64,000 nucleotides of DNA from an uncultured Verrucomicrobiota bacterium. GTDB lineage: Bacteria; Verrucomicrobiota; Verrucomicrobiia; Opitutales; Opitutaceae. The position numbers and the translations under genes were made by a program. The stretch covers positions 1 to 64,000 of the forward strand of contig CAIUGM010000027.1 of NCBI GenBank assembly GCA_903898675.1. Direction: 5' to 3'. Positions 1-64,000 of the stretch are shown one piece after another. The stretch's first letter is position 1, and each line of letters begins with the position of its first letter. A model generated the notes under the pieces. It was not told the DNA's origin. It did no database searches and saw nothing but the letters and a program-made list of their open reading frames with translations.

Positions 1-58
1 CAGTAGTTGGCCACAGGCCAATCGGAAGCTCTAGCTGTCCAGAACGGCCAACTATTGG
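1..58. repeat. Imperfect inverted repeat at window edge
   Basis: Positions 1-12 (cagtagttggcc) and 47-58 (ggccaactattg) are inverted copies with one mismatch. They lie downstream of the 3' end of the minus-strand tRNA, so this may be a transcript-end hairpin or a remnant of an intergenic palindrome. There is no clear U-tract. The window edge hides the rest. Confidence 0.4.
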
Positions 59-96
59 TTCCGTCGACACAAAGCCCCTTTTCCGAAATTATGGAG

Positions 97-172
<76 letters not shown>

Positions 173-512
173 AGACCACTTCGTAGAGGTGAATTGATAT
201 CGGCATCCTTAGTCAATCGGACATGAGCAGGGGACTTCGTCCCCTGTGCTGCTTCGGTCAAGCCGAAGCAGGATGTCGTCGCTGCGCTCCTCGGAACTAA
301 CCGTTGAGCCGATTCGACAGGCTCACGGCAGGCTTTAGGCTCGTGATCGCGACGTGGTCGCGAGCGGTCGACTGTCGAGCGTCGAGGGCCGATGGATGGC
401 AAGTGCGAACAGGCGGGGGCCTGTGCGAGGCCCCAACGCGGCGACGGGACGGCGGATGCGCAAATCGGGTTTGCCATGACTCGGCCAGATTCGCCAAGGT
501 CGCGTTCCACGC
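173..512. other. Intergenic stretch with hairpins and REP-like palindromes
   Basis: No gene is convincing here. It holds a perfect hairpin at 228-246 (caggggac-ttc-gtcccctg), a second at 250-270 (tgcttcgg/ccgaagca), the widespread REP-type word ttcgacaggctcacgg near 312-327, and an arm resembling family A repeats (gacgtggtcgcgag near 350; ccccaacgcggcgac near 432). The promoters of the minus-strand tRNA and of the plus-strand barrel gene must also lie here, but I see no clear -35/-10 pair. Confidence 0.5.
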
Positions 513-1436
513 ATGCTTTGCTTCCTGCCTTACCCTTTTCGCCTCCTGCCGACATTTGCCGCCGTCCTTTTCTCCGGGCTTTCAGCCTGGGCGCAATCCG
601 CCACGCCTGTCACCCAGCTCGACAAAGTCACGGTGTCATCCGCCCCCGTGCCCGACGAAAATCAGGCGATGGGCAGCTACCTGCAGCCGGAATGGACCGC
701 GCGGCGGCGCTTCATCACCACCCGCGTCTACGTCCAACCCGAGGGGCAGGCTGAGATCGAGGTGGGTTATGATTTCGCCCAGCCCGCCGACGGACCCCGC
801 ACCCGGCTGCTCCGCCAGGAGTTTGAGCTGGGCCTGCCGCATCGCTTCCAGATCGACCTGGAAAATGCTTTCCAGGATTTCAAGGAGGGCGGGACCGACG
901 CGCGTGCCTGGCATCACGACAGCACCGCCGTCGAACTGCGCTACGCCTTAGCCGACTGGGGCAAACTCCCGCTGAACCCGACTGTCTCCCTGGCGTGGAA
1001 AGCCAACGCCGGCGCGGCCGACGCCTACGAGGCGCAATTGCTGCTCGGCACGGAATTCACCCCCCGCTGGCACTGGGGCCTGAATTTCATCCATGAAGAA
1101 CAAGTCGGTGACGACCGGCACCGTGAACAAGCCGTAAGTCAGGGCATCAGCTACAGCCTGTTGAATGAAAAGCTCAACGTAGGCGCCGAGATGAAATACA
1201 CCTTGGAATCGGACTTCGATACGCGGGGCCACCCGGAACGGAAGCTGGCCATCGGCCCGAGCATTCAGTGGCGGCCGAGCGACCGGGTCCACCTTGACTT
1301 GGTGCCGATGTGGGGCACCACCCGTGAGGCCGCCAACTGGGAGGTCTTCCTTTTCTTCGGCTTTGAGTTCGGCGCCGGTTCCGACGACGGCGACGACCAT
1401 CCCCGGGTGGAACCCGCCTCGCTGCGCGGCCGGTGA
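513..1436 (+). CDS. Probable outer-membrane beta-barrel protein
   Basis: The product is 307 aa. Residues 1 to about 28 form a signal peptide ending in a SAWAQS-type cleavage site. The rest is rich in alternating hydrophobic/polar stretches with aromatic residues (for example EIEVGYDFAQP, VSLAWKANAG, WHWGLNFIHEE, LNVGAEMKYTLES), as in outer-membrane porin or transporter barrels. The C-terminus continues past the last strand (FLFFGFEFGAG) with a charged tail and does not end in the usual terminal aromatic, so the last about 20 residues may be a read-on extension. No specific family is recognised. The start at 513 is chosen because the signal peptide begins there. It may be co-transcribed with the following secreted protein, 58 bp downstream. 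Confidence 0.7.
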   Translation: MLCFLPYPFRLLPTFAAVLFSGLSAWAQSATPVTQLDKVTVSSAPVPDENQAMGSYLQPEWTARRRFITTRVYVQPEGQAEIEVGYDFAQPADGPRTRLLRQEFELGLPHRFQIDLENAFQDFKEGGTDARAWHHDSTAVELRYALADWGKLPLNPTVSLAWKANAGAADAYEAQLLLGTEFTPRWHWGLNFIHEEQVGDDRHREQAVSQGISYSLLNEKLNVGAEMKYTLESDFDTRGHPERKLAIGPSIQWRPSDRVHLDLVPMWGTTREAANWEVFLFFGFEFGAGSDDGDDHPRVEPASLRGR

Positions 1437-1494
1437 TCCGCCACCGCCGGCCGGGCTGCACTTTTGTTTGCCCCAATCGGCCATCTCCTGTGGC

Positions 1495-4239
1495 ATGGCC
1501 GATATGAAATTGAGCATCCTGTTTCCCCTTCTGGCGGCCCTGTCGGTCAGCGTCGCCACGGCCCAGCCCGTCAGCGAAGCCCAGCTCAAGGGCCTCAAGG
1601 CCCGCACCATCGGTCCAGCCATCATGGGCGGACGCATCTCGGACATCGCGATCGACCCGCACAACGGGTCGGTCTTCTACGTGGGCTTCGCGACGAGCGG
1701 CGTGTGGAAAAGCACGAACAACGGTGTGAGCCTGGCCCCGATCTTTGACGACCAGCCCGCCCAGTCCATCGGGGCGGTCGCCGTGGCGCCGTCGGACAGC
1801 GATCTTGTGTGGGTCGGCACCGGCGAGGGCAATGACCGCAACTCTTCCGGCTGGGGCGTCGGTTTGTTTAAGTCCACCGACGGTGGCGGCAAGTGGCAGT
1901 TCGCCGGCCTCAAGGACTCGCGCACCATCCGGCGCCTACTCATCCACCCGTCCAAGCCGGACATCGTGTTCGCCGCGGCTGGCGGATCCCTCTGGGTCGA
2001 CGGCGGCGAGCGCGGCCTCTACCGCACGCTGGACGGCGGCAAATCCTGGAAGCTCGTCCTCGGGGCACCGGCGCCGCATGACACCATCACGGGTTGCTCC
2101 GATGTCGTGATGGACCCGGCCAATCCCGACGTGCTTTACGCCGCGCTCTACGCCCGGCAACGCAAGCCGTGGGCTTTTCTCTACGGCGTGGGCGCCACGA
2201 AGGATGCCGCCGATGTCGGCGGCATCTTCAAGTCCACCGACGGCGGCACGACCTGGACCAAGCTCACGGCTAATCTTCCCACCCAGACGGGCCGCATCGG
2301 CCTCGCGGTGGCGCGCACCAAGCCCGGCACGGTCATGGCGATCATCCAAAGCGACGAGGGCGGCACGAGCGACATCGACCAGAATCACAGCCGCCGCGGC
2401 GGCGTTTTCCGCTCGGAGGATGCCGGTGCAACCTGGACGCGGATGAACTCGTTTGATCCGCGGCCGTTTTATTTCAGCCGCATCGAGCTGGATCCGGCCA
2501 ACGACCAGCGCGTCTACATCATCGCGTGGCACGTCTATGTCTCCGACGACGCCGGCAAGACCTTCCGCGAGGACCGTTCCGGCAACGTGCATTCCGACGT
2601 CCACGCCTTCGCGATCCAGAGCGGCACCGTGCCGCCGGTCGCACCAAAGAAACCCGACGACAAGGATGACAAGCCCGTGCCGCCGGTTTCCCAGCGACTG
2701 CTCATTGGCACCGATGGCGGCCTTTACCAATCTTTCGACGCGGGCGAGAACTGGCAGTTCCTGAACTCCGTCCCTTCCGGCCAGTACTATCGCATCGCCC
2801 TCGACAACAGCACGCCCTACCGCATTGCCGGCGGCCTGCAGGATAACACCAACTGGGTCGGACCCTCCCGCACCTTCACCAAGGAAGGCATCCGCAACTC
2901 CGACTGGACCATGATCGGCGGCGGCGACGGTTTCTATGCGGTGTTCGATGCCGACGACAAGGACGTCATCTTCGCCGAGTCCCAAGGCGGGACCGTCCAC
3001 CGCTTCAACGGCCGCACCGGCGAAATGCGCGACTCCCAGCCCAAACCCACCGAGGGTTCCAAGGGTTTCCGTTTCCAGTGGTGCGCCCCGCTCATCGGCA
3101 GCACGCACACGAAAGACGTGCTCTATCTCGGCGGCAACCGCGTCTTCAAGCTCACCAACCACGGCGAGACCTTCGAGATCATCAGCCCCGACCTCTCGCA
3201 CAATGACGGCGACAAGACCGCCACCGTCGGCAGCACGGCGGAGAACTATGCCGTCGTTTACGCCCTCGCCGAATCCCCGTTGCAGGCCGGCCGTCTTTAC
3301 GCCGGCACGGATGACGGCCGCCTCTGGCTGACATCCAACGAGGGCAAGCTGTGGACTGAGCTCACTGACAAGGTACCCGCCGAGGCGCGCGGCAAGTGGG
3401 TCGCCCGCATCGAGCCCAGTCACTACGATGCCGAGGCCGGCTACGTGGTCTTCACCGGCTACCGCGCCGGCGACGATGCGCCCTACGTCTACAAGTTCAC
3501 CAAGCTCGGCGCCGAGTGGACGCGCGTGACCGGTGACCTGCCCGCCGGTTACACGGCCAACGTGCTGCGCGAGGACCTGGTAAACCCCAACCTCCTTTAC
3601 CTGGGCACCGAGTTCGGGCTCTTCACTTCGCTCAATGCGGGCAAAAACTGGGTCAAGTTCGGCGACCTGCCCGCCGTGCGCGTCGATGACGTCCAGATTC
3701 ACCCGCGCGAGGCCGACGTAGTGGTCGCGACCCACGGCCGTTCCCTCTATGTGTTCGACGACAGCCGGGCCCTGCGCGAGTTCACCCCGGAGATCGCGGC
3801 GAAGGACGCGCACCTGTTCAGCATTCGCCCCGCCTATGGCCGCCTGCTGCTGCCCGGCTGGGTGGATTCCGGCGGCACTGGTTATTTCGACGGCAAAAAC
3901 CCGGCCGAAGGCGCGTTGCTCACCATCTGGGTAAAGGAATTCACCGGGGAAAAGATTAAGGTCGCAATCGCCGACGCCACGGGCCGCGAAGTCGCCAAGT
4001 TTGAGCAGCCGGCCGTGCCCGGCTTCACCCGGATCAACTGGGACCTGCGCCTCCAGAAGGACTACCGTTTCGAATACATGGGTGATGACGCCGATCGGTT
4101 CGTGCCGTCCGGTGAATACACGGCGACGCTCAGCCTCAAGGACACAAAGGTGAAGCAGACCTTCAAGGTCGCCATTGAGCCCGGCCTGAGCGCGTTCGGA
4201 ACGTACCGGACCGAACAGGAGCCGGAGAATGAGCGGTGA
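1495..4239 (+). CDS. Secreted sortilin/VPS10-like BNR-repeat protein
   Basis: This large exported protein has about 914 aa from the ATG at 1495 or 911 from the ATG at 1504; both precede the signal peptide MKLSILFPLLAALSVSVATAQ. The body repeats BNR/Asp-box motifs of the S-x-D-x-G-x-x-W type (STDGGGKW, TLDGGKSW, STDGGTTW, SEDAGATW, SDDAGKTF, SFDAGENW, SLNAGKNW), typical of sortilin-like multi-bladed beta-propellers. The C-terminal about 150 residues form a different domain with beta-rich segments (LLTIWVKEF, KIKVAIADATGREV), as in the large bacterial VPS10-domain glycosyl-hydrolase-like proteins. Those proteins are annotated as hydrolases without proven activity, and no catalytic residues can be assigned here. 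The open frame extends upstream to 1294 through the barrel gene, but that part carries no signal peptide and is rejected. Confidence 0.85.
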   Translation: MADMKLSILFPLLAALSVSVATAQPVSEAQLKGLKARTIGPAIMGGRISDIAIDPHNGSVFYVGFATSGVWKSTNNGVSLAPIFDDQPAQSIGAVAVAPSDSDLVWVGTGEGNDRNSSGWGVGLFKSTDGGGKWQFAGLKDSRTIRRLLIHPSKPDIVFAAAGGSLWVDGGERGLYRTLDGGKSWKLVLGAPAPHDTITGCSDVVMDPANPDVLYAALYARQRKPWAFLYGVGATKDAADVGGIFKSTDGGTTWTKLTANLPTQTGRIGLAVARTKPGTVMAIIQSDEGGTSDIDQNHSRRGGVFRSEDAGATWTRMNSFDPRPFYFSRIELDPANDQRVYIIAWHVYVSDDAGKTFREDRSGNVHSDVHAFAIQSGTVPPVAPKKPDDKDDKPVPPVSQRLLIGTDGGLYQSFDAGENWQFLNSVPSGQYYRIALDNSTPYRIAGGLQDNTNWVGPSRTFTKEGIRNSDWTMIGGGDGFYAVFDADDKDVIFAESQGGTVHRFNGRTGEMRDSQPKPTEGSKGFRFQWCAPLIGSTHTKDVLYLGGNRVFKLTNHGETFEIISPDLSHNDGDKTATVGSTAENYAVVYALAESPLQAGRLYAGTDDGRLWLTSNEGKLWTELTDKVPAEARGKWVARIEPSHYDAEAGYVVFTGYRAGDDAPYVYKFTKLGAEWTRVTGDLPAGYTANVLREDLVNPNLLYLGTEFGLFTSLNAGKNWVKFGDLPAVRVDDVQIHPREADVVVATHGRSLYVFDDSRALREFTPEIAAKDAHLFSIRPAYGRLLLPGWVDSGGTGYFDGKNPAEGALLTIWVKEFTGEKIKVAIADATGREVAKFEQPAVPGFTRINWDLRLQKDYRFEYMGDDADRFVPSGEYTATLSLKDTKVKQTFKVAIEPGLSAFGTYRTEQEPENER

Positions 4240-4372
4240 GTGAACGCTGACCGACAAAACCAGGCACCGCGTTGTCGCGGGGCTCCAACGCGGCTACGCG
4301 ATCCCAAAGGCAACGGCCCTACACCCGCCCCCCAAGCCGGCAGGCATGGAGGCCTGCCGCTACGTCAGCGGA
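4240..4372. repeat. Intergenic palindrome fragments
   Basis: Between two convergent genes lies an arm of repeat family A (gttgtcgcggggctccaacgcggctacg, about 4271-4298) and a small hairpin, ggcaggcatggaggcctgcc, at about 4339-4358. No U-tract terminator is evident, although the hairpin may end either transcript. Confidence 0.55.
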
Positions 4373-6316
4373 TCAGGGCTCGAGCTTGAAGGCCCGGTAG
4401 CTGTGCGGGGCGACGTGCACCTGGAAGGTAGTCCGCGGTTCCTCGGGCGCGTGCCAGCGTTCCTTGGACTCAACGAAGGGCTGGCCGGTGATGACCTCGC
4501 CGGTCACCAGGTCGCGCAACTTAACGGCGGGCCCGAGCGTGCGGACCTTCACGTCCGCGTCACCGGCGAGAAACGACTCCACGACGAAGGTGTTGTTGTC
4601 GTAGGCGAACAGCGCGACCTCGTTCGGGCCGTCGAGCCGGACCGGGAACCCGGCCATGAGCGTGTCCTTGATCGCACTGATCACGGGCACCGGCAGCTGG
4701 TACAAATTGTGGAAATTGTCCGGCATCGTCCAGATGTAGAGCCGGCCGGCCTGGCCGTAGCGGTCAAACAACAGCACCGGATAACCCACGCCATCCGACA
4801 TCGCGCTGACCAGGGCCCACGCGTCGTTGGTCAGAAATCCAATCTGCGGGAAAAGAATGGGCGGAGCGCCGGTGGCTGAGTTGGCCAGCGCCGGGCGGTT
4901 GCCGAAGAAGCCGACCGAGTAGCCGTCGGCCAGGACGCGGCGCCCGCTGGTCTCGAGTTCCACGATTTCCTCAATGCCGCGGCCCTGCAACGCCTGCACC
5001 AGGCCCGAGGTGATCACCACGGTCTTGCCGGCGAGCAACTGGCGCTTGATGCGGGCGACGATCTCGGGGTCGCCGGCGGCATCCTGGGTCAGGAGCACCA
5101 GCGGGGCGTTCTCCGGGAACGTCGGGTGCAGGTCGATCGGGAGGCCGATCATGCCGAGATAATTGTGCAGGAAATCCTCGCCGGTGGCGTGCGGCGGACG
5201 GTAGCTGGCGAGACCGATGGGGGTGCCGAGGTGACCGACGACCGCATCAACCTGCTCCAGGGCATAACCGGCCGCGCGGGCCATGGTCGCCGGTGCGGTC
5301 CCGGGCGCGGGTTTCCCCGCCGGATGATAACGGAGCAGCTGGTCATAGTTCACACCGGTCGCCTTGGCGGCCCAGGCCTGCCGGGCGCCGGGGGCGACCG
5401 GATTCAGGAGGTCCGCCCAGTTGAAGAGCGTCATCTCGCGGGCCTTGGCGAACATCGTGTCCCACAATTGCTCGGCATAGCGGTCGACGTAGAAGGAACC
5501 GTAGGTGTCCACCCAGCCACCGCCGTTGCGGCCGGGAGCGATGTTCTCGAAGTAACGGATGATCTGGTAGCTCTCGTACTGCTGCAGGTACTGGTCGGTG
5601 CCGTTCGGGTCGCGCGTCTCCGTGCCGGTGTAGATGCCGGCGAAGATCTTCGGTCCTTCCTGCAGGTCGAAGCCGAGGCCGGCGAAATGCTCGTACCAGT
5701 TCGGGTACTTGATCGTGACCTTCGCGCGGGGATTCACCGCGGTCGCGGCCCCGGCCACCAGGTTGCGGCCGACCTCGTCCATCAGGTCGAGCCGGAACTG
5801 CGTCCAGCTCCGCGCGCCCTTGGCGGCGATGTCTGATTCATACTTCGTGGTGACGAAGAAAAAATCGTCGAGGATGATCTCGTCGAAATGCCGGGCCGTC
5901 AGCTCGACGACGCCCTTGACGAACGCCCGGTCGGCGGGATCGGTGTAGCAGAAGGACTTGAACTGGCCGACCCCGGCGTTGTCGGAGAACGTGATGCCGC
6001 CGGCCACGCGCACGCCGTGGTTGACGAAGAAGGTCTTCACCGTCTCGAGCATGGCATCGTCGGCGAGCAGGCGGTCGCGCTCGGACTCGATGTAGACCTT
6101 GTCCACCTTCACCTGGCCGCTGATGGCCGCCCACTCGGTCTCGAGCACACCGGGCTCGGCGAGGTGCCGGACCACCGCGACCGGGATGTAGATCGCGACG
6201 GCAAAATTCTTGTACTGGGCGACAGGAACGGGAGCGGGCTGGGCGGCGGCACTGGTGGCCAAAAACCCAAGGGCAGACGCAACGACGAGACCAATCAAAC
6301 GGGACGAAGCAAACAT
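4373..6316 (-). CDS. Secreted protein of unknown function
   Basis: The product is about 647 aa. The ATG at 6316 is followed by a clean signal peptide (MFASSRLIGLVVASALGFLATSAAAQP); an in-frame ATG at 6346 is also possible. The middle reads like a TIM-barrel or glycosidase-type fold: FDEIILDDFFFVT (acidic pair after a beta strand), KVTIKYPNWYEHF, IFAGIYTGTETRD, GGWVDTYGSFYVDRYAEQLWDTM and MTLFNWADLL. The C-terminal third resembles glutamine-amidotransferase-like and beta-sandwich domains that follow such barrels (PLVLLTQDAAGDPEIVARIKRQLLAGKTVVITSG; VALFAYDNNTFVVESF). I do not recognise a named family. The gene is head-to-head with a GH2 enzyme, so a role in carbohydrate use is plausible but inferred. 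The open frame continues to 7387 across the GH2 gene; that extension is antisense shadow. Confidence 0.75.
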   Translation of the reverse strand: MFASSRLIGLVVASALGFLATSAAAQPAPVPVAQYKNFAVAIYIPVAVVRHLAEPGVLETEWAAISGQVKVDKVYIESERDRLLADDAMLETVKTFFVNHGVRVAGGITFSDNAGVGQFKSFCYTDPADRAFVKGVVELTARHFDEIILDDFFFVTTKYESDIAAKGARSWTQFRLDLMDEVGRNLVAGAATAVNPRAKVTIKYPNWYEHFAGLGFDLQEGPKIFAGIYTGTETRDPNGTDQYLQQYESYQIIRYFENIAPGRNGGGWVDTYGSFYVDRYAEQLWDTMFAKAREMTLFNWADLLNPVAPGARQAWAAKATGVNYDQLLRYHPAGKPAPGTAPATMARAAGYALEQVDAVVGHLGTPIGLASYRPPHATGEDFLHNYLGMIGLPIDLHPTFPENAPLVLLTQDAAGDPEIVARIKRQLLAGKTVVITSGLVQALQGRGIEEIVELETSGRRVLADGYSVGFFGNRPALANSATGAPPILFPQIGFLTNDAWALVSAMSDGVGYPVLLFDRYGQAGRLYIWTMPDNFHNLYQLPVPVISAIKDTLMAGFPVRLDGPNEVALFAYDNNTFVVESFLAGDADVKVRTLGPAVKLRDLVTGEVITGQPFVESKERWHAPEEPRTTFQVHVAPHSYRAFKLEP

Positions 6317-6643
6317 AGGGGCAAGGGGTTGAAGTGAGACAAGCATCCGGCCCGGACAAGTCAAACGCCGGGGCCGCGCGCCATCTCCATTCGTAGCCGC
6401 GCTTGAGTCGGAGACGAAAGGGTGGTGCTGAGATTGGACCCGACCAGAGTGGAAACCGACCGGCTGTGGTCTCCGCGAAGGCTCACACTTCGACTGACCA
6501 GTGGTATTACTACCGCTGCTACATTCTGAGCACGCCGCGGCGGCGCAGCCGACCACGTTGTCGCGGAGCTCCACCGCGACTACGTAATCCCAATCGCCGC
6601 GGCTTGTTCTTGAGGTCGGGCGGGTTTGTTGAGTCCATGGCTC
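6317..6643. other. Divergent promoter region with repeat
   Basis: This gap of about 327 bp separates divergent genes. Much of it is occupied by a family A palindromic element (6394-6583). No strong sigma-70 boxes are recognisable. Both flanking promoters must lie outside or within the repeat. Confidence 0.5.
6394..6583. repeat. Family A intergenic palindrome, long copy
   Basis: It starts tagccgcgcttgag and ends ccaccgcgactac, the inverted counterpart. The internal word gaaagggtggtgct is shared with the copy at 13730. At about 190 bp it is longer than the others, and the right arm is degenerate. Confidence 0.65.
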
Positions 6644-8503
6644 ATGCCCCCTACCCTGTTCTCCGGCGCGCAGGCCGGCCGCGGCTTTCGCCTGGTGCTG
6701 ATTTTCTCCGGCCTCGCCCTGGCTGCTTCCGCCGAGCCCACGCTCGCCAACGTCAATGCGCGCGCCACCACGAGCCTCAACGGCAAGTGGCACGTCATCG
6801 TCGATCCCTATGAAAACGGGTACTACGACTACCGCCGCGAGCCGTACGATGCCGCGGCAAAGCCAACCGGGGGTTACTTCCTCGATCACCGGCCCGCCGA
6901 CAAGACCGAGCTGGTCGAATACGATTTCGACTCCAGCCCGACGCTGAATGTCCCCGGCGACTGGAATTCGCAGGACGAAAAACTTTTCTACTACGAGGGC
7001 ACGGTGTGGTACCGGCGCCGCTTCGACTGCGCCCCGTCCGATCCGACCCACCGGCTTTTCCTGCATTTCGGCGCCGCCAACTACCTCGCGGACGTCTACC
7101 TCAACGGCCGGAAGCTGGGCCGCCACATCGGCGGTTTCACGCCCTTTGAGTTTGAAATCACCGGCCTGGTGAAGCCGGCCGGCAATTCCCTCGTCGTCCG
7201 CGTCGACAACACGCGTCACGCCGACGCCGTGCCCACGGTGAACACCGACTGGTGGAACTACGGCGGACTCACCCGCGATGTCACCCTCGTGGAGACGCCC
7301 GCCACCTTTGTGCGCGACTACCATGTCCAGCTGAAGCAAGGCTCGACCGACCGCCTGGAGATCCAACTCCAGCTCGACGGCCCGCAAAAGCAGCTGGCGG
7401 TCGCGCTCGCCATTCCGGAGGCCGGCCTGACGGCCACCCTCGAGCCGGATACCAACGGAGTCGCCAGCCTCGAGCTGGCGGCCCCCGCCCTCGCGCTCTG
7501 GTCGCCCGAGCAGCCCCGGCTTTACACCGTCACCCTAACCGCGGGCGCCGACCACCTCACGGACCGCATCGGGTTTCGCGCCATCGCGGTGCGCGGCGCG
7601 GACATCTTGCTCAACGGCCGTTCGGTTTTTCTGCGCGGCATCTGCCTGCACGAGGAAAATCCCTTCCGCGGCGGCCGCGCCTACTCCGAGGCGGAAGCCC
7701 GCCAGCTGCTCGGCTGGGCCAAGGAGCTGGGCTGCAACTTTGTCCGCCTCGCCCACTACCCGCACAACGAGCATGTGGCCCGCGTCGCCGACGAACTGGG
7801 CCTGCTCCTGTGGGAGGAGATTCCCGTCTACTGGACGATCGCGTGGGACAATCCCGCCACCCTCGCCAATGCCAAGGCGCAACTGACCGACCTCGTCGTG
7901 CGCGACCGCAACCGTGCAAGCGTCATCATCTGGTCCGTGGCCAACGAAACCCCGGTCAGCGAGCCACGCACCCGTTTCCTCAAGACCCTTGTCGACACGG
8001 CCCGCTCACTGGACGACGGCCGGCTCGTCTCCGCGGCCATGGAGGTGCACACTGACCCGCAGGACCCGAATCACAAGATCGTCGACGATCCCTTTGGGGC
8101 TTACACCGACCTCCTCAGCTTCAACCAATATGTCGGCTGGTATGACGGCTTGCCGGACAAGCTCCCGCTGGTCCGCTGGACGCTCGCCTACGAAAAGCCG
8201 GTCGTGATCAGCGAATTCGGCGCCGATGCGCTGCAGGGTTTCCACGCCGACAAGCTCACGCGCTTCAGCGAGGAGTACCAGGCGGACCTCTACGCCAAGA
8301 CCCTCGCGATGCTGCAGAAGATCCCGCAATGGCGCGGCGCCACGCCTTGGATCCTGACCGACTTCCGTTCCCCGCGGCGCCCCTTGCCGCATGTACAGGA
8401 TGGCTGGAACCGGAAAGGCCTCATCGGCGAAAACGGCACGAAGAAACAGGCCTTCTACGTCCTGCAGAAATTCTACGAGGAGAAGGCCGCGGCGAAACCG
8501 TAG
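6644..8503 (+). CDS. Glycoside hydrolase family 2 (beta-galactosidase/glucuronidase-like)
   Basis: The product is 619 aa from the ATG at 6644 and probably exported, since a hydrophobic stretch RLVLIFSGLALAASAEP follows a basic N-terminus. The order is GH2: a jelly-roll sugar-binding domain (SLNGKWHV, FFYYEGTVWYRRRF, LFLHFGAANYLADVYLNGRKLGRHIGGFTPFEFEIT is spread over about residues 45-190), an immunoglobulin-like domain (about 200-300), and a TIM barrel. The barrel carries the acid/base Glu435 in WSVANETP and the nucleophile Glu524 in VISEFGAD, both as expected for GH2. At about 620 aa it matches beta-glucuronidase and short beta-galactosidase members better than LacZ; the substrate cannot be told. 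Its TAG stop is the first three bases of a family A repeat. It is transcribed away from the unknown secreted protein, possibly under shared control. Confidence 0.9.
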   Translation: MPPTLFSGAQAGRGFRLVLIFSGLALAASAEPTLANVNARATTSLNGKWHVIVDPYENGYYDYRREPYDAAAKPTGGYFLDHRPADKTELVEYDFDSSPTLNVPGDWNSQDEKLFYYEGTVWYRRRFDCAPSDPTHRLFLHFGAANYLADVYLNGRKLGRHIGGFTPFEFEITGLVKPAGNSLVVRVDNTRHADAVPTVNTDWWNYGGLTRDVTLVETPATFVRDYHVQLKQGSTDRLEIQLQLDGPQKQLAVALAIPEAGLTATLEPDTNGVASLELAAPALALWSPEQPRLYTVTLTAGADHLTDRIGFRAIAVRGADILLNGRSVFLRGICLHEENPFRGGRAYSEAEARQLLGWAKELGCNFVRLAHYPHNEHVARVADELGLLLWEEIPVYWTIAWDNPATLANAKAQLTDLVVRDRNRASVIIWSVANETPVSEPRTRFLKTLVDTARSLDDGRLVSAAMEVHTDPQDPNHKIVDDPFGAYTDLLSFNQYVGWYDGLPDKLPLVRWTLAYEKPVVISEFGADALQGFHADKLTRFSEEYQADLYAKTLAMLQKIPQWRGATPWILTDFRSPRRPLPHVQDGWNRKGLIGENGTKKQAFYVLQKFYEEKAAAKP

Positions 8504-8662
8504 CCGCGCTTGAGCCCCGATAGCGTGGTCGGGTCCCGGGTGGAACCTGGCCTCCGGACAGGTTTGCCTTGGAACGAGGCGGTTGAGGGCAACCCGCTCC
8601 ACCCCGCGGCGCGATTCCGGCCTGCGGCCGGCCACGTTGTCGCCTGGCTCCAACGCGGCCAC
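8501..8662. repeat. Family A intergenic palindrome overlapping a stop codon
   Basis: It begins tagccgcgcttgag and ends ctccaacgcggccac, the inverted counterpart of the start. The leading tag is the stop codon of the GH2 gene. The middle contains cacgttgtcgcctgg, also seen in other copies. Confidence 0.7.
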
Positions 8663-8675
8663 TTCCATGAATCGC

Positions 8676-8706
8676 AAAAAAAGAGCCGGTCGGGTGACCG
8701 GCTCTT
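8676..8706 (-). terminator. Rho-independent terminator of the PFK gene
   Basis: The 11-bp perfect stem aagagccggtc/gaccggctctt (8681-8706) has loop gggt. Read on the minus strand it is followed by a run of U from the A-tract just below 8681. It lies 21 bp past the PFK stop codon. Confidence 0.9.
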
Positions 8707-8727
8707 GGAATTGGATGGGCGGACGAC

Positions 8728-9972
8728 TCAGGCCTCGTAGGCAGGGAGCGTCTTGTCGACGCCTTCCTTGCCCAGCCGAACGTAGGACGGCAGGCCGTTG
8801 TCGTAGGGGACCACGACCTCGCCCTGGATCAGCGGGGTGGCGTAGCGGAAGAACTGGAAGTTCAGGCTGACGCCGTCCTCGTTCACCCACTCGGGCGGGA
8901 GCTTCTTCAGGTTGCCGACGATGTCGGTGAGCGCCGTCAGGCCGGTCTCGCAGGTGTAGTTGTCGCCGTCGCCGCGCACGAGCGTGACGAGCTTGTCGGA
9001 CTCGCCGTTGACGGCGGCCTTGACCGCGGCCTGGCCGACGAGGAACGCCTCATCGGCATCCGTCTTCGAGGCGAGGTGGGCGGCGGAGCGCTGGGTGAGG
9101 CCGAGGCGGGCCACGCGGGCCTTCACGGCCAGCTGCGACTCGATCAGGTCCTTCATGAACTCGCCGACGCCGCCGAGCTGGGCCTCGGTCGTGCCGGTCT
9201 CGACCGCGACGTAGTTGCCGTCCTTGTCGACGAGGCCTTCGCCCGCGACCACGACGCAATGCTTCTCGCGCTTGAGGACGCGGCGGACGTCATCGAGGAA
9301 CTTCTCGTTGGTGAACGGAACCTCGGGGAGATAAACCAAATGGGGCGGATCGTTCGGGTGGTCGCGGCGCTTGGCCAGCGAGGCCCCGGCGGCGAGCCAG
9401 CCGGAATTGCGGCCCATGACCTCGACCACGGTGACGAGGTCGCCCTGGCCCATGGAGTCGGCGTCGAGCGAGAGCTCCTTGACGGTGGCGCCGATGTACT
9501 TGATCGCGCTGCCGTAGCCGGGGCAGTGGTCGGTGGCCGGCAGGTCGTTCTCGATGGTCTTCGGGATGCCGATGACGCGCAGCTCGTAACCCTGGGTCTT
9601 GGCGAGCTCGCTGATCTTGACGGCGGTTTCCTGGGAGTCGGCGTCGCCGATGTGGAAATAGTAGCGGATGTTGTGCGCCTTGAACACGGCGAGCACGCGC
9701 TCGAAATCAGCGGGCTTCTTCAGCTTGGTCCGGCAGGTGCCGAGGGCCGCACCGGGCGTGTAGCGGAGACCACGGATGGCCTGCTGCGACTCGGCCGCGA
9801 GGTCGACGAAGTCCTCGTTCAGGAGGCCGAGCACGCCATTGAGCGAGCCATAGACTTCCTCGATGGAGGCATGGTTAAGGGCTTCGGCAACAACGCCCGC
9901 GACGCTGGCGTTAATGACGGCCGTGGGGCCGCCGGATTGGCCGATCAGACAGTTTCCTACTAGTTCTGCCAT
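8728..9972 (-). CDS. pfp: 6-phosphofructokinase, probably pyrophosphate-dependent
   Basis: This 414-aa glycolytic enzyme phosphorylates fructose 6-phosphate. PFK motifs appear in order: IGQSGGPTAVINAS near the N-terminus (phosphoryl-donor loop), HIGDADSQETA, PKTIENDLP, GYGSAIKYI and VVEVMGRNSGWLAAG. The donor-loop motif (GDADSQET) resembles the GGNDSMDT form of PPi-linked enzymes rather than the GGDGS of ATP-linked PfkA, and the length exceeds PfkA (about 320 aa). Donor choice is therefore inferred from motifs. It is monocistronic with its own terminator; the promoter must lie in the 9973-10250 gap. PPi-type PFK works reversibly in glycolysis and gluconeogenesis. Confidence 0.88.
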   Translation of the reverse strand: MAELVGNCLIGQSGGPTAVINASVAGVVAEALNHASIEEVYGSLNGVLGLLNEDFVDLAAESQQAIRGLRYTPGAALGTCRTKLKKPADFERVLAVFKAHNIRYYFHIGDADSQETAVKISELAKTQGYELRVIGIPKTIENDLPATDHCPGYGSAIKYIGATVKELSLDADSMGQGDLVTVVEVMGRNSGWLAAGASLAKRRDHPNDPPHLVYLPEVPFTNEKFLDDVRRVLKREKHCVVVAGEGLVDKDGNYVAVETGTTEAQLGGVGEFMKDLIESQLAVKARVARLGLTQRSAAHLASKTDADEAFLVGQAAVKAAVNGESDKLVTLVRGDGDNYTCETGLTALTDIVGNLKKLPPEWVNEDGVSLNFQFFRYATPLIQGEVVVPYDNGLPSYVRLGKEGVDKTLPAYEA

Positions 9973-10260
9973 GGTGTGGTGTGGTTAAAGCTGTTAAAGA
10001 ATCGAAAGGAAGGGTCAAAAAAGGCCACCGTCCGAGCGCTGGCAAACCAAATCTCCCCTTAAATTTTACCCCCGGGGCACCCCGGGCTCTCTGGGAGGGG
10101 GTTGGGGGATTTCCAGAGGTGGAGCGCATTGACCCCAATGCGCTTCGGTAAGGCCGGCGCTAGTCGCCAAGCCGCGGCATGCCGACCAGCCGTCGCCAAG
10201 GCTATGGCCGGCGGGCAAGCGGCCGCCCTACGTTTCGGAGACCAATGCCGTCAAACCCGC
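9973..10260. other. Intergenic region with small hairpins
   Basis: No gene is seen. It holds the hairpins gcgcattg-acc-ccaatgcgc (about 10125-10143) and cccggggcaccccggg (about 10071-10086), and a GC-rich repeat-like stretch (ggccggcg ... ccggcggg, about 10155-10220). It must contain the PFK promoter (minus strand) and the end of purB. Confidence 0.45.
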
Positions 10261-11700
10261 TCACAGCAACTTGCCCGGGCGGTACTCGGCCGCGCCCTTG
10301 TGCTTCTTGGCCAGACCCTGCACCGCAGCGGTGAAGGCATCAACCTGGTGCGGGGCGGCGCCGACAAACCGTTCGTTCTGGGCCAGGATATCATGCAGCT
10401 TCTTTTTCCCGAGCCCCACGCGCTTGTCCCCGGCCAGCCGGCCGAGCAGGTCGGCGTCACCGCCGGAGCGCAGCGCCTTCGCGGCGGCGAGGGCGTGCTC
10501 CTTGATCGCCTCGTGCGCGGTCTCGCGCCCGGCGCCACCTTTCACCGCCTCCATCAGGATGGTCGTCGTGGCCAGAAACGGCAGGTTGCGCTGGTTCTCC
10601 GCCGCGATCGCCGCGGGAAAAACCTCCATCTGCCGCAGCACGGTCAGGAAGGTCTCGAGCAACCCGTCGAGCGCGAAGAACGCATCGGGCAGCGCGACGC
10701 GGCGCACGACCGAGCAGGAAACGTCGCCCTCGTTCCATTGGTGGCCGGCTAGGTTTGCCGTCATGGTCACGTAGCCGGCGATGATCGTGGAAAAGCCGCA
10801 GATGCGCTCGCAATTCCGCGCGTTGACCTTGTGGGGCATCGCCGACGATCCGACCTGCCCTTCCTGAAAGCCTTCCGTCAGCAGCCCCGCGCCGGCCATC
10901 AGCCGCAGCGTGGTGGCGAAGCTCGCGCCGGCCGCACCCACTTGGTGCAGGGCGGTCACCACCTCGAAATCGAGGCTGCGCGGGTAAACCTGGCCGACGG
11001 CGTTGAGCGAGGCCTTGAACCCGAGGTGCTTCACGATGCGCGCCTCCAGCTGGTCCACCTTCGCCGTGTCGCCGCCGAGGAGGGTCAGCTGGTCGAGCTG
11101 CGTGCCGACCGCGCCCTTGAGCCCGCGCACCGGGTATCGCGCGATGAGGTTGGCCAGGCGGTCGTGAGCCAGCAGCAGTTCCTGGCCGAACATCGCGAGG
11201 CGCTTGCCCAGCGTGGTCGGCTGCGCTGGCACGTTGTGCGTGCGGCCCGTGATCATGATGTCGCGGTGCGCGGCCGCCTGCCGGCCGAGTGCCAGCAGGG
11301 CCGCGACCACCTTGAACTGCACCAGGTGCAGCGCGCGCGCCACCTGCAGCTGCTCGACATTCTCGGTGAGGTCGCGGCTGGTCAGGCCGAGGTGGATGAA
11401 CTGGCGCTTGGCCAGGTCGGAAAATTCCTCGAGGCGGGCCTTCACGTCGTGGAGGGTCACGCGCTCGCGCTCCTTGATGCGGGCGACATCGACGTCGGCG
11501 CGCACCCGCTCGTAATCCTTGATGGCCTCGGCGGGGATGGCGACGCCGAGATCCTTCTGCGCCTTCATCACCGCGATCCAGAAATCCCGCTCGAGCAAAA
11601 TCCGCCCGTGCGCCGACCAGAGGTCCTTCATCGCGCCCGAGGCATAGCGCTCGGCGAGGACGTTGGGGATGGCTTCGGCGGAGGGGGCGGGCGGCTTCAC
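10261..11700 (-). CDS. purB: Adenylosuccinate lyase
   Basis: The product is 479 aa. It cleaves SAICAR to AICAR plus fumarate and adenylosuccinate to AMP plus fumarate in purine synthesis. Fumarase/aspartase superfamily marks are present: HLGLTSRDLTEN (about 103-114), TGRTHNVPAQPTTLGKR with His155, and the signature loop GSSAMPHKVN (284-293) carrying the catalytic Ser. C-terminal helices (KRVGLGKKKLHDIL, QVDAFTAAV) match the PurB domain. Length is normal. It stands alone, divergent from a methyltransferase gene across a palindromic spacer. Confidence 0.95.
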   Translation of the reverse strand: MKPPAPSAEAIPNVLAERYASGAMKDLWSAHGRILLERDFWIAVMKAQKDLGVAIPAEAIKDYERVRADVDVARIKERERVTLHDVKARLEEFSDLAKRQFIHLGLTSRDLTENVEQLQVARALHLVQFKVVAALLALGRQAAAHRDIMITGRTHNVPAQPTTLGKRLAMFGQELLLAHDRLANLIARYPVRGLKGAVGTQLDQLTLLGGDTAKVDQLEARIVKHLGFKASLNAVGQVYPRSLDFEVVTALHQVGAAGASFATTLRLMAGAGLLTEGFQEGQVGSSAMPHKVNARNCERICGFSTIIAGYVTMTANLAGHQWNEGDVSCSVVRRVALPDAFFALDGLLETFLTVLRQMEVFPAAIAAENQRNLPFLATTTILMEAVKGGAGRETAHEAIKEHALAAAKALRSGGDADLLGRLAGDKRVGLGKKKLHDILAQNERFVGAAPHQVDAFTAAVQGLAKKHKGAAEYRPGKLL

Positions 11701-11723
11701 GGCGGGTAACGCTTGCGCGTTCG

Positions 11724-11829
11724 GTTGAAGGTTGAAAGGTGAAAGTTGAAGGTCGGGGCCGGAATCACCGCTCGAAACGGGTTTTGGCGCGCTTTACGTC
11801 TTTCAACTTTCCTCTCTCAACTTTCAACT
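11724..11829. repeat. Long imperfect palindrome between divergent genes
   Basis: Arms 11724-11752 and 11801-11829 consist of gttgaa/gaaagttgaa words and their reverse complements (about 23 of 28 positions pair), with a 48-bp spacer. The right arm ends 6 bp before the methyltransferase start codon. Similar spacer palindromes occur at 34522, 52029, 54191 and 59284. Confidence 0.7.
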
Positions 11830-11835
11830 ATCCCC

Positions 11836-12516
11836 ATGGCCCACTCGGTGGAAGGACACCTCCAGCTCAAGATCGCCGAATACGATCAGCGCATCCGCAT
11901 TTTGGTCTATGCGTATGAGGCGATGCGCCGGGAACAGCTGGCGCTGCTCGCCCGCACCCTGCCGCCCGCCGGCCTCGTGCTCGACCTGGGCGGCGGCACC
12001 GGCGCCCTCGCCGCGGCCGTGGCGGAGCGTTTTCCCGGTGTGCGCGTGCAAATCTGGGACACCGACCCGGCGATGCTGGCCTTCGCCCGCGAGCGCTGCG
12101 CGCCCCACGGCGACCGGGTGCAGCTCGTGCAAAAGTCCTTCACCGAGCCGCTGCCCGCCTGCGACGCCGTGGTCGCCTGCATCGCCCTGCACCATGTGAA
12201 GGACATGGCCGTGAAGGGCGGGATCTACCGCAACATTTTCACCGCCCTCCGGTCCGGCGGGTTGTTTGCCAATGCGGACACGCTGATGGACAGCCGACCG
12301 GGGCTTCGCACCCACTATTTCGAGGTGTGGTCGCAATTTCAGCAGACCCACGGGTTCACCGACGCGGAGGCGCGCCGGCATTTCGCCACCTGGGCGGAGG
12401 AGGATTGCTACACCCCGCTCGCGGTTGAAATGAAACTGCTGAGCGAAGCCGGCTTCACCGAGCCCGATTGTTTTTGGCGAGAGGAACACCAGGGGGTGTT
12501 CGGGGCGATCAAGTAG
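11836..12516 (+). CDS. Class I SAM-dependent methyltransferase
   Basis: This 226-aa Rossmann-fold methyltransferase has the SAM-binding motif I VLDLGGGTGALAAAV (about 44-58), an acidic residue closing strand 2 (IWDTDPAM), and the post-II/III stretch ACDAVVACIALHHV with SGGLFANADTLMD. The substrate is unknown. The start at 11836 (MAHSVEGHL) is preferred because upstream codons run through the palindromic spacer. C-terminal AEEDCYTPL and SEAGFTEPDCFWREEHQGVF resemble the family related to trans-aconitate and small-molecule methyltransferases, which does not fix a function. Confidence 0.8.
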   Translation: MAHSVEGHLQLKIAEYDQRIRILVYAYEAMRREQLALLARTLPPAGLVLDLGGGTGALAAAVAERFPGVRVQIWDTDPAMLAFARERCAPHGDRVQLVQKSFTEPLPACDAVVACIALHHVKDMAVKGGIYRNIFTALRSGGLFANADTLMDSRPGLRTHYFEVWSQFQQTHGFTDAEARRHFATWAEEDCYTPLAVEMKLLSEAGFTEPDCFWREEHQGVFGAIK

Positions 12517-12547
12517 GGGCCAAGGGCGCGACCGTCCCGCCAAAAAC

Positions 12548-13657
12548 TCACGTCAGGCAGCGCACGGCCATGTCGCGCAGGACGGTCTCCTGCTCGTTCG
12601 GGCGGCGGATGATTTCCTCGAAGACCCGCACCAGTTCCTGCTGGGTGTCGATCAGCCGGCGCAGGGTCGGAAGCCGGGCGGAGCCGACCAGCTTGCCGAC
12701 ATACCACTGGTTTTGCGTGAAGAGGTTGTAGGAGCTCTTCTCCAGGTCGCCGCCGAAATGCCTCGTGTAGGCCGTCTGCGCCCGGGCCCACGCCGCCTTG
12801 TCAAAACCGTAGGGTCCGGGCGCGCGCAATTCGCCGTTGTCGATCAGCACGCGGCACTGGATGAGAATGCGGTTGCGGTTCTGCAGCGCGCTGATGATCG
12901 GCCGGGCGTCGCCGCCGGCGAAGAAGTGCCGTTGCAATTCCGCCAGCGTGCCGGGCAGGTCGCCGGCAAAGAAGCGGTCGGCCGCGGCAAAGAAATCACC
13001 CTCGGCGAAATTCGGCGTAAGGTCGCCGACGTGCGCCTCCTCGATCGTACCGCCTTCGCCGGCATAGCTCGCGAGCTTGCGCACTTCCTCGGTCAACAGG
13101 CGCGTGTTCGCGCCGACTTTTTGCAGCAGCAGTTCCAGGGCGCCCTCGCCGAAGGTCGCGCTTGAGTCGCGGGCCTCGGCCAGTGCGACCGTCGCGAGCG
13201 CCTCGCCGGCGGATTCGCCGTCCCCGCCGGCCAGCGTGAAGTCTGCGTGGCCCTCGCACCACTTGGGAAAGGCGCGCCGGCGGTCCAGTGGCGCGGCGGT
13301 GATGACCACCGTCACCTCGTCGCCGTTCACCTTCTCGAGCAGTTCCTGCAGGGCCACCACCTGCTTGAGCGTGCCCTCGGCGCGGCCGGTCACGGTGTCG
13401 GCCAGGAAATTCACGTCCTTGAACCACACCACCCGCTTGCCGCCAAACATCGGCACGGTCTGCACCGCGTCGCGGAAACGGTTCACCGCCGTCTCCACCT
13501 CGTCGACGTTCGCGGCAAAGCCGCTGACGGTCTCGCGGGAAAAATCATCCGCCCCCGCCTCGGTCGCGAGGGTCTCGAACCGCTCTTTGCCCAGCCGGTT
13601 GACAATGAAATCGTCCGGCCCGCAGATGAAGACGAAGGGCTTGGTCGCGGCAGGCAT
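12548..13657 (-). CDS. holA: DNA polymerase III delta subunit
   Basis: The product is 369 aa. It is the clamp-loader subunit that opens the beta clamp. The fold can be followed: an AAA+-like N-domain (FVFICGPDDFIVNRLGKERF, then MFGGKRVVWFKDVNFL), a middle region with the typical VTVVITAAPLDRRRAFPKW strand for checking threshold or tension, LLLQKVGANTRLLTEEVRKLASYAG, and the C-terminal collar domain (FAAADRFFAGDLPGTLAELQ, ALQNRNRILIQCRVLI). The ATG at 13657 (MPAATKPF) is chosen over the longer frame to 13693 because the strand-1 motif begins right after it. Delta subunits are weakly conserved; pattern and length support the call. Confidence 0.88.
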   Translation of the reverse strand: MPAATKPFVFICGPDDFIVNRLGKERFETLATEAGADDFSRETVSGFAANVDEVETAVNRFRDAVQTVPMFGGKRVVWFKDVNFLADTVTGRAEGTLKQVVALQELLEKVNGDEVTVVITAAPLDRRRAFPKWCEGHADFTLAGGDGESAGEALATVALAEARDSSATFGEGALELLLQKVGANTRLLTEEVRKLASYAGEGGTIEEAHVGDLTPNFAEGDFFAAADRFFAGDLPGTLAELQRHFFAGGDARPIISALQNRNRILIQCRVLIDNGELRAPGPYGFDKAAWARAQTAYTRHFGGDLEKSSYNLFTQNQWYVGKLVGSARLPTLRRLIDTQQELVRVFEEIIRRPNEQETVLRDMAVRCLT

Positions 13658-13729
13658 GGTTGGGATTTGCCCACGAAACGCGCGAAAGCGCACGAAAAAA
13701 GTTAAACCGGCAGGGCGTCAGTCTTTTCG

Positions 13730-13832
13730 TAGCCGCGCTTGAGCGAATGCGAAAGGGTGGTGCTTAGAGTGTCGTGCGCAGCGGTTCAAGCCTGCAGCCG
13801 GCCACCTTGTCGCCAGGCTCCAACGCGGCTAC
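13730..13832. repeat. Family A intergenic palindrome, complete copy
   Basis: It starts tagccgcgcttgagcga and ends ctccaacgcggcta, the inverted arm, with the internal words gaaagggtggtgctta and ggccaccttgtcgcc. At about 103 bp it is the cleanest copy in the window and fills the gap between cinA and holA. Confidence 0.75.
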
Positions 13833-13837
13833 AAAAC

Positions 13838-15136
13838 TCAGTTCGCCAGCTGGACCGACGCCTTGCGGGACTCGCGGATGAGCTCGCGGCGCAGCCAGTC
13901 GATCGCGGCGGTGACAGAGCGCTGTTTCACCGTGCCCCGCGGGCCGGGATAGGTCAGCTTCCGGGACCAGTCGCCCCCCGGCGCATGCAGGCCCAGGTAG
14001 ATTGTACCGACGGGATTCTCGCCGCAACCGCCGGTCGGGCCGGCGAAGCCGGTGATGGCCACGCCGAAGTCCGCGCCCAGCTGTTCGGCGACCCCGGTCG
14101 CCATCGCCACGGCGCACTCGGCGCTGACCGCCCCGTGCTGCGAAAGCAGGCACTCGGGGCAGTCGAGCAGCAGCATCTTGGAGTCGTTGCTGTAGGAGAC
14201 GATGCCGCCCTGGAAAAATTTCGAGGCGCCGCAGATGTCGGTGAAGTTGTTCGCCAGCAGGCCGCCGGTACAGGACTCGGCGACCGCGAGGGTGCGCCCG
14301 GACTCGCGCAGCTGGTCGGCGACCACCTTGGCCAGCGAGTCGTGGCCGAAGCACATGAAGTCGTCGCCCAGCAGCACCGCGCACTCCTGCGCGATCGCCT
14401 GCAGCGCGGTGCGGGCGTAACGGCCATCGGGCGAGCTGACGCGGCAGTCGACCTGGCCCTGGTGCGCGCAAAACGCGACGCCGAGTCCGGGGTGCCGGTC
14501 GAAGATGGGCTGAAACTTGGTTTCCAACATCGACTCGCCGACGCCGGCGGAGCGGATCTGCACGTAGGCCTCGCCCTCGCTCACGAGGCCGAGCCGGGCC
14601 AGGCGCGGCAGGACCTGCTCGGTGAACATCGGCTGCAGCTCGTTCGGCGGACCGGGCAGCATGATAAGGATCTTGCCGTCCTGCTCGACCCAGAGGCCGG
14701 GCGCCGTGCCGTTGGCGTTCGGCAGCACCTCGCCGCGCTCGAACCGGTAGGCCTGCTTGAGATTGTTCGGCGTCATCTTCCGGTTCAGCTTCGCAAAGCG
14801 GTCCGCGATGGTCTGCTCGATCGCCGGGTCCAAAATCAGCTTCTGGCCGAGCGCCGTCGCCAGCACGTCGCGCGTGCGGTCGTCGCAGGTGGGCCCGAGC
14901 CCGCCGGTCGTGATCACCACGTCGGACTTCGCCCAGCTCTCGCGGAACTGCTCCGCGATGGCGTCCGCCTCGTCCGTGATCGTGACATTCCGCTGCAGCA
15001 GGACGCCCCGGCGGCCCAGCTGGGCGCCGATCCAGGTCAGGTGGCCGTTCGCCGTCAGCCCGAGCAGCAGCTCATCGCCCAGGGTGAGCAATTCGTAGCG
15101 CGGCGGGCGCGGTTTTGACGATTCCGGAGTGGCCAT
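13838..15136 (-). CDS. cinA: CinA-family nicotinamide-nucleotide amidohydrolase / ADP-ribose pyrophosphatase
   Basis: The 432-aa product has two domains. The N-terminal MoaB/MogA-like (COG1058) domain shows LLTLGDELLLGLTANGHLTWIG, VVITTGGLGPTCDDRTRDVLA and ILIMLPGPPNELQPMF. The C-terminal PncC-type deamidase domain shows TLAVAESCTGGLLANNFT, FFQGGIVSYSNDSK, ALGVAEQLGADFGVAITG-like text and GFAGPTGG. It recycles NMN to NaMN and is linked to competence only by name in some bacteria. The frame is open up to 16543 antisense to uvrC; the real start is the ATG at 15136 (MATPESSKP), giving normal family length. It is divergent from uvrC with 39 bp between starts. Confidence 0.92.
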   Translation of the reverse strand: MATPESSKPRPPRYELLTLGDELLLGLTANGHLTWIGAQLGRRGVLLQRNVTITDEADAIAEQFRESWAKSDVVITTGGLGPTCDDRTRDVLATALGQKLILDPAIEQTIADRFAKLNRKMTPNNLKQAYRFERGEVLPNANGTAPGLWVEQDGKILIMLPGPPNELQPMFTEQVLPRLARLGLVSEGEAYVQIRSAGVGESMLETKFQPIFDRHPGLGVAFCAHQGQVDCRVSSPDGRYARTALQAIAQECAVLLGDDFMCFGHDSLAKVVADQLRESGRTLAVAESCTGGLLANNFTDICGASKFFQGGIVSYSNDSKMLLLDCPECLLSQHGAVSAECAVAMATGVAEQLGADFGVAITGFAGPTGGCGENPVGTIYLGLHAPGGDWSRKLTYPGPRGTVKQRSVTAAIDWLRRELIRESRKASVQLAN

Positions 15137-15175
15137 ACAGTGTGTGGAACCGCAACCTAGCTTGTTTTTCGCAAA

Positions 15176-16681
15176 ATGCCAGCCGCCGCACGCAGTGAAT
15201 TCCTGAAGGAGAAAGTCCGCGCCCTGCCGGACGGTCCGGGCGTTTACCTGATGAAGGACCGGCTGGGCCGCATCATCTACGTCGGCAAGGCCAAGAGCCT
15301 GAAGAAGCGCGTGGCCACTTATTTCCAGCTGGGCCGCGAACGCGCCCTGCGCCACCAGCCGAAGATTCGCACGCTGATCGAGATGATCACCGACTTCGAG
15401 ATCCTCGAGGTGAAGTCCGAGCCCGAGGCGCTCCTGCTCGAGGGCAAGCTGATCAAGCAGTGGCGGCCGAAGTACAACACCGACTTCACCGACGACAAGC
15501 GCTTCCTCCTCGTGCGCGTCGACCTCGAGGCCGAGCTGCCGCGGTTCGTGCTGACGCGGTTCAAGAAGGACAACCGCTCGCGCTACTTCGGGCCCTTCGC
15601 GCACTCCGGCCTGCTGCGCAAGACGCTCGCGACGATGCGCAAGCAGTTCGGCATTTTGCTGGCCGACATCAACCCGAAGCAGACCGCGCCCGGGACCTGG
15701 CAGCTCTACGACGACGTGCGCGCCGAGCTCTACGGCTGGCCGAACCTCGTGACCGCGGCCGAGTACCGGCCGCGCGTGTTGCAGGCGTGCGAATTCCTCG
15801 ACGGCAAGAGCCGCGAGTGGCTGGCCACGCTGCGGGCGGAAATGACCGCCCGCGCCGCGAAGCAGGAGTTTGAAAAGGCCGCCGAGCTGCGCGACGTCGT
15901 GCTCGCGCTCGAGCGCACCCTGGCGCGGACCCGCAAGTTCACGCGCGACCTGACCCGGCTGCGGCCGGACGAGGCCGGGCTGAAGGAACTCGAGACCGCC
16001 CTCGGGCTCGACGCCCCGCCGGCGCACCTGGAGTGCTTCGACATCTCGCACATCTCCGGCACGTTCGTCGTCGCCTCGATGGTGCACTTCACGCACGGCC
16101 GGCCCGACAAGGAGCAATACCGCCGCTTCCAGATCAAGAGCTTCGTGGGCAACGACGACTTCCGCGCGATGGAGGAGGTCGTGGCCCGCCGCTACCGCCG
16201 GCTGATCGCGGAGCAGAAGCCGTTTCCCGACCTGGTCGTGATCGACGGCGGCCGCGGCCAGATCGCCGCGGCGCTGAAGGCCTTCGTCGGCCTCGAGTGC
16301 ATGCCGCCGCCGATGATCGGCCTCGCGAAGAAGCAGGAGACGATCATTTTTCCGGACGAACGAAAGCCGCTCAACCTGCCGCTGAACAACCCGGGGCTGA
16401 ATGTGCTGCAGCGGCTGCGCGACGAGGCGCACCGTTTTGCCAACACCTACAACGCCGACCTGCGCTCGCGGAAGATCAAGGAGAGCATCCTCGATGATTT
16501 CCCCGGGCTCGGTGAAAAACGGAAGGCCGCGCTCCTCGCCCACTTCGGCTCGCTCGAAAAACTACGCGCCGCCTCCGTCAAGGACATCGCCGCCGCGCCC
16601 GGCTTCGGGCCGAAGTTTGCCGGGAAACTGCACGCCTTTCTCGGCGAGGCCAAATCCGTCACCGCCGCAACCGCACCATAA
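15176..16681 (+). CDS. uvrC: Excinuclease ABC subunit C, short form lacking the cysteine cluster
   Basis: The product is 501 aa (E. coli UvrC about 610). Domains in order: GIY-YIG nuclease (GVYLMKDRLGRIIYVGKAKSLKKRV, about 23-47; SEPEALLLEGKLIKQWRPKYN with the catalytic Glu), UVR motif (AKQEFEKAAELRDVV, about 224-238), RNase H-like 5' nuclease (HLECFDISHISG; LVVIDGGRGQIAAAL; LAKKQETI), and C-terminal HhH pair (LDDFPGLGEKRKAALLAHFGS; AAPGFGPKFAGKL). The segment after RYFGPF, where typical UvrC carries four Cys for an Fe-S cluster, contains no cysteine here and is shortened. Catalytic parts look intact, so it should still make both incisions in UvrABC repair. Its 3' end overlaps the convergent SDR gene by 23 bp. 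Confidence 0.93.
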   Translation: MPAAARSEFLKEKVRALPDGPGVYLMKDRLGRIIYVGKAKSLKKRVATYFQLGRERALRHQPKIRTLIEMITDFEILEVKSEPEALLLEGKLIKQWRPKYNTDFTDDKRFLLVRVDLEAELPRFVLTRFKKDNRSRYFGPFAHSGLLRKTLATMRKQFGILLADINPKQTAPGTWQLYDDVRAELYGWPNLVTAAEYRPRVLQACEFLDGKSREWLATLRAEMTARAAKQEFEKAAELRDVVLALERTLARTRKFTRDLTRLRPDEAGLKELETALGLDAPPAHLECFDISHISGTFVVASMVHFTHGRPDKEQYRRFQIKSFVGNDDFRAMEEVVARRYRRLIAEQKPFPDLVVIDGGRGQIAAALKAFVGLECMPPPMIGLAKKQETIIFPDERKPLNLPLNNPGLNVLQRLRDEAHRFANTYNADLRSRKIKESILDDFPGLGEKRKAALLAHFGSLEKLRAASVKDIAAAPGFGPKFAGKLHAFLGEAKSVTAATAP

Positions 16682-17501
16682 ACGCGATCGCGCGATCCGG
16701 CAGCAGCCACTTCAGCAGGAGGAATATTTTTGCGTGGAACGGGCCGTTGTACCGCGGGGCCGGATGGTCGCTCCGCAGGGCGCGCTCCACCAGCAAGGCG
16801 ATGCAATCGGGTTCGCCCGCCCAGCGGCGGAGCTTTTGCACCCCGGCCCGGGAGGCCGCCAGGTAGGGAGCGTACGGGCCGGCGTTGTCGGCGAACTCAT
16901 CCGACGCCTTGCCGGCCGCCTCGATAAATTCCGTCAGGATGAAGCCCGGCCGGATGAGCGTCACGCGCACGCCAAACGGCTTCAGTTCGCCGCGCAGCCC
17001 GTCGGTGATCGCCTCCAGGGCGTGCTTCGTCGAATCGTAGACCGAGGAAAGGGGCCGCGCGATCCGGCCGGCCACCGAGCCGATGTTGACGATGCAGCCG
17101 CCGCCCTGGGCGCGCAGGTGGGGTAACACGAGCTGCGTCAGGGCGATGAGGGAAAATACGTTGGTCTCGAAATTCCGCCGGATGGCGTCGACCGGGACCA
17201 CTTCGACCGGGCCGCGCGTGCCGTAACCGGCATTGTTCACCAGCGCGTCGATGCGGCCGAATTTTTTCAACGCGCCCGCGACGAGATTCTGCCGGTCCGC
17301 CTCGTTTGTGACATCACCGGCGACCGCCAGCACGCCGACCCCCGAGGGGTCGAGGGCGCGGGCCAGGGCTTCCAGCCGGTCCAGCCGCCGCGCGGCAAGC
17401 ACGACCTTCGCGCCGCCACGCACCAGCCGCCGGGCCGTCGCTTCACCGATGCCCGAAGAGGCTCCGGTGATGATGACAACCTGGCCGGTCAGCTGTGGCA
17501 T
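16659..17501 (-). CDS. Short-chain dehydrogenase/reductase
   Basis: This 280-aa classical SDR has the cofactor loop TGASSGIGEA (about 12-21), then AARRLDRLE after strand 2 (the Arg pair suggests NADP(H)), NNAGYG, the catalytic Ser in NIGSVAGR, and YDSTK (Tyr-x3-Lys). The C-terminal part (KIFLLLKWLLPDRAIAFMVRL) is hydrophobic and basic, as in membrane-associated SDRs. The substrate is unknown. The start at 17501 (MPQLTGQVV) is chosen because the Rossmann fold begins there; the frame running to 17831 is antisense shadow of the transporter. It may follow the sbtA-like gene in one transcript (53-bp gap). Confidence 0.87.
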   Translation of the reverse strand: MPQLTGQVVIITGASSGIGEATARRLVRGGAKVVLAARRLDRLEALARALDPSGVGVLAVAGDVTNEADRQNLVAGALKKFGRIDALVNNAGYGTRGPVEVVPVDAIRRNFETNVFSLIALTQLVLPHLRAQGGGCIVNIGSVAGRIARPLSSVYDSTKHALEAITDGLRGELKPFGVRVTLIRPGFILTEFIEAAGKASDEFADNAGPYAPYLAASRAGVQKLRRWAGEPDCIALLVERALRSDHPAPRYNGPFHAKIFLLLKWLLPDRAIAFMVRLRR

Positions 17502-17554
17502 GGGTGAACGGCTACTGCCCGGCCACTCGCGGGTCGAAGTTATTCCGCGTGGCC

Positions 17555-18565
17555 TCAGCCGCCACCCAGCAGCCAGCGGGCAAAGGCGAAATACGCGGGG
17601 ATGCCCAGGACCACGTTGAACGGAAACGTGATGGCGAGTGACGCCGTGAGGTAGAAGGCCGGGTTGGCCTCGGGCAGCGCCACGCGCACGGCGGCGGGCG
17701 CCGCGATGTACGAGGCACTGGCCGCCAGGGTACCCAGCACCGTGGCGCCGCCGACGCCCAGACCGGCCCAGCGGCCCAGCCAGACTCCGAGCAAGCCGTG
17801 CAAAATCGGCATGACCAAGGCGAACCCGCACAGAAAGAACCCCGCCGACCTGAGTTCCCCCAGCCGCCGGCCGGTGACCAGGCCGATTTCCAAAAGGAAA
17901 AGGGTGAGCACGCCGCGGAACGGAGTTTCAAAAAAAGGACTGACCTGGTCGAAGCCCGTCTTGCCCGAGAGCAACCCGATGGCGAGACCGCCGAGCAGCA
18001 GGACGACGCCCTTGCCCGTGAGCAACTCGTGGAGCACCCGGCCCCACGCCTGCGGCCCCGCGGCCGGGAATCCGGGGCCCGAGGGACCGGTCGTCGGCTC
18101 GCGCCTGCGCCCGGCCAGCAGCAGGGCGACGATGATGGCCGGGACCTCCATGATCGCCAGCAACGCGGGCAGAAAGGCCTCATGGCCGACCTTCATCTGG
18201 TCAAGGAACGCCAGGCTGGCCCCGAAGGTCACGGCGGAAACCGACCCGTAGTGCGCGGCGATCGCGGCGGCATCGATCCGGCTGAAACCACCCAGGCGCT
18301 GCAGGAGAAAGTAGCTCCAGAGCGGGATGGCGACGCAGAGCCCGATCGCCGCGGCACCCGGCCGGGCGAAATCAGCGAAGGGAACCCCGGCGAGGTGGGC
18401 CCCGCCCTTCAGGCCGATCGCAAACAGCAGGTAGATTGTCAGCGCGGCATACAGCTGATCCGGGATCCGGAGTTCGCTCCGGACAAGCGTGGCCATAATG
18501 CCGAGCAGGAAGGCCAGCACCATCGGCGACGACAGGCTGAGGAGAAGGGAGTGCAGCAGGTCCAT
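17555..18565 (-). CDS. sbtA: SbtA-type sodium-dependent bicarbonate transporter family
   Basis: The 336-aa polytopic membrane protein has about ten hydrophobic segments arranged as two similar halves. Family-typical stretches include IYLLFAIGLKGG, AAIAAHYGSVSAVTF at the start of the second inverted motif, ETPFRGVLTLFLLEIGLVTGRRL, and SASYIAAPAAVRVALPEANP. Homologues (DUF897) import bicarbonate with Na+ in cyanobacteria; in heterotrophs the substrate is often untested and may supply carboxylases. No SbtB-like PII partner is adjacent. The divergent small regulator and the palindrome at 18599 suggest local control. Confidence 0.85.
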   Translation of the reverse strand: MDLLHSLLLSLSSPMVLAFLLGIMATLVRSELRIPDQLYAALTIYLLFAIGLKGGAHLAGVPFADFARPGAAAIGLCVAIPLWSYFLLQRLGGFSRIDAAAIAAHYGSVSAVTFGASLAFLDQMKVGHEAFLPALLAIMEVPAIIVALLLAGRRREPTTGPSGPGFPAAGPQAWGRVLHELLTGKGVVLLLGGLAIGLLSGKTGFDQVSPFFETPFRGVLTLFLLEIGLVTGRRLGELRSAGFFLCGFALVMPILHGLLGVWLGRWAGLGVGGATVLGTLAASASYIAAPAAVRVALPEANPAFYLTASLAITFPFNVVLGIPAYFAFARWLLGGG

Positions 18566-18598
18566 GGGATGTGGCTCAGACTTCGTGAATCATAATAC

Positions 18599-18614
18599 AT
18601 GAAGTCAACTTCAT
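18599..18614. promoter_or_regulatory. Perfect palindrome, candidate operator
   Basis: The sequence atgaagt-ca-acttcat has 7-bp arms around a 2-bp centre, in an AT-rich spacer between the transporter gene and the divergent winged-helix regulator. Position and symmetry fit a dimeric repressor site. Binding is inferred. Confidence 0.55.
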
Positions 18615-18661
18615 TATTTAGTTTTCTTGAACCGTCCGCCGGCCGGGCCAGACTGCCGCAC

Positions 18662-18955
18662 ATGCCGCCCTCCCTGCCGCCCGCGAGCTGGACCTTCCTG
18701 ACCAACCACACGCATGTGCTGGTCTGCCTGGCCCGCAACGAGGACATCACGCTGCGCGAAGTGGCCGCGCAGGTGGGCATCACCGAGCGGGCCGTGCACG
18801 CCATTGTCACCGCGTTGGAGCTGGAAGGCGTGCTGACCCGCACCCGCGAGGGCCAGCGCAACCGCTACCGGCTGAACCGGAACTACCGGCTGCGGCACCC
18901 GCTGGAGTCGCACCGCAAGATCGGCGACCTGCTTGAGCTGATCGGGTCGAAGTAA
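18662..18955 (+). CDS. Small winged helix-turn-helix regulator
   Basis: This 97-aa single wHTH domain reads WTFLTNHTHVLVCLARNEDITLREVAAQVG, recognition helix region ITERAVHAIVTALELEGVL, and wing TRTREGQRNRYRLN, as in MarR/ArsR-like small regulators. A C-terminal helix (HRKIGDLLELIG) probably dimerises. The ATG at 18662 is preferred over 18599 because the earlier start would lie inside the palindromic operator. It is divergent from the sbtA-like gene, which is its likely target. Confidence 0.8.
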   Translation: MPPSLPPASWTFLTNHTHVLVCLARNEDITLREVAAQVGITERAVHAIVTALELEGVLTRTREGQRNRYRLNRNYRLRHPLESHRKIGDLLELIGSK

Positions 18956-18982
18956 GGTGCCGCCCTCAGCCGGCCGCGCTGC

Positions 18983-19285
18983 TTACTGCGAATCGTAGAT
19001 CTGCACGCGGGTCCAGTAGGTCTTGTACTTCTCGACGAAGGCGAGATGCAGCGGGTCGACCTGGTAGGCGTTCTGCGCAGCGACGTCGCGGCACTCGACG
19101 ATGAGGGCGAAGTCGTAGCTGTCGTCGATCACCGGGCGTTTCTCCGTGGGGGCGGGTGTGCCGACGGTGACTTTCTCCACGGACTTGATGCCGGCGAGTG
19201 ATTCAACCCCGTTGCGGCGGAAGTCGGCGCGCTGGGCGGCCGTGAGTTCGGGTTTCAACCAGAAGTAGACGCTGTGGAAGAGCAT
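18983..19285 (-). CDS. Dabb (stress-responsive A/B barrel) domain protein
   Basis: This 100-aa ferredoxin-like A/B barrel begins MLFHSVYFWLKPELTAAQRADF, with KVTVGTPA, YDFALIVECRD and HLAFVEKYKTYWTRVQIYD matching the Dabb family in order and length. Members form dimeric barrels; function is mostly unknown. The start at 19285 is the only one that gives the canonical N-terminus. No operon partner is evident. Confidence 0.88.
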   Translation of the reverse strand: MLFHSVYFWLKPELTAAQRADFRRNGVESLAGIKSVEKVTVGTPAPTEKRPVIDDSYDFALIVECRDVAAQNAYQVDPLHLAFVEKYKTYWTRVQIYDSQ

Positions 19286-19422
19286 GGTGAACCGGAGAGA
19301 ACACGGCGGCGCCGGGGAGGCAAACGCGGATTGCCCGCCGCGGCATAAAAAAAGGCCGCCCATGCCTCCTAAGAAAAACCCGGACGGGCCGTCTTACCGT
19401 CACTCAGTCCCAACTCAATCCC

Positions 19423-21093
19423 ATGAAAATCATCCGTCTCCTTCCCCTGCTGACCCTGTTGCCGCTCGCCCTGCGCGCCGCCCCGGTCAGCTCCACCATC
19501 TCCGCCGTCACAGTCTACACCGACCGCGCGGTCGTCACCCGCACCGGCACGGTCGAGCTGACCGGCGGCACCGCCGAGCTCGTCTTCGCCAACCTGCCCG
19601 AGGCGCTCAACGAGCGCTCGCTCCAGGTCAGCGGCAAGGGCACCGCGCAGGCCGTCATCCTCGACGTGAGCGCGAAGCAGACCTACGTCGACTTCACGCC
19701 CAACACCCGCGTGTCGGAACTCGAGGACCAACTCAAGGGCCTGCAAAGGCAGTCCCGCGGCCTCGACGACCGCAACGGCGTGCTGGCGGCGCAGAGCACG
19801 ATGCTCGACCGCATGGAGGCGGCGCTGTTCGCCCCGCCCAGCAAGGACGTCCCGCGGCCGGACCTCAACCAGCTCACCAGTTCGCTGACCTACCTCTCCG
19901 ACCAGAAGGCCAAGATCATCGCCGAGCATGCCGCGCTCGATGAGCAGCGCGAGGAGTTGCAGAACAAGCTCACGATGGTGCAGAGCCAGCTCAACGAGCT
20001 GCGCGGCGCCGGCGGCCGCGCCTACAAGACCGTGACCGTGCGCGTGTCCGCCGCCCAGGCCGGCAACCTCGAGGTCGCGCTCTCGTACACCGTGCCCGGC
20101 GCCAGCTGGTCACCCAGCTACGACGCCCGCGTGCTCAGCACCGAGCACGCCGTGGCCCTGGGCTACTTCGGCCTCGTCCGCCAGAGCACCGGCGAGGAGT
20201 GGAAGGATGTCGCGCTCACGCTTTCCACCGCCCGCCCCGGCCTGGGCGGCGCCGCGCCCGCACTGTCGGCGTGGAATCTCGATGTGTACCAGATCGAGGA
20301 GCAGGTGCGCCTTGACGCTTTCATGGTTCGAAAAGAGGAGAAGGCAAAACGGATGGCCGCGCCGGCCCCCGCCACGGTCAACATGCAGACGGTCACCAGC
20401 GGCTATGTCGGCGGCAACCTGCCGCCGCCGCCGGAAAAGGACGCCGAGATGGCCGCCGCCACCCTCGAGGCCGGCGCCACCAGCGCCTCCTTCAGGATCG
20501 CCACGGCCGCCAGCGTCCCCAGCGACAACTCGCCGCAGAAGGTGCCGATCACCAGCACCCGGCTGCTCGCCAATGCGGAATACCTCACGGTGCCGAAGCG
20601 CCTCGCGACCGCGTTCCTCACGACGAAGGTGATGAACAGCTCCGACTTTCCCCTGCTCGCCGGCGCGATGAATGTCTTCCTCGACGGCACCTTCGTGGCC
20701 ACCAGCAGCCTGCGCACCGTGATGGCGGGGGAGAAGTTCGACCTCGCCCTCGGCGCCGACGAGGGGATCAGCGTGAAGCACAAGCGCGTGCAGAAGTTCA
20801 CCGAGGACACCGGCCTGACCAACTCCGGCAAGCGCATCACCTACGAATACCTGATCACGATCCAGAACAACAAGAAGTCCGCCGAGCGCGTGATCGTCGC
20901 CGACCAGGTGCCGCTTTCCCGCAACGAGAAGATCGTGGTGAAGCTCCTCTCCCCCGACGCCAAGGAAGCGAAGCCCACCGACGAGGGCACGCTCAAGTGG
21001 TCGCTCGAGCTCAAGCCCGGCGAGAAGCGCGAGCTCACGGTCAAGTTCACCGTCGAGTATGCCAACGACGTGAATGTCACGGGTCTGGAGTGA
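19423..21093 (+). CDS. MuiA-family protein (DUF4140/DUF4139), exported
   Basis: The product is 556 aa with a signal peptide at residues 1-20 (MKIIRLLPLLTLLPLALRAA). The N-terminal DUF4140 part is ISAVTVYTDRAVVTRTGTVEL ... LPEALNERSLQVSG. A coiled-coil helix pair follows (about 95-195: VSELEDQLKGLQRQSRGL; EHAALDEQREELQNKLTMVQSQLNELRG). DUF4139 comes next: LEVALSYTVPGASWSPSYDARV, STGEEWKDVALTLSTARP and the C-terminal YLITIQNNKKSAERVIVADQVPLSRNEKI. The family includes the mucoidy inhibitor A homologue and is probably envelope-associated; the biochemical role is unknown. It is monocistronic. Confidence 0.9.
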   Translation: MKIIRLLPLLTLLPLALRAAPVSSTISAVTVYTDRAVVTRTGTVELTGGTAELVFANLPEALNERSLQVSGKGTAQAVILDVSAKQTYVDFTPNTRVSELEDQLKGLQRQSRGLDDRNGVLAAQSTMLDRMEAALFAPPSKDVPRPDLNQLTSSLTYLSDQKAKIIAEHAALDEQREELQNKLTMVQSQLNELRGAGGRAYKTVTVRVSAAQAGNLEVALSYTVPGASWSPSYDARVLSTEHAVALGYFGLVRQSTGEEWKDVALTLSTARPGLGGAAPALSAWNLDVYQIEEQVRLDAFMVRKEEKAKRMAAPAPATVNMQTVTSGYVGGNLPPPPEKDAEMAAATLEAGATSASFRIATAASVPSDNSPQKVPITSTRLLANAEYLTVPKRLATAFLTTKVMNSSDFPLLAGAMNVFLDGTFVATSSLRTVMAGEKFDLALGADEGISVKHKRVQKFTEDTGLTNSGKRITYEYLITIQNNKKSAERVIVADQVPLSRNEKIVVKLLSPDAKEAKPTDEGTLKWSLELKPGEKRELTVKFTVEYANDVNVTGLE

Positions 21094-21246
21094 GCGGGCC
21101 GGTAGGGGCGCAGTCTCGCCTGCGCCCTCGCTGGTGACGCCACGCACGCGGGACTTTCGAGGCTTGTCATTCCGGGCGGAGCGAAGAATCCATACGGTCG
21201 AAAGCGATGCCATGACCACCGACCCGGATTTTTCCCTTCGTTTTGC
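21094..21246. repeat. Intergenic repeat arms (families B and C)
   Basis: It contains a single arm of family B (taggggcgcagtctcgcctg, 21103 onward) and a family C word, gtcattccgggcggagcgaag (about 21165-21185). There are no complete palindromes and no gene. Confidence 0.6.
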
Positions 21247-22068
21247 ATGAGCCTGCCGCCGCCCACGCTGCTCGTCGACAACGGCTCCCTCGAACCCGCC
21301 GCCACCCTCGCCTTGCGCGAGCTGGCCGCGAAACTCACCCTCCGGCTCGGCTACCCGGTCGAGCCGGTTTCGTTGCTGCATTCCTCGGGGATCGACCCGG
21401 GGCTGATCGGCGGACAACCGGCCGGCATTCTCTTTCCCACCTTGGAAAAGCGCCTGGCCGCGGGGCAGCGTGAATTTGTCATCGTGCCACTTTTCTTCGG
21501 ACCGAGCCGCGCGCTGACCGATTACCTCCCGGAAAATCTGGCCCGGTTGCGGATCAGGTACCCGGACCTGCGGGTCCGGGTGGCGCCGCCTTTGTTTGCA
21601 GCGGGCGATGACCGGCTGGCGGTGATTCTCGCCGACCAGGTAAGGGCGGTGCTCGGCGACGCGGCTGCCGGCGGCGTGCGCGTCGCCCTGGTCGACCATG
21701 GCAGCCCGGTGGCCGCGGTCACTGACGTGCGCAACCAACTGGCCCGGCAACTGGCCGGGCAGCTCGGGGCCCGCGCGATCGCCGTGGCCCCCTGCAGCAT
21801 GGAACGGCGGCCCGAGCCCGCCTATGATTTTTGCGATCCACTGCTGGCCGCCCTGCTGGCCACGCCGCCGTGGGCCGCCGGCCGCGTGATCGTGGCGATG
21901 CAATTTCTGCTCCCCGGCCGCCATGCCGGACCGGCCGGCGATGTCGCGGAAATCTGCCGGGCCGCCGAAGCGGCGCAGCCCGGCTTGCGCACACAAATGA
22001 CCGGGCTCGTGGGCGAGCATCCGCTGTTAATCGAAATCCTCGCGGACCGCTGGCGCGCGAGCGCGTAG
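21247..22068 (+). CDS. CbiX/SirB-like chelatase
   Basis: The 273-aa product contains two similar halves, as in long CbiX-type (class II) chelatases that insert Co2+ or Fe2+ into sirohydrochlorin. Half one is PTLLVDNGSLEPAATLALRELAAKL ... FVIVPLFFGPSRALTDYLPENLARL. Half two is VRVALVDHGSPVAAVTDVRNQLARQL ... ARAIAVAPCSMERRP ... RVIVAMQFLLPGRHAGPAGDVAEI. The canonical first catalytic His motif (HGSR) appears as DNGS in half one and DHGS in half two; the second His appears in LLPGRHAG. Placed next to cobA and sulfite reductase, the likely role is ferrochelation in siroheme synthesis. Confidence 0.8.
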   Translation: MSLPPPTLLVDNGSLEPAATLALRELAAKLTLRLGYPVEPVSLLHSSGIDPGLIGGQPAGILFPTLEKRLAAGQREFVIVPLFFGPSRALTDYLPENLARLRIRYPDLRVRVAPPLFAAGDDRLAVILADQVRAVLGDAAAGGVRVALVDHGSPVAAVTDVRNQLARQLAGQLGARAIAVAPCSMERRPEPAYDFCDPLLAALLATPPWAAGRVIVAMQFLLPGRHAGPAGDVAEICRAAEAAQPGLRTQMTGLVGEHPLLIEILADRWRASA

Positions 22069-22092
22069 TCGTCTCGAGCGGATGCGGAAGTT

Positions 22093-22884
22093 CTACTTGA
22101 GTTCCACGGCCTGCGCGTGCAACTGGGACAGCTCGGCGGCAAAACTGGACAACCGCACGACTTCGCCGATCACGACCAAGGCGGGCTGGCCGACCAAATC
22201 TGCGGAAAGTTTTTCGGCCTCGGCCAAAGTCCCGATCAGGATCTTCTGCGTCGGCAGCGTGGCTTCGCTGATCACGGCCAGCGGCATGCTGGCCGGCATA
22301 CCATGGCCGCGCAGGTTGCGGGCGATCTCCGGCAGGCGACGCACGCCCATGTAAAAGCAAAGCGTGGCGCGCAACCGGGCCAGCGCGCCCCAGTCCAGCG
22401 CCGAGGTATTCGCGGCACATTGGTGGCCGGTCACAAAAACCACAGCGGACGAGTGGTCGCGGTGGGTCAATGGCAGGCCGGCCACGGCACTCGACGCCGT
22501 GGCCGCGGTTACCCCGGGCACGATTTCAAAGGGCAGGCCCGCGGACCGGAGCGCCTCGATTTCCTCGCCCGCCCGGCCGAAAATCATCGGATCCCCGCCT
22601 TTCAGGCGCACCACCTTGCGTCCGGCGCCGGCCAGGGAGACCAAAAGCGTGTTGATTTCGCCCTGGCTGGCGCTGTGCGAACCAGCCCGCTTGCCGACCG
22701 AATGTAACTCGCAAGTAGGCAGGCAGTACTGAAGAAGCTCACGATTGGTCAAATCATCGTAGACCACCGCCTCCGCACTCTGCAAAAGCCTGAGTCCGCG
22801 GACCGTAATGAGGTCAGCCGCGCCGGGTCCGGCGCCCACGAGCCAGACGAAACCACCTGATTTAGAGTGCTTTAAGTTAATCAT
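22093..22884 (-). CDS. cobA: Uroporphyrinogen-III C-methyltransferase (SUMT)
   Basis: The product is 263 aa. It methylates uroporphyrinogen III at C2 and C7 to precorrin-2 for siroheme or corrinoids. Tetrapyrrole methylase motifs: VWLVGAGPGAADLITVRGLRLLQSAEAVVYDDL, VVRLKGGDPMIFGRAGEEI, FEIVPGVTAATASSAVAGLPLTHRD, and PLAVISEATLPTQKILIGTL. It is a single-domain form without the CysG dehydrogenase/chelatase part. The ATG at 22884 is preferred; a TTG at 22899 would add five residues. It is divergent from cysI, so control is probably shared. Confidence 0.93.
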   Translation of the reverse strand: MINLKHSKSGGFVWLVGAGPGAADLITVRGLRLLQSAEAVVYDDLTNRELLQYCLPTCELHSVGKRAGSHSASQGEINTLLVSLAGAGRKVVRLKGGDPMIFGRAGEEIEALRSAGLPFEIVPGVTAATASSAVAGLPLTHRDHSSAVVFVTGHQCAANTSALDWGALARLRATLCFYMGVRRLPEIARNLRGHGMPASMPLAVISEATLPTQKILIGTLAEAEKLSADLVGQPALVVIGEVVRLSSFAAELSQLHAQAVELK

Positions 22885-22898
22885 GACTTCTTGAGTCA
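22884..22898. promoter_or_regulatory. Candidate operator between cobA and cysI
   Basis: The inverted repeat tgact-tcttg-agtca has 5-bp arms and a 5-bp centre, right at the cobA start codon in the 71-bp divergent spacer with cysI. It could bind the Rrf2 protein encoded at the end of the locus. The site is short, so support is modest. Confidence 0.4.
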
Positions 22899-22955
22899 AT
22901 ATGACACCTTTTCAACTTTACTGATTAGCTTAATGGTGCAAGCATTCTCCTTGTC

Positions 22956-24674
22956 ATGTCTGTAAACTTAACGGCGCCGGTAAACAAGAACGAGGTCCTC
23001 AAAGAAAACGACCCCACCCTCGCGGGTAACATCGCGGCCACCATGGCCGATCCTGCGGCCGACCGCTTTTCCGAGGATGACCAGCAGTTCATCAAGTTTC
23101 ACGGCATCTACCAACAGGATGACCGCGATCTGCGCAAGACCGCCAAGAAATACATGATGATGATCCGGGGCCGCATCCCAGGCGGCGTCATGACCGCCGC
23201 GCAATGGGTCGTCTTCGACCAGCTCGCCACCGATTACGGCAACAACACCCTGCGCCTGACCACCCGCCAGAGCATCCAGTTTCACGGCGTCCTCCTTTCC
23301 GGCCTCGGGGCCCTGATCAGAAAAATCAACGCCTCGCTGCTCTCCACCCTCGCCGCCTGCGGCGACGTCAACCGCAACGTCACGGCTTCGCCCACCCCCG
23401 CCTACACCAGGGCCCGCGAGCAGGTCTTCGCCGACAGCGTGCGCGTGGCCGACGCCCTCGCGCCGAAGACGCCGGCCTACCACGCCATCTGGATCGACGG
23501 CGTGCAGCTCAAGCTCGACGACCCGGTCAACCAGAACTTCGAGGATCCGCTTTACGGCCGGACGTACCTGCCGCGCAAGTTCAAGGTGGGCTTCGTCATC
23601 CCGCCGGTGAATGACATCGATATCTTCACCAATGACCTCGGCTTCATCGCCGTCGTCGAGGGCGACCGCCTGGTCGGCTACAACCTCACGGTCGGCGGCG
23701 GCATGGGCCGCAGCCATGGCAACGTGCAGACTTTCCCGCGGCTCGCCGATGTGGTCGGCTTCTTCCCGCCGGACCGGCTGATCGACGTGGCCAAGGCCGT
23801 GCTGACGATCCACCGCGACTTCGGCGACCGCACCAACCGCAAGCATGCGCGCCTCAAGTATGTCGTCGAGGAACGCGGCACGGCCTGGGTGTACGCCGAG
23901 GTCAACCGCCGCACGGACGGCGCCCTGACGGCCGTCCGGCGTTTCGAGTTCACCTCGATGGGCGACCTTTACGGCTGGCACCGCGCCATCGACGGCAGTC
24001 TGTTTCTCACGCTCTTTGTCGAGACCGGCCGGATCAAGGACGTGCCGGGCCACGCCCAGAAGACCGCGCTGCGCCAGGTCGCGGAAAAGTTTCCGCACGT
24101 GGAGTTCCGCCTCTCGGCCAACCAGAACGTCATCCTCGCCAACGTCCCGCCGGCCGACCGGCCGGCGATCACCGCGCTGCTCGCGCAGCACGGCGTCAAG
24201 GTCGACCAGCAGGCCTCGGTGCTGCACGCCGCGTCGATGGCCTGTCCGTCGATGCCGACCTGCGGCCTGGGCCTGGCGGAGTCCGAGCGCATGCTGCCCG
24301 CCCTGCTCGACCGCATCGAAAAACTTGGCGGCGAACTCGGGCTCGGCGGCGAGGAGATCATCATCCGCTCCACCGGCTGCCCGAACGGCTGCGCGCGGCC
24401 GTACATGGCCGAGATCGCGTTCGTCGGCAAGGCCCCCGGCCGCTACCAGCTCTGGCTCGGCGGCAACGCCGCGGGCACCCGGCTGAACCGGGTCTTCCGG
24501 GAGACGGTCAAGGACAGCGACATCGAGGCGGAACTCCGCCCGGTGCTGACCCGCTGGAAAAACGAGCGCCTGCCCGGCGAGCGCTTCGGTGACTTTTGTT
24601 CGCGGATTGTGTTGCCCGAACAAATCAAAGCGGGAGCGGCAGGGGATGCCGCTCCCGCCCCAACTTCCAATTAA
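22956..24674 (+). CDS. cysI: Assimilatory sulfite reductase, siroheme/Fe-S subunit
   Basis: The product is 572 aa. It reduces sulfite to sulfide with six electrons in the cytoplasm. It shows the two-fold ferredoxin-nitrite/sulfite reductase repeat (MMMIRGRIPGGVMTAAQW; LRLTTRQSIQFHGV; VNRNVTASPTP; GGGMGRSHGN) and the cluster/siroheme ligands Cys430 and Cys436 (CPSMPTC) plus Cys475 and Cys479 (CPNGC). No flavoprotein CysJ is adjacent, so the electron donor may be ferredoxin. The last about 14 residues (KAGAAGDAAPAPTSN) are encoded by a 12-bp-arm palindrome and look like a late addition. It is the first gene of the cysI-cysH-cysD-cysN run. Confidence 0.92.
   Translation: MSVNLTAPVNKNEVLKENDPTLAGNIAATMADPAADRFSEDDQQFIKFHGIYQQDDRDLRKTAKKYMMMIRGRIPGGVMTAAQWVVFDQLATDYGNNTLRLTTRQSIQFHGVLLSGLGALIRKINASLLSTLAACGDVNRNVTASPTPAYTRAREQVFADSVRVADALAPKTPAYHAIWIDGVQLKLDDPVNQNFEDPLYGRTYLPRKFKVGFVIPPVNDIDIFTNDLGFIAVVEGDRLVGYNLTVGGGMGRSHGNVQTFPRLADVVGFFPPDRLIDVAKAVLTIHRDFGDRTNRKHARLKYVVEERGTAWVYAEVNRRTDGALTAVRRFEFTSMGDLYGWHRAIDGSLFLTLFVETGRIKDVPGHAQKTALRQVAEKFPHVEFRLSANQNVILANVPPADRPAITALLAQHGVKVDQQASVLHAASMACPSMPTCGLGLAESERMLPALLDRIEKLGGELGLGGEEIIIRSTGCPNGCARPYMAEIAFVGKAPGRYQLWLGGNAAGTRLNRVFRETVKDSDIEAELRPVLTRWKNERLPGERFGDFCSRIVLPEQIKAGAAGDAAPAPTSN
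24630..24658. repeat. Perfect palindrome inside the 3' end of cysI
   Basis: The arms gcgggagcggca and tgccgctcccgc (12 bp, perfect) flank the loop gggga. It encodes residues about 559-568 of CysI and ends 14 bp before the stop codon, so it is a hairpin in the mRNA between cysI and cysH. Confidence 0.8.
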
Positions 24675-24675
24675 T

Positions 24676-25335
24676 ATGAGCTCAACCGCCGCCCTCACCC
24701 GCTGGAACGCCGAACTGCGCGGGCAATCACCACTGGACATCGTCCGCTGGGCCGTCGCCCAGGCCGCCGGCCGCGCCGTCGTGTCGACCAACTTCCGGCC
24801 GTACGAGGCCGCGATCCTCCACCTCGCCGTCCAGGCACAGCCCGACATCCCGGTGCTCTGGGTGGACCACGGTTACAACCGGCCCGCGACCTACGTCCAC
24901 GCCGAGGCCCTGCGCACCCGGCTCGGGCTCAACCTCAAGCCGTACCTGCCGCGCCTCACGCCGGCGCACCGCGACGCCGTGTACGGCCCGATCCCGACCA
25001 CCGAGGACGAGGCCGGGCTCAAGAAATTCAGCGCCTTGATGAAACTGGAGCCTTTTCAGCGCGGCATGCGCGAGCTGGCGCCCACCGTCTGGATCACGGC
25101 GCTGCGCAAGGTGCAGAATCCCAACCGCGCCGGGCTCGACATTGTTTCCCTCGACGAGAATTTCGGCGCGCTGAAGGTCAGCCCGCTGTTTTATGCGAGC
25201 GACGCCGAGCTCGACGCCTACCTCGCGCAGCACCAGCTGCCCAACGAATGGGATTACTTCGATCCCGCCAAGGCGGATGAGAAGCGCGAGTGCGGCCTGC
25301 ACGCCGCGTGGGGCAAACAGGCGGTCAACGCCTGA
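24676..25335 (+). CDS. cysH: Phosphoadenylyl-sulfate reductase
   Basis: The product is 219 aa. It reduces PAPS (or APS) to sulfite using thioredoxin. Recognisable features are the adenylate-binding N-terminal region (VVSTNFRPYEAAILHLAV), the central WITALRKVQNPNRAG, and the C-terminal catalytic Cys206 in ECGLH. It has no other cysteine, so the paired CC/CxxC that holds the 4Fe-4S cluster in APS reductases is absent; by family knowledge this indicates the PAPS type. It starts one base after the cysI stop and overlaps cysD by one base, so the genes are translationally tied. Confidence 0.9.
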   Translation: MSSTAALTRWNAELRGQSPLDIVRWAVAQAAGRAVVSTNFRPYEAAILHLAVQAQPDIPVLWVDHGYNRPATYVHAEALRTRLGLNLKPYLPRLTPAHRDAVYGPIPTTEDEAGLKKFSALMKLEPFQRGMRELAPTVWITALRKVQNPNRAGLDIVSLDENFGALKVSPLFYASDAELDAYLAQHQLPNEWDYFDPAKADEKRECGLHAAWGKQAVNA

Positions 25336-26294
25336 TGTCCACCGCACCGTCCGGCTTGCGCGCCCCCCGGGGCGCCGTCATACCCTCGAACATGCACAGC
25401 TATCACCTCGACCACCTGCAGCACCTCGAGACCGAGGCCATCCATGTGATGCGCGAGGTCGCGGGCGAATTCGAGCGGCCGGCCCTGCTGTTCTCGGGCG
25501 GCAAGGACTCGATCTGCCTGCTGCGCCTGGCGGAAAAGGCCTTCCGACCCTCGGAGCTGCCGATGCCGCTGCTCAACGTCGACACGGGCCATCATTTTCC
25601 TGAGCTAAACGAGTTCCGCGACCGCCGCGCCAAGCAGCTCGGGGCCCGGCTCATCATCCGGACCGTCGAGGGGGCGATCGCCAAGGGCATCGCGCAGCCG
25701 GCCCCCGGCGAGATCAGCCGCAACCGCCTCCAGATCCCGACCCTGCTCGCCGCCATCGAGGAATTCCGCTTCGACTGCTGCATCGGCGGCGCCCGCCGCG
25801 ATGAGGAAAAGGCCCGCGCCAAGGAGCGTTTCTTCAGCTTCCGCGACAGCTTCGGCCAGTGGGACCCGAAAAACCAGCGGCCCGAGATCTGGAACCTCTA
25901 CAACGGCCGGCTGAATCCGGGCGAGAACATGCGCGTCTTCCCGCTCAGCAACTGGACGGAGTCGGACGTGTGGGAGTACATCCAGCGCGAGCAGCTGGAG
26001 GTGCCCAGCATCTATTTCAGCCACCGCCGCCGCTGCGTGCGCCGGGCGGGCCAGTGGCTGCCGGTGAACACCCTCGTGCCGCCGAAACCCACCGAGGAGG
26101 TCCGCGACCTGGTGGTCCGGGTCCGCACCATCGGCGACATCATCAGCACGGGCTGCGTCGAGTCCCCCGCCACGACGGTGGCGGACATCATCACCGAGAT
26201 CGCCGCGGCCCGCGTCACCGAGCGCGGCTCGCGCGCCGACGACAAATCGTCCGAGGCGGCGATGGAAGACCGCAAGAAAGCCGGGTACTTCTGA
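25335..26294 (+). CDS. cysD: Sulfate adenylyltransferase subunit 2
   Basis: The product is 319 aa. It is the PP-loop ATP pyrophosphatase that forms APS from ATP and sulfate together with CysN. Motifs: PALLFSGGKDSICLLRLAEKAF (SGGKDS loop), NVDTGHHFPELNEFRD, GGARRDEEKARAKERFFSFRD and VFPLSNWTESDVWEYI. The start at 25335 overlaps the cysH stop (TGATG). An ATG at 25392 (MHSYHLDHLQ) fits the usual CysD N-terminus better, so the first 19 residues may be an extension. Confidence 0.93.
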   Translation: MSTAPSGLRAPRGAVIPSNMHSYHLDHLQHLETEAIHVMREVAGEFERPALLFSGGKDSICLLRLAEKAFRPSELPMPLLNVDTGHHFPELNEFRDRRAKQLGARLIIRTVEGAIAKGIAQPAPGEISRNRLQIPTLLAAIEEFRFDCCIGGARRDEEKARAKERFFSFRDSFGQWDPKNQRPEIWNLYNGRLNPGENMRVFPLSNWTESDVWEYIQREQLEVPSIYFSHRRRCVRRAGQWLPVNTLVPPKPTEEVRDLVVRVRTIGDIISTGCVESPATTVADIITEIAAARVTERGSRADDKSSEAAMEDRKKAGYF

Positions 26295-26346
26295 GCGCAT
26301 TCCCCGCGAAAAACCGCCGTTCCTCGAAGCGCAAATCCTAACTTTC

Positions 26347-27711
26347 ATGTCCGTGGTCGCCTCCCCAACTTCTATCTCTCATCTGCCATCGGCGGCGGCG
26401 TCCGCCGCCCTGCCGGTCGACATCCTCCGCTTCAACACCTGCGGCAGTGTCGACGACGGCAAGTCCACCCTCATCGGCCGCCTCCTGTACGACTCGAAGT
26501 CGCTCATGGAGGACCAGCTTGAGGCACTCGAGCGTTCCGCGGACATCACCGGCGGCGGCCAGATCAACCTCGCCAACATCACCGACGGCCTGCGGGCCGA
26601 GCGCGAGCAGGGCATCACCATCGACGTGGCCTACCGGTACTTCGCCACGCCGCGCCGCAAGTTCATCATCGCGGACACCCCCGGCCATGTGCAGTACACG
26701 CGCAACATGGTGACCGGCGCCTCGTCGGCCAACCTCTCCATTGTCCTCGTCGACGCGCGCACCGGCGTCATCGAGCAAAGCCGCCGCCACACCGCCATCG
26801 CCTCGCTGCTGCGCATCCCGCACCTCGTCGTCGCGGTCAACAAGATGGACCTCGTCGGCTGGAGCGAGGCGCGCTTTCTCGAGATCCGCGCCCAGTTTGA
26901 GGAATTTCTTCCCCGCCTCGACATCAAGGACGTAAAGTTCATCCCGCTCAGCGCGCTCACCGGCGACAACGTTGTCGATGCGTCGCCGCACACGCCCTGG
27001 TACGTGGGCCCGACCTTGCTCGGCCACCTGGAGACGGTGCACATCGCGAGCGACTGGAACCTGACCGGTTTCCGCCTGCCCGTGCAGTGGGTCAACCGGC
27101 CGAACAATCCGACCGATCCCAAACTCCATGATTTCCGCGGCTTCAGCGGCCAGATCGCGGGCGGCATCGTGCGCACCGGCCAGAAGGTCACGGCCCTGCC
27201 GGCCGGACTCAGCACCACCGTGAAGGAAATCTGGACCTACGACGGCCCGGTCCAGGAGGCCTTCTGCCCGCAGTCCGTCACCCTGGTGCTGGAACACGAC
27301 ATCGACATCAGCCGCGGCAACATGCTCATCGGCGCCGACCACCTGCCCGGCGCCAGCAGCGACCTCATTGCGGATGTCTGCTGGATGCACCCGCGGCCGC
27401 TGCAGCGCGGCCGGAAATATTTCCTCAAGCACACCTCGCAGACCGTGCAGGTCGCGGTCACCGAGATCACGCACCGCCTCGAGATGGCGACGCTCGACCC
27501 GGAGTCCGAGCCGGCCGAGCTGGCGATGAACGATATCGGCCAGATCCGCCTGCGCGCGGCCCGGCCGCTGGTGTTCGACGGCTACGCCACCAACCGGCTC
27601 ACCGGCTCCTTCATCCTGATCGAGCAGGGCACGAACGCCACGGTGGCCGCGGGCATGCTCCAGCCGCCGCGCGAGATCGTCAAACCGGAGGGTGGCGACT
27701 ACGCCATCTGA
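26347..27711 (+). CDS. cysN: Sulfate adenylyltransferase subunit 1 (GTPase)
   Basis: The product is 454 aa. It is an EF-Tu-like GTPase that drives APS formation by CysD. G1 GSVDDGKST (33-41), switch region EREQGITIDVAYRYF, G3 DTPGH, G4 NKMDL and a SALTGDN G5-like motif are all present, followed by two beta-barrel domains. It ends at GGDYAI without the C-terminal APS kinase (CysC) domain found in fused NodQ/CysNC proteins, so PAPS synthesis needs a kinase encoded elsewhere. It follows cysD by 52 bp. Confidence 0.94.
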   Translation: MSVVASPTSISHLPSAAASAALPVDILRFNTCGSVDDGKSTLIGRLLYDSKSLMEDQLEALERSADITGGGQINLANITDGLRAEREQGITIDVAYRYFATPRRKFIIADTPGHVQYTRNMVTGASSANLSIVLVDARTGVIEQSRRHTAIASLLRIPHLVVAVNKMDLVGWSEARFLEIRAQFEEFLPRLDIKDVKFIPLSALTGDNVVDASPHTPWYVGPTLLGHLETVHIASDWNLTGFRLPVQWVNRPNNPTDPKLHDFRGFSGQIAGGIVRTGQKVTALPAGLSTTVKEIWTYDGPVQEAFCPQSVTLVLEHDIDISRGNMLIGADHLPGASSDLIADVCWMHPRPLQRGRKYFLKHTSQTVQVAVTEITHRLEMATLDPESEPAELAMNDIGQIRLRAARPLVFDGYATNRLTGSFILIEQGTNATVAAGMLQPPREIVKPEGGDYAI

Positions 27712-27718
27712 CCGCGCC

Positions 27719-28132
27719 GTGAAGATTTCCGTCAAAGTCGACTATGCCTGCCGCGTCATGGCGGAGCTGGCCCGCCTGCACGGCTCCGGCACGCTCGCGC
27801 AGATCGAGCACCTAGCCCAGACGGAGGCGGTACCCGCGAATTTCCTGGCCCAGATCCTCGGCAAGCTGCGCACCCACGGCCTGATCGTGAGCCGCCGCGG
27901 CAACCAGGGCGGCTACACCCTCGCCCGCGCACCCGAGGAAATCTCACTGCACGACATCCTGATGGCGGTCGAAGGCGGCTGCCTGCACCTGAGCGGAAAT
28001 TTTCAGGGCCGGTCGGGCCGGCGGCTGAAGCAGGTGTGGGACGAGATCGGCGCGGACCTCACCAAGCGCACCAAGAGCTACACGCTCGACCGGCTCTCGT
28101 CCAAGAATCCGACCGAGATGTATTATATCTAG
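27719..28132 (+). CDS. Rrf2-family transcriptional regulator
   Basis: The product is 137 aa. The N-terminal winged helix reads KISVKVDYACRVMAELARLHG, IEHLAQTEAVPANFLAQILGKLRTHGLIVSRRGNQGGYTLARAPEEISLHDI. It has only one cysteine (EGGCLHL) instead of the three that hold the Fe-S cluster in IscR/NsrR, so it resembles the cluster-free CymR subgroup known for cysteine metabolism. The GTG at 27719 gives the canonical start; a GTG at 27692 inside cysN is less likely. Its place at the end of the cys genes makes a sulfur regulator likely (inference). Its stop overlaps the convergent protease gene by 4 bp. Confidence 0.85.
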   Translation: MKISVKVDYACRVMAELARLHGSGTLAQIEHLAQTEAVPANFLAQILGKLRTHGLIVSRRGNQGGYTLARAPEEISLHDILMAVEGGCLHLSGNFQGRSGRRLKQVWDEIGADLTKRTKSYTLDRLSSKNPTEMYYI

Positions 28133-29334
28133 GCCGCCGGCGTCCCGCCGGCTTCCGCCTGGTGCAGGATAAGTTCGAGCGCCTCGAGGGCGAAGGGACT
28201 TTTGACCGGGCTGAGGCTCTTGTGCTCCAGGGCATGGAGACCCTCGCGGGCCTTTTCGGCCGCCGTATTTTTTTTGCCCTCAGCGAGCAGCACCGCCGCC
28301 TCGGCGCGCAGGCGGGTGGCGGGATCGAATTCCAGTTTTCCCGCTGACTCGAGCCAGGCACGGGCCGCGCCCACGTCGGCGGTCTGGCTGGCGAGCAACC
28401 AGGCGTACTCGCACCGGATCACGTCGCGGACGTAGGGGATGACCTTGTCCGAACCGGCCAGCACGTAGTCCAGATGCATCTGCGCCGCCGCCCACTCGGC
28501 CCGGTCCGCCGCATGGTAGTAAACCACGAGGTGGCCGTAGAGATCGAAGAGTGAACCGTCGCGGAGCGAGACCGCGCGTGCGATCATCGTCGGATCGTAG
28601 TCCGCCGGCCGGATGCCGGCCAGGCTCGCGGTGGTCAGCATCAGCATGGCGGCCTCCTGTTCCGAGCCGCGGCCGCCCCGCAAAAGCTCGAACACACGCT
28701 TGCCGTCCGACTTGAAGCCGCCGGCCGTGGCGGGAGCCGCCGTCACGAGAAAGATCAGCAGGGAAGTTCCCGCAGTGAAGAGCGCCACGTTTTGTGCCAG
28801 GGCGCGGGCAAGCGAAACCGGCGCGGCACCCGACCCCAGCCCGGCCGCCAGCCAGAGGGCGCCGATCGTGAGCAGCAGGCTCGCCACCGGGCCGCCAAGA
28901 ATCATGACGGCGACGCGCGGCGGCGTCATCAGGGCCGGCTCAAGCGGTAAACACGCCGCCATGCCGCCGGCGGTGTTCACATTCCGGTTCCAGCCCACCC
29001 GGATTCCCGCCGGGGTGCGCCGCACCATGCAGGGCCCGGCGACCCACAGCAGAAACCGGCCGCCCACCAACCAGCCGCCGACCACATGCCCGAGTTCGTG
29101 CCAGCCCACCACCACCAGCCAGACGAGGGGCAGCGATGCCAAGGGCAGCAACCGGAGTAACTTCGCGCCCGGCAACGGCAGCAGCAAATTCATGCCGTAA
29201 CGCGCAACCAGGTAACCCAGCAGTCCGCCGGCGGCCGCGCCGGCCAGCAATCCCGCGATCCGCCAGGCGGATTTTTTCGCCGTGGCCTGGGGCGGGGGCG
29301 GCTGACGGGAAATCACGGCGGGGAGTGCTTCCAT
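28129..29334 (-). CDS. M50-like (site-2 type) membrane metalloprotease
   Basis: The product is 401 aa. The zinc motif HELGH lies at 79-83 in a membrane segment (LVWLVVVGWHELGHVVGGWLVGG). A later TM stretch ends in PATAGGFKSDGKRVFELLRGG, fitting the second M50 motif with its Asp. There are about five hydrophobic segments in the first 215 residues, then a soluble alpha-helical tail of about 185 residues rich in Ala/Glu/Leu (AEWAAAQMHLDYVLAG; ARAWLESAGKLEFDPATRLRAEAAVLLAEG), which looks TPR-like. It is probably an intramembrane protease with a cytoplasmic or periplasmic helical domain; the substrate is unknown. Confidence 0.83.
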   Translation of the reverse strand: MEALPAVISRQPPPPQATAKKSAWRIAGLLAGAAAGGLLGYLVARYGMNLLLPLPGAKLLRLLPLASLPLVWLVVVGWHELGHVVGGWLVGGRFLLWVAGPCMVRRTPAGIRVGWNRNVNTAGGMAACLPLEPALMTPPRVAVMILGGPVASLLLTIGALWLAAGLGSGAAPVSLARALAQNVALFTAGTSLLIFLVTAAPATAGGFKSDGKRVFELLRGGRGSEQEAAMLMLTTASLAGIRPADYDPTMIARAVSLRDGSLFDLYGHLVVYYHAADRAEWAAAQMHLDYVLAGSDKVIPYVRDVIRCEYAWLLASQTADVGAARAWLESAGKLEFDPATRLRAEAAVLLAEGKKNTAAEKAREGLHALEHKSLSPVKSPFALEALELILHQAEAGGTPAA

Positions 29335-29418
29335 GCACGGGGTCTAAACCGGAATCACCCCGGGCTGACCAGCGGCACTGGATCAATGGTCGAACAACCG
29401 GATGACCGGCCGGCCACG

Positions 29419-30231
29419 TTACGAACGGCGGCGGCGCGGGCTTTCCCGCGGCAGCAGCCACCGGAGGACCTCGCCGATCCGGGCGCCCCAGGCTGCCTCG
29501 GTGTGCGCGGCGTCCGGCACTTCATGATAATGCAGGTCCCTGCCCGCTTTCCAACCGCGCGCGACCAGCGAATCCCGCAACTCCCGGATCACTTCCCAAC
29601 CGGGCTCCGCCGTGCCCATGTCGAGCCAGAGCCGTACCGCGGGTTTCCGGCGCAGCCGGGCGAAGGCCCGGATGACGGTCCGGTCGTCCCACCAGACCGA
29701 CGGCGACAGGGCGGCCACCTGGCCGAACACCTGCGGATACCACAGGGCAAAATACAGCGACACCAGCCCGCCCATCGACGAGCCGACCACGGAATTGTGC
29801 CGCGCGGCCGGCCGCGTCAGGTAATTCGCGTCGATGAAGGGCTTCACTTCGTTGACGAAAAACCGCGCGTAGCGGCGGGCGTCGCCCGTGCTTTGGCTGG
29901 CCTCCCCGTTCCAGCCGGCGAACGCCGCGGGGGTCGGCGCATATTCGTTCATCCGGTCGAAGCCGGTGTTGTAAACCCCGACCATGATCGCCGCCTCCAG
30001 CCGCCGGCGCCGGATGAGCTCCGCGGCGCGGTCACCCGCCTGCCAGGCCTGGCCCAGAAAGGCGGTGGCGGGGTCGAAAATATTCTGTCCGTCCTGAAAG
30101 TACACGACCGGGTAGCGCCGGCGGGTCCGGCCGTAACCCGGCGGCAGCCAGACCACCAGGTCGCGGTGGTTGCGCAACCCGCGCGAGTAAAAGCGGGCAT
30201 GCAGGCGGAGTTCGGCGGGCGGAGGTGGCAT
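29419..30231 (-). CDS. Esterase D-family alpha/beta hydrolase
   Basis: The product is 270 aa. It is a putative esterase (PF00756-like): RNHRDLVVWLPPGYG, YPVVYFQDGQNIFDP, nucleophile elbow VVGSSMGGLVSLYFAL with Ser152, LSPSVWWDD, and a late His in DAAHTEAAWGARI. It has no signal peptide. The C-terminus is basic (RRRRS). Related enzymes hydrolyse short acyl esters or siderophore and carbohydrate esters; the substrate is unknown. It is monocistronic beside a large palindrome. Confidence 0.83.
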   Translation of the reverse strand: MPPPPAELRLHARFYSRGLRNHRDLVVWLPPGYGRTRRRYPVVYFQDGQNIFDPATAFLGQAWQAGDRAAELIRRRRLEAAIMVGVYNTGFDRMNEYAPTPAAFAGWNGEASQSTGDARRYARFFVNEVKPFIDANYLTRPAARHNSVVGSSMGGLVSLYFALWYPQVFGQVAALSPSVWWDDRTVIRAFARLRRKPAVRLWLDMGTAEPGWEVIRELRDSLVARGWKAGRDLHYHEVPDAAHTEAAWGARIGEVLRWLLPRESPRRRRS

Positions 30232-30571
30232 CGGCGGGAGCGGCCGGTGCTACCGATGGGTCCAGGCGAAGCCAAGCGGTTTTTGAAAACCAGGGAGTGT
30301 CTTCAAACCTGTTTGTCATCCTGAGCATCGCGAAGGATCCGGTCGCGCACACGCGGCGCCGCTCTCGAAGCCGTCTGGATTCTTCGCTACGCTCAGCACC
30401 GAGCCGCAGGCGACATCAGACATGACAGAATAGGCCTGACTGGAGGTTTGAAAACACTCCCCAGTCCGACCAGGCGCCGGAAGCCCGTTTCGCCCGCAAT
30501 CATACCTTGACCCGGCATGACAATTGCACGACAGCGGAGCCGCGCCGGGCTCCCGGCGAGCCACCCTCCGC
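30232..30571. other. Spacer filled by a large nested palindrome
   Basis: The gap of about 340 bp between divergent esterase genes has no gene of its own. Most of it is the nested inverted repeat at 30293-30461. Promoters for both neighbours must lie at its edges; none is clear. Confidence 0.6.
30293..30461. repeat. Large nested palindrome with family C (gtcatcctgag) core
   Basis: The outer arms 30293-30310 (gggagtgtcttcaaacct) and 30444-30461 (aggtttgaaaacactccc) pair with one mismatch. Inside are opposing family C words, gtcatcctgagcatcgcgaag and its counterpart cttcgctacgctcagcac. This is the paired-REP layout. Confidence 0.8.
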
Positions 30572-31294
30572 ATGAACGAGCAACATGTCCGCTGGTATAC
30601 CCCGCACTTGAGCCGGGATTTTGAAATGCTGGTCTTCGGCCACGCCGGCTACCCGGTGATCCTTTTCCCGACCTCGCTCGGCCGCTACTACCAGAACAAG
30701 GACTTCGGGTTGATCGGCTCGGTGGCCCACCTGATCGACGCCGGGAAAATCAAGATCTACTGCCCCGACGGGATCGACGAGCAAAGCTGGTACAACAAGT
30801 CCATCTCGCCGGCCGACCGCGTCCGAACGCACATCGCCTACGAGAACGTGATCCTGCACGACCTCGCGCCGCGGGTGATGCATGAGACCGGCCGCTCCCG
30901 GATCTGCGTCGCCGGGGCCAGCTTCGGGGGCTACCACTCGGTGAACTTCGCGCTGCGCCACCCGGACCTCGTCGGCTACTGCATCAGCCTCAGCGGCTCG
31001 TTCGACATCCGGTCGTTCCTGGACGGCTACCGGGACGACCTGACCTACCTCAACAATCCCGTCGAGTACCTGCCCAACCTGGACGACCCGTGGTTCCTGG
31101 ACCGGATCCGCCAGATGGGGATCGTCCTCGGCACCGGCGACCGCGACGGCTGCCGGGACCGGAACCTCCAGCTTTCCCACCTGCTCAACACCAAGGGCAT
31201 CCCCCATTTCCTCGACGACCGGAAATGGTGCGGCCATGATTGGAACTACTGGCGCGACATGTTTCCGCTCTACCTTTCGCTCATCAAAGGTTAA
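30572..31294 (+). CDS. Esterase-like alpha/beta hydrolase, first gene of ligase cluster
   Basis: The product is 240 aa. It has the nucleophile elbow AGASFGGYHS (Ser117) and His222 in the C-terminal WCGHDWNYW, plus an acidic candidate in TGDRDGCRD. It opens NEQHVRWYTPHLSRDFEMLVFGHAGYPVILFPTSLGRYY. There is no signal peptide, so it is cytoplasmic. Such hydrolases are found next to ATP-grasp and YbdK-like ligases and could act as an acyltransferase or a trimming hydrolase on their product (inference). It is 9 bp upstream of the ATP-grasp gene. The ATG at 30572 is chosen; upstream codons belong to the spacer. Confidence 0.82.
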   Translation: MNEQHVRWYTPHLSRDFEMLVFGHAGYPVILFPTSLGRYYQNKDFGLIGSVAHLIDAGKIKIYCPDGIDEQSWYNKSISPADRVRTHIAYENVILHDLAPRVMHETGRSRICVAGASFGGYHSVNFALRHPDLVGYCISLSGSFDIRSFLDGYRDDLTYLNNPVEYLPNLDDPWFLDRIRQMGIVLGTGDRDGCRDRNLQLSHLLNTKGIPHFLDDRKWCGHDWNYWRDMFPLYLSLIKG

Positions 31295-31303
31295 CCTACT
31301 CCC

Positions 31304-32266
31304 ATGAAAAAGATCGGCATTCTCCACGGCAAGGAACGCACCTTCCCCGCCGCGCTCATCGAGCGCATCAACGCGCTGAACGAACCCGGCGTCTCCGCCG
31401 AGGAGGTCGTCATCAACCAGGTCACCCAGGGCGAACCCACGGCGTACGCGGTCGTGCTCGACCGCATCTCGCAGGACGTCCCGTTCTACCGCGCCTGGCT
31501 CAAGAACGCGGCGCTCAACGGCACCGCCGTCATCAACAACCCGTTCTGGTGGTCGGCCGACGAGAAGTTCTTCAACAACTGCCTCGCGACCAAGCTGGGC
31601 GTCGCCGTGCCGAAGACCGTCATTTTGCCTTCGAAGGACCTCCCCACGGACTGCAGCCCCGAGTCGTTCTCGAACCTGGCCTACCCGCTCGATTGGGACG
31701 GCATCTTCAATTACATCGGCTGGCCCGCCTACTTCAAACCGCACGCGGGCGGCGGCTGGAAGAGCGTCTACAAGGTCCGCAACCCGGATGAATTCTTCAA
31801 GGCCTACGCCGAGACCGCCCAGCTCGTCATGCTGCTGCAGTCCGAGGTGCACTTCGACGACTACTACCGCTGCTACTGCATCGGCGGCACCGACGTCCGC
31901 ATCATGCCCTACGAGCCGCGCAACGCGCCGCACCTGCGCTACGTGGTCGACCGCCCGCCCGGCTCGCCGGAGCTGCTGGCGCGGATCGAAAAGGACGTGC
32001 TCACGCTCAACGCGGCGCTGGGCTACGATTTCAACACCGTCGAGTTCGGCGTGAGCGGCGGCGTGCCCTACGCGATCGACTTCTGCAACCCGGCCCCGGA
32101 CGCCGACCGCAACTCCGTTGGCGAGGAAAACTTCCAGTGGGTCGTCGAAGCCGCCGCGAAGATGCTCGTCAAGAAGGCCAAGGCCCAGGTCCCGCACCAG
32201 AACAACACCACCTGGGGCACCTACGTGAAGGGCGCGGTGGGCCTCCCGCCGGCCAAGAAGAAGTAA
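31304..32266 (+). CDS. RimK-like ATP-grasp ligase
   Basis: The 320-aa product begins KKIGILHGKERTFPAALIERIN. ATP-grasp marks: ADEKFFNNCLATKLGVAVPKTVILPS, WPAYFKPHAGGGWKSVYKVRN (Lys in strand plus Gly loop), LLQSEVHFDDYYRCYCIGGTDVRIMPYEP, and the Mg2+-binding end FNTVEFGVSGGVPYAIDFCNPAPDAD with Glu and Asp/Asn in the usual places. It probably activates a carboxylate as acyl-phosphate and joins it to an amine. The C-terminus is Lys-rich. The partner genes suggest it works in series with the YbdK-like ligase. Confidence 0.85.
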   Translation: MKKIGILHGKERTFPAALIERINALNEPGVSAEEVVINQVTQGEPTAYAVVLDRISQDVPFYRAWLKNAALNGTAVINNPFWWSADEKFFNNCLATKLGVAVPKTVILPSKDLPTDCSPESFSNLAYPLDWDGIFNYIGWPAYFKPHAGGGWKSVYKVRNPDEFFKAYAETAQLVMLLQSEVHFDDYYRCYCIGGTDVRIMPYEPRNAPHLRYVVDRPPGSPELLARIEKDVLTLNAALGYDFNTVEFGVSGGVPYAIDFCNPAPDADRNSVGEENFQWVVEAAAKMLVKKAKAQVPHQNNTTWGTYVKGAVGLPPAKKK

Positions 32267-32321
32267 CCCCACAAACTCTCCGCCCTTTCGCCGTTTCGTC
32301 CTTCCGCGATTTCCTCCCCCC

Positions 32322-33443
32322 ATGTGCGCCTCCCGGAAAAAACCCAAGTTCACCCTCGGCATTGAGGAGGAGTTCCAGATCGTCGACCCCGTCACCCGCG
32401 AGCTGAAGTCGCACATCGAGGAGATCCTCGAGGCCGGCAAGATGGTGCTGAAGGAGAACGTGAAGCCGGAGCTGCACCAGTCGGTCGTCGAGGTCGGCAC
32501 CGACATCTGCGAAAATGTCGCGGACGCACGCCGGTCCGTGACCGCCCTGCGCACCGACCTGGCGAAGCTGGCCCGCAACGCCGGCCTCCGCATCGCCGCC
32601 GCCGGCACCCACCCGTTCTCGCACTGGATCGACCAGAAGATTTCCAAGGGCGAACGCTACCAGGGCGTGATCAACGACCTCCAGCAGGTCGCCCGCGCCA
32701 ACCTCATCTTCGGGCTCCACGTGCACGTCGGCATGCCGGACCGCGAGACCGCGATCCAGCTGATGAACACCGCGCGCTACTTCCTGCCGCACATCTTCGC
32801 GCTCTCCACGAACTCGCCGTTCTGGGTCGGCCGCGACACCGGCTTCAAGAGCTACCGCCTGCAGGTCTTCCAGCGCTTCCCGCGCACCGGCATCCCCGAC
32901 GCGTTCGACTCCATCGGCGAGCACGACGAGTACGTCAACCTGCTCATCAAAACCGGCTGCATCGACAACGCCAAAAAGATCTGGTGGGACATCCGCCTCC
33001 ATCCGCTCTTCCACACGCTGGAGTTCCGCGTCTGCGACATCCCGATGCGCGTCGACGAGACGATCTGCCTCGCCGCAATCATGCAGGCGGTCATCGCCAA
33101 GCTCTACAAACTCTACCGGCAGAACATGAGTTTCCGCATCTACCGCAGCCGGCTGCTCAACGAGAACCGCTGGCGCGCCTCGCGCTACGGCATCGGGGGG
33201 AAGATGATCGACTTCGGCAAGCAGGAGGAGGTCGAGACCCGGGCGCTGATCGGCGAGCTGCTTGAATTCGTTGATGATGTGGTGGATGAACTCGGCAGCC
33301 GCGTGGAGCTGAACTACGTCAACGAGATCCTGACCCGCGGCACCGGGGCCGACCGGCAGGTTGAGGTTTACAACCGCACTAAGGATCTGAAATCCGTAGT
33401 CGATTACATCATCACCGAAACCCACCACGGACTTGATCTCTGA
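32322..33443 (+). CDS. YbdK-type carboxylate-amine ligase (GCS2 family)
   Basis: The 373-aa product contains the family hallmark FTLGIEEEFQIVDPVTREL near the N-terminus (metal/ATP Glu cluster), VVEVGTDICENVADARR, NLIFGLHVHVGMPDRETAIQLMNTARYFLPHI, LSTNSPFWVGRDTGFKSYR, and HTLEFRVCDIPMRVDETICLAAIMQA. E. coli YbdK has weak gamma-glutamyl-cysteine ligase activity; for most members the true acid and amine are unknown. It lies 55 bp after the ATP-grasp gene and 52 bp before the aminopeptidase gene, all in one direction. Confidence 0.9.
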   Translation: MCASRKKPKFTLGIEEEFQIVDPVTRELKSHIEEILEAGKMVLKENVKPELHQSVVEVGTDICENVADARRSVTALRTDLAKLARNAGLRIAAAGTHPFSHWIDQKISKGERYQGVINDLQQVARANLIFGLHVHVGMPDRETAIQLMNTARYFLPHIFALSTNSPFWVGRDTGFKSYRLQVFQRFPRTGIPDAFDSIGEHDEYVNLLIKTGCIDNAKKIWWDIRLHPLFHTLEFRVCDIPMRVDETICLAAIMQAVIAKLYKLYRQNMSFRIYRSRLLNENRWRASRYGIGGKMIDFGKQEEVETRALIGELLEFVDDVVDELGSRVELNYVNEILTRGTGADRQVEVYNRTKDLKSVVDYIITETHHGLDL

Positions 33444-33495
33444 CGCCTCCTCTCCCTCCACCCAACGCCCTGCCCCGGCCCCCCGCTCCCCCCTC

Positions 33496-34518
33496 ATGCC
33501 TCACGCCGCCTCGTTGCCCACCAGCTTCGACCCCGCCTTGTCGCAGGGAGCGGCCAACGCGATCCACGTCTGCCTCAAGCTGCAGTCGAACGAACGCATG
33601 ACGCTCATCACCGACCACGCGTGCGCCGAGATCGCCGCCGCCCTCGTGTATGAGATCGAGAAGACCGGCGCGCCGTATAACGTTTTCGTCCTCGAGGAAT
33701 ACGGCCCGCGCCCGCACCGCGACATGCCCGCGGCCGTACTCGCGGATCTCGCGCAAGCCCAGGTCAGCATCTACGCCTGCATCACCCAGACCGGCGAGCT
33801 GCGCACGCGGATGCAGATGATGGACGTCATCAACCCGCGCCACATCCGCCACGGGCACATGGTGAACATCAACAAGCAGATCATGCTCGAGGGCATGTGC
33901 GCCGACTTCACGGAGGTGGACCGTCTCTCGCAGAAGCTGATCGAGAAGTGCCGCCGCACGAAGCGCGTCACCTGCCAGACGGCCGCCGGCACCGACTACG
34001 TCGCCGAGCTCTCGCCGAACCTGAAGTGGGTCAAGACCTCCGGCCTGATCGTCCCGGAAAAATGGGGCAACCTGCCCGGTGGCGAGATCTTCACGTCACC
34101 CTTCAACTCGAACGGCCGGTTCGTCGTGGACGGCGTCGTCGGCGACTACCTCTGCCAGAAATACGGCGACATCGGGGCCACGCCGCTGACGATCGAGATC
34201 AAGGACAACCGCATCGCCAGCCTGGCCTGTGCCAACCAGGAACTGCTCAAGGAGTTCGACGCCTACTGCCACACCGACGAGAACTCCAACCGCGTCGGCG
34301 AGTTCGCCATCGGCACCAACCTCGCCTGCACGCGCATCATCGGCCACATTTTGCAGGACGAAAAACTTCCCGGCATCCACATCGCCTTCGGCCACCCGTA
34401 CTCCGAGCACACGGGCCAGCCCTGGAAGAGCACGACCCACATCGACTGCGTCGGCCGCTTCTTCGACATCTGGCTCGACGACGAGCAGGTCATGGCGAAG
34501 GGGAAGTTCCTGATTTAG
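33496..34518 (+). CDS. M29-like aminopeptidase
   Basis: The product is 340 aa and resembles the thermophilic metalloaminopeptidase family M29: NAIHVCLKLQSNERMTLITDHACAEIAAAL at the N-terminus, YVAELSPNLKWVKTSGLI, GNLPGGEIFTSPFNSNGRFVVDG, NRVGEFAIGTN, GIHIAFGHPYSEHTGQPWKSTTHIDCVGRFFD. The Glu, His and HxD residues expected to hold two metal ions can be seen in the last two stretches. There is no signal peptide. In this cluster it may process the ligated product or free its amino end (inference). Confidence 0.87.
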   Translation: MPHAASLPTSFDPALSQGAANAIHVCLKLQSNERMTLITDHACAEIAAALVYEIEKTGAPYNVFVLEEYGPRPHRDMPAAVLADLAQAQVSIYACITQTGELRTRMQMMDVINPRHIRHGHMVNINKQIMLEGMCADFTEVDRLSQKLIEKCRRTKRVTCQTAAGTDYVAELSPNLKWVKTSGLIVPEKWGNLPGGEIFTSPFNSNGRFVVDGVVGDYLCQKYGDIGATPLTIEIKDNRIASLACANQELLKEFDAYCHTDENSNRVGEFAIGTNLACTRIIGHILQDEKLPGIHIAFGHPYSEHTGQPWKSTTHIDCVGRFFDIWLDDEQVMAKGKFLI

Positions 34519-34521
34519 GCA

Positions 34522-34634
34522 ATCGCGGAAACACGAAAGGACGGAAGCGCGAAAATCAAAACCGCATGCTTGCCCTCCCTGCATCCTTTTCTTTCTCCGG
34601 ATTCCGCCTCTCCGCTCTTCCGCGTTTCCGCGAT
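34522..34634. repeat. Imperfect palindrome in the aminopeptidase/ATP-grasp spacer
   Basis: The arms 34522-34541 (atcgcggaaacacgaaagga) and 34615-34634 (ctcttccgcgtttccgcgat) are near-perfect inverted copies that close the spacer into one long hairpin. A one-sided version of the same words is found before the YbdK-like gene (32283-32320). Confidence 0.7.
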
Positions 34635-34642
34635 CTCCGCCC

Positions 34643-35833
34643 ATGATCCCCATCCTCCGCCAGCGCTACAACGCCGCGTTCACCGAGCAAACCTATGCGG
34701 CGTTCCTCGCGGAGCTGAACACGGCGGTTTACTGGCCGGCGGATTTCCGCGTCGCCGAGTCCCCGTTGTTTCTCGACGAGCCCACCACCCGCGCACTGGT
34801 TCGCGCCGCGGACGATATCCTGGGCCAGCTCGGCACCCCGGAATTCCGGCGGCAGGCGGCCAATGCGATCCCGGCCGGACTCACGGTTCCGGCCGAAACC
34901 CCCTTCCCGCACTTTCTCGCCGTGGACTTTGCCCTGTGCCACGACGCCGGCGGCCAGGTGCTGCCGCAGCTGATCGAGCTGCAGGGTTTTCCCACCGTCG
35001 CCTGCTGGCAGGCGCTGCTGGCGCGCACCTACCAGAAACATTTCCCCGCGATCCCGCCCGATTTCACCCCTTACTTCGATGGACTGGACGAAGCGGGTTA
35101 TCTCGCTGCCTTCCGCCACGCCATTTTGGGTGACTGCCTGGCCGAGAATGTCGTGCTCCTGGAGATCGAACCCGACCAGCAGAAGACCCGCATCGATTTC
35201 GCCTGCACCCATGCGTTTCTCGGCATCAAGCCGCTGTGCGTCACCAAGGTCATCAAACACGGCCGGCAGCTGTTTTATCACTCCGGTGGCCGGGAGGTCC
35301 CGATCCACCGGATCTTCAACCGCGTCATCTTCGACGAACTGTTGCGGAAGAAACCGCCGATGAAATTCAGCTTCTTCGACGACCTCGAGGTGCAGTGGGC
35401 CGGACACCCCAACTGGTATTTCCGCATCAGCAAACACACCCTGCCTTTCCTGCGGAGCCCGTACGCCCCACCCTGCCATTTTGTCAGCGAGCTGAAGTCC
35501 ATGCCCGGCGATCTGGAAAACTACGTCTGCAAGCCGCTTTACTCGTTTGCCGGGCTCGGGGTGGACATCACCCCCACCGGGGAGAAGATCGCCGCCATCC
35601 CGAATCCGTCCGAGTGGCTGCTCCAGCGCAAGGTCACCTACGCCCCGATCATGGAGACCCCTGACGGCCCGGCCAAGGCCGAGGTCCGGCTGATCTTCGC
35701 CGGCGACGGCACCGGCCTGCCCCGGCTCGTCAACCAGCTGGTCCGCCTCACCAAGGGGGCGATGCACGGCGTGGATTTCAACAAAGGCCGGACGTGGGTC
35801 GGGGCGAGCGCGGGATTTCACGCGAAATTATAG
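34643..35833 (+). CDS. Probable ATP-grasp-like ligase, unknown family
   Basis: The product is 396 aa. The last third carries ATP-grasp-like signs: LENYVCKPLYSFAGLGVDITPTGE (Lys plus Gly-rich loop), EWLLQRKVTYAPIM and AEVRLIFAGDG, with NQLVRLTKGAMHGVDFN at the end. The first half (FPHFLAVDFALCHDAGGQVLPQLIELQGFPTVACWQALLARTYQKHF) resembles acid- or peptide-binding halves of ATP-grasp enzymes whose core is rearranged. I do not recognise a named family, so ATP-grasp is inferred from motifs. It is the last gene of the five-gene set; the Rho-independent terminator at 36015 lies about 180 bp downstream. Confidence 0.65.
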   Translation: MIPILRQRYNAAFTEQTYAAFLAELNTAVYWPADFRVAESPLFLDEPTTRALVRAADDILGQLGTPEFRRQAANAIPAGLTVPAETPFPHFLAVDFALCHDAGGQVLPQLIELQGFPTVACWQALLARTYQKHFPAIPPDFTPYFDGLDEAGYLAAFRHAILGDCLAENVVLLEIEPDQQKTRIDFACTHAFLGIKPLCVTKVIKHGRQLFYHSGGREVPIHRIFNRVIFDELLRKKPPMKFSFFDDLEVQWAGHPNWYFRISKHTLPFLRSPYAPPCHFVSELKSMPGDLENYVCKPLYSFAGLGVDITPTGEKIAAIPNPSEWLLQRKVTYAPIMETPDGPAKAEVRLIFAGDGTGLPRLVNQLVRLTKGAMHGVDFNKGRTWVGASAGFHAKL

Positions 35834-35877
35834 GGCGGACTCTCCCCACGTTCAGCCAGCCACATGCAGGAGTCCTG

Positions 35878-35987
35878 TAGGGGCGCAGACTTGCTGCGCC
35901 CTGCTTGCGCGGCATCCCGTTCGAGGGCGCAGCCCCTCGACAAGCTCTGGGCCCTGAGCCTGTCGAACGGGCAAGACTGCGCCCCTA
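35878..35987. repeat. Family B intergenic palindrome
   Basis: It opens taggggcgcagacttgctgc and closes gcaagactgcgcccctac, its inverted copy. The middle holds a nested REP word (gagcctgtcgaacggg with its partner cccgttcgagg), the same word as at about 312. Confidence 0.8.
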
Positions 35988-36014
35988 CGCTCACGGCCGC
36001 ACCCATAAAATTAA

Positions 36015-36053
36015 GAGCCGCGGCACACCCCTGCGCCGCGGCTCATTTTTTTC
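36015..36053 (+). terminator. Rho-independent terminator after ligase cluster
   Basis: The perfect 10-bp stem gagccgcggc/gccgcggctc (36015-36044) has loop acacccctgc and is followed by a run of seven T. It fits termination of the 30572-35833 genes. The loop sequence recurs in the hairpins at 36140 and 37015. Confidence 0.85.
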
Positions 36054-36139
36054 TAGCGAGCTGATGCTAAGACCCAGCTGGGAATCATGACGACCGGCAC
36101 ATGGCGCGGTTACATGGGTTTTATCAGCCGGAAGGCGGA

Positions 36140-36169
36140 GGGCCGCGACACACCCCTGCGTCGCGGCCC
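36140..36169 (-). terminator. Hairpin after the small barrel gene
   Basis: The perfect stem gggccgcgac/gtcgcggccc has loop acacccctgc, 28 bp past the stop of the minus-strand barrel gene. There is no U-tract, so termination is only possible. Confidence 0.55.
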
Positions 36170-36196
36170 AGGCCCACCTTCAGCTGACGCTGAAAA

Positions 36197-36844
36197 TCAG
36201 AACCGGGCGTTGAACCCGATTTTATAGCTCATGTTCTGCGCATCATCGCGGGTGATCGCACTGCTGAGCGCCCACTGCCTCGTCAGCCAGTAGTTCGCCT
36301 TCACGCCGTAGGTCGCCGTGTTCTTGTCGGCGAAGCCGTTGGTGCGCTCATAGCGGACGAAGGGCGTCAGGGTCAGGGCGTTCGTCACCTGGAACTCCAC
36401 GCCGGCGCCGCCGATCAGCGCGAGGGAATCGTCCTTCGCCCCGGCGTACTTGTTGCGGTCATAGCCCAGACCCGCCTCAAGGTAGGGCTTGCCCCAGGAA
36501 TACGACGGGCTGAAGGCCCGCAGCACGGCGTCGAGGTTCTGCGCGTAGCCGCGGTCGCCCGCGAGGAGCCCGTCCTGCGTCCGGTCGTAATTAAACACCG
36601 CGTCGAAGCCGGCGCTCAGCGGCTGGTTGTACTCGAAGCTGTAGCGGTCGGCACTGACGGGCGAGGTCCCGAGATGCACGTAGCTGTAGGATAGCCCCGC
36701 GTAAGTCTGGCCGAGCAGGCCGTTGTCGGTGGCCACCGTCGCGGGTGGCGCCGCGGTGGTGGTGTCCGCGCGCGCGGCGGCCGTGAGACCCAGTGAGGTC
36801 ACCCCGGCGAGAACAAGGAATTTAAGAATGATTTTTTGTTTCAT
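36197..36844 (-). CDS. Small outer-membrane beta-barrel protein (paralogue 1)
   Basis: The product is 215 aa. The signal peptide MKQKIILKFLVLAGVTSLGLTAAARA is followed by strands typical of an 8-10-stranded barrel: LLGQTYAGLSYSYVHLG, YSFEYNQPLSAGFDAVFNYDRTQDG, KPYLEAGLGYDRN, ALIGGAGVEFQVTNALTLTPFVRYE, TYGVKANYWLTRQWALSSAITRDD, ending YKIGFNARF with the C-terminal Phe recognised by BamA. It is clearly paralogous to the next gene upstream on the same strand (same LLGQTYAGLSYSY and YGVKANYW blocks). The function is unknown. Confidence 0.82.
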   Translation of the reverse strand: MKQKIILKFLVLAGVTSLGLTAAARADTTTAAPPATVATDNGLLGQTYAGLSYSYVHLGTSPVSADRYSFEYNQPLSAGFDAVFNYDRTQDGLLAGDRGYAQNLDAVLRAFSPSYSWGKPYLEAGLGYDRNKYAGAKDDSLALIGGAGVEFQVTNALTLTPFVRYERTNGFADKNTATYGVKANYWLTRQWALSSAITRDDAQNMSYKIGFNARF

Positions 36845-37072
36845 GGTTTTACTTTTTAGCGGTGTTCCCCGGCAGGACGCCGTGGGGACAATTGCTCAAA
36901 CACGCGATCACCGGTGAAGTTCCGCCCGGAAAAATCATCGCGCGGAAAATTTTCTCCCGCGGAACCCGCCGAAAATCTTCCTGTCGCCCGCCGGTTTTTC
37001 CCGCAAAAAAAGCAGGGCCGCGACGCACCCCTGCGTCGCGGCCCGCTGCACACACTCCGCCTGTGGCGGAAA
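36845..37072. other. Spacer between barrel paralogues
   Basis: It contains the terminator of paralogue 2 (37005-37044) and the promoter area of paralogue 1. An A/T- and G/C-block rich stretch (gcgcggaaaattttctcccgcgg, about 36940-36962) forms a short palindrome that could be regulatory. No gene is seen. Confidence 0.5.
37005..37044 (-). terminator. Rho-independent terminator of barrel paralogue 2
   Basis: The perfect stem gggccgcgac/gtcgcggccc (37015-37044) has loop gcacccctgc. Read on the minus strand it leads into a U-run from the seven A at 37005-37011. It is the third member of the hairpin family with the cacccctgc loop. Confidence 0.85.
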
Positions 37073-37702
37073 TCAGAAGCGGAAATTTGTCCCGACCAGG
37101 TAGCGCATGGCCTGGTGGTTGTCGCGGTCGAGGCCCGCCGTCAGCGCCCACTGGCTGTCGACCCAGTAATTGGCCTTCACGCCATAATTCCAGACGTCGC
37201 GCTGCGCGAGGTCGGGCGTGCCCTGGTACTTGACGAAGGGCGTGAGCGTGAACGCCGGCGCGAGCTGGAATTCCGTGCCGACGGCGATCTCCCACAGCAC
37301 GGAATTGTCCTTCCCGCCGCCGCCGCGCTCCCACGTGTAGCCGGCGCCGGCCTCGACGTAGGGCTTGCCCCAGGTGTAAGCGGAGCTGAACGCCCGCAGC
37401 GCGCCCGCCACGGCCTGTTGCTTGACGGCCCCGGTCTGCATGAAGTCATAGGACAGCACGCCATCCAGGCCGGCGTTGAGCGGCTGGTTGTAGTCGAAGC
37501 GGTAGTCGTCCGTATGGTCCGGCGAATGATTGAGATCGAGGTAGCTGTAGGACAGCCCCGCGTAAGTCTGGCCGAGCAGGCCCATCGTGCCCGACGGGGG
37601 CACGGAGGCGGACGACATGGCGTCGGCCGCCCGCGCGGCGCCGGCCAGGCTGAAGGCGGCGACCGCGAGCAGGAAAGATTTAATGAGCAGGTTCTGTTTC
37701 AT
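37073..37702 (-). CDS. Small outer-membrane beta-barrel protein (paralogue 2)
   Basis: The product is 209 aa. The signal peptide is MKQNLLIKSFLLAVAAFSLAGAARAAD. Barrel strands match paralogue 1 block by block (LLGQTYAGLSYSYLDLNHS; RFDYNQPLNAGLDGVLSYDFMQTG; KPYVEAGAGYTWERG; FQLAPAFTLTPFVKYQ; YGVKANYWVDSQWALTAGLDRDN), and it ends in LVGTNFRF. The ATG at 37702 is set by the signal peptide; the longer frame to 37840 covers GC-rich palindromes. The tandem copies probably arose by duplication. Confidence 0.82.
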   Translation of the reverse strand: MKQNLLIKSFLLAVAAFSLAGAARAADAMSSASVPPSGTMGLLGQTYAGLSYSYLDLNHSPDHTDDYRFDYNQPLNAGLDGVLSYDFMQTGAVKQQAVAGALRAFSSAYTWGKPYVEAGAGYTWERGGGGKDNSVLWEIAVGTEFQLAPAFTLTPFVKYQGTPDLAQRDVWNYGVKANYWVDSQWALTAGLDRDNHQAMRYLVGTNFRF

Positions 37703-37754
37703 GGTGGTGTGGTGGTTGGTCCGGCTGGGCCAGGTCAGTCCCGGGCCGGTCCTG

Positions 37755-37825
37755 TTCAGAACCCGGGGCGGGCCCCGGGGTTCCCTGGCGGAAAAACTCC
37801 CGGAAATATGCGGGCTTTCCCGGGA
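37755..37825. repeat. GC-rich palindromes upstream of barrel paralogue 2
   Basis: Two short perfect palindromes lie here: cccggggc-gg-gccccggg (about 37763-37780) and ttcccggg-aa-cccgggaa (about 37817-37834). They sit between divergent genes (barrel and peroxiredoxin) and could be operators or structured leader RNA. Confidence 0.5.
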
Positions 37826-37905
37826 ACCCGGGAAAATCACCGCTGTCGGGCGGCCCGCCGGGCCCCACTTGCCAATCGGCGGTCCCTGACTAGCCTGCGG
37901 GTGCC

Positions 37906-38430
37906 ATGAAATTATCCCGCCTCTTCCTCCTCCTTGCCACCATGTCCCTCTTCGCCCAAGCCCACGCCGATCCCCTCAAGGTGGGTGATCCCGCCCCCGC
38001 TGTCACCGCCACGACCGAAGCCGGCGTGAAACTCGCCTTCGCCGACGTCTACAAACAGCAGCCTTACACGCTCGTTTATTTTTATCCGAAGGCCGACACC
38101 CCCGGTTGCACGAAGCAGGGTTGCTCGCTGCGCGACGGCTACGAGGCACTCACCAAAAAGGGCGTGGCCGTCATCGGCGTCAGCCACGACGACGTCGCGG
38201 CGCAAAAGGCCTTCAAGGACAAATACCACCTGCCTTTCACCCTCATCGCCGACATGGACAGCGCGGTGATCAACGCCTTCGGCGTGCCGGCCGCGATGCC
38301 GCTGACGAGCATGGCCCACCGCTCCGCCTACCTGATCAAGGACGGCAAGATCATCTACGCCGACTACAAGGGCACGACGGAGAAGCAGGCCGAGATGATT
38401 CTCGCCGAGCTCGCCAAGCCCGGCGCCTGA
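37906..38430 (+). CDS. Exported Bcp-type peroxiredoxin
   Basis: The product is 174 aa. It has a signal peptide, MKLSRLFLLLATMSLFAQAHAD, then a PrxQ/BCP fold: LKVGDPAPAVTATTEAG, LVYFYPKADTPGCTKQGCSLRD with Cys68 (peroxidatic) and Cys73 (resolving, five residues on as in PrxQ/Bcp), VIGVSHDDVAAQKAFKDKYHLPFTLIAD, and a late RSAYLIKDGKIIYADYKG. It should reduce peroxides in the periplasm, which is less usual than the cytoplasmic Bcp. It ends at its own terminator. Confidence 0.92.
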   Translation: MKLSRLFLLLATMSLFAQAHADPLKVGDPAPAVTATTEAGVKLAFADVYKQQPYTLVYFYPKADTPGCTKQGCSLRDGYEALTKKGVAVIGVSHDDVAAQKAFKDKYHLPFTLIADMDSAVINAFGVPAAMPLTSMAHRSAYLIKDGKIIYADYKGTTEKQAEMILAELAKPGA

Positions 38431-38454
38431 TTTAGTCCGCCGGTTTTCGTTTCG

Positions 38455-38482
38455 CCGCGACATGATTGTCGTGGCTTTTTTT
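38455..38482 (+). terminator. Rho-independent terminator of the peroxiredoxin gene
   Basis: The stem ccgcgaca/tgtcgtgg (8 bp with one G-U pair) has loop tgat and is followed by c and seven T. It lies 25 bp after the stop. Confidence 0.85.
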
Positions 38483-38499
38483 CGGGCGGAATCCGCCCC

Positions 38500-38556
38500 G
38501 GTGGAGGGACGGCCTCCCGGCTGTCCGCGGTCCGTCGGGAGACGGACCCTCCAGGT
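38500..38556. repeat. Family D intergenic palindrome
   Basis: The arms ggtggagggacggcctcccg and gggagacggaccctccagg are inverted, imperfect copies around ctgtccgcggtccgt. Only one copy is seen in the window. Confidence 0.6.
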
Positions 38557-38585
38557 GATCCTATCTCGGGAGACTGGTCTCACGG

Positions 38586-39515
38586 CTAAAGCTCGTCATC
38601 CCCCGGCGCCACCAGCAGCGGCGCAGCGGGGTCCAGCCGGACCCGCTGCAGCCAGTCGTGCAGGAGCGGGTGGTGGCCGGTGACAGCGGCGGTAACGGGA
38701 GCCGCAACCACATCGATGATCCGCATGGATCCGTCGGCCGCGCGCACCACGTTGCGGTCGTGCGGGTCCGCGACGAGCCACGCCTGGTCGCGCACGAAGG
38801 CCAGGCGCGGATGATCGCGGTCGCAGCGCAGAAAACGCGAGGGCCATGTGATCAAGGCCGGGGGCAGCAGCCGGCTGGTATCCGTGCCTTCGGGCAACCG
38901 GGCGCCAAGGACCTGCTTGACCACCAGCACGCCCTCGGGGGTCACGCCGACCACCTCGGTCGGCATGCCGCCGATCGCGTTGATGACATCCAGTTTTTCG
39001 AGCAGGTCGCGGTAGCTGCCCGGGCAGGCCTCGGCCCGCAGCGCGTGGTCCTCACCGGGCTCGTAGCGGAAGGTCGCCCCGATCCATTGTGCCTCGATCG
39101 GCCGGAAGAATTTATAGACGGAGTCCTCGTCATCCTGGAACGCCCAGGCTTCCACGCCGCCGCCGATGTGGCGCAGCGCCGGGCTGCCTTCCGCGAGGGA
39201 ATCCTCCGAGTCCGCGGGAAAACCGAACTGGTGCAGCGGCAGCAGCGGCAGGGTCGCACGAAAGGCGCGGATGGCCTCACCGAGCTCCGCCCAGGCCCCG
39301 CCCGTCGCCTCGAGGAGGCTTACGGCGTCTTCGGGGAGGACGAGGAGATCGCGGTCCGGATCTGTGCCAAGGCCGCATTCGGCCGCGACCGCGCGGAGGC
39401 GATCGAGCGCCGCCAGTCGTCGCCCGTGATCGTCGAGAAGGCGTTCTTGGGCGGAAGCTGCGGGGAGTTGGCTGCCTTGGATGCAGCTCGGCCGGCCGGA
39501 GAAGTGGTCTTGCAT
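38586..39515 (-). CDS. Unknown protein with kinase-like motifs
   Basis: The product is 309 aa. I do not recognise a family. The middle and C-terminus show a kinase-fold pattern: HIGGGVEAWAFQDDEDSVYKFF (Gly-rich stretch, then a strand with Lys), EVVGVTPEGVLVVKQVLGARL (hinge-like), WLVADPHDRNVVRAADGSMRIIDVVAAPV (Asp-x-His-x3-Asn loop and an Ile-Asp pair in the place of the metal-binding motif), as in aminoglycoside- or HipA-like kinases. This is inference from motif order. The ATG at 39515 (MQDHFSGRP) is chosen because the upstream part has no coding look. It is 117 bp from the response-regulator gene; whether it belongs to the potassium island is unclear. Confidence 0.6.
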   Translation of the reverse strand: MQDHFSGRPSCIQGSQLPAASAQERLLDDHGRRLAALDRLRAVAAECGLGTDPDRDLLVLPEDAVSLLEATGGAWAELGEAIRAFRATLPLLPLHQFGFPADSEDSLAEGSPALRHIGGGVEAWAFQDDEDSVYKFFRPIEAQWIGATFRYEPGEDHALRAEACPGSYRDLLEKLDVINAIGGMPTEVVGVTPEGVLVVKQVLGARLPEGTDTSRLLPPALITWPSRFLRCDRDHPRLAFVRDQAWLVADPHDRNVVRAADGSMRIIDVVAAPVTAAVTGHHPLLHDWLQRVRLDPAAPLLVAPGDDEL

Positions 39516-39632
39516 GATTCGCCCATGCGCCGAAGGTCGCGGTGGCCGCGCCCGAACGCAAAAACTATTTGCGCGCAGGTTGTTCACAGACCCCGCGGTT
39601 GGCGAGGCCGCAATCATTCCGTCGGGCGCCCC

Positions 39633-40328
39633 TCACTCCTCCACCAACCGGTAGCCGATACCCGAGTCGGTTTTCAGAAACACCGGCGCGTGCGGATCCG
39701 TCTCCAGCTTCTGCCGGAGGTGGGTCATGTACACCCGCAGGTAGTGCGTGTTTTCCTCGGCGTTCGGGCCCCACAGGTCGCGCAGGATCTGCCGGTGCGT
39801 GACCACCCGGCCGCGATGCTGCACCAGCAGGCGGAGCAGCGCATATTCCTTGGCGGTCAGCTTGACCTCGGCGCCGGCGCGCCGGACGACGCGCGCCGCG
39901 AGGTCGACCTCGACCGGGCCAAAGCACACGACGGACGGTTCGTTGGACGACTGCGTGCGCCGCAGGACGGCGCGGACGCGGGCCAGGAGTTCGCGGCCGC
40001 TGAAAGGCTTGGTGAGATAATCGTCCGCGCCGGCGTCGAGGGCCGCGATCTTGTCGTCCTCGCTGTCGCGCACCGACAGCACCAGCACCGGGAGTTTCGA
40101 CCATTCGCGCAGCCGGCGGATAACCTCGGTGCCATCCAGGTCGGGCAGGCCGAGGTCGAGCACGACGCCGTCCGGCGCCGCGAGCGCAATCTCGTTCAGC
40201 CCCAGTTGCCCGGTTTCCGCCTCCCGCACGCGGAAACCCTCGGCTTCCAGGGTGACGCGTAACAGCCGGCGGATCTGCACCTCATCGTCGATGATCAAGA
40301 TGTAGGGTTTGGTCGCGCCGGTGTTCAT
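39633..40328 (-). CDS. KdpE-like response regulator, orphan copy
   Basis: The product is 231 aa. The receiver domain is IDDEVQIRRLL, LDLGLPDLDGTEVIRRLREW (phospho-acceptor Asp) and VRDSEDDKIAALDAGADDYLTKPF; the OmpR-type winged helix follows (VKLTAKEYALLRLLVQHRGRVVTHRQILRDLWGPNAEENTHYLRVYMTHLRQKL), as in KdpE. An in-frame ATG at 40340 would add four residues. No sensor kinase gene directly adjoins it; the nearest on the same strand is separated by another response-regulator gene and a 550-bp repeat-rich spacer. It is one of three KdpE paralogues within 9 kb. Confidence 0.9.
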   Translation of the reverse strand: MNTGATKPYILIIDDEVQIRRLLRVTLEAEGFRVREAETGQLGLNEIALAAPDGVVLDLGLPDLDGTEVIRRLREWSKLPVLVLSVRDSEDDKIAALDAGADDYLTKPFSGRELLARVRAVLRRTQSSNEPSVVCFGPVEVDLAARVVRRAGAEVKLTAKEYALLRLLVQHRGRVVTHRQILRDLWGPNAEENTHYLRVYMTHLRQKLETDPHAPVFLKTDSGIGYRLVEE

Positions 40329-40416
40329 TCGTGGCGCCATTAGCGGCGGAGCCGGCAAGGGCGTAAACCGCAAAAATCATCCGGCCCGGCACGCCCCCAT
40401 TCCCTCGGGTCCAAAT

Positions 40417-40451
40417 AAAAGCGGCTCCCTGGTCTAGGGGGAGCCGCTTTT
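40417..40451 (-). terminator. Strong hairpin, unit A of duplicated spacer
   Basis: The stem aaaagcggctccc/gggagccgctttt is perfect (13 bp). T-rich tails lie on both sides (ttttta on plus, ttttattt on minus), so it can stop transcription in either direction. It lies 77 bp before the orphan kdpE-like gene. Confidence 0.8.
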
Positions 40452-40535
40452 TACTCACTTACACTATGTTCGGTTTTCCGGCTAAGGAAAACCTACTGAA
40501 TACGCTTCTCATTGCTGCAGCGGGCATACCACGGC

Positions 40536-40554
40536 GCATAAACAAAACGTTAAC
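40536..40554. promoter_or_regulatory. Direct-repeat box (OmpR-family type), unit A
   Basis: The sequence gcataaacaaaacgttaac places a TAAAC/TTAAC pair 11 bp apart. It matches the boxes at 40785, 47111 and 56399. It lies upstream of the unit A hairpin as read on the minus strand. Confidence 0.6.
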
Positions 40555-40623
40555 AACCGGCCGGGAAATATCTACAGGGCATGAACAAGCCGGCGCCGCC
40601 CGGGCCCGCCCGCCACGGAAAAT

Positions 40624-40658
40624 AAAAGCGGCTCCCTGGTCCAGAGGGAGCCGCTTTT
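40624..40658 (-). terminator. Strong hairpin, unit B of duplicated spacer
   Basis: The stem aaaagcggctccct/agggagccgctttt is perfect (14 bp), almost identical to unit A, with ttttatttt following on the minus strand. Confidence 0.8.
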
Positions 40659-40784
40659 GGCTTACTCACACTATGTTCTATTTTCCGGTCAGGGAAATGG
40701 GTCCGGTCGCAGAGGCTTGCTGGCTGACCTGTTAACTCCCCTGCGAATGCCGGTCTTCCTTGGGTGCACCGCGCATACCACGGC

Positions 40785-40803
40785 GCATTAACAAAGGGTT
40801 AAA
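40785..40803. promoter_or_regulatory. Direct-repeat box (OmpR-family type), unit B
   Basis: The sequence gcattaacaaagggttaaa has TTAAC and TTAAA starting 11 bp apart, as in the boxes before kdp and the APC gene. Confidence 0.65.
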
Positions 40804-40878
40804 TGACGGCCCGATCACATCAACAAGACATCAACAGCCCGGTTGTTTTGCTGGCGGGATAGCCTGCCGCCATCCGCC

Positions 40879-41574
40879 CTACCCCACGTCCAGCCGGTAA
40901 CCCGAGCCGGTTTCCGTCACGAGAAACCGCGGCTGGTGGGGCTGATCCTCCAGCTTCTCGCGCAACCGCGACATGTAAACCCGGACATAATGGGTCTGCT
41001 CCTCGGACTTCGGTCCCCAGAGCTCCCGCAGGATCTGCCGGTGGGTGATCACCCGGTTCCGGTGCGCGACCAGCAGTCGGAGCAGCGCATATTCGCGCGC
41101 GGTCAGCAGCACGTCGCGCCCGTCCTTGGTCACGACGCGCCGGCTCATGTCGACCGTCACGGTGCCGAACTGCACCACGCCCGTTTCCACCGGACCGGGT
41201 GGCCGGCGCAGCAGCACCCGCAGCCGGGCCAGCAGTTCGCCCCCGCCGAAGGGCTTGGTCAGGTAATCGTTCGCGCCGGCATCGAGAAGCGCGATCTTGT
41301 CCTGCTCCTGCGCCCGCACCGAAAGAATCATGACCGGGACCTCGCTCCATTCGCGGAGCCGCTGCAGCACCTCCAACCCCGGCGCATCGGGCAGCCCGAG
41401 ATCGAGGATGACCGCAGCCGGTGGCTTGGCGGCGACTTCGTCCAGCCCGGACTGGCCGTCCCCGGCTTCCCGGACCCGGTAACCGGCGGCCGTGAGCGTG
41501 CCGCGCAGCAGCCGGCGGATCTGCTCCTCGTCGTCCACGATCAGGATCTCGGCGGAAATTTCGGGCGGGTTCAT
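40879..41574 (-). CDS. KdpE-like response regulator, paired with a short KdpD-like kinase
   Basis: The product is 231 aa. Receiver: ILIVDDEEQIRRLL, LDLGLPDAPGLEVLQRLREW, VRAQEQDKIALLDAGANDYLTKPF. OmpR-type DNA-binding domain: VLLTAREYALLRLLVAHRNRVITHRQILRELWGPKSEEQTHYVRVYMSRLREKL. Its ATG overlaps the stop of the kinase gene by 4 bp, so the pair is translationally coupled. It is close to, but distinct from, the other two KdpE copies. Confidence 0.93.
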   Translation of the reverse strand: MNPPEISAEILIVDDEEQIRRLLRGTLTAAGYRVREAGDGQSGLDEVAAKPPAAVILDLGLPDAPGLEVLQRLREWSEVPVMILSVRAQEQDKIALLDAGANDYLTKPFGGGELLARLRVLLRRPPGPVETGVVQFGTVTVDMSRRVVTKDGRDVLLTAREYALLRLLVAHRNRVITHRQILRELWGPKSEEQTHYVRVYMSRLREKLEDQPHQPRFLVTETGSGYRLDVG

Positions 41575-43082
41575 TCGGCGGGAACCTGCTCGTGATGCTG
41601 CAAGGGCAGGGAAAGGACAAACCGCGCCCCCCCGCCGGGCTGGTTCTCCGCGACGAGCGTGCCGCCGTGCGCCTCGGCAAAGCCGCGGGCGATCGAAAGG
41701 CCCAGCCCGAGCCCGCCCGCGCGCCCCGGGTCGCCGCGAAAAAAGCGCTCGAACAACCGCGCCCGCTGCTCCTCGCGCAAGCCGGAGCCGTCGTCGGCCA
41801 CGGCCAGCCAGAGCCGGCCCGCCGCCTCGTCCGTCCCCGCGGCCACCGTGATCTCCACCCCGGCCGGGGTGTGACGGCAGGCATTGTGCACCAGGTTGGC
41901 CACCGCCTGCTGGATGAGATCGAAATCGCACCGCACGAGCGGCAGGCCGGCTGGCAACCGCAGGTGGATCGTCCGGCCGAGTTGGGCGTCACCGACAATC
42001 TTCAGCGCCGCATTCACCAGGTCGGAGACGTCGCACCAGTCGAGCTGCGCGTGCAGGCCGCCGGACTCGAGCCGGGTCGTGTCGAGCAGGTTGACCACCA
42101 CGCCGCGCAGCCGCTCGGCCGCCACGTGGATTTCCTGGACGAGCGGCCGGTCCGCCGGGGCCACGGTGGCGCCGAGGCTCTCGGTCGCCGCGGCGATGAC
42201 CGCCAGCGGGGTTTTCAATTCGTGCGACACACTGTCGAGCAGCGTGCGGTGCAGCCGGTCAGAGGCCGCCTGCACCCGCGCCGCCTCGTGCTCGGCCCGC
42301 AACCGCTCGTGCTCGAGCGCGAGGGCGATCTGCGTGGAGAAGGCATCGAGCAGTTCCTGCTGCGCCGGGCTCAACCCCGCCCCGGGCGCCGGCTGCACGA
42401 CCATCACGCCCAAAACCCGGCCGGCGACGGCCAGCGTGAAATAGGCCCGCCCGCCCGCCGCCGCCGGCGGGGCGAAACGACTCGAACGCGCCCGGCCGGA
42501 AAAAAACTCCCACGCCGTCTGTTGTTCCACCAGGGTGAGGGCCAGGGCCGCGGACGGATGCAGGACCAGCCGGCCCGGTTGTTCGGACTCGGCCGTCAGC
42601 ACCGCCAGCCGGGCCCCGAACAGCGCGGCGCCCTGCCCCGCGGCGTTGCGCAGCACCTCGTCGGCCGACTGCGCCGACGCCAGCACGCGCGTGAGCTCAT
42701 AGAGTGCGGTGGCCCGCTGGGCGCGCGCCCGCTCGGCCTGCTCCTGCGCGCGGATGCGGCCGGTGAGCCGGCCGGTCACGAGGGCGATGACAAAAAAGAG
42801 CCCCAGCATCATCCAGTCCTCCACCCGTGTGACGACGAACGTGTAGAGCGGCGGGAAAAAAAGGAAATCCCACGTCAGCGCGCAGAGCGTGGCGGCAAAC
42901 AGGATCGGTCCCTGCCGCAACCGGAGGCCGAGCAGCACGATCGCGAACAGGTAGATGACCGCCACCGCCCAGTAGTCGGACCACGGCCGGATGAGGTAGC
43001 CGATGCCCGTGGCGGCGGAGACCGCCACCAGGGCGGTGAGATACCCCCAGCCCGGGTGCCGCAGCCGCTCAGTGTTTTCCAC
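41571..43082 (-). CDS. KdpD-like sensor histidine kinase lacking the N-terminal KdpD/USP domains
   Basis: The product is 503 aa. It starts directly with the four-helix KdpD transmembrane region (GYLTALVAVSAATGIGYLI; WAVAVIYLFAIVLLGLRLRQGPILFAATL; WDFLFFPPLYTF; WMMLGLFFVIALVTGRLTGRI), then GAF-like domain (LYELTRVLASAQSADEVL ... FSTQIALALEHERLRAEHEA), HisKA (LLDSVSHELKTPLAVIAA) and HATPase (VANLVHNACRHTPAG; GSGLREEQRARLFERFFRG; GLGLGLSIARGF). The cytoplasmic N-domain of KdpD, site of nucleotide and stress-protein input, is absent. Its start overlaps the end of the kinase/phosphatase gene by 14 bp, so those proteins are made from one message. Confidence 0.9.
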   Translation of the reverse strand: MENTERLRHPGWGYLTALVAVSAATGIGYLIRPWSDYWAVAVIYLFAIVLLGLRLRQGPILFAATLCALTWDFLFFPPLYTFVVTRVEDWMMLGLFFVIALVTGRLTGRIRAQEQAERARAQRATALYELTRVLASAQSADEVLRNAAGQGAALFGARLAVLTAESEQPGRLVLHPSAALALTLVEQQTAWEFFSGRARSSRFAPPAAAGGRAYFTLAVAGRVLGVMVVQPAPGAGLSPAQQELLDAFSTQIALALEHERLRAEHEAARVQAASDRLHRTLLDSVSHELKTPLAVIAAATESLGATVAPADRPLVQEIHVAAERLRGVVVNLLDTTRLESGGLHAQLDWCDVSDLVNAALKIVGDAQLGRTIHLRLPAGLPLVRCDFDLIQQAVANLVHNACRHTPAGVEITVAAGTDEAAGRLWLAVADDGSGLREEQRARLFERFFRGDPGRAGGLGLGLSIARGFAEAHGGTLVAENQPGGGARFVLSLPLQHHEQVPAE

Positions 43083-44859
43083 GGGTTGTGAAATACCAAA
43101 GCATCACCCCGAAGCCCACCACCTGGAGCACCACGAAGAAAACGATGACCGGCATCGCCCGGAAGCGGCCCTTCCATGACCGCGCCGGCTGGAGATGACG
43201 GAACCGCTCGACCAACTCCACGATCTCGTAGTCGTCCAGCTCGGCCTTCATCCGGGCGGCGCTCTCGTAGCGCTCGTCGGGATTCCGCGCCAGGGCATGC
43301 AGGACGATCTCCTCCATCACCGGGGTGAGATGCTCGTTGATCTTGCGGGGGGCGACGGGGTCCCCGGTGGTGCGGACGTTCATCACGACGTACGGACTCT
43401 CGCCCTCGAAGGGCACCTTGCCGGTGACCATCTCGTAGAGGATCGCCCCGAGGCTGTAGATGTCGGTGCGGTGGTCGCCGCGGCGGCCGTTGACTTGCTC
43501 CGGCGCCATGTAGTCCGGCGTACCCATCGTCGGGGAAAACCCGGCGAACGTGAGCCGCCGCATGCGGGCCGCCTTCGCGATGCCGAAGTCGAGGATGCGG
43601 ATGCTGCCGTCGGTGCACACCATGATGTTCTGCGGCTTCAGGTCGCGGTGGACGATGCCCTTCGCGTGCATGTGGTCGAGCGCCTCGCAGATGCGGCTCG
43701 CGATCTTCGCCGCCTCCTTTTCCGGCAGCGGCTTGGTGGCCTCCATCACCTTGTCGAGCGTCTGGCCCTCGAGAAACTCCATCACGAGATACGGCCGGCT
43801 CCTCTCCTGGGTCACCGGGATGATCTTGAGGATGTACGGGTGGTCGAGCTGGCGGCCGATCTCCTCCTCGCGCTGGAACCGCGTGAAGGTGGCGACGTCG
43901 CTCTCGAACTGCATGAGCGGGACCTTCACCGCCACGATCTCCTGGCTCTCGTGGTCGCGGGCCTTGAAGATGCAGGCCATGCCGCTACGGCTGATGAGCT
44001 CGGTCAGCTCAAATCGTTCATCGAGGACACTGCCCGGCTCAAGTTCGCTGCTCACGGAGGTGGAGGTGGGTTTGATGTAGATCGGATGGCCCCGATTGTA
44101 GGCGATCAGGTCGGTCTGATCGATGCGGATGATCTGGACGGAAATATTGTCATCGACGTGCCGCTTCTCTGCCAGCGCGATCAGCCGCCGACAAGCCTCG
44201 GCTGGCTCGAAATGGCTGACCATCTCGCGGATCTCCTCGTCGAGTACAAACGCGTACAGGCCGTCGGAGCACTGCACGATCGTGTCGCCCTTCTGCACGT
44301 CCTCGCGGGCCGTGTCGTACTTCGCGATCGGCTCGTGGCCGACGCTGCGCGTCAGCATGGAGCGCATCGGGCTCGTCATCGCGAGGTGCTCGTGCATGAG
44401 CCGGAATTTCACCGGCAGGGCCACCATGCAGTGGTCGGTCGTCAGCCGGCGGATCTGCCCCGCGCGCACGAGGTAGACCCGCGAGTCGCCGACGTGCGCG
44501 ACGTGCAGGGTGTTCTCGCGGAGGACGGAGACCGTGAGCGTGGTCGCCATCTTGCCCTGGTCCGGGTTGGCCATCGCGGCATCGTAGACGGCCCGGCTGG
44601 CGGCGCTGAACATCGCTCGAAGCAGCACGGAAACCGGGGCGTCCGGCAGCGCGGTCTGGAAGGCGATCAGCGCGGCGGTCACCGCCAGCTGGCTGGCCAG
44701 CTCGCCGTGGCTTTCGCCGCCGACCCCGTCGGCGAGCATCCAGCCCAGGCGGGAGTTCCAGGCCTTGGCCGTCTCGTCATGCTGCCAGCAGGCCACGAAG
44801 TCCTCGTTGATCTCGCGGACCGGCCCGACCACCGAGAGCTGGGCGTGGGTGACTTTCAC
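43069..44859 (-). CDS. PP2C phosphatase-Ser/Thr kinase fusion, membrane-anchored
   Basis: The product is 596 aa. Residues about 1-245 form a PP2C phosphatase with its metal-binding acids (NEDF, 18-21; ADGVGGES, 43-50; VGDSRVY, 123-129; CSDGLY, 197-202; DDN, 236-238). Residues about 280-545 form a Hanks-type kinase: VAVK (309-312), HRDLKPQN (404-411), DFG (424-426), APE (452-454). The glycine loop is unusual (ISRSGMA instead of GxGxxG). A TM helix (about 569-591) and a short basic tail close the chain, so both domains are cytoplasmic. The GTG start touches the U-tract of the terminator for the APC gene. Being followed by an overlapping KdpD-like kinase/KdpE pair, it probably feeds potassium or osmotic signals (inference). 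Confidence 0.93.
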   Translation of the reverse strand: MKVTHAQLSVVGPVREINEDFVACWQHDETAKAWNSRLGWMLADGVGGESHGELASQLAVTAALIAFQTALPDAPVSVLLRAMFSAASRAVYDAAMANPDQGKMATTLTVSVLRENTLHVAHVGDSRVYLVRAGQIRRLTTDHCMVALPVKFRLMHEHLAMTSPMRSMLTRSVGHEPIAKYDTAREDVQKGDTIVQCSDGLYAFVLDEEIREMVSHFEPAEACRRLIALAEKRHVDDNISVQIIRIDQTDLIAYNRGHPIYIKPTSTSVSSELEPGSVLDERFELTELISRSGMACIFKARDHESQEIVAVKVPLMQFESDVATFTRFQREEEIGRQLDHPYILKIIPVTQERSRPYLVMEFLEGQTLDKVMEATKPLPEKEAAKIASRICEALDHMHAKGIVHRDLKPQNIMVCTDGSIRILDFGIAKAARMRRLTFAGFSPTMGTPDYMAPEQVNGRRGDHRTDIYSLGAILYEMVTGKVPFEGESPYVVMNVRTTGDPVAPRKINEHLTPVMEEIVLHALARNPDERYESAARMKAELDDYEIVELVERFRHLQPARSWKGRFRAMPVIVFFVVLQVVGFGVMLWYFTTRGKH

Positions 44860-44898
44860 AAAAAAGGGTGCGGCCCCCGGATATCAGACGGGGGCCGC
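44860..44898 (-). terminator. Rho-independent terminator between APC and kinase genes
   Basis: The perfect stem gcggcccccg/cgggggccgc (44870-44898) has loop gatatcaga and is followed on the minus strand by a run of six U that abuts the GTG start of the next gene. It lies 22 bp after the transporter stop. Confidence 0.88.
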
Positions 44899-44920
44899 GA
44901 TCTGTCCCTCAATCTAACCG

Positions 44921-47005
44921 CTATGTCTGCACGGGTGCAGAAATCAGGATGGACTTGTTCGCCGCCTTGCTGCGCCGGACCAGGTAAACCGCGCCCCAGA
45001 TGCCCCAGAGGGCGACGATGCCGAGGGCGATGTAGGGCTCCTTGTAGCTCATGCCGGCCACGAGGCTGGAGCCGTTCACGGTCAGCGGCCCGATCAGGTA
45101 GAACAGCATGCAGAGAAAGTTGGCGATCACGCCGAAGATCGGCACGAACATGTGTTTGAACCCGTGGAAGCTGTGGTGCTCCTTGAAGGCCACCATCGCC
45201 ACGATGCAGGTCGTCATGTAGAGGAGGAACGTGCCGAAGTTGCAGACCAGCGTGACGATGACGAAGGTGTTCGGGATCGCGGCGTAGGTCTCCGGCGCAA
45301 AGATGCCGAAGCTGTACCAGAGGTTGTGCTTGTCGAGCGCCGCGGGCGTCGTGCCGCCGAGGTAGACGGCCACCGTGACGATGCCGACGAAGATCGAAAG
45401 GACGCCCAGGGTCCAGATGGCGCGGTGCGGGGTCAGGTTCTTCTCGTGCAGGAGGCCGAAGTGCGCGCCCATCTCCTCGTCGCGGCCCATGGCGTAGGTC
45501 ACGCGGGCGCCGGTGTTGAGGCAGGCGAGCGTCGTGCCGATGAGGGCGAGGAAGACCGTGAAGGCCTGGACGAGCATGAAGGCCGTGCCGGCCTTGGCGC
45601 TGCCGAAGGCCCAGGTGCCGACGATCTTCATCATGTCACCGATCGGCGCGCTGGAGGCGCCGGCGTTCACCATGGTGTAGCCGCTGTTCAGGAAGTAATT
45701 CGCGCAGAAGTATTCGATCAGGTAGCAGACCGCGCCCTGGATCACGAGGGACAGGATGATCGCGCGGGCGATGTCCTTCTTCGGGTTCTTCGCCTCCTCG
45801 GCCATGGAGGAGACGGACTCGAAGCCGACCAGGCAGAGGATCGCGATGCAGGCCTGCACGAAGAGCCAGCTGAAGTTGTGCGGGGCGATGACCGACTTGG
45901 CCGAGCTGTGGTAGTTGAAGGTCAGCGGATCCGTCGCGCTGCCCGCGGTCCCGGTGATGCCGCCGTCCTTCTCGGTGTAGCTGATGGTGAACGGGGTCGC
46001 GACGACGTGGCCGTCCTTGTCCTTGACCCACTTGCCATCCTTGTCCTTTTGGAAAAGCGGATAGGGATCGCCGCTCGCGAGGCCCAGCGCGGTCAGGGTG
46101 GAGAGGATGTCGGTGTCCTTGTTCTTGTCCTTGCTCAGGTCGTCATCCGCGACGGTGCGGTCCTGCTGCTTGATGGCCGCGAGCGGGACGGGCTTGCCGT
46201 CCTTGTCGAGCACGGGCTTGCCCTTGTCGTCGACCTGGTTGAGCACCGCGCCCTTGTCGTCGGTCTGGTACTTGGCCGAGCCGTCGGCCCAGGTGTCGGG
46301 CACCGGCGCGCCCTTGTCATCGGTCACGTTGACCTGGTCGACCTGGTAGTTGATCGCGGTGCCGTTGGAGAGGTGGATGGCCGAGGCGCCCTCGGCGTGA
46401 TTCAGGCGATAACCGAGCGCCATGACGGAGAATACCAGCAGCGCGGTGATCTGGATGACGTTCATCGCGATGTTCACCCCGGTCGAGCCGCTGACGCCGC
46501 GCTGGGCGATCCAGGAAACGAACAGGGAAAAGCCGATGCAGATCAAAATCATCAGCAGCGGGCTGTTGTACGAGCTGCTGAAGGTGTCGGGCCAGAACTG
46601 GCTCGCCAGGTAGCCGCCGAGCAGGGCGGTCACGCCGACCATGAGGCCGGGATAGATCCAGTAATAGAGGTGGCTCGCCCAGCCGGTCGCGAACTTGATG
46701 AGGCGGGCGTACTTGAACGCCTTCTTCTTGGAGAGGAAGGCCTGCTCCGCGTAGAAGTAGGAGGAGCCGGTGCCGGGGTAGAGCTTGGAGAGTTCGGCGT
46801 AGCTGATCGCCGTGGCTAGGCAGAGGAGCAGCGCGAGAAAGAATCCGAACCACATGGCGGAACCGGCCAGCGGCGCGCCGTAGAGGGCCTGTTCTTCAAA
46901 GGTCAGCCAGAGGAAGGCGCCCGGGGCGATGAGCGCCATCGCATTGAACGTCAGTCCGGTGAGCCCGAGGGTGGGCTTCATTGAGGCGGTGTTTTTTTCG
47001 GCCAT
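44921..47005 (-). CDS. APC-superfamily transporter with large hydrophilic insert
   Basis: The product is 694 aa. N-terminal APC signs are GLTGLTFNAMALIAPGAFLWLTFEEQ and AISYAELSKLYPGTGSSYFYAEQAF; after the insert come LVGFESVSSMAEEAKNPKKDIARAI and ARVTYAMGRDEEM. About 12 TM helices are expected. Residues about 201-375, between TM5 and TM6, form an extra extracytoplasmic loop full of DDKGxPV/DKDGKxV motifs (229, 249, 259, 321, 329), close to a motif in this window's KdpA. Ordinary family members are amino-acid permeases, but some APC proteins (KimA) import potassium. The Kdp context and three OmpR-type boxes upstream make a K+ or osmolyte role plausible (inference). It has its own terminator. 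Confidence 0.85.
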   Translation of the reverse strand: MAEKNTASMKPTLGLTGLTFNAMALIAPGAFLWLTFEEQALYGAPLAGSAMWFGFFLALLLCLATAISYAELSKLYPGTGSSYFYAEQAFLSKKKAFKYARLIKFATGWASHLYYWIYPGLMVGVTALLGGYLASQFWPDTFSSSYNSPLLMILICIGFSLFVSWIAQRGVSGSTGVNIAMNVIQITALLVFSVMALGYRLNHAEGASAIHLSNGTAINYQVDQVNVTDDKGAPVPDTWADGSAKYQTDDKGAVLNQVDDKGKPVLDKDGKPVPLAAIKQQDRTVADDDLSKDKNKDTDILSTLTALGLASGDPYPLFQKDKDGKWVKDKDGHVVATPFTISYTEKDGGITGTAGSATDPLTFNYHSSAKSVIAPHNFSWLFVQACIAILCLVGFESVSSMAEEAKNPKKDIARAIILSLVIQGAVCYLIEYFCANYFLNSGYTMVNAGASSAPIGDMMKIVGTWAFGSAKAGTAFMLVQAFTVFLALIGTTLACLNTGARVTYAMGRDEEMGAHFGLLHEKNLTPHRAIWTLGVLSIFVGIVTVAVYLGGTTPAALDKHNLWYSFGIFAPETYAAIPNTFVIVTLVCNFGTFLLYMTTCIVAMVAFKEHHSFHGFKHMFVPIFGVIANFLCMLFYLIGPLTVNGSSLVAGMSYKEPYIALGIVALWGIWGAVYLVRRSKAANKSILISAPVQT

Positions 47006-47079
47006 GGGAGGAAGCGCTGCGAGGTTGGTGGTTAATAGCTAAGACCCCTCCCCATAACGCACCACCCATGCCGCCCACC

Positions 47080-47168
47080 GCTAAGGAACCGCTAAGAACC
47101 CGCCGGGATGTATTAAGAAAGCGTTAAGCCGGCGCATCCCGGCGTTAAGTAGTTAAGAAACCGTTTAG
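47080..47168. promoter_or_regulatory. Three direct-repeat boxes before the APC transporter gene
   Basis: Pairs with 11-bp period: CTAAG/CTAAG at 47081 and 47092; TTAAG/TTAAG at 47112 and 47123; TTAAG/TTTAG at 47153 and 47164. This is the half-site spacing bound by OmpR/PhoB-family dimers such as KdpE. They lie 75-165 bp upstream of the minus-strand start at 47005. A -10-like element may be ttatgg or ctatta between box and gene. Confidence 0.65.
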
Positions 47169-47175
47169 GCGGAGC

Positions 47176-47424
47176 TCACGGCTCCGCGCCACCGCCGTTC
47201 GCAGGCTTCGCGGCGGCCGCCTTCCACCACCGGCGCAGGGCCACCATCGACCAGATCGCCTCCACTAGGCCGAACGGCCACGCGCCCTGCAGAAAACCAT
47301 AGGCCGAGCCGAGGAGACACGAGACCGCGAACGCCAGCACGAACCAGCGGCTGCGATCCTCGAACGCGTAGCAGACCAGCATGGCCGAGACGGCGAACAG
47401 GCCGAAGAGGGTGAGTGAGTCCAT
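47176..47424 (-). CDS. Small membrane protein of the kdp operon
   Basis: The product is 82 aa with three probable TM helices (LTLFGLFAVSAMLVCYAFED; WFVLAFAVSCLLGSAYGFLQG; FGLVEAIWSMVALRRWW) and a charged, Gly/Ala tail. Related small proteins sit beside kdp genes in other bacteria, though no function is known to me. It begins 3 bp after the kdpE stop and is the last gene of the kdp transcript, ahead of the APC promoter region. Confidence 0.8.
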   Translation of the reverse strand: MDSLTLFGLFAVSAMLVCYAFEDRSRWFVLAFAVSCLLGSAYGFLQGAWPFGLVEAIWSMVALRRWWKAAAAKPANGGGAEP

Positions 47425-47427
47425 CGT

Positions 47428-48123
47428 CTATTCCTCGAGCAGCCGGTAGCCGATGCCGGACTCCGTGCGCAGGTGGCGCGGCCGCGACGGATCCGCTTCC
47501 AGTTTTTGGCGCAGGTGGGTCATGTGCACCCGCAGGTAATGCGTGTTGCCCTCGGCCTTCGGGCCCCAGAGCTCGCGGAGAATCTGCCGGTGCGTGAGCA
47601 CCTTGCCGCGGTGCAGCACGAGCAGCCGCAGCAGGCCGTATTCCTTCCCGGTGAGCCGGACCTCCTGGCCCGCGCGACGGACGAGCCGGGCGCCCAGGTC
47701 GACCTCGATGTCGCCAATCTTTTCCTGCGGCGGCCGCTCCTCCTTCTGCATGCGGCGCAGGATCGCCCGCAGGCGCGCCGCCAGCTCGGGCGCGCCGAAC
47801 GGCTTGGTCAGGTAATCGTCGGCCCCGGCGTCAAGCGCCGCCACCTTGTCGGTTTCGGCCGACCGGACCGTGACCACCAGCACCGGCACCTTCGACCACT
47901 CGCGCAGTTGCCGCACCACCTCCACCCCGCTCATGTCGGGCAGGCCGAGGTCGAGGATCACCGCCTCGGGCGGGCGGCTCGCGGTTTCCGCCAGGCCGGC
48001 GCCGCCGCTGTCCGCCTCGCGCACCGTGTAGCCGGCGGCCTCGAGGTTGCGCCGCAACAGGCGGCGGATCTGCGCCTCGTCGTCGATGACGAGAATGGCG
48101 GGCTTGGCCGGCGACGCACTCAT
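47428..48123 (-). CDS. kdpE: Response regulator of the kdp operon
   Basis: The product is 231 aa. Receiver: ILVIDDEAQIRRLL, LDLGLPDMSGVEVVRQLREW, VRSAETDKVAALDAGADDYLTKPF. OmpR-type wHTH: VRLTGKEYGLLRLLVLHRGKVLTHRQILRELWGPKAEGNTHYLRVHMTHLRQKL. It overlaps kdpD by 4 bp. Of the three KdpE-like proteins this one pairs with the full-length KdpD and should be the kdpFABC activator. Confidence 0.95.
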   Translation of the reverse strand: MSASPAKPAILVIDDEAQIRRLLRRNLEAAGYTVREADSGGAGLAETASRPPEAVILDLGLPDMSGVEVVRQLREWSKVPVLVVTVRSAETDKVAALDAGADDYLTKPFGAPELAARLRAILRRMQKEERPPQEKIGDIEVDLGARLVRRAGQEVRLTGKEYGLLRLLVLHRGKVLTHRQILRELWGPKAEGNTHYLRVHMTHLRQKLEADPSRPRHLRTESGIGYRLLEE

Positions 48124-50783
48124 TCGCTGGGCACCTTCCCGTGCGGCGTGTGCGGCAGGTAGATGGTGAAGACCGCCCCGCCGCCGGGATTCTCCCCCAC
48201 CACGATGTCGCCGCCCTGCGCGGTCACAAAGCCCCGCACGATGGACAGCCCGAGCCCGAGGCCGCCCGCGCGGGCCGCATCCCCCCGGGCAAATTTCTTG
48301 AACAGCCGCTCCGTCATCGCCGCGGGGAAACCCGGCCCGCGGTCCGCCACCGTGAAAAAAACGCGTTGCCCGCCCCGCTCCAGGCCAGCCGTCAGGAAGA
48401 CCGCCGTGCCCGCCGGGGTGTGCAGCGTGGCGTTGAGCAGCAGGTTCGCGATCGCCTGCTCGGTCAGCGCAAAGTCGAGCCGGACCGGCGGGAGCTCGTC
48501 GGGCATGATGACCTCGAGCGGGTGCCCCGCCAGCGCGTCGCGCACGCCCTCGAGGGCGGCGTTGACGATGTCGCGGGCGTCGCACCAATCGAGCCGCGGC
48601 TTGAGCGCGCCGCTTTCCAGCCGGGTCTGGTCGAGCAGGTTGCCCACGAGCCGGTTGAGCCGCTGCGCCGCGGTGCGTACCTCGGTGATCAGGCTGGCGC
48701 GAAGCGGGCCGTCCGCCGTCGCGAGGTTTTCCGCGGCGGAAGTGATGACCGCCAGCGGCGTGCGCAGCTCGTGCGACACGCTGTCGAGCAGCGTGCGATG
48801 CAGCTTCTCCGATTCCGCGAGCAGCTTCTCCCGCTCACCGGCCGCGCGCAGGTGGTCGCGCTCGACAATCAGCGCCAGCTGCTGCGCAAAGGAATCCAGC
48901 AGGTCGCGCTGGGCCAGCGTGAGCGCGGCCCCGGGCGGCATGGTCAGGCCGAGCACCCCCACCGCGCGGTCTTCGCGCACCAACGGCACGTAGTAACCGG
49001 TGCTCGCCGGCAGCGTATCGGTGAAGCGTCCCGCCGGCCGGCGGTGTTGAAAGGCCCAGGCCGCCACCGCGCGCTCCTTCTCCTCCACGGTCTGCGAGCC
49101 GGCGAAATGCGGCTGCATCTCCTGGCCGGTCTCGTCGGCGAGCAGCAGCGCGGTCTTCGCCCCAAACAGCTCGTCGGTCTGCCGCAGCGCCGCGAACACC
49201 GCTTCGTCCAGCGTGCGGGCCTCGGACAGGGCGCGGGTCAGCTGGAAGAGCGCGGTCGCGCGCTCCTCGCGCCGCCGCTCGTGACTCGACTGCGCGCGGA
49301 TGCGGGCGGTCAGCTGGCCGGCGACCAGCGCGACGATGAAGTACGTGCCGAAGAGCACGGCGTCCTCGACCTTGTTGATCGCAAAGGTGAACCGCGGCGG
49401 AATAAACAGGTAGTTCCACGTCACCGCGCTCAGCACGCCCGCCACCAGCACGGGCCAGCGGCCGACCTTCAGGCTGAGAGTGATGACGGCCAGCAGGTAC
49501 ACGAGGCCGACCGCGAGGTAGTAGTCATGGGGGAGCAGCAGGCCGCCCACGGTCACGGCCGCAATGATGCCCGCCGCCCAGCCGTATTCGTCCGGCCCGC
49601 TCTGCAGGGCCTCGTCGAAATCGAGCCACTCGCGCCGGCGCGGGCCGCTCTCGGCCGGCACCACGTAGATGTCGATGTTGCCGCCCAGACGCACCAGCCG
49701 GTCCACGAGGGTGCCGCCGCGGATGATGTCGAGCAGCCGCCGGCTGCGCGGCTTGCCGACGACGATCTGCGTCGCGTTGTGCTGCAGCGCCACGCGCACG
49801 AGCGCGGCGGCCGCATCCTCGTCGTGGGTCAGCACCACCTCCGCGCCGAGCTCGCGGGCGAGCGCGAGGTTCTTGTCGAGCAACCGCTGGGCCTCGGGGT
49901 TCAGCACGCCCGAACCCTCGACGTAAACGGCGAGCCACGGGGCACCGAGCGCGGCCGCCAGGCGCCGCGTCCAGCGCACGAGCTGCGTCGAAAACGGACT
50001 CGGGCCCACCGCCACGAGCAGCCGTTCGCCACTGCGCCACACGGTCTGTTTGGTCGTGCCGGCGCGCATCGCGCGCAGCTGGCGCTCGACGCGCTCGGCC
50101 GTGTAGCGGAGGGCGAGCTCGCGCAGGGCGTTGAGGTGGGAGTCCTTGAAAAACCCGGCCTGCGCCGCCGCCGCCCGCTCCCCGAGGTACACCTTGCCCT
50201 CGCGCAACCGCTCCAGCAGCGCCTCGGACGTGAGGTCGAGCAGTTCCAGCTCATCGGCCAGGTCGAGCAGCGAATCCGGGACGGTCTCGTGGACCGGCGC
50301 GCCGGTAATCTGGCGGACCGCGTCGGCCCGCGACTCGACGTGTTGGATATTGAGCGTCGTGAAAACCTCGATGCCCGCGTCGAGCAGCTCGAGCACGTCC
50401 TGCCAGCGCTTGGCGTGGCGCGAACCCGGGGCGTTGGTGTGCGCCAGTTCGTCGACCAGCACGATGCGCGGCTGCAGGGCGCGGATGGCCTCGAGGTCCA
50501 TCTCCGTGACCGTCGTGCCGCGGTGCTCGATGGTCTTGCGCGGCACCAGGGTGAGGTTGGTGAGCATCGCCTGCGTCTCGGCGCGCCCGTGCGTCTCGAC
50601 CACGCCGACGACGACATCCACGCCGGCGGCGCGCTCCTGCTGCGCGGCGCGCAGCATGGCGTAGGTCTTGCCGACCCCCGGGCACATGCCGAGGAACACC
50701 TTCAGTTTCCCGCGCTGCGCCCGCGCCTCCTCTTGCTTCAGCGAGGCGAGCAGCGCGTCAGGATCAGGTCGGACGTTGGGCAT
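48120..50783 (-). CDS. kdpD: Potassium sensor histidine kinase
   Basis: The product is 887 aa, full length. The N-terminal KdpD domain has a Walker A (GMCPGVGKT, 32-40), VVVGVVETHGRAET, LVDELAHTNAPGSRHAKRWQDV and TTLNIQHVESRADAV. The USP-like domain runs from about 250 to 370 (LLVAVGPSPFSTQLVRWTRRLAAALGAPWLAVYVEG). Four TM helices follow (about 400-500), then a GAF-like segment, HisKA (LLDSVSHELRTPLAVITSAAENL) and HATPase (IANLLLNATLHTPAG; GPGFPAAMTERLFKKFARG; GLGLGLSIVRGF). It senses low K+ or osmotic stress and controls KdpE; in several bacteria the USP domain binds c-di-AMP, which is not shown here. Confidence 0.95.
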   Translation of the reverse strand: MPNVRPDPDALLASLKQEEARAQRGKLKVFLGMCPGVGKTYAMLRAAQQERAAGVDVVVGVVETHGRAETQAMLTNLTLVPRKTIEHRGTTVTEMDLEAIRALQPRIVLVDELAHTNAPGSRHAKRWQDVLELLDAGIEVFTTLNIQHVESRADAVRQITGAPVHETVPDSLLDLADELELLDLTSEALLERLREGKVYLGERAAAAQAGFFKDSHLNALRELALRYTAERVERQLRAMRAGTTKQTVWRSGERLLVAVGPSPFSTQLVRWTRRLAAALGAPWLAVYVEGSGVLNPEAQRLLDKNLALARELGAEVVLTHDEDAAAALVRVALQHNATQIVVGKPRSRRLLDIIRGGTLVDRLVRLGGNIDIYVVPAESGPRRREWLDFDEALQSGPDEYGWAAGIIAAVTVGGLLLPHDYYLAVGLVYLLAVITLSLKVGRWPVLVAGVLSAVTWNYLFIPPRFTFAINKVEDAVLFGTYFIVALVAGQLTARIRAQSSHERRREERATALFQLTRALSEARTLDEAVFAALRQTDELFGAKTALLLADETGQEMQPHFAGSQTVEEKERAVAAWAFQHRRPAGRFTDTLPASTGYYVPLVREDRAVGVLGLTMPPGAALTLAQRDLLDSFAQQLALIVERDHLRAAGEREKLLAESEKLHRTLLDSVSHELRTPLAVITSAAENLATADGPLRASLITEVRTAAQRLNRLVGNLLDQTRLESGALKPRLDWCDARDIVNAALEGVRDALAGHPLEVIMPDELPPVRLDFALTEQAIANLLLNATLHTPAGTAVFLTAGLERGGQRVFFTVADRGPGFPAAMTERLFKKFARGDAARAGGLGLGLSIVRGFVTAQGGDIVVGENPGGGAVFTIYLPHTPHGKVPSE

Positions 50784-50840
50784 TTCGTGGTTAAAACCTG
50801 TTGGTCAAAATTTGCCGGACCGGGTCCGGGAAAGCCATCC

Positions 50841-51212
50841 TCATCGGGCGGCGAAGAGGAAAAGCCCGGCCATCAGCGCAAACCAGAGCAGGAAACCCCC
50901 GGCGAGCAGGCGCACCATGAAGCGCCGCGCGATCGCCGTCACCGCCGGGTCGATCCGCAGCCAGGAAACATCGACGAACCAGCGAACCCCGCGGGACATT
51001 TCGGAGCCGGCCAGCGACCGCCATTCGTAGTCGTCCGGAATAAATCCCTCCGCGGCCAGTTCGTGGATGAAGCAACGCTTGCGCTGTTCGCTGAAGGTGT
51101 CGCGGGTGGCCCGGATCGTCACGTCCGCCTCCGACGCCTCGACCAAAACCAGGGTGTCGAGCTCCGGAAAGTGAAACTCGTAGCACCGCGGCGGAATGGC
51201 GTGGGTGGGCAT
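50841..51212 (-). CDS. Unknown single-TM protein in the kdp operon
   Basis: The product is 123 aa. The soluble N-terminal part (YEFHFPELDTLVLVEASEADVTIRATRDTFSEQRKRCFIHELAAEGFIPDDYEW) is followed by FVDVSWLRIDPAVTAIARRFM and a C-terminal TM helix (LLAGGFLLWFALMAGLFLF). I do not recognise it. Placed between kdpC and kdpD on the same strand, it could be a membrane accessory to the Kdp pump or its sensor (inference). Confidence 0.7.
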   Translation of the reverse strand: MPTHAIPPRCYEFHFPELDTLVLVEASEADVTIRATRDTFSEQRKRCFIHELAAEGFIPDDYEWRSLAGSEMSRGVRWFVDVSWLRIDPAVTAIARRFMVRLLAGGFLLWFALMAGLFLFAAR

Positions 51213-51224
51213 CGGAAAAACACG

Positions 51225-51401
51225 TCAGGGTTTGGCCCGCGCCGGGCCCGGCCAGTCAATGCGCGACGGTCCGGCCGCCCGGTGGGTGGGATCCGAGAAC
51301 CAGATCAGCGCCGACAGGAACGCGAGGCCCAGCAGCACCGCCAGGAAGAAGCGCTGGCGGCGCGGCAGCGGGCGGCGGGGTTTCGGGGCGACCCTGGACA
51401 T
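51225..51401 (-). CDS. 58-aa single-TM protein in the kdp operon
   Basis: This very short gene has its ATG at 51401 and TGA at 51225. The product starts MSRVAPKPRRPLPRRQR (strongly basic), then a TM helix (FFLAVLLGLAFLSALIWF) and a tail, SDPTHRAAGPSRIDWPGPARAKP. The positive-inside pattern puts the N-terminus in the cytoplasm. It sits 15 bp after kdpC and 12 bp before the 123-aa gene, so translation with its neighbours is likely. No family is recognised. Confidence 0.7.
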   Translation of the reverse strand: MSRVAPKPRRPLPRRQRFFLAVLLGLAFLSALIWFSDPTHRAAGPSRIDWPGPARAKP

Positions 51402-51416
51402 GGCAGGAGGCCGCGG

Positions 51417-52010
51417 CTACTTGGCCGCGTAGGCCTGGTCGAGGACGAGGTTGAGCTGGAGTACATTGACCGACGGCTCGCCAAACACCCCCCAGTCGCG
51501 GGCGCGGCCGGTCTGGGTGATGAGCGCCTGGACCTGCGCGACGGAAATGCCGCGCGCCTTGGCGACGCGGGCGGCCTGGAGGCCGGCGTTGGTGAGGCTG
51601 ATGTGCGGGTCGAGCCCGCTGCCCGAGGAGGTCACCGCATCGGCGGGGACCACGGCATCGGCGGCGAGGCCGTTGGACGTGCGGTAGGCGGCGACGGCGG
51701 CCTTGATGCTGTCGCTGAGCTTCTGGCTCGTCGGCCCGAGGTTGGTGCCCGAGGAACTGGTCGCATCATAGCCCGTGCCGGCGGCGGACGGGCGCGGCTG
51801 GAAGTATTTGTCGCTGGCGAAATTCTGCGCCAGCAGCAGTGAACCGCGCACGGTGCCGTCCTTGTCCGACACCAGGCTGCCGTTGGCCTGCGCGGGGAAG
51901 ATGGCCTGCGCCCCGGCCCAGACCGCGAGCGGGTAGGCGCCGCACAGCAGCACGGCGAAGATCAGCGTGACGAGCAGGGAGGTCTTGATTTCGAGGAGGA
52001 TGGTTTTCAT
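51417..52010 (-). CDS. kdpC: Potassium-transporting ATPase subunit C
   Basis: The product is 197 aa: one N-terminal TM helix (LLVTLIFAVLLCGAYPLAVWAGAQAIFP), then a periplasmic domain with family blocks GSLVSDKDGTVRGSLLLAQNFASDKYFQPRPSAA, SSGTNLGPTSQKLSD, VPADAVTSSGSGLDPHISLTNAGLQAARVAKARG and GEPSVNVLQLNLVLD. It stabilises KdpA/KdpB and raises K+ affinity. Normal length. A 116-bp palindromic spacer separates it from kdpB. Confidence 0.96.
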   Translation of the reverse strand: MKTILLEIKTSLLVTLIFAVLLCGAYPLAVWAGAQAIFPAQANGSLVSDKDGTVRGSLLLAQNFASDKYFQPRPSAAGTGYDATSSSGTNLGPTSQKLSDSIKAAVAAYRTSNGLAADAVVPADAVTSSGSGLDPHISLTNAGLQAARVAKARGISVAQVQALITQTGRARDWGVFGEPSVNVLQLNLVLDQAYAAK

Positions 52011-52028
52011 GGGAGGAGATTTTTTTTA

Positions 52029-52113
52029 TTTAACGCGGAGGGCGCAGAGGACGCGGAGTTTAAACTGATTTTTGCCTGTCTCTCTCCGCGCTCTTCGCGG
52101 GCTCCGCGTTTAA
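52029..52113. repeat. Long imperfect palindrome between kdpB and kdpC
   Basis: Arm 52029-52058 (ttaacgcggagggcgcagag and on) and arm 52084-52113 (ctccgcgctcttcgcgggct and on) are inverted copies with few mismatches around a 25-bp centre. In the polycistronic mRNA this would be a stable hairpin between the two coding regions. Confidence 0.75.
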
Positions 52114-52126
52114 TCAATAATTGGTT

Positions 52127-54166
52127 TTAGACGAGGTGGACGGCGTTAATGAGGACATCGATGAACTTGATGCCGACAAACGGGATGATGATGCCGCCGA
52201 GCCCGTAGATAAGCAGGTTGCGGCGGAGCATGGCGGCCGCGCCGACCGGGCGGTAGGCGACGCCGCGCAGGGCGAGTGGGATCAGCGCGATGATGACGAG
52301 GGCGTTGAAGATCACGGCGCTCAGGATGGCGCTCAGGGGCGACGCGAGGTGCATGACGTTGAGCGGGGCGATCGCGGGAAAGGCGCCGACCAGCATCGCG
52401 GGGATGATCGCAAAATACTTGGCGATGTCGTTCGCGATGCTGAACGTCGTGAGCGAGCCGCGGGTGATCAGCATCTGTTTGCCGATCTCGACGATCTCGA
52501 GGAGTTTCGTCGGGTTGCTGTCGAGGTCGACCATGTTGCCGGCCTCCTTGGCGGCCTGGGTGCCGGTGTTCATCGCGACGCCCACGTCGGCCTGCGCGAG
52601 CGCGGGCGCGTCGTTGGTGCCGTCACCGGTCATGGCGACGAGGTGGCCCTTGGCCTGTTCCTCGCGGATGCGGGCCAGCTTCATCTCGGGCGTGGCCTGG
52701 GCGAGGAAATCGTCGACGCCGGCCTCGGCCGCGATGGCGGCGGCGGTGAGCGGGTTGTCGCCAGTGATCATGACGGTGCGGATGCCCATTGCGCGCAGCT
52801 GCGCGAAGCGCTCCTTGATGCCGCCCTTGACGACGTCCTTCAGGTGGATGACGCCGAGGACCTCGCGGCCGTCGGCGACCACCAGCGGCGTGCCGCCGCT
52901 GCGGGAGATCGCGTCCACGGCCTCGGTGACCGCCGCGGCATAGGTGCCGCCTTGGGACTCGACCCAGGCCTTGACGCTGGCGGCGGCACCCTTGCGGATG
53001 CTGCGGGCCGGCTGGCCGTCGAGCGGCGAAAGATCGACGCCGCTCATGCGGGTCTGGGCGGTGAACGGGACGAAGATCGCATGGGGCGGCCCGAGCTCGC
53101 GGCCGCGCAGGCCGAATTTTTCCTTGGCGAGGACGACGATGCTGCGGCCCTCGGGCGTCTCGTCGGCGAGGGAGGCGAGTTGGGCGCCGTCGGCCAGGCG
53201 CTCGCGGGTCACGCCCGGGGCCGGGACAAAATCACTGGCCTGGCGGTTGCCGAGTGTGATGGTGCCGGTCTTGTCGAGGAGCAGCACGTCGATGTCACCG
53301 GCGGCCTCGACCGCGCGGCCGGAGGTGGCGAGGACGTTGCGCTGGAGGAGGCGGTCCATGCCCGCGATGCCGATGGCGCTGAGCAGGCCGCCGATCGTCG
53401 TGGGAATGAGGCAGACGAGCAGCGCGATCAGGGTGGTGATGGAGAACGCGACGTTCGCGTAGATGCCGAAGGGCTTCAGCGCGATGATGACGAGCAGGAA
53501 GATGATCGTGAGGGCGGAGAGGAGGATCGTGAGCGCGATCTCATTGGGGGTCTTCTGGCGCGAGGCGCCCTCGACCATCGCGATCATGCGGTCGATGAAG
53601 GTGTTGCCCGGCTCGGAGGTGATGCGGATGACGACGCGGTCGCTGAGGATGCGCGTGCCGCCGGTGACGGCGCAGCGGTCGCCGCCGCTCTCGCGGACGA
53701 CGGGCGCGGACTCGCCGGTGATGGCGGACTCGTCGACGGACGCGATGCCCTCGATGACATCGCCGTCGGCGGGGATCACGTCGTTGGTCTCGCAGACCAC
53801 GAGGTCGCCCTTGCGCAGGTCGGCGGCGGAAACCTTCTCCTCGACGCCGTCGCGCAGGCGGCGGCCGAAGGTCTGGGTGCGGGCGCGCTTGAGCGTGTCG
53901 GCCTGGGCCTTGCCGCGGCCCTCGGCCACCGCCTCGGCGAAGTTGGCGAAGAGGACGGTGAACAGGAGCCAGAGGGCGACCTGCAGGACGTAGCCGAACG
54001 GCTCCTTCGAGGTGAAAAGCTGTTCAAAGGTCAGCAGGGCGCCGATCAGCGTGACGAACATGACCGGGTTCTTCAGCTGGGCGCGCGGGTTGAGTTTCTT
54101 GACGGCGTCAAGGACGGCCTGACGCAGGATCGCACGGTCGAAAAGGGAAACGGCTTGGGTGCTCAT
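52127..54166 (-). CDS. kdpB: Potassium-transporting P-type ATPase subunit B
   Basis: The product is 679 aa, close to E. coli KdpB (682). It shows [12 protein letters not shown] (TGES loop, with the Ser whose phosphorylation inhibits E. coli KdpB), [19 protein letters not shown] with the phosphorylated Asp, [31 protein letters not shown], and [44 protein letters not shown]. It forms the ATP-hydrolysing subunit of the high-affinity K+ pump in the inner membrane. The N-terminus starts [14 protein letters not shown]. It is preceded by an 83-bp spacer with a palindrome. Confidence 0.97.
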
Positions 54167-54190
54167 GGGATTGGAAAAGGAGAGATTTTT

Positions 54191-54246
54191 ATGTGGAACT
54201 CAGGAAATCAGGAAGGGACCGGTTCGGGCTTTCCTGATTTCCACAT
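54191..54246. repeat. Palindrome between kdpA and kdpB
   Basis: Nested arms atgtgga (54191-54197) / tccacat (54240-54246) and aaatcaggaa (54205-54214) / ttcctgattt (54231-54240) make a hairpin in the kdpA-kdpB spacer. Confidence 0.7.
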
Positions 54247-54249
54247 TCA

Positions 54250-56067
54250 TCAGAACAGGGTTCCCGCGCCCATCAGGTAGTGTTCGACGACGGGACCCAT
54301 CGCGAGGGCGGGCAGGAAGGTGAGCGCGCCGACCAGCACCACGGTGCCGACGAGGAGCACGACGAAGGTGAGGCCCTCGACCTTGAAGGTGCCGGCGCTG
54401 GCGGGGACGAGCTTCTTGGACGCGAGGTTGCCGGCCAACGCGAGGATCGGGATGATCATCAGGAACCGGCCGATCAGCATCGCGATACCGAGGGTGGTGT
54501 CCCAGTGCGGGTTGCCGTCCGCGGGATTGGCGGTGAGGCCGGCGAAGGCGGAGCCGTTGTTGCCGACCGCTGAGCTGTAGGCGTAGAGGATCTCGCTGAA
54601 GCCGTGCGGGCCGGAGTTGTTGAGGCCGGCCTGGCCCCAGTCGGAGATGCTGGCCCAGGCGGTGCCGCCAAGGATCGTCGCGGAGAGGACGATGAGCACG
54701 AGCATGACCAGCTTCACGTCGTAGGCCTGGATCTTCTTGCCGAGGTACTCGGGCGTGCGGCCGACCATCAGGCCGGCGATGAACACGGCGAGGATGACAA
54801 AGATGAGCATGCCGTAGAGCCCGGCGCCGACGCCGCCGAAGATAACCTCGCCGGTCTGGATGTTGAACAGGGGCACGAGGCCGCCGATGGGCGTGAAGGA
54901 ATCGTGCATCGCGTTGACGGCGCCGCAGGAAGCGTCGGTCGTGATGGTGGCGAAGAGCGCGGAGTTAAAGATGCCGAAGCGGACTTCCTTGCCCTCCATG
55001 TTGCCGTCGGCCGCGGCGACGCCGAGTTTCTGATGGATCGGGTTGCCGCGGGCCTCGGCCTGCCAGCAGACGAGCGTGCCGGCGACGAACAGCGCGAACA
55101 TGGCGCCCCAGACCGCCCAGCCGTGGCGCGGGTTTTTCACCATGCGGCCCAGGTAGAAGGTCAGCGCGCTCGGGATCGCGAAGATCGAGAGCATCTGGAG
55201 GAAATTGGAAAGCGCCGTGGGATTCTCGAACGGGTGCGCGGCGTTGGCGTTGGCGTAACCGCCGCCGTTCGTGCCGAGCATCTTGATGGCGATCTGCGAG
55301 GCCATCGGGCCCTGGACGATCGTCTGGGTGTCCACCACCTGGTCGACCAGCACGGGCGTCTTGCCGTCGGCGGCGAGGACCGGCTGGCCCTTGTCATCGG
55401 TCTTCGGGACCTGGACGGTGTAGGGCTCGTAGGTCTTCGCGACCGTGTAGGGCTTGAAATTCTGGATGATGCCCTGCGAGACGAGGAAGAGGGCGAAGAC
55501 GAAGCTGACCGGCACCAGCAGGTAATAAGTGACGCGCACGGTATCGGCCCAGAAGTTGCCGATGGTCTGGGCGGTCTGGCGGGCGATGCCGCGCACGAGG
55601 GCGGCGGCGATGGCGATGCCGACGGCCGCCGACATGAAGTTGTGGATGGTCAGGGCCACCATCTGGGAGAAGTACGACATGGTCGACTCACCGCCGTAGC
55701 TCTGCCAGTTGGTGTTGGTCGTGAAGCTCGCTGCGGTGTTGAACGCCAGGTGCGGGCTGAGGCCGGGGAAATTCTGCGGGTTGAGCGGCAGGTGGTCCTG
55801 GTAACGCAGGATAAAGTAAGTGAACAGCAGGCTGACCAGGCTGAAGAGCAGCATGGCGACGGTATAACCGATCCAGTTCTGTTCCTTGGCCGGATCGATG
55901 CCACAGATCCGGTAGGTCAGCCGTTCGATCGGGCGCACGACCGGGTCGAGCCAGGTCTTCCCCTTGGGGTCGAGGACCTGCAGGAGGTAAAGCCCGAGCG
56001 GCTTGGTGACGAGGAGGAGGGCGCCGACATAAAGCGCGAACTGGAACCAGGAGTTGGGATTATTCAT
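54250..56067 (-). CDS. kdpA: Potassium-transporting ATPase subunit A, with a loop insert
   Basis: The product is 605 aa (E. coli 557). It is the K+-channel-like subunit with four selectivity-filter loops: TNTNWQSYGGES (about 117-128), TNGGGYANANAAHPFENPT (about 266-284), CGAVNAMHDSFTPIGG, and VGNNGSAFAGL. About 10 TM helices. Compared with the usual sequence it has extra residues near 205-248 (AKTYEPYTVQVPKT, DDKGQPVLAADGKTPV), just before the second filter on the extracytoplasmic side. The same DDKG-PVL-DGK-PV pattern is repeated in the APC transporter of this island. It starts 12 bp after kdpF. Confidence 0.97.
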   Translation of the reverse strand: MNNPNSWFQFALYVGALLLVTKPLGLYLLQVLDPKGKTWLDPVVRPIERLTYRICGIDPAKEQNWIGYTVAMLLFSLVSLLFTYFILRYQDHLPLNPQNFPGLSPHLAFNTAASFTTNTNWQSYGGESTMSYFSQMVALTIHNFMSAAVGIAIAAALVRGIARQTAQTIGNFWADTVRVTYYLLVPVSFVFALFLVSQGIIQNFKPYTVAKTYEPYTVQVPKTDDKGQPVLAADGKTPVLVDQVVDTQTIVQGPMASQIAIKMLGTNGGGYANANAAHPFENPTALSNFLQMLSIFAIPSALTFYLGRMVKNPRHGWAVWGAMFALFVAGTLVCWQAEARGNPIHQKLGVAAADGNMEGKEVRFGIFNSALFATITTDASCGAVNAMHDSFTPIGGLVPLFNIQTGEVIFGGVGAGLYGMLIFVILAVFIAGLMVGRTPEYLGKKIQAYDVKLVMLVLIVLSATILGGTAWASISDWGQAGLNNSGPHGFSEILYAYSSAVGNNGSAFAGLTANPADGNPHWDTTLGIAMLIGRFLMIIPILALAGNLASKKLVPASAGTFKVEGLTFVVLLVGTVVLVGALTFLPALAMGPVVEHYLMGAGTLF

Positions 56068-56079
56068 GGCGGGAGCCGT

Positions 56080-56163
56080 TTAGAATTTTTCCGGGCGGAG
56101 GACCGCCACGACGAGATAGACAAGGAGGGCCAGGGAGATGAGGCCGATGAGGATGTTTTCCAT
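56080..56163 (-). CDS. kdpF: Potassium-transporting ATPase subunit F
   Basis: This 27-aa single-TM peptide, MENILIGLISLALLVYLV followed by VAVLRPEKF, is directly upstream of kdpA. Length, hydrophobic pattern and the L-x-P-E-K-F end are those of KdpF, which stabilises the KdpFABC complex. Confidence 0.93.
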   Translation of the reverse strand: MENILIGLISLALLVYLVVAVLRPEKF

Positions 56164-56198
56164 GGTAAGAGATGGTGGAAGCGATTGGCCGGCAGGGC

Positions 56199-56285
56199 TC
56201 AGCGCACTTTTTCGCAGAAATACACGTAGGCGATGGCGCAGACGAAAAAGGCCACCGAGATGGCGATAAAGGCGAAGTCGTTCAT
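56199..56285 (-). CDS. 28-aa single-TM protein, first gene of the kdp operon
   Basis: The ATG at 56285 gives MNDFAFIAISVAFFVCAIAY then VYFCEKVR: one TM helix with a short charged tail. It starts about 115 bp downstream of the direct-repeat box and 36 bp before kdpF. Similar micro-proteins precede kdpF in other genomes; no function is known to me. The longer frame to 56402 covers the promoter and is rejected. Confidence 0.75.
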   Translation of the reverse strand: MNDFAFIAISVAFFVCAIAYVYFCEKVR

Positions 56286-56573
56286 GCGAGAGTCTCCAGT
56301 TGAAGCCCCGGGCGGGCGGAGCGGGAAAGGTGGTGCGAGTTCATGCCCCCAGCATACCGGACCTGGCGGCCCGGCCCTAATTAAATGCCCAGCAGTAAGC
56401 ATTAAGAAAACATTAACGCCGGCGCCAAACGGTCACGGATCAGGCCGGACCGTCGAAACCCGGTCCGGAAAAGTAACCGGGCAAGACTTGCGGCCGGCCA
56501 TTTTTCGGGAAAACCTCTCGCTTGACACCCCCCCTCGGTTCACTGACTTTGGCCCTCTTTTTCCCATTAATCC
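56286..56573. other. Divergent control region of kdp and rpmH
   Basis: It holds the direct-repeat box (56399-56417) and a -10-like tatgct (minus strand, about 56352-56357) for the kdp operon, plus a ttgaca hexamer at 56522-56527 that is probably the -35 of the rpmH promoter (its -10 is unclear, near 56545). No gene is seen. Confidence 0.6.
56399..56417. promoter_or_regulatory. Direct-repeat box before the kdp operon (predicted KdpE site)
   Basis: The sequence gcattaagaaaacattaac has TTAAG and TTAAC starting 11 bp apart. It lies 115 bp upstream of the first gene of the kdp operon (minus strand). Presence before kdp is the strongest reason to assign the motif to KdpE. Confidence 0.7.
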
Positions 56574-56711
56574 ATGCAACCTACATTCCGCCCGCACCGC
56601 TTAAAACGCGCCCGTAAGATTGGTTTCCGCGCCCGCAAGGCCACCCGCGGTGGCCGCAAAGTCCTCCTCGCCCGCCGTCGCAAGGGCCGCAAGCGCCTGA
56701 CGGTCGTCTAA
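56574..56711 (+). CDS. rpmH: 50S ribosomal protein L34
   Basis: The 45-aa, highly basic product starts [20 protein letters not shown] and ends [12 protein letters not shown]; the xTxxP...RxxGFRxRxxTxxGRxVLxxRRxKGRxxL pattern is diagnostic of L34. It is one base ahead of rnpA, as in most bacteria. Confidence 0.97.
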
Positions 56712-56712
56712 A

Positions 56713-57075
56713 ATGCACCTGCGCGCCGGGCAACGTCTGCGGCGCAACGACGACTTCCGCGCCGTTCGCGAGCAGGGCCGACGGATCGATTGCGGGGCCT
56801 TCCTCCTGACGTGGCGGGTCCGCCCGGCCGACGCTCCCGCCACCCCCGCCCGGGTTGGGGTGGTCGCCTCCCGCGCTTCCGTCGGCGATGCCGTCCATCG
56901 CAACCGCGCCAAGCGCCGTCTCCGTGAAATTTACCGCCGCCATCAATCCCTTGTGCCGCCCGGCCTCGATCTTGTGCTGACCGCCCGCCCCGCCCTGCTC
57001 CGGCTTGAATTTTCCGACGTGGAGCAACGATTCACCAACGCCTGCCGCAAACTTGCGCCCGTGCCGAATGTCTGA
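56713..57075 (+). CDS. rnpA: Ribonuclease P protein component
   Basis: The 120-aa product carries FRAVREQGRRIDCGAFLLTW at the N-terminal substrate cleft and the RNR signature in ASVGDAVHRNRAKRRLREIYR (RNR in HRNRAKRRLRE). It partners RNase P RNA in 5' maturation of tRNAs. The ATG follows the rpmH stop by one base; the stop overlaps yidD by 8 bp. Confidence 0.95.
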   Translation: MHLRAGQRLRRNDDFRAVREQGRRIDCGAFLLTWRVRPADAPATPARVGVVASRASVGDAVHRNRAKRRLREIYRRHQSLVPPGLDLVLTARPALLRLEFSDVEQRFTNACRKLAPVPNV

Positions 57076-57451
57076 CGCCCGCGACCGCCTCGGTGACCGC
57101 TTACTCGCCTGGCCGGCCCGTGCCGCCGGCGGACTGATCTGGCTCTATCAGAAAACCGTGTCCCCCGCCCTCGCCGTCGTCGTCCCGACCGGCGGCTGCC
57201 GTTTCGCCCCCACGTGCTCGCACTACGCCCGCGCGGCGCTGCAGGAACACGGCCTCGTCACCGGGGTCTGGCTCACGCTCCGCCGATTGGTGAAATGCGG
57301 CCCGTGGCATCCGGGCGGCGAGGATCCCGTCCCGGCCCGAAAATTTTCCTGTGTCCGAACTCAACCGGTAGGGGCGCAGGCTTGCTGCGCCCTCGACCGC
57401 GATGCCACCCACGCTGGGCGCAGCAAGTCTGCGCCCCTACTCTCCGTCTGA
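57068..57451 (+). CDS. yidD: Membrane protein insertion efficiency factor YidD with repeat-encoded tail
   Basis: The product is 127 aa, against 70-100 in the family. The core is standard: LIWLYQKTVSPALA, GGCRFAPTCSHYARAALQEHGLVTGVWLTLRRLVKCGPWHPGGEDPVP with the conserved Cys residues. The usual end is near DPVP (about residue 90). Residues from about 101 on (VGAQACCALDRDATHAGRSK and so on) are encoded by a family B palindrome that has entered the end of the gene, giving a non-homologous tail. It assists YidC in inserting membrane proteins. Confidence 0.9.
   Translation: MSDARDRLGDRLLAWPARAAGGLIWLYQKTVSPALAVVVPTGGCRFAPTCSHYARAALQEHGLVTGVWLTLRRLVKCGPWHPGGEDPVPARKFSCVRTQPVGAQACCALDRDATHAGRSKSAPLLSV
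57369..57439. repeat. Family B palindrome inside the yidD 3' end
   Basis: It opens taggggcgcaggcttgctgc and closes gcagcaagtctgcgccccta, inverted copies. It is 71 bp long and lies wholly within the reading frame of yidD, ending 10 bp before the stop and 28 bp before yidC. Confidence 0.88.
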
Positions 57452-57466
57452 ACCAGACCCCTCTCC

Positions 57467-59278
57467 ATGGATAAAAAGAATACAGTCATCGGCGTGGCCC
57501 TGCTCGTCGCCGCCATGGCGAGCTTCTACTTCAGCGCCCGCCTCGCCCCGCCCGCCCCGCCGTCACCCAGCGCCCCGGCCCAGGCCGGCAGCACCGTCGC
57601 CAAGAACGAGGCCCCGCCGGCCGGACCGGCCAGCTCGCCCAGCGACGCCACGCTGACCGCCTCAAAACCCGCCGCCGATGCGCCGGCCGAGTACGTCACC
57701 CTCGCGAACGATTTCCTGGTGGTCAAGTTCACCAACCACGGCGGCGCCATTGACTCGATCGGGCTGAAGAAGCACCTCGCCGAGCTGGGCAAGCCCGGCC
57801 TGTACACCCTGAACGCGCAACAGGCCGCGCCGGCGCTCAGCCTCGCCGATTTCCCCGGCGCCGACCGCCAGACCGCGTACACCCTCGTCTCGCAGACCGC
57901 CACGGAGGTCGTCTACCGCGCCGTCGCCGACGGCCTGGAGATCACCCGCCGCTACTCCCTGGCCAAGGCGCCGGGCCTCGATGACTACCAGATCCGCCAC
58001 GAGACGGTGTTCCGCAACCTGACCGACAAACTGCGGCCGCTGCCGCGCGCCTCGTTCAACGTCGGCACCGCCGCCCCGCTCAACGAAAACGACCTCGGGA
58101 TCTACCTGAACGCCGGCTACTCCGACGGCAACGACCCGACCTTCATCGCCCGCAGCAGCCTCGAGGGCGGCGGTTTCTTCAGCAGCGCGCCGCCGCCGCC
58201 GTACCTGGACAAGCCCGCGACCATCGCGTGGGCCTCGGTGAAGAACCAGTTCTTCACCATGATCCTGACCCCGGACGAGCCCGGCTCGGGCGTGCGCGTC
58301 CAGCGCGTGAAACTCGATCCCCTCGCCCCGGACACCGACCGGAAGGCCTACGGCATCACCAGCTTTGCGCAGTTTGACATCAAGCCGCTCGCCCCGGGCG
58401 CCTCCGCCACGTTCGGTGCCAGCTACTACGCGGGCCCGAAGGAATACAAGCGCCTCTCCAACGTCGATGTCTTCAAGCACGGCGAGGACAAGGTCATGCA
58501 GTTCAGCACCGGCATCGGGAAAATCTTTTTCTCCGGCATCTTCGCCCCGCTGCTGCTGACCATGATGACGGCGATCCACTCCTTCGTCCCGAACTGGGGC
58601 TGGGCCATCATCCTGACCACGCTGACCCTGAAGACGGTGTTCCTGCCGTTCACGCTCGCCGCCTCCCGCTCCGCCAAGCGGATGGCCAAGCTGAATCCGC
58701 TGATGCAGGCCATGCGGGAGAAGTACAAGGACAACCCCCAGAAAATCCAGAGTGAGACCCTGAAGCTTTTCAAAGAGAATAAGGTCAACCCGGTCGGCGG
58801 CTGCATTCCGATTTTGATCACGATGCCGTTCTTCATCGGCTTCTTCAGCATGCTGCAGAGCGCGTCCGACCTGCGCTTCGCCCCGTTCCTGTGGGTCCGC
58901 GATCTCTCGGCGGCCGACACCGTCTACTCGTTCGGCGTGGCCAATCTCCCGCTGCTGGGCCTGACCCACCTGAACCTCAACATCATGCCGCTCTTCATGG
59001 GCGCGACCATGATCTTCCAGATGCGGCTCACGCCCACGCCCGCCACCGACAACGCGCAGGCGACCATGATGAAGATCATGCCGTGGATGTTCACGCTGTT
59101 CTGCTACAACTTCGCTTCCGGCCTCGCGCTCTACTCGACCATCAACGGCCTCTTCACCATCGGCCAGCAGATGATCATCAACCGCATGCCCGAGCCGCAG
59201 CTCCCGGCCGCCGCCGGCTCCGGCCCGGCCACCGGCTCGATGAAGAATGTGACGCCGCCGAAGAAACGCGATAAGTGA
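57467..59278 (+). CDS. yidC: Membrane protein insertase YidC
   Basis: The product is 603 aa. An N-terminal anchor (NTVIGVALLVAAMASFYFSARL) and a Pro/Ala-rich linker precede a large periplasmic beta-sandwich domain (about 75-345: YVTLANDFLVVKFTNHGGAIDSIGLKKH; FDIKPLAPGASATFGASYYAGPKEY). The insertase core follows: NWGWAIILTTLTLKTVFLPFTLAASRSAKRMAKLNPLMQAMREKYKDNPQKIQSETLKLFKENKVNPVGGCIPILITMPFFIGFFSML, then later helices LFMGATMIFQMRLTP and MPWMFTLFCYNFASGLALYSTINGLFTIGQQMI. The Arg in the hydrophilic groove is in the AASRSAKRM region. Gram-negative-type form with periplasmic domain. Confidence 0.96.
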   Translation: MDKKNTVIGVALLVAAMASFYFSARLAPPAPPSPSAPAQAGSTVAKNEAPPAGPASSPSDATLTASKPAADAPAEYVTLANDFLVVKFTNHGGAIDSIGLKKHLAELGKPGLYTLNAQQAAPALSLADFPGADRQTAYTLVSQTATEVVYRAVADGLEITRRYSLAKAPGLDDYQIRHETVFRNLTDKLRPLPRASFNVGTAAPLNENDLGIYLNAGYSDGNDPTFIARSSLEGGGFFSSAPPPPYLDKPATIAWASVKNQFFTMILTPDEPGSGVRVQRVKLDPLAPDTDRKAYGITSFAQFDIKPLAPGASATFGASYYAGPKEYKRLSNVDVFKHGEDKVMQFSTGIGKIFFSGIFAPLLLTMMTAIHSFVPNWGWAIILTTLTLKTVFLPFTLAASRSAKRMAKLNPLMQAMREKYKDNPQKIQSETLKLFKENKVNPVGGCIPILITMPFFIGFFSMLQSASDLRFAPFLWVRDLSAADTVYSFGVANLPLLGLTHLNLNIMPLFMGATMIFQMRLTPTPATDNAQATMMKIMPWMFTLFCYNFASGLALYSTINGLFTIGQQMIINRMPEPQLPAAAGSGPATGSMKNVTPPKKRDK

Positions 59279-59283
59279 TAAGG

Positions 59284-59355
59284 TTTAAGTGGTAAGAGCG
59301 TAAGCGATCCCATCGCGGACCTGTTGGCTTAAAACTTACGCTCTTAAAACTTAAA
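59284..59355. repeat. Long palindrome between yidC and yebC
   Basis: Arms taagagcgtaag (59293-59304)/cttacgctctta (59335-59346) are perfect, with outer tttaagt (59284-59290)/acttaaa (59349-59355). It ends 7 bp before the yebC start, as the 11724 palindrome ends just before its gene. Confidence 0.8.
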
Positions 59356-59362
59356 GCTACCC

Positions 59363-60091
59363 ATGGCCGGCCATAACAAATGGTCCAAGGTGAAGCGGCT
59401 GAAGGCCGTGACCGACTCGCGCCGGGGCAAGGTTTTCTCCCGGCTTTCGCGCGATCTCACGATGGCCGCGAAGACCGGCGGCGGCGACCTCGAGGGCAAC
59501 GCCCGGCTCCGCACCCTGGTGTTTAAGGCCCGCGAGGCCAACATGCCGGCGGAGAACGTGGACCGCGCCATCAAAAAGGGCACGGGCGAGCTGCCCGGCG
59601 TGGTCTTCGAGGAAATGACCTACGAGGGCTACGGCCCCGGCGGCGTGGCGTTCGTCGTGCAGTGCACCACGGACAACAAGGTCCGCGCGGCGAAGGACGT
59701 GCGCGCCGCCTTCAACCAGTTCGGCGGCAACCTGGCGCAGTCCGGGGCCGTCGCGTTCCAGTTTCTCCATGCGGGGCAGTTCCTGCTGACCCGGGAGCGC
59801 ACCACCGAGGAAAAACTGCTGGAGGTCGCCCTCGACGCCGGCGCGGATGACGTCATCACCACCACGCACGGCTATGAAGTGCGCTGCAACATCCACGCCT
59901 TCGACCACGTCGCCCAGGCGCTGGAAAATGCCGGCCTGAAAACGGACAGCGCGGAGATCGCCTACATTCCGGTGACCACCGTGCCGGTCAGCGACCCGGC
60001 GGTCGCGCTGGCGCTGGTGAAGCTGCACGACACACTCGAAGCCAACGATGATGTCCAGGCGGTCTTTTCGAACGAGGAAACCGCCGACTAG
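59363..60091 (+). CDS. yebC: YebC/PmpR-family protein
   Basis: The product is 242 aa. The family start AGHNKWSKVKRLKAVTDSRRGKVFSRLSRDL is intact, then NARLRTLVFKAREANMPAENVDRAIKKGTGE, TYEGYGPGGVAFVVQCTTDNKVRAAKDVRAAF, and the acidic third domain (EVALDAGADDVI). Older work calls the family transcriptional regulators; recent work links YebC to translation of proline-rich stretches. It overlaps the convergent arsR gene by 4 bp. Confidence 0.95.
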   Translation: MAGHNKWSKVKRLKAVTDSRRGKVFSRLSRDLTMAAKTGGGDLEGNARLRTLVFKAREANMPAENVDRAIKKGTGELPGVVFEEMTYEGYGPGGVAFVVQCTTDNKVRAAKDVRAAFNQFGGNLAQSGAVAFQFLHAGQFLLTRERTTEEKLLEVALDAGADDVITTTHGYEVRCNIHAFDHVAQALENAGLKTDSAEIAYIPVTTVPVSDPAVALALVKLHDTLEANDDVQAVFSNEETAD

Positions 60092-60429
60092 CCCCCACCG
60101 GCCGCCAAATGCCCGGCCTGCCGGGCCAGGGATTTCCCGAGACTGCCGCACACCAGCTCGCAGAGCTTCGGAATGGTGGGATCGGCAATCCGGTAGAAGA
60201 CCTGCAGGCCTTCCTTGCGCCGCGCGAGGATGTGCGCGGTCGTCAGGGTTTGCAGGTGGCGCGAGACATTCGCCTGCATGCCGCCGGTCAGCCCCACCAG
60301 CGCGGTGACGTTCTTCTCCCCATCGAACAGCGCCTGGATCAGGCGCAGCCGCATGGGCTCCGCCAGTACGGCAAAGCGGCGGGCGACGATTTCCAGGGCC
60401 TGGTCATTGAGCGGAAGCTGGCGGGCCAT
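60088..60429 (-). CDS. ArsR-family transcriptional repressor
   Basis: This 113-aa winged helix reads FAVLAEPMRLRLIQALFDGEKNVTALVGLTGGMQANVSRHLQTLTTAHILARRKEGLQVFYRIADPTIPKLCELVC. The recognition helix is MQANVSRHLQTL. It has two cysteines near the C-terminus (KLCELVC), a possible metal or thiol sensor in the manner of BigR/ArsR types. It is divergent from the DUF2892/RND genes with an 18-bp palindrome between, so it probably represses them. Confidence 0.88.
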   Translation of the reverse strand: MARQLPLNDQALEIVARRFAVLAEPMRLRLIQALFDGEKNVTALVGLTGGMQANVSRHLQTLTTAHILARRKEGLQVFYRIADPTIPKLCELVCGSLGKSLARQAGHLAAGGG

Positions 60430-60462
60430 GCCGCAAGGAAAACCCGGCTTGACTTTATATCA

Positions 60463-60480
60463 AGTATATACGCATATACT
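60463..60480. promoter_or_regulatory. Palindromic operator of the ArsR/efflux locus
   Basis: The sequence agtatat-acgc-atatact is a perfect 7+4+7 palindrome 33 bp before the arsR start and 11 bp before the DUF2892 start. A ttgact hexamer (60449) precedes it, so bound repressor would cover the promoter. The shape matches sites of ArsR/BigR-type repressors. Confidence 0.75.
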
Positions 60481-60491
60481 CATACAATGTT

Positions 60492-60713
60492 ATGAAATCC
60501 GAACAACTCATCCGGGTGCTGGCGGGATCGATGACCCTGCTCAGCGTGATCCTCGTCCATTTCGTGAGCCCGTGGTGGCTGCTGCTCACCTGCTTTGTCG
60601 GGCTCAACCTGATCCAGTCGGCCTTCACCGGCTTCTGTCCGCCGACTCTGGTGCTCACCAAGCTGGGCTGGCTGGACGAGAAGGGCGTGATCCATTGGGG
60701 CGGCCGGCGCTGA
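60492..60713 (+). CDS. DUF2892 (YgaP-like) membrane protein
   Basis: The product is 73 aa with two TM helices (LAGSMTLLSVILVHFVSPWWLLLTCFVGLNLIQSAFTGFC). The family is EQLIRVLAG ... GLNLIQSAFTGFCPPxxxLxKLG; the Cys in TGFCP is conserved. These domains are found in YgaP-type rhodanese-linked proteins and beside sulfur or arsenic efflux genes. Here it opens an operon with RND efflux genes (4 bp gap), under the ArsR operator. Confidence 0.88.
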   Translation: MKSEQLIRVLAGSMTLLSVILVHFVSPWWLLLTCFVGLNLIQSAFTGFCPPTLVLTKLGWLDEKGVIHWGGRR

Positions 60714-60717
60714 TCCC

Positions 60718-61734
60718 ATGATCCCGCGCCTGCTGCCCTCGGTCCTCATCCTCCTGCTGCTCACCGGCTGCGGACGGACGGACCCCGCGCTGGCCGGCAC
60801 CGCTGGTCCGGCGCTGCCAGTGCACAGCGCCGTCGTTTCACTGGAGCAACTGCCCGTTGTGCTCGAGGTTCCCGCCACGGTCCGTCCGGCGGAACGTGCG
60901 ATCATCGCGGCCAAGCTCACCGGCACGGTCGCGTCACTGACCCTCAGGCTCGGCCAGGCCGTGGCGGCGGGTGAAACCCTGCTGACACTTAACGCCCCGG
61001 ATGCCGAGGCCCGCGTGCGCCAGGCCCGGGCCCAGCTCGCCGAAGCCGAGCGCACGGCGGACCGGGCCCGCACGCTGGTCGAAAAAGGCGTAAATGCCGC
61101 CGACTCCCAGCGCGATGCCGAGGATCGCCTCCGTTACGCCCAGGCGGCACTGGCGGAGACCGACGCGTTGCTCGCCTACGCGACCGTGCGCGCGCCCTTC
61201 GCCGGCGTGATCACCGAGAAGAATGTCCTGCCGGGCGATCTCGCCACGCCGGGTCTGCCATTGCTGGTCCTTGAATCCACGCAGCACCTCCGCGCCGAGG
61301 GAACCATTCCGGAAAAAAATGCCGCGGCACTGCATGCGGGCGACGCCCTGGCGGTCATCCTGGAGGACAACACCGGCCCGGTGACCGGAAACATCGAGGA
61401 AATCTCCGCCGCCGCCGATGCCGTCAGCCGCTCTGTGCTCGTCAAGGTGGCGCTGCCCGCCGGCACCGCCAGGTCGGGACAATTTGCGCGGCTCCTAGTC
61501 GGCCAAGGCACCGCCAGCACCCTGCTGGTTCCCGCGGAAGCACTCACCGCCTTCGGTCAGATGGAAAGAATCTATGTGGTGGAACGCGGTGCCGCGGTGC
61601 TCCGGCTGGTCAAGTCCGGCCAGCGCCGGAACGGCCGGGTCGAAATTTTGTCCGGCCTGAATGCCGGCGAGCAGGTCGTGCTCACTCCGCCGGCGGCGCT
61701 GCGCGACGGCGAAGCCGTCACGGTCCAGCCATGA
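60718..61734 (+). CDS. RND efflux periplasmic adaptor (membrane fusion) lipoprotein
   Basis: The product is 338 aa. A lipobox (LLLLTGCGR, Cys about 18) marks it as a lipoprotein. HlyD/AcrA-like: barrel-sandwich start [48 protein letters not shown], coiled coil [50 protein letters not shown], second lipoyl half [26 protein letters not shown], beta-barrel and membrane-proximal domains. Its stop overlaps the start of the pump gene (ATGA). Confidence 0.93.
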
Positions 61735-64000
61735 GCCAACCGGACCCTGCTTCCCGCCGCGGCTTTGCGGGCCGGATGGCCGCCGCGTTCGTTGATTCAC
61801 GGCTGACGCCGCTGGCGATCGTGGCGTCACTCCTCCTCGGGGTCTTTGCCGTGATCAAGCTGCCCCGCGAAGAGGAACCGCAGATCAAGGTGCCCATGGT
61901 TGATGTGACCGTCCTAATGCCGGGCGCGACCGCCGCCGAGGTCGAGAACCGCGTCACCCGGCCAATGGAAAAACTCCTCTGGGAAATTCCCGGCGTGGAA
62001 TACCTCTACGCCACCTCCAGCCCCGGTCGCTCGCTCGTGGTGGTGCGCTTCCTCGTCGGTTCCGACCTGGAGCAGAGCCTGGTCCGGCTCAACCAGAAGC
62101 TGCAGGCCAACTACGACCGCATTCCGCCCGGCGTCAGCGCCCCGCTGATCAAGCCGCGCACGATCGACGACGTGCCAATCCTGGCGGTCACGCTCCACAG
62201 CCGGACCGTCGACCATTTCACGCTGCGCCGGCTCGCCGCGCAGCTCGATGACGCGGTGAAGGCGCTGCCCGGGGTCGCCGAAACCAACCTGATCGGCGGC
62301 GTCCGCCGCCAGCTCCGCGTGCAGGTGGACCCGGTTAAGCTCGCCTCCCGCCTGCTCACGCTCGATGACTTGGGCGCCGCCTTGCGGGCCGCCAATGCCC
62401 GCAGTCAGGACGGCGCGATCGCCTCGGCCAACCGCGATTTGCTGATCGAGACCGGTGGGTATTTCCGCGACGCGACCGACGCGGCGGCGCTCGTGCTCGG
62501 GACCTGGCAATCGCGCCCGATCTACCTGCGCGACGTAGCCACCGTGACCGACGGTCCGGCTGAGCCGTCCGACTACGTGCTGTTCGGCCCCGGGCCGTCG
62601 GCGACGGCAATCGCGCGCGGCGACGAGGCCGCCGTGACCCTGAGTGTGGCCAAGCGCCCGGGCACCAATGCCGTGACGGTCGTGCGCGCCGTCCGTGACA
62701 CGGTTGACCGTCTTCGCGGTGTGCTGCTACCCGCGACCGTCGAGGTTTCCTTCACCCGGGATTACGGTGCTACCGCCGGGGAAAAATCCAACGAGTTGCT
62801 GCTACATATGGGTATTGCGGTCTTTGGAGTCGCACTGCTCATCCTATGCTTCCTCGGCTGGCGCGAGTCCCTGGTCGTGCTGCTGGCGATCCCCGTGACC
62901 CTGGGTCTCACGCTGCTGGTTTTCTATCTCTATGGGTATACGCTAAACCGGATCACGCTCTTCGCCCTGATCTTCTCGATCGGTATTTTGGTCGATGATG
63001 CCATCGTCGTGGTGGAAAACATTGTCCGCCACCAGCGCCTGCCCTCTGTCCGCGGCCGTAACCTCCATCAGATCGCCGTCGAGGCCGTCAGCGAAGTTGG
63101 CAACCCGACCGTCCTGGCCACGTGGGCGGTCATTGCCGCCGTGTTGCCGATGGCCTTTGTCGGCGGCCTCATGGGACCCTACATGCGCCCGATTCCCGTC
63201 GGCGCGAGTGCGGCGATGCTTTTTTCCCTCGTCGTGGCTTTCACGGTCACGCCCTGGGCCGCGGTCCGCATACTCCGCCGGCATCTACCCGGTTCCAATG
63301 CCGTCGGGCCGGCCGCCGCCGGCCACGACGCCGCGCCGGATGACTTCTTCACGCGGCTCTATCACCGCCTCATGGACCCGATGATCACACGGGCCAGCTG
63401 GCGCTGGACCTTCCTCGCCGTTGTCGCCGGCCTGCTGCTCGCCGCCTGCGCGCTAGTTGGTTTCGGCCTCGTGCAGGTGAAGATGCTGCCCTTCGACAAC
63501 AAGTCGGAGTTCCAAGTCATGTTGAAAATGCCCGAGGGCACGACGCTGGAGGAGACCACCCGCGTCGCACGGGAACTGGCCGCCGCCGTGCGGACCGAGC
63601 CCGAGGTGCTCGACTACCAGATCTACGCCGGGACGGCGTCGCCGTTCAATTTCAACGGCCTCGTCCGCCATTACTTCCTGCGGCGCGGGGCCAACCTGGC
63701 GGACCTGCAGGTGAACCTGCGGCCCAAGTCCGAGCGCGCGGCACAGAGCCACGCCATCGTGGTCCGCGTGCGCCCGCGACTCGCGGCGATCGCCGCCCGG
63801 TATGGGGCAGCCATCGCAGTCGCCGAGGTTCCGCCCGGACCACCAGTGCTGCAGACGCTCGTGGCCGAAATCTACGGCCCCAGCGGCAGGGCGCGGCTGG
63901 CCCTGGCGGCGCGGGTGAAGAAAATTTTCGAGACGGCGACCGGGGTTGTTGACGTCGACTGGTATGTCGAGGCCCGGCAGCCGACCGTTCATCTCCGGAT
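61731..64000 (+). CDS. RND-family efflux pump, partial at right edge
   Basis: The first 756 residues are inside the window and the frame is still open at 64000; the family usually has about 1000-1050. N-terminal TM1 is [29 protein letters not shown], then the porter domain ([37 protein letters not shown]). TM helices 2-6 lie at about 355-500, with the proton-relay Asp pair Asp422-Asp423 in [14 protein letters not shown], as in hydrophobe/amphiphile exporters rather than metal CzcA types. The second porter half begins near 560. The pump overlaps the adaptor by 4 bp and is under the ArsR operator; the substrate is unknown. Confidence 0.93.

What the first reader, a model, noticed from the sequence alone, without database searches (positions are those of the whole stretch)
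30572..35833. Five-gene ligase/peptidase cluster of unknown product
Esterase-like hydrolase, RimK-like ATP-grasp ligase, YbdK-type carboxylate-amine ligase, M29 aminopeptidase and a second, divergent ATP-grasp-like protein are co-directional with gaps of 9-124 bp and end at one strong terminator (36015). Two or three ligases plus a peptidase and a hydrolase is the logic of a small peptide or amide metabolite pathway, not of glutathione alone. Comparative studies of amidoligases have described such neighbourhoods, but I know of no assigned product. The last protein matches no family I recognise.
Basis: partly seen in the sequence, partly recalled or inferred. Interest (0 to 1): 0.78.

Follow-up and report, generated by a model that had tools for sequence, protein, structure and literature searches.

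The report
Orphan amide-ligase and amidase gene cluster
A conserved set of three amide-forming enzymes, an amide-cutting enzyme and two esterases probably builds and takes apart an unknown small peptide-like compound in several bacterial phyla; the compound is not known, so it is a good target for chemistry.

Summary
The five co-directional genes at 30572-35833 are real, and their order is conserved well beyond the genus. The 396-aa "unknown" protein has a full-length ATP-grasp fold of the YgiC / glutathionylspermidine-synthetase type (VIA-align Z 22.2 to YgiC). In the window's phylum the same 11 of 288 genomes carry this protein, the RimK-like ligase and the close M29 copy. A wider scan finds the cluster in many Bacteroidota and a few Ignavibacteriota. 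The gene before the 396-aa ligase is usually an amide hydrolase of one of three unrelated kinds: M29 peptidase, class-I glutamine amidotransferase or Amidohydro_3. This fits a ligase/amidase pair, as in glutathionylspermidine synthetase/amidase.

Best reading: three ATP-dependent ligations make a small peptide or amide compound, and the partner amidase opens it again. Product and substrates are unknown. Neither Pfam nor NCBIfam names the 396-aa protein, and ten literature searches listed no paper that I recognise as describing the cluster; the 2009 amidoligase survey was not readable here. Verdict: new variant of a known kind, interest 0.56.

The parts
   Evidence: PF00756 119.5 bits; divergent neighbour of the cluster in 70 of 90 loci; Ser152 and His243 conserved in at least 95% of 68 sequences
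30572..31294 (+). est: PF00756 esterase-like alpha/beta hydrolase
   Evidence: PF00756 45.8 bits; Ser117, Asp192 and His222 conserved in at least 95% of 30 sequences; upstream of the RimK-like gene in 31 of 90 loci, within 150 bp in 21 of the 31
31304..32266 (+). RimK-like ATP-grasp amide ligase
   Evidence: model pLDDT 91.5, pTM 0.88; Z 22.3 to RimK 5zct over 264 residues, 21.5 to LysX/ArgX
32322..33443 (+). GCS2 / YbdK-type carboxylate-amine ligase (PRK13515)
   Evidence: NCBIfam 549.5 bits, cut-off 371; the only GCS2 match in the genome
33496..34518 (+). divergent M29 metallopeptidase (hydrolase slot)
   Evidence: Pfam M29 53.3 bits; Glu197, Glu269, His295, Tyr302, His315 and Asp317 invariant in 19 sequences; the aligned part resembles AmpS (E 0.0024)
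34643..35833 (+). 396-aa YgiC / glutathionylspermidine-synthetase-type ATP-grasp ligase, named by neither Pfam nor NCBIfam
   Evidence: model pLDDT 74.5, pTM 0.77; Foldseek E 1.2e-13 to 3n6x; Z 22.2 to YgiC over 336 residues, next unrelated group 9.0 and below
36015..36044 (.). strong hairpin, a possible two-way terminator
   Evidence: minus strand; plus-strand T-run read

Best explanation
A pathway for one small peptide-like or amide compound. Inferred sequence: the GCS2 ligase makes a first gamma-glutamyl-type or other carboxylate-amine bond; the RimK-like ligase adds a further amino acid; the YgiC/GspS-type 396-aa ligase closes the free carboxylate by amide bond formation with an amine or amino acid. 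The hydrolase encoded beside that last ligase (M29 here, a class-I amidotransferase or an Amidohydro_3 enzyme elsewhere) cuts the same or a neighbouring amide bond, giving a make-and-break pair like glutathionylspermidine synthetase/amidase. The two PF00756 esterases act on an acyl derivative of the compound. Shown here: enzyme classes, predicted folds, conserved catalytic residues, conserved linkage, and different hydrolases in the same place. Inferred: order of steps, and that ligase and hydrolase oppose each other. Unknown: substrates and product.
For: Fold of the 396-aa protein over its whole length: YgiC Z 22.2, Gsp synthetase/amidase 21.8, trypanothione synthetase 20.0, Cp1B 20.0, human glutathione synthetase 19.7; then a gap to 3k1t (putative gamma-glutamylcysteine synthetase) 9.0 and other ATP-grasp proteins 6.5 or less. 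YgiC and YjfC are called peptidylpolyamine synthetases in PMC12568646, where Cp1B is shown to be an amide-forming ATP-grasp enzyme (passages read). RimK fold. Linkage: same 11 of 288 genomes for 396-aa, RimK-like and strong M29. In a second sample of 198 genomes 58 have both the 396-aa and the RimK-like gene, 2 and 14 one only. All 16 genomes searched whole carry the 396-aa gene, even where it is not beside the RimK-like gene. Hydrolase slot: of 40 loci with the 396-aa gene among 90, 21 have the amidotransferase, 17 M29, 2 neither, none both. Amidotransferase-to-ligase median gap 5 bp, 9 of 21 touching or overlapping. Amidohydro_3-like gene directly before the ligase in 9 further loci. On the ligase tree the three hydrolase types need at least 2 changes. 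Catalytic residues intact: M29, amidotransferase Cys108/His211/Glu213.
Against: No substrate evidence. The Fisher tests ignore shared ancestry. 11 of 50 amidotransferase genomes in the sample lack the 396-aa gene; of five such genomes whose loci I fetched, two (L177, L215) clearly show a circularly permuted ATP-grasp gene and another esterase instead, so that amidotransferase is not tied to this ligase alone. 13 of 75 ligase rows have no recognised hydrolase next to them, some with only 1.5 kb of flank to look in. Hydrolase type follows the ligase's phylogeny, so there are few independent swaps. The sequence-level link to YgiC is weak (E 0.016; hhalign probability 9.5) and rests on a predicted fold of moderate confidence.
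Confidence: 0.55

Rival explanations
1. A glutathione-like thiol pathway by unrelated enzymes: GCS2 makes gamma-glutamylcysteine, the 396-aa enzyme acts as a eukaryotic-type glutathione synthetase, and the hydrolases and esterases degrade or process the thiol and its thioesters.
For: Fold match to human glutathione synthetase Z 19.7. The only GCS2 match of the genome is here and no PF02955 GshB was found. Of 157 loci searched, sulfate-assimilation genes (cysD or cysN with Rrf2) lie near the cluster in 3 genomes, all of the window's genus, and a peroxiredoxin in 10 loci (9 genomes), all Opitutia relatives of the window. estB has a weak hit to S-formylglutathione hydrolase (E 5.3e-5, 22.9 bits against 281.7).
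Against: YgiC and Gsp synthetase match somewhat better (Z 22.2 and 21.8). Neither the sulfur genes nor the peroxiredoxin were found near the cluster outside those relatives. The RimK-like ligase, present in every locus by construction and the best conserved gene in the phylum, has no role in glutathione synthesis.
Confidence: 0.18
2. A catabolic route: an imported amine, amide or ester is tagged by ligation (as in the PuuA/PuuD gamma-glutamyl route, recalled), processed and released by the amidase and esterases.
For: In one genome the 396-aa ligase is fused to a sodium:solute symporter (867 aa) and in another they are adjacent. Amidohydro_3-like enzymes and two esterases accompany the ligases. 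An outer-membrane receptor-like family is near the cluster in 25 of 91 loci.
Against: The symporter is the nearest recognised neighbour in only 2 of 79 ligase loci. The other frequent neighbour families that I scanned are an ECF-type sigma factor (18 of 91 loci), riboflavin synthesis (16), two families without a Pfam match (13, 12) and an alpha/beta hydrolase (6): no obvious catabolic enzyme. Neighbours were not annotated exhaustively.
Confidence: 0.17
3. A protein- or peptide-modifying system: RimK-like and YgiC-like ligases add residues to a protein terminus or a ribosomal peptide, and the hydrolase removes them.
For: RimK fold; YgiC/YjfC are peptide ligases; some RimK-like proteins have lysine-rich tails.
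Against: No widely conserved small reading frame: the largest family of 20-110-aa frames outside the core genes is in 11 of 90 loci, and its four printed members lie on the minus strand, apparently opposite other genes; very short or divergent precursors could be missed. The tails are not general.
Confidence: 0.1

Closest known systems
E. coli YgiC / YjfC peptide-spermidine ligases and Gsp synthetase/amidase
   Same: Full-length fold of the 396-aa protein; two lysines in the short aligned stretch (window Lys264, Lys297) face YgiC Lys267 and Lys302, which E. coli Gsp synthetase shares; ligase paired with an amidase, as in Gsp synthetase/amidase
   Different: 10-13% identity; no Pfam GSP_synth match; the amidase is a separate and unrelated enzyme; by eye the Arg of the YgiC Arg-x-Asp motif is absent
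RimK / LysX / ArgX family ligases
   Same: Fold; Lys145, Glu247, Asp259 and Asn262 kept in at least 90% of 27 rows
   Different: About 16% identity; far below the TIGR00768 cut-off; no LysW or S6 partner tested
Gamma-glutamyl peptidase and PuuD-type class-I amidotransferases (recalled)
   Same: Cys-His-Glu residues in the Bacteroidota replacement gene, PF00117
   Different: Not in the window; the alignment matches no solved structure at E <= 0.001
Amidoligase neighbourhoods of Iyer et al. 2009 (recalled; not readable here)
   Same: Genre: ATP-grasp and other amide ligases with peptidases
   Different: Cannot tell whether this exact cluster was listed

Membership tests
YgiC/GspS-type ATP-grasp ligase (396-aa protein) | Full-length fold match, well above other ATP-grasp folds | tested here: met
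   Z 22.2 to YgiC; first row outside the glutathione/Gsp synthetase group 9.0, others 6.5 or less; predicted model, pLDDT 74.5
YgiC/GspS-type ATP-grasp ligase (396-aa protein) | Pfam GSP_synth above cut-off | tested here: not met
   none at E <= 1; best of three relatives scanned 15.1 bits against 29.3; none in the own genome
YgiC/GspS-type ATP-grasp ligase (396-aa protein) | Conserved ATP/Mg residues | tested here: inconclusive
   Lys264 and Lys297 in the short hhalign stretch (probability 9.5); Asp95 and Glu112-x-Gln114 invariant in 31 rows but placed against YgiC by eye only
YgiC/GspS-type ATP-grasp ligase (396-aa protein) | Polyamine as acceptor | not testable with these tools
   indirect only: nspC above cut-off in 0 of 22 genomes, 11 of them with the cluster; other spermidine routes not tested
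RimK/LysX family | ATP-grasp fold of the RimK type | tested here: met
   Z 22.3, rmsd 2.9, 264 residues
RimK/LysX family | TIGR00768 score | tested here: not met
   18 bits against 143.4
GCS2 / YbdK carboxylate-amine ligase | PRK13515 score above cut-off | tested here: met
   549.5 against 371
M29 metallopeptidase | Gathering score and full set of metal ligands | tested here: met
   53.3 against 27; Glu, Glu, His, Tyr, His, Asp invariant in 19 rows; their naming as active-site residues is recalled
Canonical bacterial glutathione pathway | GshB (PF02955) in the genome | tested here: not met
   0 matches; the control finds it in E. coli
Graspetide/RiPP cluster | Conserved precursor peptide beside the ligase | tested here: inconclusive
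   largest small-frame family 11 of 90 loci, printed members apparently antisense; short divergent precursors could be missed
Anti-phage defence system | PADLOC model match | tested here: not met
   0 of 6 proteins match any model at E <= 0.001

The most novel reading that the evidence does not exclude
The cluster makes a previously unrecognised cellular compound, perhaps a reversibly amide-capped gamma-glutamyl peptide with a cofactor-like role, spread over Bacteroidota, Ignavibacteriota and some Opitutia. The opposing amidase has been replaced at least twice by unrelated enzymes while the ligases stayed.
Probability: 0.27. Interest if true: 0.85.

Novelty: new variant of a known kind. Interest (0 to 1): 0.56.

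Why it matters
The 396-aa protein is a widespread ATP-grasp family that Pfam and NCBIfam do not name: 60 of 198 genomes in one phylum-wide sample have a strong match. The cluster may mark a metabolite missing from current maps. The three unrelated amide hydrolases found beside one ligase give a handle on its chemistry, because all three must share a substrate type if the reading is right. Relatives lie in named strains not marked as metagenome assemblies (Arcicella rosea, Cryomorpha ignava, Sediminibacterium ginsengisoli, Flavihumibacter petaseus by record title), so gene removal plus metabolomics is feasible.

Tried and rejected
Spermidine as the acceptor: nspC was sought in 22 genomes and none passed the cut-off (9 weak matches below it, probably related decarboxylases). 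The polyamine reading is not supported for the window organism; other spermidine routes could not be tested.

RiPP/graspetide: no widely conserved precursor frame. Anti-phage defence: no PADLOC match for the six proteins.

Lysine-rich tail of the RimK-like protein as a tag: variable and absent in many.

Extra genes inserted in single loci (L,D-transpeptidase-like and kinase-like genes in L059; MATE-like, FAD-oxidase-like and methyltransferase-like genes in L063, L065 and L076; these names are my reading of the translations): not recurrent in what I read, rejected as core.

Sulfate-assimilation neighbours as part of the system: only in the window, L057/L072 (one genome) and L064 among 157 loci.

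M29-like dioxygenase (NicX kind) as the M29 gene's identity: both glutamates of the peptidase are present, where the aligned dioxygenase lacks them; rejected.

Frequent flanking families in the 91-locus comparison (outer-membrane receptor-like 25 loci, ECF sigma factor 18, riboflavin synthesis 16): taken as neighbours of particular lineages, not as core, because they are absent from most loci and from the window.

Plasmid search: no RimK-like match at E 0.001 and no 396-aa match at E 0.01. The esterase alone has relatives in 19 plasmid records; of three annotated contexts read, two have it next to a different ATP-grasp gene.

Literature: ten searches listed no paper that I recognise as on this cluster; most subscription papers are not held. 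PMC12568646, PMC4431377 and PMC8939145 were read only as found passages.
Full report
WHAT IS THERE. Five plus-strand genes lie at 30572-35833 as described: a PF00756 esterase, a RimK-like ATP-grasp ligase, a GCS2/PRK13515 carboxylate-amine ligase, an M29 peptidase whose likely start is ATG 33496, and a 396-aa protein. Pfam and NCBIfam together name the first, third and fourth above their cut-offs; the RimK-like protein is below all cut-offs and the 396-aa protein is not hit at all. None of the six proteins (estB included) matches PADLOC. The hairpin at 36015-36044 was scored on the minus strand and read as a possible two-way terminator.

CONSERVATION IN THE PHYLUM. Of 288 genomes of the phylum, 11 (the own genome included) have the 396-aa protein. 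For the RimK-like protein 13 of 288 pass E 0.001, and the two beyond those 11 are weak. For M29, 115 of 288 match at E 0.001, but only the same 11 have the close copy (E below 1e-150; next best 5e-23). One genome of the same genus lacks the set (G274). The order RimK-like, GCS2, M29, 396-aa is the same in all 10 other genomes, with the esterase in front in 8 of 10. GCS2 is present in all 11 cluster genomes and in 2 of 17 same-family genomes without the cluster.

CONSERVATION BEYOND. With 10 phylum loci this gives 90 loci, of which at least L057 and L072 are the same genome. Counts: RimK-like 90 (by construction), GCS2 86, divergent esterase estB 70, 396-aa 40, est 31, amidotransferase 21, M29 18. 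Some contigs end inside the cluster, so these are lower bounds. estB (window 29419-30231, minus) therefore belongs to the system.

THE HYDROLASE SLOT. In most of the Bacteroidota loci that have the 396-aa gene near GCS2, the gene between them is a class-I glutamine amidotransferase (PF00117 in 3 of 3 scanned) with Cys108, His211 and Glu213 invariant in 16. Of the 40 loci with the 396-aa gene, 21 have it, 17 have M29, 2 (Ignavibacteriota) neither, none both. Sixteen genomes were searched whole, chosen mostly for lacking the 396-aa gene near the RimK-like gene; all 16 carry it, and in 11 of the 16 fetched 396-aa loci the amidotransferase is beside it. In a third group an Amidohydro_3-like gene lies directly before it: 9 loci, one of which supplied the query and the Pfam match, the others being similar to it at 43-47%. 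One genome has the ligase fused to a sodium:solute symporter (867 aa) and another has the two adjacent. On a tree of 75 ligase sequences (79 less 4 duplicates) the three hydrolase types need at least 2 changes; 13 rows have no recognised hydrolase, some with only 1.5 kb of flank. That tree used the quick method and has several long branches.

CO-OCCURRENCE IN A SECOND SAMPLE. In 198 genomes of the phylum of G288 (the genome of L139): 396-aa 61 at E 0.001, RimK-like 74, amidotransferase 51. I dropped one, two and one weak rows and counted 60, 72 and 50. 396-aa with RimK-like: 58 both, 2 and 14 one only, 124 neither (p 7e-34). Amidotransferase with RimK-like: 49, 1, 23, 125. Amidotransferase with 396-aa: 39, 11, 21, 127. 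These tests ignore shared ancestry. Of the 11 genomes with amidotransferase but no 396-aa gene I fetched five (L172, L173, L177, L215, L216). Two show RimK-like, circularly permuted ATP-grasp, amidotransferase, another esterase (L177, L215); L216 shows est, RimK-like, amidotransferase and that esterase; L172 and L173 were not resolved by my frame-picking. The set is thus modular, with the RimK-like gene as anchor.

FOLDS. The 396-aa protein was modelled at pLDDT 74.5, pTM 0.77 from 11 sequences. Foldseek: 3n6x putative Gsp synthase 1.2e-13, human glutathione synthetase 2.1e-12, YgiC 6.3e-11. VIA-align: YgiC 22.2, Gsp synthetase/amidase 21.8, trypanothione synthetase 20.0, Cp1B 20.0, human glutathione synthetase 19.7; then 3k1t (putative gamma-glutamylcysteine synthetase) 9.0 and ordinary ATP-grasp enzymes at 6.5 or less. 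Sequence-only evidence for the same link is weak. YgiC and YjfC are called peptidylpolyamine synthetases, and Cp1B is shown to form amides, in PMC12568646 (passages only). The RimK-like protein is modelled at pLDDT 91.5 and matches RimK and LysX/ArgX at Z 21-22, with D-Ala-D-Ala ligases close behind at about 20.

CATALYTIC STATE. The M29 protein keeps Glu197, Glu269, His295, Tyr302, His315 and Asp317 in 19 of 19; est keeps Ser117, Asp192 and His222, and estB Ser152 and His243, in at least 95%. The role of the M29 residues is recalled.

HOW IT PROBABLY WORKS. Three ATP-dependent ligations build a small amide or peptide compound; the last ligase and the neighbouring hydrolase form a make-and-break pair as in Gsp synthetase/amidase; the two esterases act on an acyl form. 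Ligase order and products are inference. A glutathione-like thiol, a catabolic tagging route and a protein-modification system remain as rivals. Results against my reading: no nspC over cut-off in any of 22 genomes, hydrolase-free ligase loci, and the amidotransferase found without the ligase. Frequent flanking families that I scanned (outer-membrane receptor-like in 25 of 91 loci, ECF sigma factor in 18, riboflavin synthesis in 16, two without a match in 13 and 12) do not point to a product.

STANDING. Ten literature searches listed no paper that I recognise as describing the cluster; the amidoligase survey of 2009 was not held, so the neighbourhood may be listed there. I rate it a new variant of a known kind.

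Noticed in passing
22956-28132: Assimilatory sulfate-reduction genes (sulfite reductase, two PAPS-reductase-family proteins read as CysH and CysD, CysN-like GTPase) with an Rrf2 regulator just upstream of the cluster; kept near it only in close relatives.
   Followed up: partly
L171:4637-7237: Sodium:solute symporter fused in one open frame (867 aa) to the 396-aa ligase family.
   Followed up: partly
L095:9001-10416: RimK-like ligase with a long Lys/Ala/Pro-rich, histone-H1-like C-terminal tail (472 aa in all).
   Followed up: no
L177:4659-9031 and L215:5722-9915: Variant cluster: RimK-like, circularly permuted ATP-grasp (PF14403 in L177), amidotransferase, PF00756 esterase, without GCS2 or the 396-aa gene nearby.
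   Followed up: partly
L185:7650-9182 and six similar loci: Aromatic amino acid lyase (PF00221, scanned in L185) family gene in seven loci fetched around the RimK-like gene, in the group of genomes whose 396-aa gene mostly has an Amidohydro_3-like gene beside it.
   Followed up: no
36197-36844 and 37073-37840: Two adjacent minus-strand proteins of similar sequence that read like outer-membrane beta-barrels (no Pfam match for the first), each followed by a similar GC-rich hairpin (36015-36044, 37015-37044).
   Followed up: no
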